Below, piece after piece: positions 1 to 35,851 of a DNA stretch of 35,851 bases (position 1 is the stretch's first letter; each line of letters begins with the position of its first letter). A program made the position numbers and the translations under genes. The notes under the pieces are model-generated. The model was not told the origin of the DNA. It searched no databases and saw only the letters and a list, made by a program, of their open reading frames with translations. The stretch spans positions 1 to 35,851 of the forward strand of contig NZ_BBJP01000035.1 of assembly GCF_000739595.1 (NCBI RefSeq), in the 5' to 3' direction. This DNA comes from Halorubrum halophilum (GTDB lineage: Archaea; Halobacteriota; Halobacteria; Halobacteriales; Haloferacaceae).

Positions 1-233
1 TTCTCTCGTTTAGTCGATCCAGATTCACAAGAGATGGCTTGTCGGCAGCGTTATTTGTTTTGAAGAGACCGGCGCGACGATATATGTCGACCTTTTTATT
101 CGTCGGCAGCGGCAGAGGTGGATAAGAGACAGCTCTTGAGTGATGTTTTCGAGCAGCTGACTAACCGCGTGAGCTTTGCGAAAAACTGGGTCGCAGAGTT
201 CCTTGATCTCCAGAAATTATCCTGAGTACTATA
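1..233. other. Left-edge region, no gene assigned
   Basis: No convincing gene. A short plus-strand frame, open from a GTG at 118 to a stop at 223-225, encodes a plausible 35-residue peptide rich in hydrophobic and charged residues. It could be the relic of a larger gene, but I cannot assign it to a family. The sequence is less GC-rich than the genes to the right, and it ends where the dispersed repeat begins. Confidence 0.4.
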
Positions 234-489
234 GCCGCCAGCGACGAGGCTGGGGTGGTGTGAGGTGCTGTGCGGTTGCGGGCGGGTGGGACTCAAAGGG
301 GCAGCAGCGAGGGCGGCGCAGGCGACTCAAGCACCGCAACGAGGGAGCGCCAGCGACCGAGTGAGGCGCACAGCGAGCGTGCGTCGCCCTCGCAGCTGGG
401 GCTTTGGAGGTGTTCACCGTGCTGTCTGAGACTTATAAACAGCCGACAGCAACACTACTCGATCGCCTATAAACGACCTCATTCATGAC
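234..489 (-). repeat. Dispersed ~250-bp repeat, copy A (inverted relative to copy B)
   Basis: The reverse complement of this stretch aligns along its full length, with scattered substitutions, to 13769-14013; I estimate well over 80% identity by eye. Shared landmarks are two TTTATAAG/TTTATAGG-like boxes, a CTCAGACAGCACGG block, a GC-rich core made of GCGAGGGC/CCTCGC pieces, and a terminal GTCGCTGGCGGC. Several small overlapping open frames in the core look like composition artefacts rather than genes. Copy A ends at the GCCGCCAGCGA arm and lacks the second arm that makes a hairpin in copy B. Confidence 0.85.
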
Positions 490-585
490 GTACTATACCT
501 ACTCCCGTCATCAATCATGAACAAGCGGGGTCTCCCGGCTGCCTCAGTAGGAGATAGACTGAAAATAAAACGTAACTGCCCCGAC

Positions 586-1656
586 TCAGTCGTCGAGCGG
601 GTTCTCGATGTCGATCTCGCCGGAATCGATCTCGGCTTCGACCTCGCGGGCCGCGGTGACCATGTTCTCGGTCTTCCCGTACGCGATCTCGCGCGGGAGG
701 AGCTTCAGCCCGCAGTCGGGCGAGATCGTGAGCTTCTCCGGCGGGACGACGCGGAGCCCCTGTCGGATGTTCTCCTTGATCTCCTCGACCGGCTCCACCT
801 CGGCGGTGTGGGCGTCGACGACGCCGAGCGCGAGGTCGGGCTCGAACTCGGGGTCCTCGAACGTCGGGATCTGCTCGTACTCCCCGTTACACAGCTCCAC
901 GTCGAACTCGTCGATCGGGTAGTCGTTGATCTCGGGGTAGATCCGCGAGTAGTCGCCGTAACAGACGTGGAGGCCGATCCGGACCTCCTCGTCGATGCCC
1001 GAGACGATGCGTTCGAGGGCCTCGCCGACGATGGCGTGGTCCTCGGGCGTCGTCGCCAGCGCGGGCTCGTCGATCTGGATGTAGCGCGCGCCGGCCTCGA
1101 CCAGCTTCTCGACCTCCTCGTTGACGAGGTCGGCGAGGTCGTACACGAGCTCCTCGGTGGAGGGGTACGCCTCGTTGAACGCCCAGAAGCCGAGCGTGTA
1201 CGGCCCCGTGATCGGGACCTTGACGGGGCGCTCGGACACCTCTGTGGTGAACCCGAACTCGTCGACGAGCCACGGCTCGTCGTACTCGACCTCCTCGACG
1301 ACCGAGGGCTTGTCGAAGTAGTTGTGGCCCCACACCTTCACCGGGCCGTTGAACTCGTAGCCGTCGATGCGGTCAGCGAAGAACTCGACCATCTCGTTGC
1401 GGCGCATCTCGCCGTCGACGACCGTGTCGAGCCCGGCGCGCTCGTGCTCGTGCGTGATGAGCCGACAGGCGTCGTCGTGGGCCTCCTCCAGGTCCCCCTC
1501 GTCGAACTTCGAGTCGGGGTCCTCGACCAGCTCGTCGGCCCGGTTGAGCCACTTCGGCTTCGGGTACGAGCCGACGACGGTCGTCAGGAGGAACGAGTCG
1601 TTGGGGTGGTCGTGCGGGCGGAACTGTTCGCGGTTTGCTTCGGGGGTTCGGACCAT
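586..1656 (-). CDS. Cobalamin-independent methionine synthase, catalytic (MetE C-terminal-type) subunit
   Basis: Transfers a methyl group to homocysteine to make methionine in the cytoplasm. The 356-residue protein matches the catalytic half of MetE. The zinc and thiol ligands are visible: HVC at 230-232, a Glu in the VELCNGE segment near 254, and the Cys of PDCGLKLL at 315. The IDEPAL motif is at 195-200. The start codon overlaps the stop of the upstream partner gene as TAATG, so the two are probably translationally coupled and make a split enzyme. The methyl donor (folate or other) cannot be read from sequence. Haloarchaea commonly carry this tandem pair. The gene symbol is left blank because naming of the split halves varies. 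Confidence 0.88.
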   Translation of the reverse strand: MVRTPEANREQFRPHDHPNDSFLLTTVVGSYPKPKWLNRADELVEDPDSKFDEGDLEEAHDDACRLITHEHERAGLDTVVDGEMRRNEMVEFFADRIDGYEFNGPVKVWGHNYFDKPSVVEEVEYDEPWLVDEFGFTTEVSERPVKVPITGPYTLGFWAFNEAYPSTEELVYDLADLVNEEVEKLVEAGARYIQIDEPALATTPEDHAIVGEALERIVSGIDEEVRIGLHVCYGDYSRIYPEINDYPIDEFDVELCNGEYEQIPTFEDPEFEPDLALGVVDAHTAEVEPVEEIKENIRQGLRVVPPEKLTISPDCGLKLLPREIAYGKTENMVTAAREVEAEIDSGEIDIENPLDD

Positions 1657-2657
1657 TAGTCGAGCACCTCCGCGGCGGCGGACAGGGCGTTCAGCTTCGC
1701 GCGGTACTTGTTAGCGGGCAGGTAGAACAGCTCGGTGTTGGGCGTCAGGTAGGTTCGGTCGAACCCCTCGGCGGGAATCTGCGACTCGAACCACTCGACG
1801 CGCTCCGCGATCGTCTCCGGCTCCTCGACGAGCGTGTTCTGCCCGTCGACGAGCCCGAACGCGAGCGAGTCGGTTGCGCCGAACTCCTGGACGTTGTAGA
1901 CGGTGTCGTCGCGGTCGCCGGCGACCAGGTCGAGGCCGAGCGCGTCCGCGCCCGCCTCGTCGACGAGGTGGGCGTACAGCTTCTCGCCGAGCGCGCCGTA
2001 CGAGGTCTGGACGACCACGTCGGCGTCGGTCGCGTCGGCCACTGTCGCGATGGCGTCGGTCGCGGTCGACTCCTCGCCCTCGGCGGGCGGGTTCGTAACG
2101 AGCGACGGTTCGAGGAGGAACAGCGTCTCGTGGGAGGGGAACGCCTCGACCTCGCCCGCGAGGAACTCGGCGATCGCGGCCTGGAACTCGGCCTCGTCGC
2201 CGTAGTGCTCGTCGGTCGCGAGTTCCGCGAGCGAGTACGGACCGGGGAGCGTCGCGGCGAGGGGGGCCTCGCCGTCGATCAGGTCGGTCGCCCGCTCCAG
2301 TTCGCGCGCCACGTCGCCGGAGAAGTCGAGGTCGTCGACGACCCGCGGGTCGCGGTAGAAGTTGTTGTTGTCGTAGTACCGCACGATACCGCCGGTCTCG
2401 ACGCTGTCGTGGACCGTCAGCGGGTGCGCGATCATGTCGTCCCAGCGCCCCTGTCCCTCGACGACGCGATCGAGGCCGGCGTCGAGCTGGTCGTCGACGT
2501 ACTCGGCGCGTACCTCGGCATACTCCTCGACGATCGCCTCGCTCTCGTCACCGCTCAGGAGGTCACCCTTCTGGTGCCCCTTGAGGTCGGAGAGCGTCTC
2601 CTTCGCCCAGTCCGGGAGCGGGTACAGCCCCGGCGTGGCCGCGACTCGTTCAGTCAT
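1656..2657 (-). CDS. MetE N-terminal-domain-like protein, partner of the methionine synthase
   Basis: This 333-residue protein is a barrel paralogue of the downstream methionine synthase but lacks the zinc site. The HVCYG segment of the partner is here QTSYG, and PDCGL is here LTPNTEL. That is the pattern of the non-zinc N-terminal half of full-length MetE, so it is probably the substrate-positioning or structural half of a split enzyme, though a separate methyltransferase is possible. I chose the ATG at 2657: a TATA-like box at 2683-2691 lies about 29 nt upstream, which fits a leaderless transcript. A GTG immediately before it (2660) is the alternative. The gene is first in a two-gene operon. 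Confidence 0.82.
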   Translation of the reverse strand: MTERVAATPGLYPLPDWAKETLSDLKGHQKGDLLSGDESEAIVEEYAEVRAEYVDDQLDAGLDRVVEGQGRWDDMIAHPLTVHDSVETGGIVRYYDNNNFYRDPRVVDDLDFSGDVARELERATDLIDGEAPLAATLPGPYSLAELATDEHYGDEAEFQAAIAEFLAGEVEAFPSHETLFLLEPSLVTNPPAEGEESTATDAIATVADATDADVVVQTSYGALGEKLYAHLVDEAGADALGLDLVAGDRDDTVYNVQEFGATDSLAFGLVDGQNTLVEEPETIAERVEWFESQIPAEGFDRTYLTPNTELFYLPANKYRAKLNALSAAAEVLD

Positions 2658-2682
2658 CACCGATCGTTCGATATGCCGTGGT

Positions 2683-2691
2683 ATAATATTT
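2683..2691 (-). promoter_or_regulatory. TATA-like box for the methionine synthase operon
   Basis: The minus strand carries an AT-only AAATATTAT-type box centred about 29 nt upstream of the ATG at 2657. This is the spacing expected for a leaderless haloarchaeal transcript. It is the only AT-rich run near the start. Confidence 0.5.
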
Positions 2692-2765
2692 GCTAATGTG
2701 TTTTATGCCTTATAGTAATTACTTCGCTGTCAAGCGTTATTTGCTCTCCTCGCATTCGGGCAATT

Positions 2766-3260
2766 ATGAGACGGGATGTACTCGGGACCGCCCGGCGGCA
2801 CCCCGCGTTGACGTTCGGAATGGCCGGCGGCGGATTCGCGCTGCTATATATTCTGTCCGAGCCGGTTCTGGACGCGCTCGGCGGACAGGAGTTTACCGCT
2901 CCGTCGGCCTTCCTGCTGCTGTTCGTCGTCGGAGGGTTTCTCGGCGGGGCGCTCGTCGCGTGGCTGCTCTGGGAACGCCTCGGTGGCGAACGCTCGCCGA
3001 TCCGCGGAGCGGGGATCGGAGCCCTCGTCGGCCTGCTCGCGATGCCGGTCGTGTTCTATTTCCTCGAACTCGCGCTCGTCGTCGTCGACGGGAACCCGTT
3101 CGAGCCGCTACCGGGAGCGACCCCCGGGATCCAACTGGGTTCCGACCTCCTCATGTTCCTTCTCGCTCCGCTGCTCCTCGGTGCGCTCGGGGTGATCGTG
3201 ACCTACGGCGGGACGGTTATCGTCGGTGCGCTCGTCGGCTTTCTCCTCGCTCGCGAATAA
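2766..3260 (+). CDS. Small multi-pass membrane protein of unknown function
   Basis: The protein has 164 residues and four or five hydrophobic segments: roughly 18-38, 52-75, 80-105 and a long one at 123-162 that may be two helices. Gly-rich GG and GALV pairs in the helices suggest tight packing. There is no charged catalytic motif and I recognise no family. The N terminus (MRRDVLGTARRHP) is basic, so it is probably cytoplasmic. An AT-rich box about 27 nt before the ATG fits a leaderless start. The gene converges with the methyltransferase that ends 21 nt downstream. Confidence 0.7.
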   Translation: MRRDVLGTARRHPALTFGMAGGGFALLYILSEPVLDALGGQEFTAPSAFLLLFVVGGFLGGALVAWLLWERLGGERSPIRGAGIGALVGLLAMPVVFYFLELALVVVDGNPFEPLPGATPGIQLGSDLLMFLLAPLLLGALGVIVTYGGTVIVGALVGFLLARE

Positions 3261-3281
3261 GTCGTTCTGGCCGCGAACGCC

Positions 3282-3875
3282 TCACTCTCGCCGCAGCGCC
3301 AGCACCGTCAGCGTCTCGAACGGGAACGACTCCTCGACGACCGGCTCGGCCGCGAACCCGGCGTCATCGGCGAGGGCAAGCACTTCCTCGTACCCCGTCA
3401 GCGACGAGACCAGAAGGAGAACCACGCCCCCCGGCGCGAGCACGCGCCCCACGTCGTCGAGGAACGGCTCGATGAGCTCCCGACCCGACTCGCCGCCCGA
3501 GAGCGCGTGCTCCATCCAGTCGTCCCACTCGTTGTCCGGGTCGGTCGGGAGATACGGCGGGTTGAAACACACCGTGTCGAACGCGTCCGCCCGAAACGGC
3601 GAGAGGAGGTCGGCGACGACCCCCTCGACGCCCCGGTCGCGGGCCTGCCGCGCCGCGTGCGGGTTGAGGTCGCTGCCGACGGTGTCCAGCCCGCGCTCCT
3701 CGGAAATCTGTTGAGCCACCCACCCCGAGCCCGTGCCGACCTCCAGCACCCGGCCGTGCGCCTCTTCGAGCGCCGCCTCCGCGAGCAACCCGGAGTCCTC
3801 GGCCGGCTGGTAGACGACGGCGTCGTCGAGCCCGCGCCGCTCCGCGAGGCCGGCATCGGGGTCGTCTCCGGTCAT
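3282..3875 (-). CDS. HemK2/Mtq2-type release-factor glutamine methyltransferase
   Basis: A 197-residue class I SAM-dependent methyltransferase. It carries the Mtq2-like opening VYQPAEDS, the SAM motif LEVGTGSGW, and the catalytic FNPPYLP motif of enzymes that methylate the amide of Gln or Asn. Archaeal homologues are thought to modify the GGQ glutamine of release factor aRF1. The length fits the compact archaeal/eukaryal form without the bacterial PrmC N-terminal domain. The start overlaps the stop of the upstream MscS gene as ATGA. The gene is last in an apparent minus-strand operon with mscS and rsmA, so it shares a translation-related context. Confidence 0.85.
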   Translation of the reverse strand: MTGDDPDAGLAERRGLDDAVVYQPAEDSGLLAEAALEEAHGRVLEVGTGSGWVAQQISEERGLDTVGSDLNPHAARQARDRGVEGVVADLLSPFRADAFDTVCFNPPYLPTDPDNEWDDWMEHALSGGESGRELIEPFLDDVGRVLAPGGVVLLLVSSLTGYEEVLALADDAGFAAEPVVEESFPFETLTVLALRRE

Positions 3876-5080
3876 CGGTCCGAGCCCTCCGAACCGTCGG
3901 TGTCGCCGTCGCTTCCGGCGTTCCCGCTTTCAGACGCCTCGCCGCCCTCGGCGTCCGACCGCGACCCGCCGCGCGTCGCGGCGCGCTCCTCGACCGACGC
4001 GTCCAGTTGCGGGCCCGTGGCGTCCGCGTTCCGTGCGGAGAGCGTCTGCTGGGGGAAGGGGATCACGATCCCCTCGTCTTCGAGCGACCCCTTGATCGCG
4101 TTCATCGCGGCGGTCTGCGTGCGCCAGCGCTTTCGCATGCTCGGATTTCGGATCCAGTAGCGCAGCCCGAGCACGACCGCCGAGTCGTCGAACCGCTTCG
4201 TCACGGCGTTCGGCTCGGGCATCTCGGCCACGTCCTCGACCTCGGCGACGGTCTCCTCGATCACCGCCGCCGCGCGCTCGACGTCGGTGTCGTAGTCGAC
4301 GCCCACCTCGATCTCGATCCGCAGCCGGTTCCGCCGCGATCGGTCGATTATCGATCCCGAGCGCACGTCGTCGTTCGGGAGCGTGATCACCTCGCCGTCG
4401 AACGACCGGAGGCGTGTACTCATGATCGAGATCTCCGTGACGGTCCCCTCGTGGTCACCGACTTCGACCCAGTCGCCCACCTCGAACGGGCGCGAGAACA
4501 TCAGCACGAAGCCGGCGAGGATCGCCCCGAGCGTCTGGCGGGCCGCCATGCCGACCACGATCCCGAGGAACCCGGCCCCGACGAGGAGCCCGCCGACGTT
4601 GTCGGTGAAGAGGCCGACGACCACGAGCAGCGCGGCCGTGTACACCGAGAGCTGCGTGAGCCGGAGGATGACCTCCTGCTGGTGGTCGGAGACCGACGCG
4701 CTCTCGGCGGATATCTCCCGGATCACGCCGCCGAGGAAGTCCGTGACCGCGTACGCGATCGCGAGGAGCACCACCGCGAGCACGACGTTCGAGAGCTGGT
4801 CGGCGATCGCGGCGGACCGAACGGCTTCGAGCAGCGCTCCGCTCCGGTCCCACACCCCGATCAGCGCGATCGCGCCGGCGGCCGTCACGGCGGCGACGCT
4901 CGTGGACAACAGCAGCCGACGCGTCGAGGAGAGCTCCGCGTCCCGCCGCTTCAGGCGACGAGTGAGGTACCGCGCGGCGATCACGACCGCGACGATCAGC
5001 GCGGAGACCGCGATCCGCTCGACGTTGCCGGCGACGGCTCCCTGCACGTCGGTCGTGAGACCGGAACTCGCGCCCGTCAT
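3872..5080 (-). CDS. MscS-family mechanosensitive ion channel
   Basis: The 402-residue protein has N-terminal membrane helices around 20-40, 58-78 and 95-120. A pore-type segment follows at roughly 155-185, rich in Gly and Ala (VGAGFLGIVVGMAARQT). The next stretch, RPFEVGDWVEVGDHEGTV, is the MscS beta-domain signature. The tail after about residue 350 is low-complexity and rich in Ser, Asp and Gly. Such channels release solutes on hypo-osmotic shock. The stop lies inside the ATGA overlap with the Mtq2-like gene, and the start is 6 nt after the rsmA stop, so the three are probably co-transcribed. Confidence 0.9.
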   Translation of the reverse strand: MTGASSGLTTDVQGAVAGNVERIAVSALIVAVVIAARYLTRRLKRRDAELSSTRRLLLSTSVAAVTAAGAIALIGVWDRSGALLEAVRSAAIADQLSNVVLAVVLLAIAYAVTDFLGGVIREISAESASVSDHQQEVILRLTQLSVYTAALLVVVGLFTDNVGGLLVGAGFLGIVVGMAARQTLGAILAGFVLMFSRPFEVGDWVEVGDHEGTVTEISIMSTRLRSFDGEVITLPNDDVRSGSIIDRSRRNRLRIEIEVGVDYDTDVERAAAVIEETVAEVEDVAEMPEPNAVTKRFDDSAVVLGLRYWIRNPSMRKRWRTQTAAMNAIKGSLEDEGIVIPFPQQTLSARNADATGPQLDASVEERAATRGGSRSDAEGGEASESGNAGSDGDTDGSEGSDR

Positions 5081-5086
5081 TCGTCC

Positions 5087-6025
5087 TCACACCTCCGTCG
5101 GCGAGCCGTGCTCGCGCGCCAGCTCGGCCAGCGCCGCGAACGCGGACGGATCGAGGTCACCGGGTCGACGGCGGAGCAGCTCCTCGTCGGCGGCGTCGAC
5201 GACGGCCTCCGGGTCGTCCAACCCGGAGATGTGGCCAGTGTTCCGGATCGCGTTCCGGACCGTCTTGCGCCGCTGGGTGAACAGCGCCTTCACGAACCGG
5301 AGGAAAAAGGCCTCGTCGCCCACCTCGTAGTCCGGGTCGCGGGGCGTACACCGGACCACGGCGCTCTCGACGGCGGGCCGGGGGTCGAACGCCTCTTTCG
5401 GGACGCGCTCGACGATCTCCACGGCGGCGTAGTGCTGGGCGGACACGGAGAGCCGGCCGTACTCCGACTCGCCGGCCGACGCCACCATGCGCTCGGCGAA
5501 CTCGGCCTGAAACATCAGAACGAGCGGTTTCCCCTCCGGGAGCAGCCGGAAGGCGATCTCCGAGGAGACGCCGTACGGGAGGTTCGCGACGCAGGCGGTG
5601 AAGGCCGGGAGGTCGACGTCGAGCGCGTCGCCCTCGATCACGTCGAGGAGGCCGTCGTCGACCGCCGTCGCGAACTCCTCGCGGAGAAAGTCGGCGAAGG
5701 CGCCGTCGCGCTCGATCACGGAGAGGCGGCCGGGGGCGGGCTCGCGGCCGGAAGCGGGGTCGGAGCCGGTGGACGCGTCGCCGCCCTCCGCGACGATCGC
5801 CGCCAGCAGCCGGTCGGTGAGCGCGCCGGCGCCCCCGCCGATCTCCAAGAGGTGGCTCGTGTCGGCGTCGTCCGGGAGGTACGCGGGGATCCGATCGAGG
5901 ACGCGGTCGTCGACGAGGAAGTGCTGGTCGCGGTCGGGGTTCGCGCGCTCCCCGGCCCGCCGGGCGAGCGCGTCGGGATCGCGGTCCCCGTACGCCGCGC
6001 CAGCGCCCGTCGATGAATCGGTCAT
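5087..6025 (-). CDS. rsmA: 16S rRNA dimethyladenosine transferase KsgA/RsmA
   Basis: Dimethylates two adjacent adenines in the 3' terminal hairpin of small-subunit rRNA during ribosome maturation. Visible motifs are DQHFL at 33-37, the SAM motif EIGGGAGALT at 61-70, and the catalytic NLPY at 148-151. The C-terminal region includes the usual FTQRRKTVRNAI segment. I start at the ATG at 6025 (312 residues), because the in-frame extension to 6094 adds a non-conserved, basic, proline-rich stretch. An acidic Gly/Ser insertion near 80-98 separates early strands and is typical of halophile loops. The gene lies about 97 nt downstream of the DUF655 gene, a common archaeal neighbour. Confidence 0.93.
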   Translation of the reverse strand: MTDSSTGAGAAYGDRDPDALARRAGERANPDRDQHFLVDDRVLDRIPAYLPDDADTSHLLEIGGGAGALTDRLLAAIVAEGGDASTGSDPASGREPAPGRLSVIERDGAFADFLREEFATAVDDGLLDVIEGDALDVDLPAFTACVANLPYGVSSEIAFRLLPEGKPLVLMFQAEFAERMVASAGESEYGRLSVSAQHYAAVEIVERVPKEAFDPRPAVESAVVRCTPRDPDYEVGDEAFFLRFVKALFTQRRKTVRNAIRNTGHISGLDDPEAVVDAADEELLRRRPGDLDPSAFAALAELAREHGSPTEV

Positions 6026-6122
6026 GGCCGCGTTACTCCGTCGTTCCGGGTAAAAGTCCCGTTTCGGGGCGTCGGTGGCCCCCGGACCGGTCACCGCGCT
6101 TCCCGGCCGTCCCTCGCCCGCC

Positions 6123-6701
6123 TCACTCCTCGTACCCGACGAACCGGCGGTACTTGAGGTCCTCCTCGCGGATCTCTTCGACGATCCGCTCGACGATCAC
6201 CTCCTTGGGGCGGTGGAGGCCGGTGACGCGCTCGGAGATCTCCTCGAAGCTCTCGAAGGGGCGGCGCTTCCGCTCGTCGAGCACCTTGTTCCGGAGCTGC
6301 TTGCCGATCCCCGGCAGGAGGTTGAGCTGGTGGAGTCGCAGGGTGATCGGCCCGGCCTCGTTGTAGAAGTCGACGAACCGCTCCTCGTCGCCCTCGACGA
6401 TGGCCTCGACCGCGTACTCGATCTCGGCGGCCGCGTTCCGGGTGAGGTCGTCGAACGAAACCTCGTGATACCGGCCGACTGCGGGGCCGTCCAGCGCGAT
6501 CCGGTCGCTCACGGAGATGTCCGCCGCCTCGTCGAGCGCGAGCTCGTACAGCTCGAACGCGTCCGTCCCGAGCCCGTACGCGACCGGCGACTTCCGGTAC
6601 TGCGGGCGATCGTCGTCCGGCCGCCCGTTTGGCATCACGTCCAACAGGACGACCGCGGGACCGCCGTCCGCGTCGGGCGCGTCGGCTTCGGGATCGCTCA
6701 T
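6123..6701 (-). CDS. DUF655 family putative RNA-binding protein
   Basis: This 192-residue archaeal protein has a helix-hairpin-helix-like C-terminal part (LNLLPGIGKQLRNKVL) followed by a basic segment with FESFEEISERV. That architecture is typical of DUF655 proteins, which usually neighbour ksgA and RNA polymerase or ribosomal genes. The start at 6701 gives the usual acidic N terminus MSDPEADAPDADGG. The open frame extends far upstream, but that part lies antisense to other genes and reads as composition artefact. The protein probably binds nucleic acid; its exact role is unknown. Confidence 0.85.
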   Translation of the reverse strand: MSDPEADAPDADGGPAVVLLDVMPNGRPDDDRPQYRKSPVAYGLGTDAFELYELALDEAADISVSDRIALDGPAVGRYHEVSFDDLTRNAAAEIEYAVEAIVEGDEERFVDFYNEAGPITLRLHQLNLLPGIGKQLRNKVLDERKRRPFESFEEISERVTGLHRPKEVIVERIVEEIREEDLKYRRFVGYEE

Positions 6702-6818
6702 ACGTGATTTAGCGTTCCGCGCGGTGAAAAAACCGCTGGCGCGCGGCGGGAGAGCGATCCCTTCCGGATCGGTGACGACCGCCGAAAGCCAAAAGCCCGT
6801 CTGTCCCCCACGAATCGT

Positions 6819-7691
6819 ATGAACGAGCCCGCCACCGAGGGCGTGCTGTTGGACCAGGAGACGCTCCACGATCGGCTCGACGACGCGCCCGGCTGGCTGC
6901 GGGACCACTACCGCACCTTCCGCGAGTCGATGCTCGGCGAGCGCGACGGCTCCCCGTTCCCCTGCTACTTCGGTATCGAGGTGGAGCGCGAGGGAGACCT
7001 GCTGTACGCCGCCTGCGAGTCGACCACCGATCCCGCGGCGCTCCTCCGGTTCCGCGACGTCCTCGTCGAGTACCTCGACAGGTACGAGAACCACGCCGAC
7101 CGCGCCCCGCTCGCGGTGTTCTTCCGACCGCCCGACGGCGACCGGGGCGAGGCGCACTACCACGAACGCCTCTGGCACGTCTTGGAGTTCCTCCACGTCC
7201 ACGACCCCGAGCCGTGGCCCGACAACATCCCGACCGACCCGGACACACCCCGCTTCGAGTTCTGCTTCGGCGGCGAGCCGCTGTTCCCGACCTCTCGCGC
7301 GCCGTTCTACGACGAGCGCAAGAGCCGGTACTCGCCGGTGGGGCTCGAGATCACCTTCCAGCCGCGGGCCGTCTTCGACGGGCTCACCGCCGACACGGAG
7401 GCGGGCCAGCGCGCCCGCGAGACGATCCGCGAGCGCATGGACGAGTACGACGGGGTCTGTCCCCACGCCGACCTCGGCGACTGGGGCGTCGAGGGCGACC
7501 GCGAGTGGAAACAGTACCTGTTCCGCGAGGACGGCGACGCGAGCCCGGACGCCTGTCCCCTGAACCCGACTCCCGACCACCCGAAGGCGCCCGAGGCGCT
7601 GCTGGAGCCGGGTGCGTGGCGCCGGCTCGACGAGTCCCCCGCCCCCGGCGACGACGACGCCGCCCTGACCGCGGGGCTCGGCGATGACTGA
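6819..7691 (+). CDS. YqcI/YcgG family protein
   Basis: The 290-residue protein has the family pattern: [15 protein letters not shown] near 47-61, a central [18 protein letters not shown] and the [17 protein letters not shown] segment, then a C-terminal region with Cys residues. The biochemical function of the family is not established to my knowledge. Cys and His residues (CYFG, FCFGG, CPHADLG, CPLNP) could bind metal or haem, but this is inference. Its last 8 nt overlap the isochorismatase-like gene as ATGACTGA, so the two are probably co-translated and may act together. Confidence 0.8.
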
Positions 7692-8271
7692 CTCGTCGCG
7701 GTCGGCGGACACCGGCGCCGCTCCCGGGCATGTCGACGACGCCGTCCTCCTCCTGATCGACTTCCAGACCGGCTTCGACGAGCCGGGGTGGGGCGAGCGC
7801 AACAACCCCGACGCGGAGTCGGTCGCGTCCGCGCTCCTCAGCCGGTGGCGCGAGGCCGACCGCCCGGTCGCGCACGTGCGACACGCCTCGACAGAGCCCG
7901 ACTCCCCGCTGCGCCCGGACGCCCCGGGCTTCGCGTGGAAGCCGGAGACCGCTCCCGCGGCGGGCGAGCCGACCTTCGAGAAGTCGGTCAACGGCGCCTT
8001 CCTCGACTCGGGGCTCGACGAGTGGCTCCGCGAAGGGGGCCACGAGTCGCTCGTCGTCTGCGGGCTCACCACCGACCACTGCGTCTCGACGACGGCCCGG
8101 ATGGCCGAGAACCGGGGGTACGAGGTCTCGGTCGTCGCCGATGCCACCGCGACCCACGCCCGGACGGCCCGCGACGGCGATCGGATCGATCCGGAGACCT
8201 CTCACCGCGTCGCGCTCGCGCATCTCGACGGCGAGTTCGCGACGGTCGTCGAGGCCGACGACCTCCAGTGA
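7684..8271 (+). CDS. Isochorismatase-like cysteine hydrolase
   Basis: The 195-residue protein has the catalytic triad of the cysteine hydrolase (nicotinamidase/isochorismatase) superfamily: Asp26 in [10 protein letters not shown], Lys100 in FEKSVNGAF, and Cys133 in [10 protein letters not shown]. The preceding Gly-Leu-Thr-Thr supplies the usual cis-peptide region. The His metal ligands of true nicotinamidases (DxHxxxH) are not evident, so an amide or ester hydrolase of the general isochorismatase-like class is more likely. The start overlaps the YcgG-family gene by 8 nt. Substrate unknown. Confidence 0.88.
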
Positions 8272-8347
8272 CTTAGGGCGGCCCGGGATGTCCCGCGGTC
8301 GTCGCTCGGATCCTCACGCTTTTCCACTCCGCCGCCGTGGTTCCGGT

Positions 8348-9286
8348 ATGCAACGCGGCCGTCGGAAGCCGGACTGGCTGAAGTCGCGCCCGCCGTCCGG
8401 GAGCCGGTTCACCGAGATCAAGTCCACCCTCCGCGACCGCGACCTCCACACGGTCTGCGAGGAGGCGAACTGCCCGAACATGGGCGAGTGCTGGTCGGGG
8501 GAAGATGGCCCAGGCACGGCGACGTTCATGCTCATGGGCGACCGCTGCTCGCGCGGATGTAACTTCTGCGACGTGGAGACGGGCGGGATGGAGCCGCTCG
8601 ACCCGGACGAGCCCGCGAACGTCGCGGACGCGGTCGCCGAGATCGGGCTCGACTACGTCGTGCTCACGTCGGTCGACCGCGACGACCTCGCTGACGGCGG
8701 CTCCGCGCACTTCGCCGAGACGATCCGCGAGATCAAGCGCCGCGACCCGGAGATCCTCGTCGAGACGCTGATCCCCGACTTCGGGGGCGACCCCGAGGCG
8801 ATTGACCGGATCGTCGACGCCGGACCCGACGTGATCGCCCACAACGTTGAGACGGTCGAACGACTCCAGTGGCCGGTCCGGGACCGGCGGGCGAACTACG
8901 AGCAGTCGCTCGCGGTGCTCGATCGGGTGGACCGGGAGTCCGACATCCACACCAAGACGAGCCTCATGCTCGGCGTCGGCGAGTACGACCACGAGGTGTA
9001 CCGCACCCTCGGGGACCTCCGCGAGGTCGGCGTCGACGTGGTCACGTTCGGGCAGTACCTCCGGCCGTCGCGCTCGCACCTCGACGTGTTCGAGTACGTC
9101 CACCCCGACGTCTTCGAGACGTGGCGCGCGGTCGCCGAAGGGGAGTTCGACTTCCTCTACTGCGCTTCCGGGCCGATGGTCCGATCCTCGTACAAGGCCG
9201 GCGAGCTGTTCGTCGAGGCGCTGCTCCGGGAAGGGCGGGCCCCCGAGGACGCCCGGCGTCAGGCGCGGGCCGCGGGCGGCGACTGA
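8348..9286 (+). CDS. lipA: Lipoyl synthase LipA
   Basis: A radical SAM enzyme that inserts two sulphurs into protein-bound octanoyl groups. The 312-residue protein has the auxiliary [4Fe-4S] cluster cysteines C37, C42 and C48 (CEEANCPNMGEC), and the radical SAM cysteines C67, C71 and C74 (CSRGCNFC). The C-terminal SGPMVRSSYKAGE supplies the serine ligand to the auxiliary cluster. I use the ATG at 8348, since MQRGRRKPDWLKSRPPSG fits the family start. A longer frame from 8141 overlaps the preceding hydrolase out of frame and is not credible. The gene starts about 76 nt after that hydrolase and appears to be its own unit. Confidence 0.95.
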   Translation: MQRGRRKPDWLKSRPPSGSRFTEIKSTLRDRDLHTVCEEANCPNMGECWSGEDGPGTATFMLMGDRCSRGCNFCDVETGGMEPLDPDEPANVADAVAEIGLDYVVLTSVDRDDLADGGSAHFAETIREIKRRDPEILVETLIPDFGGDPEAIDRIVDAGPDVIAHNVETVERLQWPVRDRRANYEQSLAVLDRVDRESDIHTKTSLMLGVGEYDHEVYRTLGDLREVGVDVVTFGQYLRPSRSHLDVFEYVHPDVFETWRAVAEGEFDFLYCASGPMVRSSYKAGELFVEALLREGRAPEDARRQARAAGGD

Positions 9287-9383
9287 GGCGTGGGCCCCAG
9301 ACCGTTCGGCGCGGATTGAAAAACCACCACGCTTCGACAGCTGTCAGGCGTTCTTGAGGTATCGTCTTTTGTCGAAACAGCGA

Positions 9384-9391
9384 GTTATTTA
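9384..9391 (+). promoter_or_regulatory. TATA-like box for the liv operon
   Basis: GTTATTTA at 9384-9391 is the best TATA-like element between lipA and the first permease gene. Transcription would start near 9414 and give a leader of about 16 nt before the ATG at 9430. Confidence 0.4.
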
Positions 9392-9429
9392 CCTCTCCAC
9401 GACTCACCCTGCGTCAGTGAGACGCACAC

Positions 9430-10551
9430 ATGGGAACAACTGAATCGTCGATCGTCGACTCGGCGCGGGCCCGACCGGGGCTTCTCCTCGTCGCTCTCCT
9501 CGGCGGCCTGCTCCTCGTCGACCTCGCCGCGAAACTCGCCGGGGTTGACCTCGGTCCGATCGGCGGGGCGCTCTCGGCCGATCGGCTCGGATCGAACCTC
9601 TGGAGCGGGGTCGTGATCGGACTCGTGATCGGGCTCGCCGGGATCGGACTCTCGATGACGTACAGCATCCTCTCGTTCGCGAACTTCTCGCACGGCGATC
9701 TCCTCAGCACCGGAGCGTTCACCGGCTGGGGCGTCGCCTTCCTGATCGCCGGATTCGGCGACGTGCCGCTCCGGGCGCTGCTGACCGTCGGGGACGCCGG
9801 GAGCGCGACCCCCGGCGACATCGGGGCGCACGTCCTCTCGACGCCGCTCGCGATACTCGTCGGACTGCTCGCAGCGTTCGCGGTCACCGCCGTCGTCGCA
9901 CTGGCGCTTGACCGCGCGTTCTACAAGCCGATGCGGGACCGCGACGGGATCTCGATCCTCATCGCGTCGATCGGCGCCGCGCTGATCGTCCGCTACGTGA
10001 TCCAGTTCGTCTACGGCTCCGACCGGCGGGGCGTCACGGCGAGCGTCGAGGCCTCGAATCTGGCGTTCGGTCCGCTCGGGATCTCCGTCAACGCCCACGA
10101 TCTGACCATCGCTGTCGCCGCGCTCGGGCTCATGCTCGCGATGCACTTCATGCTCCAGCGCACGAAGCTCGGCACCGCGATGCGGGCGATGGCCGACAAC
10201 AAGGACCTCGCCCTCGTCACCGGCATCCCGGCCGAGCGCGTCGTCACCGCGACGTGGATCATCGGCGGCGGGCTGGCCGGCGCGTCGGGGTACCTCTACG
10301 TCCTGCTCCGCGGGACGATCCAGTTCGACTTCGGCTGGCTGCTGCTCCTCCTGATCTTCGCGGCCGTAATCTTAGGCGGGATCGGGTCGGTGTACGGCGC
10401 GATCGCTGGCGGGCTCGTCATTGGGATCGTCTTCACCACGTCGACGATCTGGATCCCGTCCGACTTCAACGAGGCCGCCGCCTTCGCGGTGATGATCGTC
10501 ATGCTTCTGCTGCGCCCCGAGGGGCTCTTCGGAGGTGTTTCGACCGCATGA
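9430..10551 (+). CDS. livH: LivH-type branched-chain amino acid ABC transporter permease
   Basis: A 373-residue integral membrane protein with eight or more hydrophobic segments. Family landmarks are GLAGIGLSMTYSILSFANFSHGD, MRAMADNKDLALVTGIP (the cytoplasmic coupling region), and the C-terminal FAAVILGGIGSVYGAIAGG. It forms the transmembrane channel with the LivM-type protein encoded next. The stop overlaps the livM start as ATGA. Branched-chain amino acids are the default assignment, but family members also move urea, amides and other compounds, so the substrate is inferred. Confidence 0.9.
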   Translation: MGTTESSIVDSARARPGLLLVALLGGLLLVDLAAKLAGVDLGPIGGALSADRLGSNLWSGVVIGLVIGLAGIGLSMTYSILSFANFSHGDLLSTGAFTGWGVAFLIAGFGDVPLRALLTVGDAGSATPGDIGAHVLSTPLAILVGLLAAFAVTAVVALALDRAFYKPMRDRDGISILIASIGAALIVRYVIQFVYGSDRRGVTASVEASNLAFGPLGISVNAHDLTIAVAALGLMLAMHFMLQRTKLGTAMRAMADNKDLALVTGIPAERVVTATWIIGGGLAGASGYLYVLLRGTIQFDFGWLLLLLIFAAVILGGIGSVYGAIAGGLVIGIVFTTSTIWIPSDFNEAAAFAVMIVMLLLRPEGLFGGVSTA

Positions 10552-11891
10552 GCGACGCTTCGCCGCCGTCGGGCGAGGGGGGATCGCCGGCCGACGGATC
10601 GGCCCCGGAGAGCGCGACCGCCGCCCTGATTGACGCCGCCCGGCGGAGCGACCTCGGGCTCGTGCTCGGGACGCTCCTCCTCGTCTACCTCGCCGCGACG
10701 CTGCTCACCTTCACCGACGGGCTCAACAGCGTCGTCGGGCTGATGCGGACGCTGACGTTCCTCGGGCTCGTGTACGCGCTCGCCGCGCTCGCGTTGAACC
10801 TCCAGTGGGGGTACGCCGGGCTGTTCAACATCGGCGTCGCCGGGTTCATGGCGCTCGGCGTCTACACGATGGGGATCGTCGTCCGGTCCCCCGACCCGGC
10901 GTTCGGCCCGCCCGGATTCGGGCTCCCGCTCCCGGTCGGCATCGTCGCCGGCATGCTGATGGCCGCCGTCGTGGGGCTGCTCGCGGCGCTCCCGGCGCTC
11001 CGGCTCAAGGCTGATTACCTCGCGATCGTCACGCTCGGCATCTCGGAGATCATCCGGCTGTTCCTCCAGTCGAGTGCGTTCGACACGTTCCTCAGGGACA
11101 CGCTCGGCGTGGGCACCGGCGGCGGCCGCGGCATGGGGATGCCGCAGAATCCGATCCGCGAGCTGTTCCTCGTCGACGGACAGGCGGGGACGCCGACGGC
11201 CCTCGGCGACCTCATCTTCGGCGTCTTCGGCGAGAGCGGGCTCGGGATCTCCAACACGATCCTCATCGACTGGGCGTACATCGCCGTGCTCGCCGCCTTC
11301 GTGATCGGCTTTTACGTCCTGCTCGAACGGCTCGGCCGGTCGCCGTTCGGCCGGCTCCTCAAGGCGATCCGGGAGGACGAGCTCGTCGCCGACTCGCTCG
11401 GGAAGAACGTGGACCTGATCAAGATCAAGGTGTTCGTCATCGGCTGCGCGCTGATGGGACTGGCGGGGATCCTCTGGTTCGGTAGCCAGGGCAACGTCTC
11501 GCCGACGCCGCAGTTCATGCCCGTCCTGACCTTCTACGTCTTCATCGCCGTCATCATCGGCGGGTCCGGCTCGAACACCGGCGCGGTCCTCGGCGGCATC
11601 GTCTTCGCAACCGTGCTGTTCGAGGGACCGCGCCGCATCGGGTCGTCGCTGCGCGACGTGATCGACGCCGAGACGCCGCCGTCGTTCGGGGACGCGCTGG
11701 TCTCGCTGGATCCGACCGCGTTCCTCGCGTACGCGACCGACAACATCGCGCCGCTGCAGTTCGTCTTCCTCGGGCTCATCCTGGTGTTCATCATGCACCG
11801 GCGGCCCGACGGGATACTCGGCGACCGGATCGAGACGGCCGCGGCCGTCGACCTCTCGGAGCGCCCCAGCGGGGGTGAGACCGATGAGTAG
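10548..11891 (+). CDS. livM: LivM-type branched-chain amino acid ABC transporter permease
   Basis: A 447-residue permease. It starts with a low-complexity Ser/Gly/Asp-rich cytoplasmic segment, followed by about ten hydrophobic segments. LivM signatures include LNLQWGYAGLFNIGVAGFMA, LRLKADYLAIVTLGISEIIR, FGRLLKAIREDELVADSLGKN and VIIGGSGSNTGAVLGG. I chose the ATG at 10548 because it gives an ATGA overlap with livH; a longer frame starting at 10254 runs inside livH in another phase. The stop overlaps the start of livG by 8 nt (ATGAGTAG). Confidence 0.9.
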   Translation: MSDASPPSGEGGSPADGSAPESATAALIDAARRSDLGLVLGTLLLVYLAATLLTFTDGLNSVVGLMRTLTFLGLVYALAALALNLQWGYAGLFNIGVAGFMALGVYTMGIVVRSPDPAFGPPGFGLPLPVGIVAGMLMAAVVGLLAALPALRLKADYLAIVTLGISEIIRLFLQSSAFDTFLRDTLGVGTGGGRGMGMPQNPIRELFLVDGQAGTPTALGDLIFGVFGESGLGISNTILIDWAYIAVLAAFVIGFYVLLERLGRSPFGRLLKAIREDELVADSLGKNVDLIKIKVFVIGCALMGLAGILWFGSQGNVSPTPQFMPVLTFYVFIAVIIGGSGSNTGAVLGGIVFATVLFEGPRRIGSSLRDVIDAETPPSFGDALVSLDPTAFLAYATDNIAPLQFVFLGLILVFIMHRRPDGILGDRIETAAAVDLSERPSGGETDE

Positions 11892-12789
11892 CGACATCCC
11901 GGAGGCCTCGGACGTCGCCGACGCGGCGGACGAAGTCGACGCGGCCGACGCGATCAGCGACGAGCCCGAGGCGAACGACAGCGCCGTCGAGGAGGCGGCG
12001 AAGCACATCCCGTCCGGGGGGACGTCGCCGCTCCGAGTCGACGGGCTCGTCAAGCGCTTCGGCGGCGTCACCGCCGTCGACGGCGCCTCCTTCGAGGTCG
12101 AACAGGGATCGCTCACCGGCCTGATCGGTCCCAACGGGGCCGGCAAGTCGACCACGTTCAACTGCATCACCGGCGTCCACGAGCCGACGGCGGGGTCGGT
12201 GTACTTCAAGGGCGAGGACGTCACCGGGCTCGAACCGTACCAGATGGCGCGGAAGGGACTCGTGCGGACCTTCCAGATCGCCCGCGAGCTAGAGGAGATG
12301 ACCGTGCTGGAGAACCTGATGCTCGCGCCGAAGGGGCAGATCGGCGAGTCGGCGATCCGGGCGGTCACGCCCGGGCTCCGCGGCGAGGTGATCGAGCAGG
12401 AGGAAGAGACCCGCGAGCGCGCCTGGGAGACGCTTGACTTCTTCGAGATCGACCACCTCGCGACCGAACACGCCGGCAACCTCTCCGGGGGGCAGCGGAA
12501 GCTGCTGGAGATGGCGCGCGCGCTCATGACCGACCCGGAAGTGGTCCTGCTCGACGAGCCGCTCGCGGGGGTTAACCCCACGCTAGAGGAGAAGCTCCTC
12601 GACCGGATCCACCAGCTGCGCGAGGACGGCTACACCTTCCTCCTCGTCGAACACGACATGGACGTCATCATGAACAACTGCGAACACGTCATCGTCATGC
12701 ACCAGGGAAGCGTTCTCGCCGAGGGGACTGGCGACGAGATACGGAACAACGAACAGGTCATCGAGGCCTACCTGGGTGAGGACATATGA
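11884..12789 (+). CDS. livG: LivG-type ABC transporter ATP-binding protein
   Basis: The 301-residue ATPase has Walker A GPNGAGKST at 82-90, the signature LSGGQRKLLEMARALM, and Walker B VVLLDEPLAGVNP. LivG subunits have the characteristic long segment after the Walker A (EPYQMARKGLVRTFQIAREL). The first 45 or so residues form an acidic, alanine-rich extension that bacterial homologues lack. The ATG at 11884 overlaps the livM stop. It powers the transporter together with LivF. Confidence 0.92.
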   Translation: MSSDIPEASDVADAADEVDAADAISDEPEANDSAVEEAAKHIPSGGTSPLRVDGLVKRFGGVTAVDGASFEVEQGSLTGLIGPNGAGKSTTFNCITGVHEPTAGSVYFKGEDVTGLEPYQMARKGLVRTFQIARELEEMTVLENLMLAPKGQIGESAIRAVTPGLRGEVIEQEEETRERAWETLDFFEIDHLATEHAGNLSGGQRKLLEMARALMTDPEVVLLDEPLAGVNPTLEEKLLDRIHQLREDGYTFLLVEHDMDVIMNNCEHVIVMHQGSVLAEGTGDEIRNNEQVIEAYLGEDI

Positions 12790-13655
12790 GCGCCGACGAG
12801 GCGGAAGCCACCGACGAAACCGCCGGGGACGACCCCGGCGACGCCGGAGATTCGCCGAGCGCGGACACCGATGATTCCCCGAGTACCGCCGGCGGCGACA
12901 CGCCACTCTCCGCCGAGGTCGACGCGGGAACGACACACACGCTCGACGGCGACGCGATCCTCCGGCTCCGAGACCTCGACGCCGGCTACGGCGACCTCCA
13001 GATCCTCTCCGACGTCGACCTCGACGTCGCCGACGGGGAGTACGTCACCATCGTCGGTCCCAACGGGGCGGGCAAGTCGACGGTGATGAAGACCGTCTTC
13101 GGGCTCACGACCTACATGAACGGGACCGTCGAGTTCGAGGGCGAATCGATCCACGGGCTTCCGCCCGAGCAGATCATCCGCGAGGGGATCGGGTTCGTCC
13201 CGCAGAACGACAACGTGTTCCCGGGACTGAGCGTGCGCGAGAACCTGGAGATGGGCGCGTACATTCTCGACAGCGTTCCCGAGGACCAGATCGAAGAGAT
13301 CTACGACCGGTTCCCCATCCTCCGGGAGCGGAAGGAACAGAAGGCCGGGACGCTCTCCGGCGGTCAGCGGCAGATGGTCGCGATGGGGCGCGCGCTCATG
13401 CTCGACCCCGACCTCCTGTTGCTCGACGAGCCCTCCGCGGGGCTCGCACCCGACCTCGTGGCCGACATGTTCGACCGGATCGATCGGATCAACGACTCGG
13501 GGACGGCGGTGCTCATGGTCGAGCAGAACGCGAAGGAGGCGCTGCGGCGTTGCGACCGCGGCTACGTCCTCGTGAACGGCGAGAACCGCTACACCGACCG
13601 CGGGGAGGTGCTGCTCGGCGACGAGGACGTGCGGAAGGACTTCCTGGGCGGATAA
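12786..13655 (+). CDS. livF: LivF-type ABC transporter ATP-binding protein
   Basis: The 289-residue ATPase has Walker A GPNGAGKST at 91-99, a FVPQNDNVFPGLSVREN Q-loop region, the signature LSGGQRQMVAMGRALM, and Walker B LLLLDEPSAGLAPD. About 55 acidic low-complexity residues precede the domain, as in the LivG-type protein. The start lies in an ATGA overlap with livG. It is the last gene of the livHMGF run; the substrate-binding protein is encoded convergently about 570 nt away rather than within the operon. Confidence 0.92.
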   Translation: MSADEAEATDETAGDDPGDAGDSPSADTDDSPSTAGGDTPLSAEVDAGTTHTLDGDAILRLRDLDAGYGDLQILSDVDLDVADGEYVTIVGPNGAGKSTVMKTVFGLTTYMNGTVEFEGESIHGLPPEQIIREGIGFVPQNDNVFPGLSVRENLEMGAYILDSVPEDQIEEIYDRFPILRERKEQKAGTLSGGQRQMVAMGRALMLDPDLLLLDEPSAGLAPDLVADMFDRIDRINDSGTAVLMVEQNAKEALRRCDRGYVLVNGENRYTDRGEVLLGDEDVRKDFLGG

Positions 13656-13768
13656 TCGACTCAGCGGCTCCAGAGACATCCGTTCTTCAGATTCCCGTTC
13701 TGAAACCGCGGATCGCTGAACCGTGTCTCTCGATCGAGTGCGGGAGTGGGTATAGCGAATTGGTGAAA

Positions 13769-14013
13769 CGGTTGTTTATAAGCGATCGAGTGATGTTGCT
13801 GGCGGTCGTTTATAAGTCTCAGACAGCACGGTGAACATCTCCAAAGCCCCAGCCGCGAGGGCGGCGCACGCTCGCTGCGCGCCTCACTCGGTCGCTATCG
13901 CTCCCTCGTTGCGGTGCTTACCTCGCCTGCGCCGCCCTCGCGGCTGCCCCTTTGAGCCCACCCCGCACCGCAACCGCACAGCCTCACGCCTCCCCAGCCT
14001 CGTCGCTGGCGGC
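13769..14013 (+). repeat. Dispersed ~250-bp repeat, copy B (inverted relative to copy A)
   Basis: This matches the reverse complement of 234-489 over its whole length, from GTTTATAAGCGATCG at 13774-13788 to the GTCGCTGGCGGC terminus. The exact motif GTTTATAAGCGATCG recurs outside the repeat at 14092-14106, and copy A has a one-base variant at 460-474. Each copy thus carries TATA-like boxes ahead of a GC-rich core. The small open frames in the core have no gene-like features. The repeat lies between livF and the convergent binding-protein gene. Confidence 0.85.
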
Positions 14014-14028
14014 TGTCGCCGCCAGCGA
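14003..14028. other. Perfect 11-bp hairpin at the end of repeat copy B
   Basis: TCGCTGGCGGC is followed by a TGTC loop and then GCCGCCAGCGA, giving a perfect 11-bp GC-rich stem. There is no U-run, so intrinsic termination is uncertain. It may be the structured end of the repeat element. Copy A keeps only one arm. Confidence 0.6.
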
Positions 14029-14221
14029 CTCCCTCGCACCGGCGGTTCGCGGCCCTTCGGGCCGCTCACCGGGGCGCGCCACCACCCGTTCGTTTATAAG
14101 CGATCGTCGCCGTCGCTCACGGTTGTTTAAATACTCTATCGTCGCCATCGATCTGCAACACTCACTCCCACCATCGCGCAGAAAAAATCGGAAAACGGAC
14201 CGAGCCGAACCGCCTGCTCGC
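14029..14221. other. Intergenic segment with a third GTTTATAAGCGATCG motif
   Basis: No gene. The segment contains GTTTATAAGCGATCG at 14092-14106, identical to the motif at the start of repeat copy B, then GGTTGTTTAAATACTC about 25 nt later. These look like degenerate re-iterations of the repeat's left end. Confidence 0.5.
14049..14065. terminator. GC-rich hairpin between the convergent liv genes
   Basis: GCGGCCC, TTC loop, GGGCCGC form a perfect 7-bp stem in the convergent interval downstream of both livF and the binding-protein gene. No clear T-run follows on either strand, so a terminator role is only possible. Confidence 0.25.
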
Positions 14222-15607
14222 CTACTGGTTCAGCACGCTCGACCACTGGCTGGTGTACGTCGCCTGTGCCGGCTCGAAGGAGACGCGCTCCGCGATCGTG
14301 CCGCCGTTGTCCTCGAACGAGGCCACGTACTCCTCCTCGAGCGACTGGCCGTAGGCGTCGTTGAGGTACAGGGTTCCGGAAGACTCGGCGCCGACCGTGT
14401 CGCCCCGCGCGAGCTCGGCCATCGCCGGGCCCTGCAGGAGGTCGGACGGCGCGGTCCGGAAGATGTAGCCGTTGTCGTCCAAGTCGGTCACGTCCGGGCT
14501 CGTCGAAGACGGCGAGATGCCGACGACGCCGTTGGGGATGTACACCTGGTCGGCCACCTGCAGGTTCACGTTCGAGGAGGCCGGGCCGACGACCGCGCCG
14601 TAGCCGGCGTCGACGAGCGCGTTCGCGCCCGAAATCCCCGCCTGCGGGTCCGTCTGCGTGTCCTCAACGCGGGTGTTCACCGTGACATTCAGGTCCGCGT
14701 CGTTGACCTGGATCGCGGCAAGCAGCGCGCCGTCGCGGATCGGACCGCCGAGCGACCCGAGATCACCGGTCTCGGGCATCAGCACGCCGATCATCGCCTC
14801 GAACTCGCCGTCGATCCCGACGGGGTCCGCCGCCGTCGCGTTCAGGTCCTCGTCGGAGAGCTCGTTCCCGAACTCGAGGGTGTCGAGCGTGACGATCTCG
14901 CCGTCTTGGAAGTCCTGTACGTCGTACGCCGCGGTGGCGATGTCGCCGTTGGAGTCGAAGTTGACGCTCGACGACGCTCCCACGTAGTGGACTGGGTCGC
15001 CGGCGGCGACGGTCTCGACCGCCTCGGGGAGGTTCTCCGGGCCGAACTCCTCGCCGCCGGGATTCGCGACGGTCCGGATGCGGTCGCGGATAGCCTCGCC
15101 GTTGTTCTCGCCCGCGGCGGTCGCCGCGAGGATCTCGACCGCCATCGCGTCGTAGGCCTGCGCGGTGAACACGCCCGGCGCGGTGTCGTACTCCTCCTCG
15201 TACAGGCCGGTGAAGAACTCCGCGCCCGGACCGCCCGCGGACGGCGCAGTCCCGATGACGTTGTTCATGTCGTTGTCGACTTCGCCGGGGAGGTCCGAGT
15301 CGATCAGCCCGTCGGGCACGATGATGTCCAGCTCGGGCACGTCGCTGGCGAAGTCGGAGTAGAAGTCGCGGAACAGCTGGATACCGGACTCCGGGAAGCC
15401 GACGACCATCACGGCGTCCGGCGCGTCGCCGCCGGACCCGCCGTCGGAACCGTCGCTTCCGTCGGAGCCGTCAGAACCGTCGCTTCCGTCCGAGCTGTCC
15501 CCTCCGTCGCTGCCGTCGCCGCTTTCGGTCGAGCAGCCGGCGAGTGCCGCGATGCCGGCCACTCCGGCGCCCTTGAGTACGTCGCGTCGCTGTATCCTTC
15601 GCGTCAT
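14222..15607 (-). CDS. Circularly permuted Liv-type substrate-binding lipoprotein
   Basis: The 461-residue protein starts MTRRIQRRDVLKGAGVAG, a Tat-type signal, with lipobox LAGC (Cys25), so it should be anchored outside the membrane. A Ser/Asp/Gly linker with repeated DGS follows (26-60). Residues about 62-225 (DAVMVVGFPESG, IIVPDGL, VFTAQAYDA, PGGEEFGPENL, ending AAYDVQDFQDG) correspond to the second half of ordinary Liv-type binding proteins. Residues 272-461 (MIGVLMPETGDLGSLGG, VEDTQTDPQAGISGA, GISPSSTSPDV, YIFRTAPSD) correspond to the first half. The protein stops at SSVLNQ, exactly where an ordinary homologue would run on into PDAVMVVGFPESG. The start at 15607 is backed by a TATA-like box 29 nt upstream. 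It is presumably the receptor for the neighbouring LivHMGF transporter. Ligand unknown. Confidence 0.85.
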   Translation of the reverse strand: MTRRIQRRDVLKGAGVAGIAALAGCSTESGDGSDGGDSSDGSDGSDGSDGSDGSDGGSGGDAPDAVMVVGFPESGIQLFRDFYSDFASDVPELDIIVPDGLIDSDLPGEVDNDMNNVIGTAPSAGGPGAEFFTGLYEEEYDTAPGVFTAQAYDAMAVEILAATAAGENNGEAIRDRIRTVANPGGEEFGPENLPEAVETVAAGDPVHYVGASSSVNFDSNGDIATAAYDVQDFQDGEIVTLDTLEFGNELSDEDLNATAADPVGIDGEFEAMIGVLMPETGDLGSLGGPIRDGALLAAIQVNDADLNVTVNTRVEDTQTDPQAGISGANALVDAGYGAVVGPASSNVNLQVADQVYIPNGVVGISPSSTSPDVTDLDDNGYIFRTAPSDLLQGPAMAELARGDTVGAESSGTLYLNDAYGQSLEEEYVASFEDNGGTIAERVSFEPAQATYTSQWSSVLNQ

Positions 15608-15630
15608 TCTGTTACGGCATACCATACGTG

Positions 15631-15640
15631 AGCTTATAAG
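15631..15640 (-). promoter_or_regulatory. TATA-like box for the binding-protein gene
   Basis: CTTATAAGCT on the minus strand is centred about 29 nt before the ATG at 15607. This gives a leaderless transcript and selects MTRRIQRR over the longer in-frame start at 15664. Confidence 0.6.
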
Positions 15641-15824
15641 TGTATCCACGCCCACAAATACCACAGCCGACCGATTCGTTCCGCCGCTGAGGGGCGTGAC
15701 GCGTTCGAGACGCCGGCTGTCGGGGTCTGGGTCGATCGCCGATCCCGGCGAGATCGGCGTTAGTTATAGATATTGGTCATGTCTCGCCGAGTCGATCGAA
15801 TCCGGTCCTCCGGACGGGCGAGAG

Positions 15825-17453
15825 TCAGTACCCCTGCGCGTTTCCGTCCTTCCGCGGCTCGGTCGCCGCCGAGAGGACGCCGTTCCGGGATCGCGCGATC
15901 TGAGCGCCGCCGAACCGACCCGGCGGGAGGGTCCGTACGTCGTGGCCCCTCCGAGCAAGCTTCGCGGCGGTCCCCCCGTCAGCGTGGGGTTCGAGCGCCA
16001 GCTCGCCGCTCTCGCGGTAGCGCCACCGCGGCTCGTCGAGCGCGCGCTGGAGCGGCATCCCGTAGTCGACGAGGTTCGAAACTACCTGCACGTGCCCCTG
16101 CGGCTGCATGTACCCGCCCATCACGCCGAAGGCGGCCCAGTCGTCCTCGTCGAACCGGACGAGGCCGGGTATCAGGGTGTGAAACGGTCGCTTCCCCGGT
16201 TCGAGGCGGTTGGGATGGTCGGGATCGAGCGAGAACGACGAGCCCCGGTTCTGAAGGGCGATCCCCGTCTCGCCCGCGACGAGCCCGGAGCCGAACCCGG
16301 CGAACCGCGAGTTGATGTACGAGACGATGTTGCCCTCCTCGTCGGCGACCGTCAGCAGGACGGTGTCGGCGTCCTCGGCGTTGGCGTCGGAGACGCCGAA
16401 GCTCACGTCGTGGTCGGCGGTCTCGCCGATCTCGGCCGCCCGGCGTTTCGCCCACGACGCGGAGGCGAGCGGTGGGACCTCCTCGTAGGCCGGGTCGGTG
16501 ATGTAGCGGTGGCCGTCGTGGAAGGCCACCTTCAGCGCCTCCGCGAAGTAGTGGACGCGCTCGGGGGAGTCGTAGTCGTACTCGCCGGCGCCCACCTCGG
16601 CGGCGACGTTGAGCGCCTCCAGCGCGATGAGCCCCTGGTTGTTCGGCGGGAGTTCGTACACCTCCGCGCCGTTGTACGTCGTCGAGACCGGATCCGGCCA
16701 CTCCACCTCGAAGCTCGCGAGGTCGTCAACAGTCATGAACCCGCCCGCCGCCTGCACCTCGTCGGCGATGGCCTCGGCGATCTCGCCCTCGTAGACGACG
16801 TCCGCTCCCTCCTCGGCGATCAGCCGCATCGACTCACCGAGCCGCGGGAGCGTCACCCGCTGGCCGATCGATGGCGATTCGCCGTCGAAGAGGTACGCCT
16901 CGCGGGCGTGGTCGCTCTCGAACAGCTCCTCGCCACGAGTCCACGACTCCGCGATCACCTCGCTGACCGGGTATCCCTCCGTCGCGTAGCGGATCGCCGG
17001 CCGAAGGAGCCGGTCGAGGCCGAACTCGCCGAACCGCTCGGCCGTCGCCTCCCACCCGCGTGCGGTCCCGGGGACCGTCACCGTCTGTGCCCCCGTCATC
17101 GGCATCTCGACCGCGCTCGGGTCGCCCTCCTCGATATCGTCGTCGCCCGCGAGCGCCTCCCGGACGTTCTCGATCGTCGCGTCGGCGGGCGCGCCGCCGC
17201 AGGCGCGCATGGCGCCGACCTCGCCGTCCGCGGTGCGGTACAGCGCGAACACGTCCCCGCCGATCCCCGTCGACGTCGGCTCGACGACGTTGAGGGCGGC
17301 GGCGGTCGCCACCGCGGCGTCGAACGCGTTTCCGCCGTCCCGCAACACCTCGATCCCCGCCTCGCTCGCGAGCGGCTGGCTCGTGGCGACCACGCCGCGC
17401 TGTCCGTACACCGTCGACCGCCGGGAGCCGAACCGGTCCACGTCTGGATCCAT
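15825..17453 (-). CDS. ggt: Gamma-glutamyltransferase family protein (YwrD-like)
   Basis: An N-terminal nucleophile hydrolase of 542 residues that should self-cleave before Thr364, in ADTVLLTVADEEGNIVSY. Family landmarks are VVATSQPLASEAGIEVLRDGGNAFDAAVATA near the N terminus, the GIGGD motif, VPGTARGWEA, and downstream RGSSFSLDPDHPN and GKRPFHTLIPGLV with GGYMQPQGHVQ. The order and length match the YwrD-like branch of the GGT family. No signal peptide is visible, so it may act in the cytoplasm on gamma-glutamyl compounds. The GTTTAACCCC box about 28 nt upstream fits a leaderless start at 17453. Confidence 0.9.
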   Translation of the reverse strand: MDPDVDRFGSRRSTVYGQRGVVATSQPLASEAGIEVLRDGGNAFDAAVATAAALNVVEPTSTGIGGDVFALYRTADGEVGAMRACGGAPADATIENVREALAGDDDIEEGDPSAVEMPMTGAQTVTVPGTARGWEATAERFGEFGLDRLLRPAIRYATEGYPVSEVIAESWTRGEELFESDHAREAYLFDGESPSIGQRVTLPRLGESMRLIAEEGADVVYEGEIAEAIADEVQAAGGFMTVDDLASFEVEWPDPVSTTYNGAEVYELPPNNQGLIALEALNVAAEVGAGEYDYDSPERVHYFAEALKVAFHDGHRYITDPAYEEVPPLASASWAKRRAAEIGETADHDVSFGVSDANAEDADTVLLTVADEEGNIVSYINSRFAGFGSGLVAGETGIALQNRGSSFSLDPDHPNRLEPGKRPFHTLIPGLVRFDEDDWAAFGVMGGYMQPQGHVQVVSNLVDYGMPLQRALDEPRWRYRESGELALEPHADGGTAAKLARRGHDVRTLPPGRFGGAQIARSRNGVLSAATEPRKDGNAQGY

Positions 17454-17886
17454 GCCAACACGTTCGCCGGTATGGGGTTAAACGTCTCCCCGAGCAGTTC
17501 CGGTGTTCCCCAGAGGATCCGTGTCACGGTAGCACGTGGTGAGTGGGTTCGACGCCGATCGGCGGCGCTCGCCGGAAACCACCCTAACGGCGCCATCGGC
17601 CCGTCTATAACGGTCGTCGACCGAGTCGTCCGATCACTCCACCACCGCGTGTATAAACTAAAATCCGCGATATCAATTACGGCTGATTCCTCCCTCGCGG
17701 TTCCGCCGTCGATTTCGGCCGCGGGGATCAAGTCGTCGCCTTCCGGTGCGGTCGCTCGCCGCTCGTCGCCGAAGACGCCAAATCCGGTTCCGTCCGCCTC
17801 ATCCGAACGCGATCGGAGGAAAGTAAGCCGGCCTTACTCGCTTTGGAAGGCTCCATAACTAATCGACCGGCACTACCACGCCGAGT
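17454..17886. other. Intergenic region between ggt and the DUF1328 gene
   Basis: About 430 nt without a credible gene; frames here look like composition artefacts. It contains the ggt promoter region, an AT-rich stretch around 17648-17680, and the inverted hexamers AGTAAG/CTTACT described separately. Confidence 0.5.
17822..17838. promoter_or_regulatory. Inverted repeat AGTAAG-N5-CTTACT, candidate operator
   Basis: Two perfect inverted hexamers separated by CCGGC lie just upstream of a CATAACTAAT element that could be the TATA box of the DUF1328 gene (start 17887). The position suits an activator or repressor site. The cognate regulator is unknown. Confidence 0.3.
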
Positions 17887-18117
17887 ATGGACAGTACAAC
17901 CATACCGTCGGTCGATCAGCAGCTGTCGTCGGCGATCGAACTCTCGATGCCGCTACAGTTCTCTGGCGATTTCCTCGAGCTGGCGGTGTTGTTCTTCATC
18001 ATCGCGATCGTCGCAGCGGTCCTCGGCGCACGCGGCGTCGCCGGCCTCTCGATGACCATCGCGAAGTGGCTCGTCATCATCTTCCTCGTGCTGGCTGTGA
18101 TCTCGCTGCTGCTGTGA
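17887..18117 (+). CDS. DUF1328 family small membrane protein
   Basis: A 76-residue peptide with two hydrophobic helices, roughly 30-50 and 54-75, joined by [14 protein letters not shown]. The [22 protein letters not shown] pattern is typical of the DUF1328 (UPF0391) family, whose function is not established but which is often stress-associated. The N terminus is polar and acidic. It is the last clearly chromosomal gene before the composition change to the right. Confidence 0.85.
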
Positions 18118-18363
18118 ACGGGCCGGCTTCCGCTCCCGGCGAGAGCCCGACGAACCGGGGCGGTCACCGATCGAGGTTCCGCCCCTCCACCACGGACAAG
18201 GGTCGGATCGTGCGACCCGCAGTGGGGGACACCGGAGAGGAGAAACGCGCTGTTAGCGAAAACGGCCTCGGCACTCACGACTCACAATCTATCCATAGTG
18301 AATGTGTTTAGCGGCTCTATCGGGACTTCTGAGTCCGTATTCCCTTGATAGTCGATTGTCTGC

Positions 18364-18816
18364 TCATTCCGTTTGCCATTCGCACGAATATCCTGGATTC
18401 TCGAAATCCTGCCCTGTATCAAACCTCACAAACAACCCATAGTCGTAATCCAAGTGTTGCTGGTATGCTCGAATCTTCTGCCGGTCACCACCGTCTGAAT
18501 TCCCTGACTTCTTCGCTTCGACTACGAGAATATTATGCTCCATTGACCCTCGTCGATGAATGATAACGTCCGGAACTACCCGTCCCTGGCTTCCACTTGT
18601 TAGCAACTCTTCTGGAACCTCTTTGGTTTCATCTCCGCCGATACGGTTGTACTCAACATCTACGTCCCAAGCGTCCCTGACAGCTTCCTGTAGATACATC
18701 CCGAGCCGATGGGTGATGGACCTCTCGCTAACATCAAACCTTAGTAGGTCAGTGTCCTCGTCTTTGACTCTCTCAAGAGCAACTGACACCGCCTGTCGCA
18801 TCTCTTCTTCATTCAT
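18364..18816 (-). CDS. PD-(D/E)XK-like nuclease-fold protein, partner of the EVE-like protein
   Basis: The 150-residue protein carries an apparent PD-(D/E)XK core: Glu31 in SERSITHRLG, Asp83 in VPDVIIH, then Glu100-Ala-Lys102 in LVVEAKKSG, followed by DRQKIRAYQQHL, where Gln/Tyr residues often assist. The fold resembles the N-terminal nuclease region of restriction subunits. It overlaps the upstream EVE-like gene as ATGA, suggesting two subunits of one system: a reader and a cutter. No extra DNA-recognition domain is present. I infer nuclease function from the motif only. Confidence 0.6.
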   Translation of the reverse strand: MNEEEMRQAVSVALERVKDEDTDLLRFDVSERSITHRLGMYLQEAVRDAWDVDVEYNRIGGDETKEVPEELLTSGSQGRVVPDVIIHRRGSMEHNILVVEAKKSGNSDGGDRQKIRAYQQHLDYDYGLFVRFDTGQDFENPGYSCEWQTE

Positions 18817-19289
18817 ACCTGAGACGTGAGTTCATTGACTTTGTCGAGGTCTGAGATTGCGACCTGTGTGAAATTGAACCCCTGCTGCCCACAGTAACCC
18901 ATCTTCTCCGAGAACTCTCCTTGGTTGACGAGCCGCTTGATGTCTTGGTAGTTGATTTTGGGTTCTATCTCTATTGGTGTCCCAAATTTCAGTAGCGCAC
19001 CCTCGGGGTCGATCTCTGTCTTTTCGATTGGGAGAATATGGCTGATACAGGTCGAATGCTCGTCAACTGAGGATGAACAGTATAGAAGCGCGGTGTCTCC
19101 TGTGGTCGCGCTTTCCCATGCGTCCCGTCGTTCGTATCCCTCGCGTTTCCAGTACGGATTAGCGTTGAAATATCGGTGATGCCGAAGCGGTTCATCAACG
19201 AATGTTGGTCCTTTGGCCCCTCGGATATACTCGGGCGCGGCATCCTCACTGATTTCTCGGCCATTCGTCTGAATGAGGAAGACGCTCAT
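18813..19289 (-). CDS. EVE-like (PUA-fold) domain protein
   Basis: A 158-residue single-domain protein. WKREGYERRDAWESATTGDTALLYCSSSVDEH matches the EVE/PUA-like pattern of a Trp-rich start and a GD-x-hydrophobic strand, and MGYCGQQGFNFTQV matches the usual C-terminal GQQG-type segment. EVE domains bind modified bases in DNA or RNA, and several prokaryotic ones sit in modification-dependent restriction. The start at 19289 lies about 28 nt after a TATA-like box (19313-19322), so I prefer it over the in-frame ATG at 19310. ATGA overlap with the downstream PD-(D/E)XK gene. Confidence 0.65.
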   Translation of the reverse strand: MSVFLIQTNGREISEDAAPEYIRGAKGPTFVDEPLRHHRYFNANPYWKREGYERRDAWESATTGDTALLYCSSSVDEHSTCISHILPIEKTEIDPEGALLKFGTPIEIEPKINYQDIKRLVNQGEFSEKMGYCGQQGFNFTQVAISDLDKVNELTSQV

Positions 19290-19312
19290 ATCGTTAGGAA
19301 AGAGATGCATGG

Positions 19313-19322
19313 CTTATAAAAT
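19313..19322 (-). promoter_or_regulatory. TATA-like box for the EVE/nuclease gene pair
   Basis: ATTTTATAAG on the minus strand is centred 28 nt upstream of the ATG at 19289, the spacing of leaderless haloarchaeal promoters. Confidence 0.6.
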
Positions 19323-19427
19323 AGGGCCGCTAACATACGTTCAAGCGATAGCCCCCTTACGGAACCTGTCCCCATTGATATGAGTATGATTTAACAACCG
19401 CTGTTCTGTGTTCTCAATTAATACACA

Positions 19428-19718
19428 ATGCTCCTTCGTTGTCGCAATCATGGCCCACCAAGAGGCAAATCTGACGACTACGTTGCCTTTCTAGAACCTG
19501 TTGGTCACTCAAATAACGCTGCCGTCTATTGTGACCAAGATGGCTGCTCGTCACCAGCAGTCATGTATCTAACCGAAAAGGAATATGAGGAAAATCAGCT
19601 CTCTGGTGAGCGTATATTCTCGCTGAGGCAGGGAGGTTGTTCAATCAAGGGGGAATCTGGAGGTGCGACACAACTCCCCGGCGTGAATATTTCCATCGAC
19701 CAGACCACTCTACCTTAG
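19428..19718 (+). CDS. Small hypothetical protein with CxxxxC
   Basis: The 96-residue protein has a central VYCDQDGCSSPAVMYLTEKEYEE, which looks like half of a zinc knuckle followed by an alpha/beta segment. GERIFSLRQGGCSIKG follows. Cys5, His8, Cys35 and Cys40 could bind metal. I have seen similar short Cys-containing proteins scattered in haloarchaeal accessory DNA but cannot name a family. It stands alone between two minus-strand genes. Confidence 0.55.
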   Translation: MLLRCRNHGPPRGKSDDYVAFLEPVGHSNNAAVYCDQDGCSSPAVMYLTEKEYEENQLSGERIFSLRQGGCSIKGESGGATQLPGVNISIDQTTLP

Positions 19719-19798
19719 TCTGAGTTCGGGAGTCAATTTTGGCATCGTAGGTACTTGGGGGAGACACCACAGCTTGGATTTTGTACGCATAGAAACTG

Positions 19799-20791
19799 TT
19801 ACTCTTCGAGGGGCGGGTCTTGTGACGGAATATAGACGGATTTCAGCGGGACGGTCGCCTGATACTCCGGTTCGAGGTCGTCGTAGTGCTCAATCAGGAG
19901 GTCGATGAACTCGTCCCGGTCGATGAGCGTGACACGTTGTTCGTTATTCCGTGCAGCATCCTCTGCCCCAGTTGTATAGCCACCAGTCGAAACGAACAGG
20001 CCCCGTTCGCCGTTTCCGAGCGTTCCCGTGAATGCTCTCATATCCGGCGAGCCGACTTTCGACTGCTGGCGCTTGACCTGCGCCTTGATGTATGGTTCTT
20101 CGAATCCCAGCGAATCAGGGTGAGCGATTACGTCAATACCACGATCCTGACTGTCTCTTGTTTTCTTCGCGTGATATCCCATCGCTCGTAGGACTGCGGC
20201 GACCAACTCCTCGAAGACGAACGGATCCATGTTCGCCAGAATGTCGGAGATGAGTTCGTCTGCCTGATTCTCAACCTCGTCAACGAATGGTACGGTGTCC
20301 TCGTCGTCCTCGTTCTCTCTGGGTGTCTCCCCGCTTAGAACGCCCAGGATTTCATCAGCACAGTCATCAAGCGAGAACACCGTCAGAGTGCTTCCAAGCG
20401 TGTTTTTGGTTGGGGTCGAAAACTCGTCACGAGAGACGGTATCTTTCCACTCAACACGCCTGATGTGTGGATATCCCGAGGGGTGATCGTCTGGTTTCCA
20501 CTCGTACCCGCTCGTTACTTCGCCGATCAGATACTCTCGTTCCGTCTTATCGTAACTCAAAACTAGATTTCCTTCTTCAATTTCTAGCGCAAATCGATTG
20601 ACCTGCCCCGCGTTCTGGGCGATACGCCGGCTATTGTGCTCCGAATATTCGCTAGTCGAATTGAACCGAGCTTTCATCTCCTCATATGAGGATACATTAG
20701 AAACGTCGCCTAATTCTTCCCAGCCAACTGCGACTAGAGAACGAGTTTCGAATTCGTCTACTAACTCGTTGTTGTTCCCAGCGCGAACCAT
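19799..20791 (-). CDS. Mrr-like restriction endonuclease
   Basis: The 330-residue protein has an N-terminal beta-rich segment (MVRAGNNNELVDEF, LVAVGWEELGD, NLVLSYDKTEREYLIGEV) of the kind found before Mrr domains in proteins that sense modified DNA. The C-terminal Mrr-type nuclease domain has FEELVAAVLRAMGY (Glu194/195), GIDVIAHPD (Asp220), and Gln238-Val-Lys240 in IKAQVKRQ. QxK instead of ExK is common in this family. The ATG at 20791 is about 26 nt below a TATA-like box; an ATG at 20809 in frame is only 8 nt from it. The gene is divergent from the GIY-YIG-like gene. Probably Type IV restriction of modified foreign DNA. Confidence 0.8.
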   Translation of the reverse strand: MVRAGNNNELVDEFETRSLVAVGWEELGDVSNVSSYEEMKARFNSTSEYSEHNSRRIAQNAGQVNRFALEIEEGNLVLSYDKTEREYLIGEVTSGYEWKPDDHPSGYPHIRRVEWKDTVSRDEFSTPTKNTLGSTLTVFSLDDCADEILGVLSGETPRENEDDEDTVPFVDEVENQADELISDILANMDPFVFEELVAAVLRAMGYHAKKTRDSQDRGIDVIAHPDSLGFEEPYIKAQVKRQQSKVGSPDMRAFTGTLGNGERGLFVSTGGYTTGAEDAARNNEQRVTLIDRDEFIDLLIEHYDDLEPEYQATVPLKSVYIPSQDPPLEE

Positions 20792-20812
20792 GAAACCTCG
20801 CTCAGCCATATT

Positions 20813-20820
20813 GGTATAAG
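20813..20820 (-). promoter_or_regulatory. TATA-like box for the Mrr-like gene
   Basis: CTTATACC on the minus strand lies 26 nt from the ATG at 20791. It sits in the short divergent interval shared with the plus-strand gene starting at 20863. Confidence 0.5.
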
Positions 20821-20862
20821 GGTTCCAAACCTCAAAGTATCAAGGTTCGCACGTACTACTAG

Positions 20863-21603
20863 ATGACTCGTCAGGATGATCTTGACCGCTTCTATGAGCT
20901 ACTCGACGACGTTGAGAAACAGGTCGGCGGAACCCGGAAGCTCAAGAATTGTACTGGATACATGGATTGGCCCGACCGGGGAGTATACTTTTTCCTCGAA
21001 CCAGGCGAGACACGCGATTCGGCCGACCAGTTACGCGTAACCCGCATCGGGACAGTCGCGGTATCTAAACCGACATCTGAAAAGAGCACAACCTCGCTCT
21101 GGGGTCGGTTGAAACAACACTATGGAACGGGCAGCGGGAGTCCTAACCATCCTCACGGGGGCGCTCACCGCGGCTCCGTGTATCGCAAGCACGCCGGCGA
21201 GGCGATCATCGAGAAACACGACCTCGATGACGATTATCCCGACTGGGACAAGCGCTGGTCGAGCATCGAGCGTGAGCGATCAGAAGTACGTGATGAAGAA
21301 TACATCCTCGAACGGCGTGTGAGTACGTACGTCCGCGAACAGCCGTTTCTCTGGGTAAATCTCGACGACGAACCGAGCGTCGACAGCGACCGAGCATATC
21401 TCGAACGGAACGCTATTGCTCTCCTCAGCAATTTCGATAAGCAGCCGATTGATCCACGTAGAGATGGCTGGCTCGGCCGTTACAGTCAGAGTCGGGAAAT
21501 TCGCGAATCTGGACTCTGGAACGTGAATCACGTAGACGAGCGGTACGATAGCGAATTTCTGGACATTTTTCAGAACGCGGTTAACGACACTACTTCGCCA
21601 TAG
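20863..21603 (+). CDS. GIY-YIG-like putative nuclease
   Basis: The 246-residue protein has a GIY-YIG-like pattern: GVYFF at 40-44, RIGT at 61-64, LWGRLKQH with Arg82 at 79-86, and HRGSVYRKHAGEAII from 102. Later conserved-looking pieces are EEYILERRVSTYV, RNAIALLSN, and WLGRYSQSREIRESGLWNVNHV. Known proteins of this type lie beside defence or DNA-repair genes. Catalysis is inferred from motifs. Its start is 54 nt from the Mrr-like box region in a divergent arrangement, so the two may share regulation. Confidence 0.65.
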   Translation: MTRQDDLDRFYELLDDVEKQVGGTRKLKNCTGYMDWPDRGVYFFLEPGETRDSADQLRVTRIGTVAVSKPTSEKSTTSLWGRLKQHYGTGSGSPNHPHGGAHRGSVYRKHAGEAIIEKHDLDDDYPDWDKRWSSIERERSEVRDEEYILERRVSTYVREQPFLWVNLDDEPSVDSDRAYLERNAIALLSNFDKQPIDPRRDGWLGRYSQSREIRESGLWNVNHVDERYDSEFLDIFQNAVNDTTSP

Positions 21604-21643
21604 CGTCGTTAGCAATCGAAATTTTCTAATCTGCTCTCTCTGC

Positions 21644-22474
21644 ATGGTAAATAAATTATGTCAAGACATGAAAGACAAAAGCATGTACTGGAACGATGCT
21701 GAATTAGGCGAGGTTGTAAGATATCTGGCTGAAGGGAGTGCTGAGGAACTTGGTTCGCCAATTAAGTTCATCGCACAAGGGGATATTCAGAGTGGTAGTG
21801 TCCCTGAGGAAATAAGCGAGGAGTTCATTGAGAATGATTTTGATTACGCGCCAATCCGACCATATAAATCACAGCAGTACTATGACGTATCGGCTCAAGA
21901 AATTAAAGAGCTTGATCAAAAGCAATGTATTGGACATGATGAAATCATGCTCAAGTGTCTGAATGTCCTGACTGAATATCCGTTGGCTATTGTCACTCAC
22001 CCAGATCAAGAGTGTTATGGAATTGTAACTCCCTCTAATTTCAATAAGAGAATTGCGAAAGAGTACCTATACACATTCTTTGCTGCCACTGCACAGAGTA
22101 TATCTCACGTTATTGAATCCCGCTATAGTACAGAAGAAGTGCTTCCTACGTATCTGAGCAACCGGAATAGTGGGGAAGCAGCTAACCGTTGGGCGGAAGC
22201 GCGAGAGAATAACGTTGAACTTCATGTTGTAGAGTTCATGAATTTGACCGATTTGAAAGTCATTGTAACCGAAATTGAAGAGATACGTGAAGACATGGGA
22301 TTTGATTCGAAAACACAGTGTCGTCAATCGTTTGATGCCGTCTCAAAATTCCGTGATAAGGTGATGCACGCCAATAGAACAATGGTAAGTGAGCCAGAAG
22401 ATACCGAAGCGCTTGCTGAGGCGATCGATGAAGCCTCTTCGCTTACGAAACAAGCACAAGACCTCAACACTTAG
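21644..22474 (+). CDS. CBS-like / HEPN-like protein of unknown function
   Basis: The 276-residue protein is notably AT-rich in codon use. The middle (MLKCLNVLTEYPLAIVTHPDQECYGIVTPSNFNKRI) resembles a CBS ligand-binding half. The C-terminal third is helical and contains R237-DKVM-H242, matching the Rx4-6H motif of HEPN ribonucleases and non-catalytic HEPN domains. Such fusions occur in stress and defence proteins, but the role is unproven. The start is uncertain: ATGs at 21644, 21668 and 21683 are all in frame, and TAAATAAATTA at 21648-21658 would fit a leaderless start at 21683. Confidence 0.5.
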   Translation: MVNKLCQDMKDKSMYWNDAELGEVVRYLAEGSAEELGSPIKFIAQGDIQSGSVPEEISEEFIENDFDYAPIRPYKSQQYYDVSAQEIKELDQKQCIGHDEIMLKCLNVLTEYPLAIVTHPDQECYGIVTPSNFNKRIAKEYLYTFFAATAQSISHVIESRYSTEEVLPTYLSNRNSGEAANRWAEARENNVELHVVEFMNLTDLKVIVTEIEEIREDMGFDSKTQCRQSFDAVSKFRDKVMHANRTMVSEPEDTEALAEAIDEASSLTKQAQDLNT

Positions 22475-22480
22475 ACGGCA

Positions 22481-23482
22481 TTAGCTCGGTTCTTCCAACT
22501 CCGTTGTATACTTGGGATTCTCTCGAAGTTTCGAGAACGAGACGTAGCGATGTCCTTGAACGAAAGCAACCGTTCGGTCGGAATCACTCGCGGTCTTGTC
22601 GTTCTTCACCGGATGGTCGAGTTCGATACCATCCCGTGGGAAGATGACCTTCTCTGTCTCGCCGTACCGTTCGGAACCTTCCTTACGGAACTGCGTTACC
22701 GCTTCCAACAGTTGATCGCGCTGTGACTGTGAGAGGTCAGGATGGTTTCGAACGGTTTCTTCTGTGAGTTCGATACTCTCGACGGCGTCCGTCACTGTTG
22801 GAACTGATGTTTTGATTTCGCCGTCAGTGTAGAACGCGAGGTGGTCTACGGGTTTGAATGAACGATTCGGTTGACAAAAGTACAGGCCATGAGCTTCATA
22901 CTCGGGCCATGCCTTGCGGGCTGCGACGACCAACACCCGATCCTCCTTGCCGCTCACGAGGTCTTCGTCGTAGAGGAAGCGGCTGAGTTCACGTAGCAGG
23001 AACGCTTCACGTTCTGTGGGCACTGACATACTCGCTTCAGCGTTCCCTACGTCTCGATCGAGCACTGTCTCGATTGTATCAATGAGCGAGTCGAAGTTGG
23101 CCCATACAATACGTTCGTCTTCGATTTCAGCTATCTCGTCGGGAAGTCGAGCATCGGGTGTTAGGACGATGAGACGCTGTAATTCCGCTTCGTCTTTGTT
23201 GAGCGCATGAAGATGGTTTTCCAGTTGCGTTCTATCTACTGCGTCCCGACTCGTCTTCGTCTCGAACCAGAGCGCGGTTGAACTCTTAATCGCAGCATCG
23301 GGAACTGAGTCGACACCCGTCACTTGATTATCGAACGAAACGAGTGATAGATCCGATTCGTCAGTCAATGCCTCTAGAATATCTTCGGCCAGTTGGTTGT
23401 TGACGTGTTCAAGTACGGCAATGGCCGTTGACGTGACTCTATTTTCGTCCTGTGTGTACGTCGAAAAGAGCGGATTCGGCAT
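22481..23482 (-). CDS. PD-(D/E)XK nuclease-like protein
   Basis: A 333-residue protein with an N-terminal nuclease-like core: Glu13 in TQDENRVTSTAI, Asp62 in SVPDAAIK, Glu74-Thr-Lys76 in LWFETKTSRD, and Gln86 in RTQLENH. This is the order of the PD-(D/E)XK superfamily. A long unassigned region follows, with EREAFLLRELSRFLY and EYEAHGLYFCQPNRSFKPVDHLAFYTDGEIK, which could be a second, beta-rich recognition domain. The ATG at 23482 is chosen over one 18 nt upstream. It ends head-to-head with the HEPN-like gene. Likely defence-related, target unknown. Confidence 0.6.
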   Translation of the reverse strand: MPNPLFSTYTQDENRVTSTAIAVLEHVNNQLAEDILEALTDESDLSLVSFDNQVTGVDSVPDAAIKSSTALWFETKTSRDAVDRTQLENHLHALNKDEAELQRLIVLTPDARLPDEIAEIEDERIVWANFDSLIDTIETVLDRDVGNAEASMSVPTEREAFLLRELSRFLYDEDLVSGKEDRVLVVAARKAWPEYEAHGLYFCQPNRSFKPVDHLAFYTDGEIKTSVPTVTDAVESIELTEETVRNHPDLSQSQRDQLLEAVTQFRKEGSERYGETEKVIFPRDGIELDHPVKNDKTASDSDRTVAFVQGHRYVSFSKLRENPKYTTELEEPS

Positions 23483-23557
23483 ACAGTTGCGTACAGACAC
23501 CTATCTCAAAAACTCTCGCACGGGTCCCGATCAACACGAAAATCTCATTTATTACTT

Positions 23558-24367
23558 CTATTCTACAATTTCTCGGAACTTGCTCAGAGAGACATCCAGC
23601 GTGTGTGCTTGCTTAATACCTCCTAAGTACGCATTCCTCTTTGAATTCCCGCCGTGTCCAGGTGAGAATTCTTCTTGTAACTCATCAGTGAGATAATGAT
23701 GCCCACCGCCACTGTGCTGGCTAATTCGAAATGCTTCGTCTAAGAGCCCACCCGGTTCTTTCCCGTCGACAACAACTAATCCGTCATTGTTCCCAATGGC
23801 ACCAGACGCTTCGAATCGTTTGGCGTGAGCATTCTCGCTATGTTGTTCGATGAGGTTCTTTTGTTCGTCAGTAGGTAGATCACTAAATTTGACTTCTTCA
23901 CCGCCCTGTTTCAGACTCTTGAAGTCAATGATAGTATCAACGGTAAAGTAGCCGATTATGTAGCGATGCGTGTACTTTGTGCTGTCTCCCCTTAGACCGG
24001 TATAGAACGCCACAACATCGCCCTCACTGAGGCTGCGAATGATCTTTGTGTATGGCCCCCTGCTAGTACTTTCACCATATGTAAGAGCCTCAAAATTGGG
24101 GTCGAAATGTAGCGGCCACTCCGCCAATTGATCACCTGTATATGTTTCTCCGTCGTCTTCTGTTGGTTTAATCTGGTTCAAATAATCGGCCATCGAAGCG
24201 TCTTGGTGACGGAGTTTTGAGTTTCCGAAGGTACGGCTCTCAGTGGTCCCTTCTGAACCCCTCGATTCAGGAATCGGTATGTACTCGAATCTGTTGTCGG
24301 AGTAAACTGGTGGCGTTGGTGAACTATTCGTTGAATCTGCTCCCACACCCAGTAATGCTATTGTCAT
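23558..24367 (-). CDS. Nmad3-like (nucleotide modification associated) protein
   Basis: The 269-residue protein opens with a strand then FEYIPIPE at 27-34, preceded by PPVYSDN, the pattern I associate with Nucleotide modification associated domain 3. The middle has LHFDPNFEALTYGEST and GDVVAFYTGLR, and the end has HHYLTDELQEEFSPGHGGNSKRNAYLGG. Nmad domains were predicted by comparative genomics to act with DNA base modification systems; their chemistry is largely undetermined. I start at 24367, which drops an N-terminal extension and places the start 17 nt after the stop of the upstream partner gene, suggesting one operon. Confidence 0.6.
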   Translation of the reverse strand: MTIALLGVGADSTNSSPTPPVYSDNRFEYIPIPESRGSEGTTESRTFGNSKLRHQDASMADYLNQIKPTEDDGETYTGDQLAEWPLHFDPNFEALTYGESTSRGPYTKIIRSLSEGDVVAFYTGLRGDSTKYTHRYIIGYFTVDTIIDFKSLKQGGEEVKFSDLPTDEQKNLIEQHSENAHAKRFEASGAIGNNDGLVVVDGKEPGGLLDEAFRISQHSGGGHHYLTDELQEEFSPGHGGNSKRNAYLGGIKQAHTLDVSLSKFREIVE

Positions 24368-24384
24368 TTTGTTTGCTGAATTAG

Positions 24385-25059
24385 TTAACACCCGCTCGAT
24401 TCTTCATTAAGGGGACCATCTGTCTCGGGGGGCACAGCTCTATCCTCCCATAGGCGCGCTCGTCCGACTTTCTTCTCAAGTCTTTCAACTTCTTCAATAC
24501 AGTCGTGATAGATGTTCTCGGCATCATTCAGGTAGGATAGAACCTTCTGTGTCTTCTCCTCATTCAATCTTTTCTGATTCAGTGTATCTGGTGAACCGAC
24601 CAATGACAGCGGGCATGCGTCCTCGAAAGATACGAGTTTGATCAGGCCTTGGACAGCAGTTCGACCATTTATACCCAGTTTCCGACGCTTATCGATGTAT
24701 CCGATATAGAACTGCTCCCCATTCTGTTGTAAGCTGCTGTTTCTCACTCGCGTGAATAAAAATAAATAGCGTTCATCGTCATCGTTTGCGAATGACGATA
24801 TGTTCCAATTTATACATCCAGTACAGTAGTTTTCAGCTTTTCTTTCAATACACGGTTCTGGCTTATTCCCTTCCCCCTGCGTATTTGTTACATCTCGGAC
24901 TGGTAGGTTGTTACCCTCATTATGATAGAAATACTGGGCCCTCCCACGAGCCCCCAGCTCATTTGGCTGAAACTCTCGAACTATCTCCACCTTTGGATCA
25001 ATATCAGAATCTGTCAAAGGAATCGGATCTTTTTCTAAATAATCGGACTTTTCAGACAT
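24385..25059 (-). CDS. Hypothetical protein co-located with the Nmad3-like gene
   Basis: A 224-residue protein I do not recognise. It has a central beta-rich segment (RYLFLFTRVRNS, EQFYIGYIDKRRKLGINGRTAVQGLIKLVSFEDACPLSLVG) that could be a small binding fold, preceded by a Cys cluster (EPCIERKAENYCTGCINW). A helical, charged C terminus (LNDAENIYHDCIEEVERLEKKVGR) may mediate dimerisation. It is the first gene of a likely operon with the Nmad3-like gene. A role in nucleotide modification or its sensing is suggested only by that neighbour. Confidence 0.5.
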   Translation of the reverse strand: MSEKSDYLEKDPIPLTDSDIDPKVEIVREFQPNELGARGRAQYFYHNEGNNLPVRDVTNTQGEGNKPEPCIERKAENYCTGCINWNISSFANDDDERYLFLFTRVRNSSLQQNGEQFYIGYIDKRRKLGINGRTAVQGLIKLVSFEDACPLSLVGSPDTLNQKRLNEEKTQKVLSYLNDAENIYHDCIEEVERLEKKVGRARLWEDRAVPPETDGPLNEESSGC

Positions 25060-25380
25060 CTTACTTATTGATCCAACCTGAAATGTGTTGATGACACAGA
25101 GGTAGGCCCATACTCGCCAGACCCAACTTGATGAAGTCGTGTATTTGTTGTGCCGTCCTCAAACCAAGGCCAGAAGTGCCATTCTGTTCACTCGGACCTC
25201 CGAAGGGGCTACACATATTTTCTTGTCGTTGATTCATAATGTAACGAGCTATCTTCTAGCATATCAAACTACTTCTGAAAATTCGACTTCTGATAATAGA
25301 AGTCATTTGGTCGTCACATCCATCGTTACTATCCATAGGCCTAGGAGCGTCCAGTCGTAATTGTCTGTTGTGAGACACGA
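25060..25380. other. AT-rich divergent intergenic region
   Basis: About 320 nt between the minus-strand Nmad3 operon and the plus-strand recombinase pair. I see no convincing gene; a 73-codon frame at 25139-25360 has no gene-like composition. It must hold promoters for both directions. Composition changes visibly from AT-rich to GC-richer at its right end. Confidence 0.5.
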
Positions 25381-25914
25381 ATGACTGGCGAAGAGCCACA
25401 GCAGACGGCATGGGAAACCGAGGTCGGCTTGTCCGAAGAGACGACCTACGTCGCCATCTATCCGAGTCGCAAGCACGCTGAGGAGTGGATGGAGGAGGCT
25501 GAAGAGCAAGGCTACGGGAGTCGATCGAAGTACCTATACGAACTGATACAAGAGGCTCGCGCTGCTCGTCAAGAGGGGTTTCTCGCCTACAGTCAGAACG
25601 AGTCGAAGGTCGAAGAACTACAATTACAAGTCGAGCAGTTACAGGACGAGCTCGAAAACGCGCAGAACTCGGACCCCGGGGAGATCGAAATCGCTCACGA
25701 AGAGTTCGTGACGACGTTCCTCACTGAGAACTACCAACCCCTGAATAAGGTACTCCACCAAGTCACGGATAGCGGTGTTCTCACGGGCATCGTGAAAGAT
25801 GCGGTTGAGGATCAGTTGTTCGACCTCGCGGAGGAGAACAAGGTCGAGTACAAGCAGGGCTACGGCTGGCGACTCGCCCACAACACTGCTGACGAGGAGG
25901 CGGTCGAGGCATGA
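25381..25914 (+). CDS. Coiled-coil protein preceding the recombinase
   Basis: The 177-residue acidic protein has an N-terminal region with YVAIYPSRKHAEEWMEEAEEQGYGSRSKYLYELIQEA, resembling a ribbon-helix-helix-like DNA-binding segment. A coiled coil (KVEELQLQVEQLQDELENAQ) follows. The C-terminal third, EFVTTFLTENYQPLNKVLHQVTDSGVLTGIVKDAVEDQLF, is predicted helical and looks like a winged-helix-type tail. Haloarchaeal tyrosine recombinases are often preceded by such a gene. Its stop overlaps the recombinase start as ATGA, so it is probably a co-translated accessory or directionality factor (inference). Confidence 0.65.
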   Translation: MTGEEPQQTAWETEVGLSEETTYVAIYPSRKHAEEWMEEAEEQGYGSRSKYLYELIQEARAARQEGFLAYSQNESKVEELQLQVEQLQDELENAQNSDPGEIEIAHEEFVTTFLTENYQPLNKVLHQVTDSGVLTGIVKDAVEDQLFDLAEENKVEYKQGYGWRLAHNTADEEAVEA

Positions 25915-26843
25915 CGGGCGAGACTCGCGAGAAGATTTACGAGAACGAGCACGACGCGGTCAACGACTTCATCGAGCGTAAGGAGGCAATGGGTCGCAGT
26001 CGTCGCACTCTAAACGCCTATTCGCGGACGCTGAAGTCGTTCTTCCACGAGGAGTTTCCCGACCTCGCACCGCAAGACGTTGAGGTGCGCCATATCGAGG
26101 ACTACGTCGGCGCACTCGCTGCCCGCGATCTCTCCCAAAACACGAAGCGTAGATACCTCGAATCGCTGTCCTCGTTCTTCGGGTGGGCGATGAAGCGCCC
26201 TCGGTTCGAGAATATCACCGGCAACCCCGCAGCAGTCGTCCTCGAAGAGATCCCACAAAAGTACCGCGAGCGTCCCGACTGTGCGACGTGGGAGAGCGCA
26301 AAGAAAATCATCCACAACATCGCTGAACCACGGAACAAGGCGATCGCCGTCATTCTCGCAAAAACTGGATGCCGGATTCGGGAGGCGCTCGAAATCGAAC
26401 GCGATGACCTGATGCTCGACGAGGGATTCATTCGACTTCGTGAGCGGAAAGGTGGCAGTCAGACTGTCGTTCCTGTTGATAACGAGGTCAAGCACGCCAT
26501 CAAGCGGTATCAACTCATCCGACCGGACGCCGACTCTAACTATCTGTTTCTCAGCGTCCGTGGAAACCGAGTGAACACGACGCAGGTCCAGCGGGCTGTC
26601 CGAGACGCTGCGGTCAAAGCAGGCGTAATGGATGAAGGAGAGACGCGCTTTCACCGTAAGTTCACTCCTCACACGTTTCGGACGGTGTTCACGACGTTAA
26701 TGCGGAATGAGGGAATGAAGGACCACATTTTACAGCACATCCGCGGTGACGCTAATAATCGAACGATGGATGTCTACACAAGGGTTGATCGAAACGACGC
26801 CCGACAAGAATATCTCGAGTGTATCAAGTCGCTTGATCTGTAG
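25911..26843 (+). CDS. Tyrosine recombinase / integrase (XerC/D-like)
   Basis: A 310-residue site-specific recombinase. The N-terminal SAM-like core-binding region is at about 10-110 (TLNAYSRTLKSFFHEEFP). The catalytic residues appear complete: Arg155 in TGCRIRE, Lys180 in LRERKGG, His254 and Arg257 in PHTFR, His276 in LQHIRGD, and Tyr289 in MDVYTRV. It is GC-richer than the genes on its left. It starts in ATGA overlap with the coiled-coil gene. It could integrate the surrounding element, but attachment sites were not identified. Confidence 0.9.
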   Translation: MTGETREKIYENEHDAVNDFIERKEAMGRSRRTLNAYSRTLKSFFHEEFPDLAPQDVEVRHIEDYVGALAARDLSQNTKRRYLESLSSFFGWAMKRPRFENITGNPAAVVLEEIPQKYRERPDCATWESAKKIIHNIAEPRNKAIAVILAKTGCRIREALEIERDDLMLDEGFIRLRERKGGSQTVVPVDNEVKHAIKRYQLIRPDADSNYLFLSVRGNRVNTTQVQRAVRDAAVKAGVMDEGETRFHRKFTPHTFRTVFTTLMRNEGMKDHILQHIRGDANNRTMDVYTRVDRNDARQEYLECIKSLDL

Positions 26844-27001
26844 ACCTCCTCTCGTAGAGCATTTTGCGGAGACGACAGAGACGCGGTCGTGAAGACAGTC
26901 GATGGGCAAGGTGCCTGTGTTCTATCGGATAGACTCTAAACCGCGGAGACGACTGAGTGTCTTCGTCTAAGAAGTAGGGGTTGTCTGTCTCAAGAACTTA
27001 C
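26844..27001. other. Segment downstream of the recombinase with an 11-bp direct repeat
   Basis: GCGGAGACGAC occurs at 26866-26876 and 26943-26953, each followed by GAG/TGAG. The 77-nt spacing beside the recombinase could mark recombinase-binding sites, but the repeat is short and unproven. Confidence 0.25.
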
Positions 27002-27331
27002 TCAGAGCGCGCCGCTCCACGTCAGGTATGCGAGGGCAGCGACAGGAATTGATGAATACGCCCAAGCCGCCGTGTAGTACCAGTTTGGAAGAGATTCATC
27101 GAATTCGTATGTAAAGAGTGCTAGTCCAGCGAAGAGAATCCCGATATTCGCATACCAGGTGAGCCACTCGCTGACATACGGATATTCGTACAAGTGGATG
27201 TTGATCGCTGCGACGTTCGCCCAGATAGCCGGTCTACTGATATACTGCTTCTCAACGAGTAATCCGAGCAGTATCAGCGCAATCACATTCAAATTCTCAA
27301 TGACAACTGGAGGGAGCAGTTCAATCCACAT
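27002..27331 (-). CDS. Small membrane protein, unknown
   Basis: A 109-residue protein with three or four hydrophobic helices: ENLNVIALILLGLLVEK, PAIWANVAAINIHLY, WLTWYANIGILFAGLALFTY and YYTAAWAYSSIPVAALAYLTW. It has no family motif that I recognise. I prefer the start at 27331 because a TATA-like AATATAAT box (27353-27360) lies about 25 nt upstream, the leaderless spacing. The longer frame to 27460 adds an Arg/Thr-rich segment with no coding character. Confidence 0.55.
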   Translation of the reverse strand: MWIELLPPVVIENLNVIALILLGLLVEKQYISRPAIWANVAAINIHLYEYPYVSEWLTWYANIGILFAGLALFTYEFDESLPNWYYTAAWAYSSIPVAALAYLTWSGAL

Positions 27332-27352
27332 ACCTCGTGATTTCTGACTATC

Positions 27353-27360
27353 AATATAAT
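27353..27360 (-). promoter_or_regulatory. TATA-like box for the small membrane protein
   Basis: ATTATATT on the minus strand lies about 25 nt from the ATG at 27331. It decides the start of that gene. Confidence 0.45.
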
Positions 27361-27553
27361 ACTTGTCTGACCGTGGTGAAACTAATTGAATCCAGGTACG
27401 CGGTGTTTCAGTCCGGCTCCTCGGTGTCCTTGCTTTTGTCTCTGCGTAAAGAGACCGCACGCTGTCCCTGTTTGTGATACCGGTGCCTACGATGTAACAG
27501 ATATCTCCGATATTGCGAGAGCGACGAGGCTGCTGTCGTCTCTGCGATCAGGA

Positions 27554-27940
27554 TTATTCGACCTTGTGGAACCCAAGAACGTTGTCAACGATATGTAGGA
27601 GTCCCCATAACGGTAAACCGACGACAAGTATCCCGAACCAGAAGACGAACATGGCGATGGGTAGTGGGTGAGGGAGCACGGTGATAGGCAGACCAACCGC
27701 GTTGAGACCGATGGCGACGAGCATCGAAACGAACCCGATCATGTTCAGTGTCCCAAGCGCCTGTCGTGGTGACTGAAACGGTCCTCGGGGATTTGACCAG
27801 TCCCACGAATCGCCGTCTGTCGAGATCTCTTTGTCGGTTGTGTCTGGTTCATGGACATCTCCAACTGTAGAGCCACACTCGGGACAGTACGAAGCGTCGT
27901 CAGCAAGCTCTGAACCACACCGTTGGCAGTAGTCAGGCAT
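27554..27940 (-). CDS. Zinc-ribbon membrane protein
   Basis: A 128-residue protein starting MPDYCQRCGSELADDASYCPECGS. CxxC...CxxC is a zinc-ribbon at residues 5-22. An acidic linker leads to two hydrophobic helices (LNMIGFVSMLVAIGLNAVGLPI and PIAMFVFWFGILVVGLPLWGLL). Zinc ribbon plus membrane helices is a common haloarchaeal layout of unknown function. The frame extends upstream to 28123, but the zinc ribbon is normally at the N terminus, so 27940 is the better start. Confidence 0.75.
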   Translation of the reverse strand: MPDYCQRCGSELADDASYCPECGSTVGDVHEPDTTDKEISTDGDSWDWSNPRGPFQSPRQALGTLNMIGFVSMLVAIGLNAVGLPITVLPHPLPIAMFVFWFGILVVGLPLWGLLHIVDNVLGFHKVE

Positions 27941-28407
27941 GCCATGGCGCTCGGAAAAGATGCTACTAACTTTTTTGATAGCGTTTCTATTCCGGAAATT
28001 GTGAAAATACAGAGATAGATATTCTCCTTCTTTCTGTCGAAGCGGTCTTAGCAGAATCGAATTTTTGTCGTCGCTCTGCTTACCGGAGATCTTAGCAGAA
28101 TAGTCCGTCTGACGATCGAGCATATCGGGTCCTATACTCTATCAGCACAGGTGAGCCATTGCTTAGACGTTAATTATCCACGTTAGAATAGGTTTGAGCT
28201 ATTTAATAATGGGTGTGGAGACGGGTGTTTGGAAGAACTGAGTAAAGTTGTCGGCCTGACCACTCGTATATAAATTCTTCGCCCTAAACGTGGGGCTATT
28301 TTAGCACGTGAGATTCACAATAGGTACTCTCTGACCCTCATGCGTGGAGTCTCGATGTGTTTGTTGCGAGATGGTCGCTAGGCTGGAAGACTCCACAGGA
28401 GAAAGAG
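27941..28407. other. Intergenic region
   Basis: About 465 nt with no supportable gene. The sequence is AT-rich with runs such as TATTTAATAATG near 28199 and GTATATAAATTC near 28266, which could be promoter elements for the plus-strand gene at 28408. No repeats or hairpins of note. Confidence 0.4.
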
Positions 28408-29052
28408 ATGAATGAAATCCACTCCGACGACGGAAGTACAGTAGAGAAATTCGGCCGCGATCCGTGGCTCCAAACAGATTGGCAGGGCTTGTTTGAGCGA
28501 GTTGCCGGGTCAACTGAACCCCCTCTACAGCGAGATACGTTAGCCCTGGCTGTCAGTAACAAATACGGCTTTAGTCAGGAATTCGGTGAGACATTTGTCG
28601 ACAAAGCCGCAGAATGCGGCCAACTGTTTCGTGTTCAGATCAATCTCGACAACCTGACTTGGGATTACTACATATCTGAACCAGATGTGACCGGAGATCA
28701 CTGTAATTGGGTCAGTATTCTTAGTAGTGATATCTTGGCCGACACAGATGAACTGGTTCCAGAAATTCTCTCGCGAAATGAAGTTGTGGAGAAGTTGTGT
28801 GCCAGAGACAATCAGATCACTCTCAATCAGGCACAACACGTTGCTGATCATATCGAGTGCTTCTATCCATTCTACGCAGACGGTGGGGATGTTAAAATGC
28901 ACCCCCAAGTGTCTAAACAATTAGTAACAAATCGGTCGTACGCTCAGATCAGCGAAGCGGTCTCATTTACCACCCCTACGGGCGTGAATGAGGCGCTTGC
29001 GGATGTTCTGGAGTCGGTCTTAGCGTACGAGGAAGCGACACGAGAACTGTAA
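28408..29052 (+). CDS. Hypothetical protein
   Basis: A 214-residue protein that I do not recognise. It is mostly predicted helical, with an aromatic N-terminal part (FGRDPWLQTDWQGLFERV) and a segment with Cys residues (AAECGQLFRVQIN). The start at 28408 is chosen because AGGAG at 28397-28401 sits 6 nt upstream, an unusual clear Shine-Dalgarno in this window. An in-frame ATG at 28357 is the alternative. Spacing to the next small gene is about 48 nt. It may be one of several element-encoded accessory genes before the PrimPol gene. Confidence 0.5.
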   Translation: MNEIHSDDGSTVEKFGRDPWLQTDWQGLFERVAGSTEPPLQRDTLALAVSNKYGFSQEFGETFVDKAAECGQLFRVQINLDNLTWDYYISEPDVTGDHCNWVSILSSDILADTDELVPEILSRNEVVEKLCARDNQITLNQAQHVADHIECFYPFYADGGDVKMHPQVSKQLVTNRSYAQISEAVSFTTPTGVNEALADVLESVLAYEEATREL

Positions 29053-29100
29053 ATACCATTCTCTCGGCCTGTTTTTTGCTATCTAGAATCTATACAATAT

Positions 29101-29247
29101 ATGTCTCGAACGACGATCGCACTGGAAGACTCAACGAAGGCCCAATTGTGCGCACTCAAGCGTGGCGGAGAGAGTTACGATGACCTACTGCTGTATATTC
29201 TCGATAGTATCAACCGAGACTCATCTGGCGAGGTGACGCTCGATTAA
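29101..29247 (+). CDS. Ribbon-helix-helix-like small protein
   Basis: A 48-residue peptide, MSRTTIALEDSTKAQLCALK..., ending GEVTLD. The short strand RTTIAL followed by two helices (STKAQLCALK, YDDLLLYILDSI) is the layout of ribbon-helix-helix regulators and VapB-like antitoxins in haloarchaea. It may regulate the downstream replication-protein gene or act as an antitoxin, but no toxin is adjacent. It is too short for many gene callers. Confidence 0.6.
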   Translation: MSRTTIALEDSTKAQLCALKRGGESYDDLLLYILDSINRDSSGEVTLD

Positions 29248-29344
29248 GACTTGACCCCGCTTCGATGCTCGCTGTGAGCCAGCAAATCGAGCACGAGGCG
29301 AGGTAACATGGACAGTAGATCTGCGGGCAGCGGGTTTCCGAGCC

Positions 29345-30592
29345 ATGTACACCAAGACAATGACCCGGACAAATCACAATACGGACTCCGACCCTAGGAA
29401 GGTATCGAGCCAAGACCATACAGCGCACGGCTCTGGTACTGGAACGACAGTACAGACTGAACCACAGACAGCTCTTCGGAATCAGTTGGCAACCGCTGGA
29501 CTGGACGTAGAGCGATTCGTACCGTTACGCGACGGCACGAAAGAGAGTCGTGTCAACCATACAGACCCCGCACACCAATACTCGGTCGCAGAACTCGACA
29601 GCAACTACGGGGTGATGGCTGGCGACGGGCTGGTCATCATTGATATCGACGATTACGATGACGATCAGCTTGCCCCCGACTGGGTTACATCCTTACCACC
29701 GACGTTCACCGTCGAAACCCCGCACGGAGGCGAGCATAGGTACTACGCAGTTAGTGACCTGATGAGTAACACTCGATCTGAGTGGGGCGAAGTCCGCGCT
29801 GACAATCAATACGTTGTCGGCCCTGGTTCAGAACTCGACTCGTGTTCGAAGAACTGGCACAACTGTTCTGACGACGACGCTGGGCGCTATATCGTGCTTG
29901 AAGACCGTCCCCTCGCACAAATCTCCACATCGTCACTACCGGAGCAGACCACGCAGGAATCGAAATCATCAACAATGGTTCCGACTGGCTCACCAGAGGT
30001 AGCATCTGTTGATGATGTAGACGCGCCGTTTGGAAAACTCGACACACGGCTACAAGCGTTTCTCACGAAGGATCAGCGGAAAGCACTCTGGGAAGGACGA
30101 TACTCTGACGCAGGTCATAACGACCGATCTCAAGCTGAGGCCGAACTCGCATATCATCTTGGTTGGTTTTTTGAGCGCAACGCTCAGGTTGTCGGTCAGC
30201 TGATGACCCTCGCTTGTGGGCGATATCCGAAGACGGACTGGAATGAACTCCGGAAATGGCTCGTCCGTGACGATGACAGCTACCGTAAGGGCACAACCCA
30301 GCTACCTGACTACAATGACACATACACCCCTCCATGGTCAGGACGTGGGCCGCGACCTGAAGTCAGTCAAGTAACTTCGGGCAAGGTTCTCGACGCTACG
30401 TTTGAACTGTATCCCGCAACAGTCAACGAGATCACCGAGAACGAGACTGTAGACGTATCCCGAGAGCAGACACGAAAGGCGCTAGAAGAATTACGCGACT
30501 ACGATATACTCACACGGGAGAAGGATACCATGCGACCGGGGAATCCATACGTCTACTATCCAGTGTTCGAAGAGAATCTCAATGATATCTAA
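29345..30592 (+). CDS. PrimPol-type replication protein with C-terminal winged helix
   Basis: A 415-residue protein with a primase-polymerase (Prim-Pol) core. VIIDIDDYDDD at 97-107 has the acidic metal ligands, TPHGGEHRYY at 125-134 is the GGxHxYY-type motif, and VVGPGSELDS near 153 fits the third conserved strand. A Ser/Thr-rich linker follows, then a helical region, and the last 70 residues contain an HTH-like unit (TVDVSREQTRKALEELRDYDILTREK). Plasmid and virus replication proteins use this layout. It suggests that this part of the island is an integrated replicon. The exact start (29345 or ATG at 29360) is uncertain. Confidence 0.75.
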   Translation: MYTKTMTRTNHNTDSDPRKVSSQDHTAHGSGTGTTVQTEPQTALRNQLATAGLDVERFVPLRDGTKESRVNHTDPAHQYSVAELDSNYGVMAGDGLVIIDIDDYDDDQLAPDWVTSLPPTFTVETPHGGEHRYYAVSDLMSNTRSEWGEVRADNQYVVGPGSELDSCSKNWHNCSDDDAGRYIVLEDRPLAQISTSSLPEQTTQESKSSTMVPTGSPEVASVDDVDAPFGKLDTRLQAFLTKDQRKALWEGRYSDAGHNDRSQAEAELAYHLGWFFERNAQVVGQLMTLACGRYPKTDWNELRKWLVRDDDSYRKGTTQLPDYNDTYTPPWSGRGPRPEVSQVTSGKVLDATFELYPATVNEITENETVDVSREQTRKALEELRDYDILTREKDTMRPGNPYVYYPVFEENLNDI

Positions 30593-30645
30593 CTTAACCG
30601 TATACTGTGGATAATGTCTTGGAAAGTGTGTTGATTGAGTAACAG

Positions 30646-30999
30646 TTACGATGGCTGTCGTCTGATGTTTGTTATTGACCCTTCTGTGGACTCGCCTCTA
30701 CCGGCTGGAAGGTTCTCATCCTCAATATAAAATAGTTCAGGCGGATTATGATCGCTGATTCGTCTTGACCACTCCGGTCGGTCAAGATTAATGACGTACG
30801 CTCCTATACCTCGTGAATTACCAGTTCCCCTCACATATACTCGATAATGCTTGCTTTCGTCTCGAACGTGTAGCTCGGCGGGTTCTACCTCCCTCACATG
30901 AAACTCGCGGTTCTGAATATCTCTGTTCGTATTTACGTAGATAGTATCTCCCGGTTTGAGATCCTGTACCTGTTGCTCGATTTTGGAGCGGTCAGTCAT
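30646..30999 (-). CDS. Hypothetical small beta-rich protein
   Basis: A 117-residue protein with no recognised family. The middle alternates charged and hydrophobic residues (KPGDTIYVNTNRDIQNREFHVREVEPAELHVRDE), suggesting a small beta-barrel such as an SH3- or OB-like fold. It lies 6 nt after the winged-helix gene in the same direction, so it is probably co-transcribed with that regulator. It may be a cofactor of the repressor, but this is speculative. Confidence 0.5.
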   Translation of the reverse strand: MTDRSKIEQQVQDLKPGDTIYVNTNRDIQNREFHVREVEPAELHVRDESKHYRVYVRGTGNSRGIGAYVINLDRPEWSRRISDHNPPELFYIEDENLPAGRGESTEGSITNIRRQPS

Positions 31000-31005
31000 A
31001 GTATC

Positions 31006-31278
31006 TCACTCTAAGTGATCCTCAGTATGTTCCAGTTCCTCCGCCGTGAGGTCTCCTGCGAGGAACCGTTCCCCGAGGTCAGTAACGCGGTAGTTTGATG
31101 CGTCGACGCGTTGTAACAGTCCTGCGTCAGTCAGCTTTCGGCAACGACGAGAGAGGTATTCCTGTGTGTAGTCGATATTCGCGGCAATGACGCTTGGAGA
31201 AGCGACGATCTCCTTGTCATGTAGAAACTCAAGCACCCGTTCATCAGCCTGTGTCATCCAGTCAACCCGTGGTCGCAT
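31006..31278 (-). CDS. PhiH1-repressor-like winged-helix protein
   Basis: The 90-residue protein is a single winged helix-turn-helix: ADERVLEFLHDKEIVASPSVIAANIDYTQEYLSRRCRKLTDAGLLQRV, then YRVTDLGERFLAGDL. This is the pattern of haloarchaeal phiH1-repressor-like regulators, usually found on viruses and integrated elements. Repeated ACAGT sites lie just upstream in the region shared with the divergent gene at 31409, fitting auto-regulation. It starts an apparent two-gene operon. Confidence 0.8.
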   Translation of the reverse strand: MRPRVDWMTQADERVLEFLHDKEIVASPSVIAANIDYTQEYLSRRCRKLTDAGLLQRVDASNYRVTDLGERFLAGDLTAEELEHTEDHLE

Positions 31279-31280
31279 CT

Positions 31281-31350
31281 AACAGTGAGATACTGGTTTT
31301 AACTGTTTCAGAAGGTGTCAAAACGTGTCTAACGACAGTAAAAGACAGTT
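31281..31350. promoter_or_regulatory. Cluster of ACAGT repeats, candidate repressor operator
   Basis: AACAGT at 31281-31286 and its inverted copy ACTGTT at 31302-31307 flank the likely promoter of the winged-helix gene. Two further GACAGT copies at 31334-31339 and 31344-31349 are direct repeats exactly 10 bp apart, on one helical face. This fits an operator between divergent genes. Confidence 0.45.
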
Positions 31351-31408
31351 CTACAAACACAGAATTTTGTGGTTAATGCTAAGTTGATAGAGATGTATCG
31401 TCGATCAA

Positions 31409-31951
31409 ATGGAATTAGGCCGGCGTGTACTCAAACAGCAGGAAGCCGCCTACGAGAAAGACGAGGATCAGTATGCCGAAGAGATGGAGCGACTCGAAAC
31501 GCTACCGAAGGCGTTCGAGGAAGGTACGTGGACGTGGGAAGATCTAGAGTGGATTGTGCGCTGGAAAATGACCGGCTCACCATTTGTCGGAAAGGTTCTC
31601 GATGACTTCAATTCAAACGACGAGACGTTTGTCACCTCTCAAATTGAGAAGTCGGTCGCTGCCTCTTCACCAGGTGAGAAACTCTCACATCTGATCGAGA
31701 TATCCGGTGTCGCTGAACGGATGGGTTCTGCGTTTCTCTTGTTTATGAACCCCGATCGCTTCACCGTGCTCGACTGGAAGGCATGGAGTGTCCTACACGA
31801 GAGCGGATACTTGCCCGACGAGATGCCTGATGACCCCTCTGTTGACGATTACTTACTGTATCTTGGATCGTGTTGGGCGATAGCGAACGAGTACGATGTT
31901 AGTCTCCGAACGCTCGATATGGCACTGTGGGCGCTCGGAGGCGATGAGTGA
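31409..31951 (+). CDS. Hypothetical protein with helix-hairpin-helix-like core
   Basis: A 180-residue, mostly helical protein. WEDLEWIVRWKMTGSP, then KLSHLIEISGVAERMGSAFLLFMNPDRFTVLDWKAWSVLHESG, resembles the helix-hairpin-helix and following acidic (DW) segment of base-excision glycosylase-like proteins (LxxIxGVxxxxAS, then D). The catalytic Lys of OGG-type enzymes is not obvious, so it may be a degenerate relative or a coincidental match. Its stop overlaps the next gene by 8 nt (ATGAGTGA). It is transcribed divergently from the winged-helix repressor. Confidence 0.5.
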   Translation: MELGRRVLKQQEAAYEKDEDQYAEEMERLETLPKAFEEGTWTWEDLEWIVRWKMTGSPFVGKVLDDFNSNDETFVTSQIEKSVAASSPGEKLSHLIEISGVAERMGSAFLLFMNPDRFTVLDWKAWSVLHESGYLPDEMPDDPSVDDYLLYLGSCWAIANEYDVSLRTLDMALWALGGDE

Positions 31952-32444
31952 ACTGCCACCCGCAACTAAATCCGTTCAGGAACGATACACTACCATGGAC
32001 GACTCAAACCAACCAGAACGCCCGCCTCCTGATGCTGACGCTGCCGAGATAGCCCAATGGATGGACGAGGACTTTGGACGGGCGATCGCCGAGGCGGCAG
32101 AAGAGCACGCGAGCAACAAAGCACACGAGGTCGTAGAGGTCGAGATAATCAATCATGAGCGGGGTGAGGTCGTCGGGAGGATAGATACGGACGGGAACCT
32201 AAACACAGAGAGTGAGACGCTCAGGCGTGTCTCACAGGAGTATCTAGAGGAGGGCGTTCCTGTGATCGTCCCCACGACCTACGAAAATGTAGACGGTGAA
32301 ACGGTTCACGCAGATGGTGAGGTGATCGTCGAGCCGGGAACTACGGGATTCGTGCGAGCCTTTGTCGACGAACTCCCGAGTCCGTTCGACTGTGATCCTG
32401 ATGTGCTGATCGTCCTGCCAACTCACAGCTTAGAGCAGGATTGA
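31944..32444 (+). CDS. Hypothetical protein downstream of the HhH-like gene
   Basis: A 166-residue acidic protein with no recognised family. It has a helical N-terminal half (AEIAQWMDEDFGRAIAEAAEEHAS) and a beta-rich C-terminal half (VVEVEIINHERGEVVGRIDTDG, VPVIVPTTYENVDGETVHADGEVIVEPG). The start at 31944 overlaps the upstream gene; the ATG at 31995 (MDDSNQPERPPP) is a reasonable alternative. It is probably co-translated with the upstream gene. Confidence 0.5.
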   Translation: MSELPPATKSVQERYTTMDDSNQPERPPPDADAAEIAQWMDEDFGRAIAEAAEEHASNKAHEVVEVEIINHERGEVVGRIDTDGNLNTESETLRRVSQEYLEEGVPVIVPTTYENVDGETVHADGEVIVEPGTTGFVRAFVDELPSPFDCDPDVLIVLPTHSLEQD

Positions 32445-32647
32445 AAATACGCCAAACGTCTCATACCGCTATTCCGGGATTTTGGCTTAGAGCATACCGG
32501 AGATTCGCGTTTACAGAGCGAAACCGGTTCTCCGACTAGGTCATTTTTGTCAAGAGATGCGTTTCTCTGCGGGTCGAGGTACAGTCCGATGTATCCCTTA
32601 GCCCTCGCCAAAGAACCGCGTCTCGTCGATGTCTCTTGGTCTGTCCC

Positions 32648-33196
32648 TTAGTCGACGGCAAGGAGGTCCGTCACTTCGTCTTGTAACGCGGCGAACGTCT
32701 CCTCCGCCGTATCGAGGTCTGGGCTGCCCGTAATTACGACACGACCAGATGCGAAGAGTAGAACGACACTATCAGCATCGGACGGCCGGTAAATCAAGCC
32801 GGGGAACTGTTCAGGTTCGTATTCCGTGGATTCGAAACCAAGGCCAATTACAAGCGCGTTGAGATTCAGCGATTCCCCCAGCTCTGCTGTACAGACTAGA
32901 TTCTGAATTCGGAACCACTCATCATCAGGCTCCGCAATCATCTCGTTGTCAGCAAGGAGGTTGAGAAAACGTTCTCGTATCTCATGCGCCCCCTCCTCTG
33001 AATCTGCCCCAGTTACGATGTATTTTCCAGTTCGGTAGACAGTGATGAGCGGGGCGTCCTCCCCAAATCGCAGATACATACCGGGATACTTGTCGGGGTC
33101 GTACTCAGCGATGGAACCGATGTCGGCAGCGACTCTCTCTAAATCGAACTCTGTTTTCAGTGACCCTGACCCGACGACGTTGACGATTTCTACCAC
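32648..33196 (-). CDS. Divergent TATA-binding protein (TBP) paralogue
   Basis: A 182-residue two-repeat TBP. It retains IVNVVGSG at 4-11 and IQNLVCTAELGESLNLNALVIGLG from 97, with the DNA-contacting Asn6 and Asn99. In the second repeat, Phe131 (EQFPGLIYR) and Phe148 (LLFASGRVVITG) match the DNA-kinking Phe pair. In the first repeat the equivalent residues are Tyr37 (DKYPGMYLR) and Tyr54 (ITVYRTGKYIVTG). The start is GTG. It begins 18 nt after the hsdM stop on the same strand, so it is probably part of that transcription unit. Haloarchaea have several TBPs; this one is probably a promoter-selective or defence-linked variant. Confidence 0.9.
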   Translation of the reverse strand: MVEIVNVVGSGSLKTEFDLERVAADIGSIAEYDPDKYPGMYLRFGEDAPLITVYRTGKYIVTGADSEEGAHEIRERFLNLLADNEMIAEPDDEWFRIQNLVCTAELGESLNLNALVIGLGFESTEYEPEQFPGLIYRPSDADSVVLLFASGRVVITGSPDLDTAEETFAALQDEVTDLLAVD

Positions 33197-33214
33197 GATG
33201 TTTTACTCTATCAA

Positions 33215-34669
33215 TTACTGCTGGAAGTCGTCTCGTATCTGTGAGAACTGGTCAATTGCAGCTTCCAAGTTCTCCGTAATATCGGCTGCCAATACCTCTG
33301 GTTCCGGCAAGTCCTCGACATCTTCCAGACTATCGTCTTTCAGCCAGAAAATGTCCAGGTTGGCTTTGTCGCGTTCGATCAATTCCTCGTAAGAGTACGA
33401 CTTGAACCGCTCAGTCTCCTCGCGCTCATGGCGGTTTTCGGGGTTGTAGCAGTCGATGAAGCCCGTCAGGTCATCGAACGTGAGTGGATCGCGTTTCCGC
33501 GTGAAGTGCTTGTTCGTCCGCAGGTCGTAGATCCAGAGGTCCTCCGTCCATGGGTCCGCCTGCGCAGGTTTCGCATCGAAAAAGAGTACGTTGGCTTTCA
33601 CACCTTGGGCGTAGAAGATACCCGTCGGGAGTCGCAACATCGTGTGAACATCGAATTGGTTCAGGAGTTTGCGGCGAACAGTCTCTCCGGCTCCACCCTC
33701 GAACAGCACGTTGTCCGGGACAACGACAGCAGCGGTGCCGCCGATGTTGAGGAGCGTTTTCACGTGCTGGAGGAAGTTCAGCTGCTTGTTCGAGGTGGTC
33801 GCCCAGAAGTCGTCCCGCTCGTAGGTAAGCGACTCCTTGACTGCCTCACCCTCGGAGCTCATCACCGTCACACTACTCTTCTTACCGAATGGCGGGTTAG
33901 TCAGGATCAGGTCAAAGCGGTCTCCCGGATCTGAGCGCAGGCTGTCGTCGACGACGATGGGGCTCTTCTCGCCGTTGATCCCGTGGAGGTAAAGATTCAT
34001 TACGCAGAGTCGCGCCGTGTTGTCGACGATTTCCCAGCCTTTGAAAGCGTCATGCTGGAGGAATTCTTTTTGTTGCTTATCGAGTTGATAGTTCTCGGTA
34101 ATGTAATCGTGTGCAGAAAGGAAGAACCCGCCTGTCCCGCTGGCAGGGTCAGAGATGGTCTGGTCCGGCTCAGGCTGGACCGCCTCAACAATACCTTGGA
34201 TGAGTGGCCGCGGCGTAAAGTATTGACCAGCGCCGCTTTTCACGTCTTCGGCGTTCTTCTGGAGCAGGCCCTCGTAAATCTCGCCCTTCACGTCGACGTC
34301 CATCCCGGACCAGTTCTCGTCGTCGATCATGAGGACGAGACGACGCAACTTAGCTGGGTCCTGAATTCGGTTCTGGGCCTTACTGAAGATGACACTCAGT
34401 AGGCCGCCCTGATTCCCGAGTTCCTGAAGTGCTGTACGGTAGTGGCTCTCCAACTCTTCGCCGTCCTTGGCGACGAGACTCTCCCAGTTGTACTCCTCGG
34501 GGACCTGTGACTCTTCCTGGAAGCCGATCTCAGTCATCTCTTCGTCCATCTTCAGGAAGAGGAGATAGGTGAGTTGCTCCACGTAGTCGCCGTAACTCAC
34601 GCCATCATCACGAAGTACGTCACAGTAGTTCCACAGTTTATCTACTAACTGATTTGCATTATTAGACAT
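33215..34669 (-). CDS. hsdM: Type I restriction-modification DNA methyltransferase subunit HsdM
   Basis: A 484-residue N6-adenine methyltransferase. The N-terminal helical HsdM domain covers about 5-140 (NQLVDKLWNYCDVLRDDGVSYGDYVEQLTYLLFLKM). Then GQYFTPR at 148-154, SAM motif DPASGTGGF at 174-182, and catalytic NPPF at 258-261. The C terminus carries the usual helical extension. It overlaps the upstream hsdS by 8 nt (ATGTCTAA). It methylates the target chosen by HsdS. HsdR is not in the window. Confidence 0.95.
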   Translation of the reverse strand: MSNNANQLVDKLWNYCDVLRDDGVSYGDYVEQLTYLLFLKMDEEMTEIGFQEESQVPEEYNWESLVAKDGEELESHYRTALQELGNQGGLLSVIFSKAQNRIQDPAKLRRLVLMIDDENWSGMDVDVKGEIYEGLLQKNAEDVKSGAGQYFTPRPLIQGIVEAVQPEPDQTISDPASGTGGFFLSAHDYITENYQLDKQQKEFLQHDAFKGWEIVDNTARLCVMNLYLHGINGEKSPIVVDDSLRSDPGDRFDLILTNPPFGKKSSVTVMSSEGEAVKESLTYERDDFWATTSNKQLNFLQHVKTLLNIGGTAAVVVPDNVLFEGGAGETVRRKLLNQFDVHTMLRLPTGIFYAQGVKANVLFFDAKPAQADPWTEDLWIYDLRTNKHFTRKRDPLTFDDLTGFIDCYNPENRHEREETERFKSYSYEELIERDKANLDIFWLKDDSLEDVEDLPEPEVLAADITENLEAAIDQFSQIRDDFQQ

Positions 34670-35851
34670 CTTCTGTAATGTCTGATAGGGTTAGTTGCCC
34701 TTGTAATCCTGGTTTTTCACTCTCTGATTCGCTCAGTTCAATTTCCTCATCAGATGTATGTCTCACAGATTTTTGTGAAATTAATTCTCCCTTGATTGCC
34801 TTATTGATTATAGACATTCTGAGTCTATCGGCGCGTTCTAAATTGTCATCAGTGTTCGCTCGTAAATTATCTACTACTGACAATTTTCTATCGATCCTCT
34901 CAACGATTAGTCGCTGTTCCTCAATTGGTGGGAGTGGTATCGTGGACTCATTGATCTTTGAGAGAGTTAGTCTCCGAATGGCTACTCCACCCTTCTGTTT
35001 AACCATTTGATTTCGAACTACAGGGCTGTTCAGACAATATTTTAGATAGTGAGGGTCTACCTGTTCTCCAGGTTTAAGTAGAGCGACACTAGAGAGAAGA
35101 GAAAATTCATTCTCAATATGATTATAAACGGCGATACCAGTATTCACCCCGTCTTTAATATACAGGACATCTCCCTCTTCTGGGTCACATCTTGAGTAAA
35201 TCTCCTTATGATCCTCTTCTGAAACATATGTTACATCTGTGGTATCTAGCTCTCCACCGCTAAGATTCTTTGATGTGATATACATATAGTCGCCAGAATC
35301 ATAATTATCTGGGGAATTGTGTGTTCCATCTGTTATTTTATTACATATATTGCTTAATTTTGCCTCGACCCAGGTGTCCGGAATATTGTAGTGAGTGTTG
35401 GATGCTTGTAGTGTACTAGATGCCGGTTCTAGGTTACTACTCTCTCTCCATTCTTTCGTTGTCTCTCCTGATACCGCACTGTGTAAAACTGATCGTCGAT
35501 ACTGTTCTAAACGAAATTGTGCGTTTTGCAGTTCATTGAATCCGAAATCCAACTTAGAGAGTAACTCATCTATTCTTGAAATAATTTTGGTCTGTTCTTC
35601 TAATGGTGGTAATGGGATTTCAAAATCGAGAACCTTCTTTTGACTAAGATTATATTGTCCAGCTGATGTCGAGGACTTCTGTAATACCTTTTCACGTATT
35701 TGTGGACTATTCCACACTAAGTTCACCCACTGTGGAAGGTCGCCTATGTTAGGAATACGGAAGCGGATGAGATATGAAGCAAAGTAGTGGGGCTCGTCGA
35801 ATTCAGTTTCTACAACAGCGGAACGCCCAATGTAGTTGGATAGCGGCTTGC
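34662..35851 (-). CDS. hsdS: Type I restriction-modification specificity subunit HsdS (5' end outside window)
   Basis: The frame is open to the right edge, so the true start lies beyond 35851; a GTG at 35724-35726 is internal. Two conserved spacer blocks are visible: VLDFEIPLPPLEEQTKIISRIDELLSKL followed by a long helix, and ESTIPLPPIEEQRLIVERIDRKLSVV followed by a second helix. Between them is the second, AT-rich target-recognition domain; the part at the right edge (KPLSNYIGRSAVVETEFDEPHYFASYLIRF) belongs to the first. AT content is much higher than in hsdM, typical of exchange of recognition domains. It is translated just before hsdM. Confidence 0.93.
   Translation of the reverse strand, partial: KPLSNYIGRSAVVETEFDEPHYFASYLIRFRIPNIGDLPQWVNLVWNSPQIREKVLQKSSTSAGQYNLSQKKVLDFEIPLPPLEEQTKIISRIDELLSKLDFGFNELQNAQFRLEQYRRSVLHSAVSGETTKEWRESSNLEPASSTLQASNTHYNIPDTWVEAKLSNICNKITDGTHNSPDNYDSGDYMYITSKNLSGGELDTTDVTYVSEEDHKEIYSRCDPEEGDVLYIKDGVNTGIAVYNHIENEFSLLSSVALLKPGEQVDPHYLKYCLNSPVVRNQMVKQKGGVAIRRLTLSKINESTIPLPPIEEQRLIVERIDRKLSVVDNLRANTDDNLERADRLRMSIINKAIKGELISQKSVRHTSDEEIELSESESEKPGLQGQLTLSDITEDV

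Follow-up and report, generated by a model that had tools for sequence, protein, structure and literature searches.

A circularly permuted Liv-type substrate-binding protein in Halorubrum halophilum and the probable recurrence of its permutation at one loop in haloarchaea

Introduction

The glycine betaine binding proteins OpuAC and ProX, which have the type II fold, are importer proteins discussed as circular permutants, and a paper on circular permutation cites them (PMC2395249). Among type I lipid-anchored binding proteins, TpMglB-2 (Tp0684) of Treponema pallidum is a natural circular permutant (PMC4990184). It has a two-lobed crystal structure and binds glucose, and an extra crossing at the hinge joins its old ends (PMC4990184). 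Together with its kin from spirochaetes and Gram-positive bacteria it has been proposed to form Type Ic (Cluster Bc), and the authors raised the question of whether anchoring favours permutation (PMC4990184). Natural circular permutation via duplication and trimming has been described for DNA methyltransferases and for saposin/swaposin; duplication is the standard model of permutation, and intermediates have been documented for the methyltransferases (PMC3320104). In the open-licence literature, no report of a haloarchaeal or Liv-type permutation was found; only that of TpMglB-2 came up.

In this study, a stretch of 35,851 nucleotides from Halorubrum halophilum (contig NZ_BBJP01000035.1, assembly GCF_000739595.1; hereafter the window) was analysed. 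An earlier note, made from the letters of this DNA, had read one of its genes as a Liv-type binding protein in which the second half precedes the first.

Results and Discussion

Gene and protein layout

The gene is a single open frame on the minus strand, a correction to the earlier note; its features and those of the adjoining transporter genes are collected in Table 1. An RR motif and an LAGC lipobox predict that the product is secreted and lipidated. C25 is invariant in an alignment of 35 permuted proteins, and the Pfam TAT_signal profile matches the signal peptide with 19.8 bits, below its cut-off of 22.7. The TATA box proposed upstream of the gene is present as a TTATAA motif, and its spacing would fit a leaderless haloarchaeal promoter. 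An acidic join between the old ends had been placed at about residues 225-271; such a linker exists but is shorter (about 248-270), because residues 225-247 form the native C-terminal beta-hairpin, which is matched by residues 423-445 in the model of an unpermuted orthologue.

Table 1. Positions in the window of the permuted binding-protein gene, its parts and the neighbouring transporter genes.
Feature	Position	Strand	Remarks
livH-type permease gene	9430..10551	+	conserved cassette
livM-type permease gene	10548..11891	+	conserved cassette
livG-type ATPase gene	11875..12789	+	conserved cassette
livF-type ATPase gene, convergent with the binding-protein gene	12786..13655	+	conserved cassette
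Permuted Liv-type (type I, Peripla_BP_6) lipoprotein substrate-binding protein	14222..15607	-	461 aa + stop
Residues 271-461: original N-terminal half, from IGVLMPETGDLG to SSVLNQ, the new C-terminus	14225..14797	-	
Residues 248-270: new acidic 23-residue linker, old C-terminus to old N-terminus	14798..14866	-	
Residues 62-247: original C-terminal half, from strand and helix PDAVMVVGFPESG to the final beta-hairpin	14867..15424	-	
Residues 26-61: Ser/Asp/Gly tether linker, disordered	15425..15532	-	sequence; pLDDT <50 for residues 1-59
Residues 1-25: twin-arginine (RRD) signal peptide and lipobox LAGC, lipid-anchored Cys25 (predicted)	15533..15607	-	
TATA-box-like TTATAA, ~27 nt 5' of the ATG	15634..15639	-	sequence; putative function

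Swapped order of the two halves

Sequence searches against Pfam and the PDB matched the two halves of the protein in swapped order, which bears out the circular permutation proposed earlier. The Pfam profile Peripla_BP_6 matched residues 273-458 with its positions 4-186 (104.4 bits against a cut-off of 31.7), which places the protein in this family; Pfam scored one half over the cut-off and the other under it. A profile scan of the whole genome found profile positions 191-311 upstream of 4-188 in the window protein, which alone was swapped, the other six Peripla_BP_6 proteins of the genome all being collinear. Similarly, phmmer aligned residues 272-457 with residues 18-199 of the chain in PDB 3td9, and residues 123-196 with residues 265-337. 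The protein departs from the canonical chain order of the Liv-type fold in that its second half comes first, and the collinear alignment with LivJ/LivK-type proteins that would have spoken for an ordinary protein did not appear. What the window gene encodes is a circular permutant of the usual type I binding protein of the Liv kind.

The chain is cut between the helix ending in SSVLNQ and the strand PDAVMVV, in the C-terminal lobe, exactly where the earlier note had put it: unpermuted orthologues read on through this point as SSQWSEVLN-DNPGVVAVIGFPESG. All 60 of 60 unpermuted proteins, bacterial and non-haloarchaeal ones included, have exactly 12 residues from a conserved aromatic residue to the proline (or its equivalent) across the cut, and by this spacing none of the 60 carries a scar of re-joining.

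Predicted fold

The AlphaFold2 model of the permuted protein has a mean pLDDT of 82.7 and a pTM of 0.79 from a shallow alignment of 35 rows (the window protein and 34 permuted homologues), with disorder essentially confined to the signal and the tether. The model of the unpermuted orthologue L071, from Halorarius, reached a pTM of 0.82. Both models share 27 helices and strands, 14 from the original first half and 13 from the second, in rotated order; within the join, the permuted model has one further short helix. Alignment with LivJ/LivK structures served as a control: the unpermuted model matched over its full length (TM 0.88-0.90 over ~384 columns). The permuted model aligned over one half only (TM 0.40-0.46, 178-192 columns), because the aligner is sequential and the protein is permuted. 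A fold unable to form a type I structure had been named as an outcome adverse to permutation; the confident model, with every element of the fold present and rotated, points the other way and suggests that the two-lobed fold and the ligand cleft are intact.

The assignment of the LivJ chain to its two lobes is well established. By this assignment, the cut would fall in lobe 2, in a loop that leads from a helix into a strand at the side of the sheet pointing away from the cleft, and the lipid tether would now sit on lobe 2 rather than lobe 1. Since the joined old ends lie in different lobes, an extra (fourth) lobe crossing is expected at the hinge and would bridge them. The putative ligand-site positions S345, T369, Y419 and D99, which we take to be the counterparts of LivJ S79, T102, Y150 and E226, are conserved.

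Transporter cassette and gene slot

The locus reads livH-livM-livG-livF, followed by the binding-protein gene on the opposite strand. This genetic link to livHMGF is a common one: convergent livF/livG genes lie at most 3 kb from the binding-protein gene at 59 of 67 permuted loci and at 34 of 54 unpermuted loci. In three loci from non-haloarchaeal archaea (L144-L146) the same slot holds a protein of normal order. With unpermuted outgroups in the same slot, the normal order, like the slot itself, looks ancestral from these gene arrangements.

Several other features of the neighbourhood were recorded. A ggt gene (15825-17453) is conserved next to the cassette in Halorubrum; it is only a candidate for a functional tie. 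At one locus of the same genus (L129, genome G041), an unpermuted binding protein lies with divergent livHMGF genes (proteins 52-78% identical to those of the window) beside a ggt gene 86% identical to that of the window, as if the entire cassette had been replaced. An intergenic element of ~225 bp (13860-14090; second copy at 233-388 on the minus strand) occurs in at least 40 copies in its own genome at 79-91% identity (40 of 247 candidates were scored) and resembles a dispersed miniature or REP-like element. Motifs of the TTTATAAG type flank this dispersed repeat between livF and the binding-protein gene (at ~13772, 13808 and 14090), and two of the three have CGATCG after them.

Occurrence and selection

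Homologues with the same order, the search for which had been proposed earlier, are widespread across Halobacteriales and trace to more than one origin. A survey of 52 genomes of the genus found the permuted order in 48 and an unpermuted orthologue in three, with one genome lacking a match. In a family-wide search, about 110 of 170 genomes had a single match in permuted order (hand count). The permuted order was present in Halorubrum, Halohasta salina, Natronomonas sp. LN261 and two Halobacteriales MAGs, as well as in genomes of nine family codes, namely f1, f4, f5, f6, f7, f8, f11, f12 and f17, and among its carriers are genomes of one or two contigs (G014, G037 and G042 included). Judged from sequence comparison, the window gene is under purifying selection: dN/dS against seven relatives was 0.12-0.31, alike in both halves.

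Individual loci deviate from the usual single gene. In one genome (G016) the permuted gene is broken into parts encoding residues 1-358 and 350-461, ~1.4 kb apart, which suggests an insertion. In genome G250 (family f17), two permuted binding proteins stand in tandem (5941-7347 and 7459-8772 of locus L117) beside livHMGF, and similar tandem permuted pairs occur in other genomes of its genus code.

Number of origins

For tree building, each protein was split at the permutation points and the halves were placed in a common order. The permuted proteins formed separate clades A (with the window protein), B and C, with a further clade D in a wider sample; clade A is sister to the unpermuted Halorarius protein L071, and the unpermuted sisters of permuted proteins are 60-66% identical to them. 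The tree of concatenated halves needs three changes of label (5-95% range over 200 bootstrap trees, 3-3); the N-half tree alone needs three and the C-half tree two. Forcing all permuted rows together cost 86 log-likelihood units (AU p 0.0004), and a single permuted clade cost 102 units with archaeal outgroups included (AU p 0.0009). The tree of LivHMGF, proteins that are themselves unpermuted, has the same pattern with three changes on its starred branches, and it too rejects a single permuted clade (delta lnL 266, p 5e-87). A single origin is therefore rejected by AU tests on both the binding protein and the linked transporter genes. Clades B and C are acceptable as one clade (AU p 0.29). Two origins are thus well supported by these sequence trees; three or four are also likely, though with less certainty, since B and C are not rejected as one clade.

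The clades share the point at which the chain was opened. The new C-terminus lies 10 residues past the conserved aromatic residue in 62 of 63 proteins of clade A, 12 of 12 of clade B and both of clade D, and 9-13 residues past it in clade C. The linkers are 14-24 aa long, and their sequences are unlike between clades. Independent events at one loop are a coincidence that calls for a structural or selective cause, and, having been used repeatedly, this loop may be a preferred one for either of these reasons.

Route of permutation and alternative explanations

We consider it likely that the window gene encodes a working lipid-anchored binding protein of the convergent LivHMGF importer, a circular permutant of the Liv type, and that the permutation recurred at the same loop. 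The substrate would probably be an amino acid or a similar small molecule. The most likely route is permutation in place via tandem duplication and trimming, which would have happened at the same loop at least twice (three to four times by the best trees). This would have required fusing the signal peptide to the latter half of copy one and truncating copy two. The resulting chain would begin midway through the C-terminal lobe, at a strand, and end after the helix that formerly preceded this strand, with ~23 acidic residues linking the old ends.

A fused double or other intermediate was not seen in the haloarchaeal loci. An ancestor with the two orders in tandem, one or the other of which was later lost, was rejected, as no locus of 169 has both. 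Separately, two Dehalococcoidia MAGs have a fusion of ~855 aa in which two Liv-type binding proteins run N-C-N-C (L085, 2163-4727; L086, 1663-4224), followed by more binding-protein sequence in tandem. This shows that such a fusion is possible in the Liv-type family; it is otherwise unrelated to the haloarchaeal permutation.

A bolder proposal is that the same permutation arose three to four independent times in haloarchaea, in the same loop and slot, because binding proteins that are anchored at the surface and dock on LivHM gain an advantage when the anchor sits on lobe 2 in place of lobe 1. We offer it tentatively, as conceivable rather than probable.

The common cut point would also follow from one permutation and repeated half-by-half gene conversion from unpermuted relatives; this would leave the chain order as it was but make the trees of the halves reflect the donors. 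Movement of cassettes from genome to genome does occur, as the unpermuted cassette of G041 beside its ggt gene illustrates. However, for clade A both halves and the transporter genes agree on L071 as sister, so that every conversion would have had to span the two halves and agree with the resident cassette; in addition, none of the 169 loci combines the two orders, and the linkers differ in sequence among clades. Conversion is thus an unlikely explanation of the trees.

Less probable again is that the haloarchaeal ancestor already had the permutation, as a single ancient event, and that the normal order was regained several times. Such a history would account without coincidence for the identical cut point in all permuted clades, but the outgroups are unpermuted, both trees require more reversions than gains, and the 12-residue spacing is kept without a scar in every unpermuted protein of the 60. 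The present sample lies far toward unpermuted clades that keep the ancestral spacing and branch outside the permuted ones.

An assembly artefact or a decaying pseudogene has a negligible chance of being the explanation. The genome is a draft of 103 contigs, of which the window contig is one, but an assembly rearrangement, raised by the earlier note as a possible objection, is ruled out: the order recurs in dozens of other, independent genomes, and some of these consist of just one or two contigs. The low dN/dS argues against decay.

Recurrent permutation in place is the reading that we prefer. Cassettes that are close relatives of one another contain the protein in either gene order, in a group that includes genetically tractable laboratory strains. 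This makes testable whether chain order and anchor position matter, a question that the TpMglB-2 structure posed but did not answer (PMC4990184), and also whether proteins permute repeatedly at preferred sites. Collinear profile models capture just half of the permuted proteins well, a warning for annotation by Pfam.

Comparison with known systems

The ordinary Liv-type proteins (E. coli LivJ/LivK, Thermotoga TM1135 of PDB 3td9, Brucella 4n0q; PF13458, Peripla_BP_6) are homologous to the window protein throughout. They share with it the secondary-structure elements, the livHMGF partners and the conserved putative ligand-site positions; in the window protein, the halves are swapped, a new linker is present and the new ends lie in the C-terminal lobe. 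OpuAC/ProX differ from it in fold class, the window protein being of type I. The DNA methyltransferases and saposin/swaposin are different proteins, with intermediates documented for the methyltransferases and none seen in haloarchaea.

Like the members of Type Ic, the window protein is a type I binding protein with a circular permutation; the other mark of that group, a shift of the three leading N-lobe strands to the C-terminus with the C-lobe order unaltered, is absent from it. TpMglB-2 belongs to the sugar (MglB) subfamily, and in it those three strands were moved while the order of the C-lobe was left untouched. The haloarchaeal protein would work like TpMglB-2 yet stands outside its group by its C-lobe cut and its Liv subfamily. 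Compared with this known precedent, ~190 residues have been moved, in an archaeal protein, and the surprising part is the independent recurrence.
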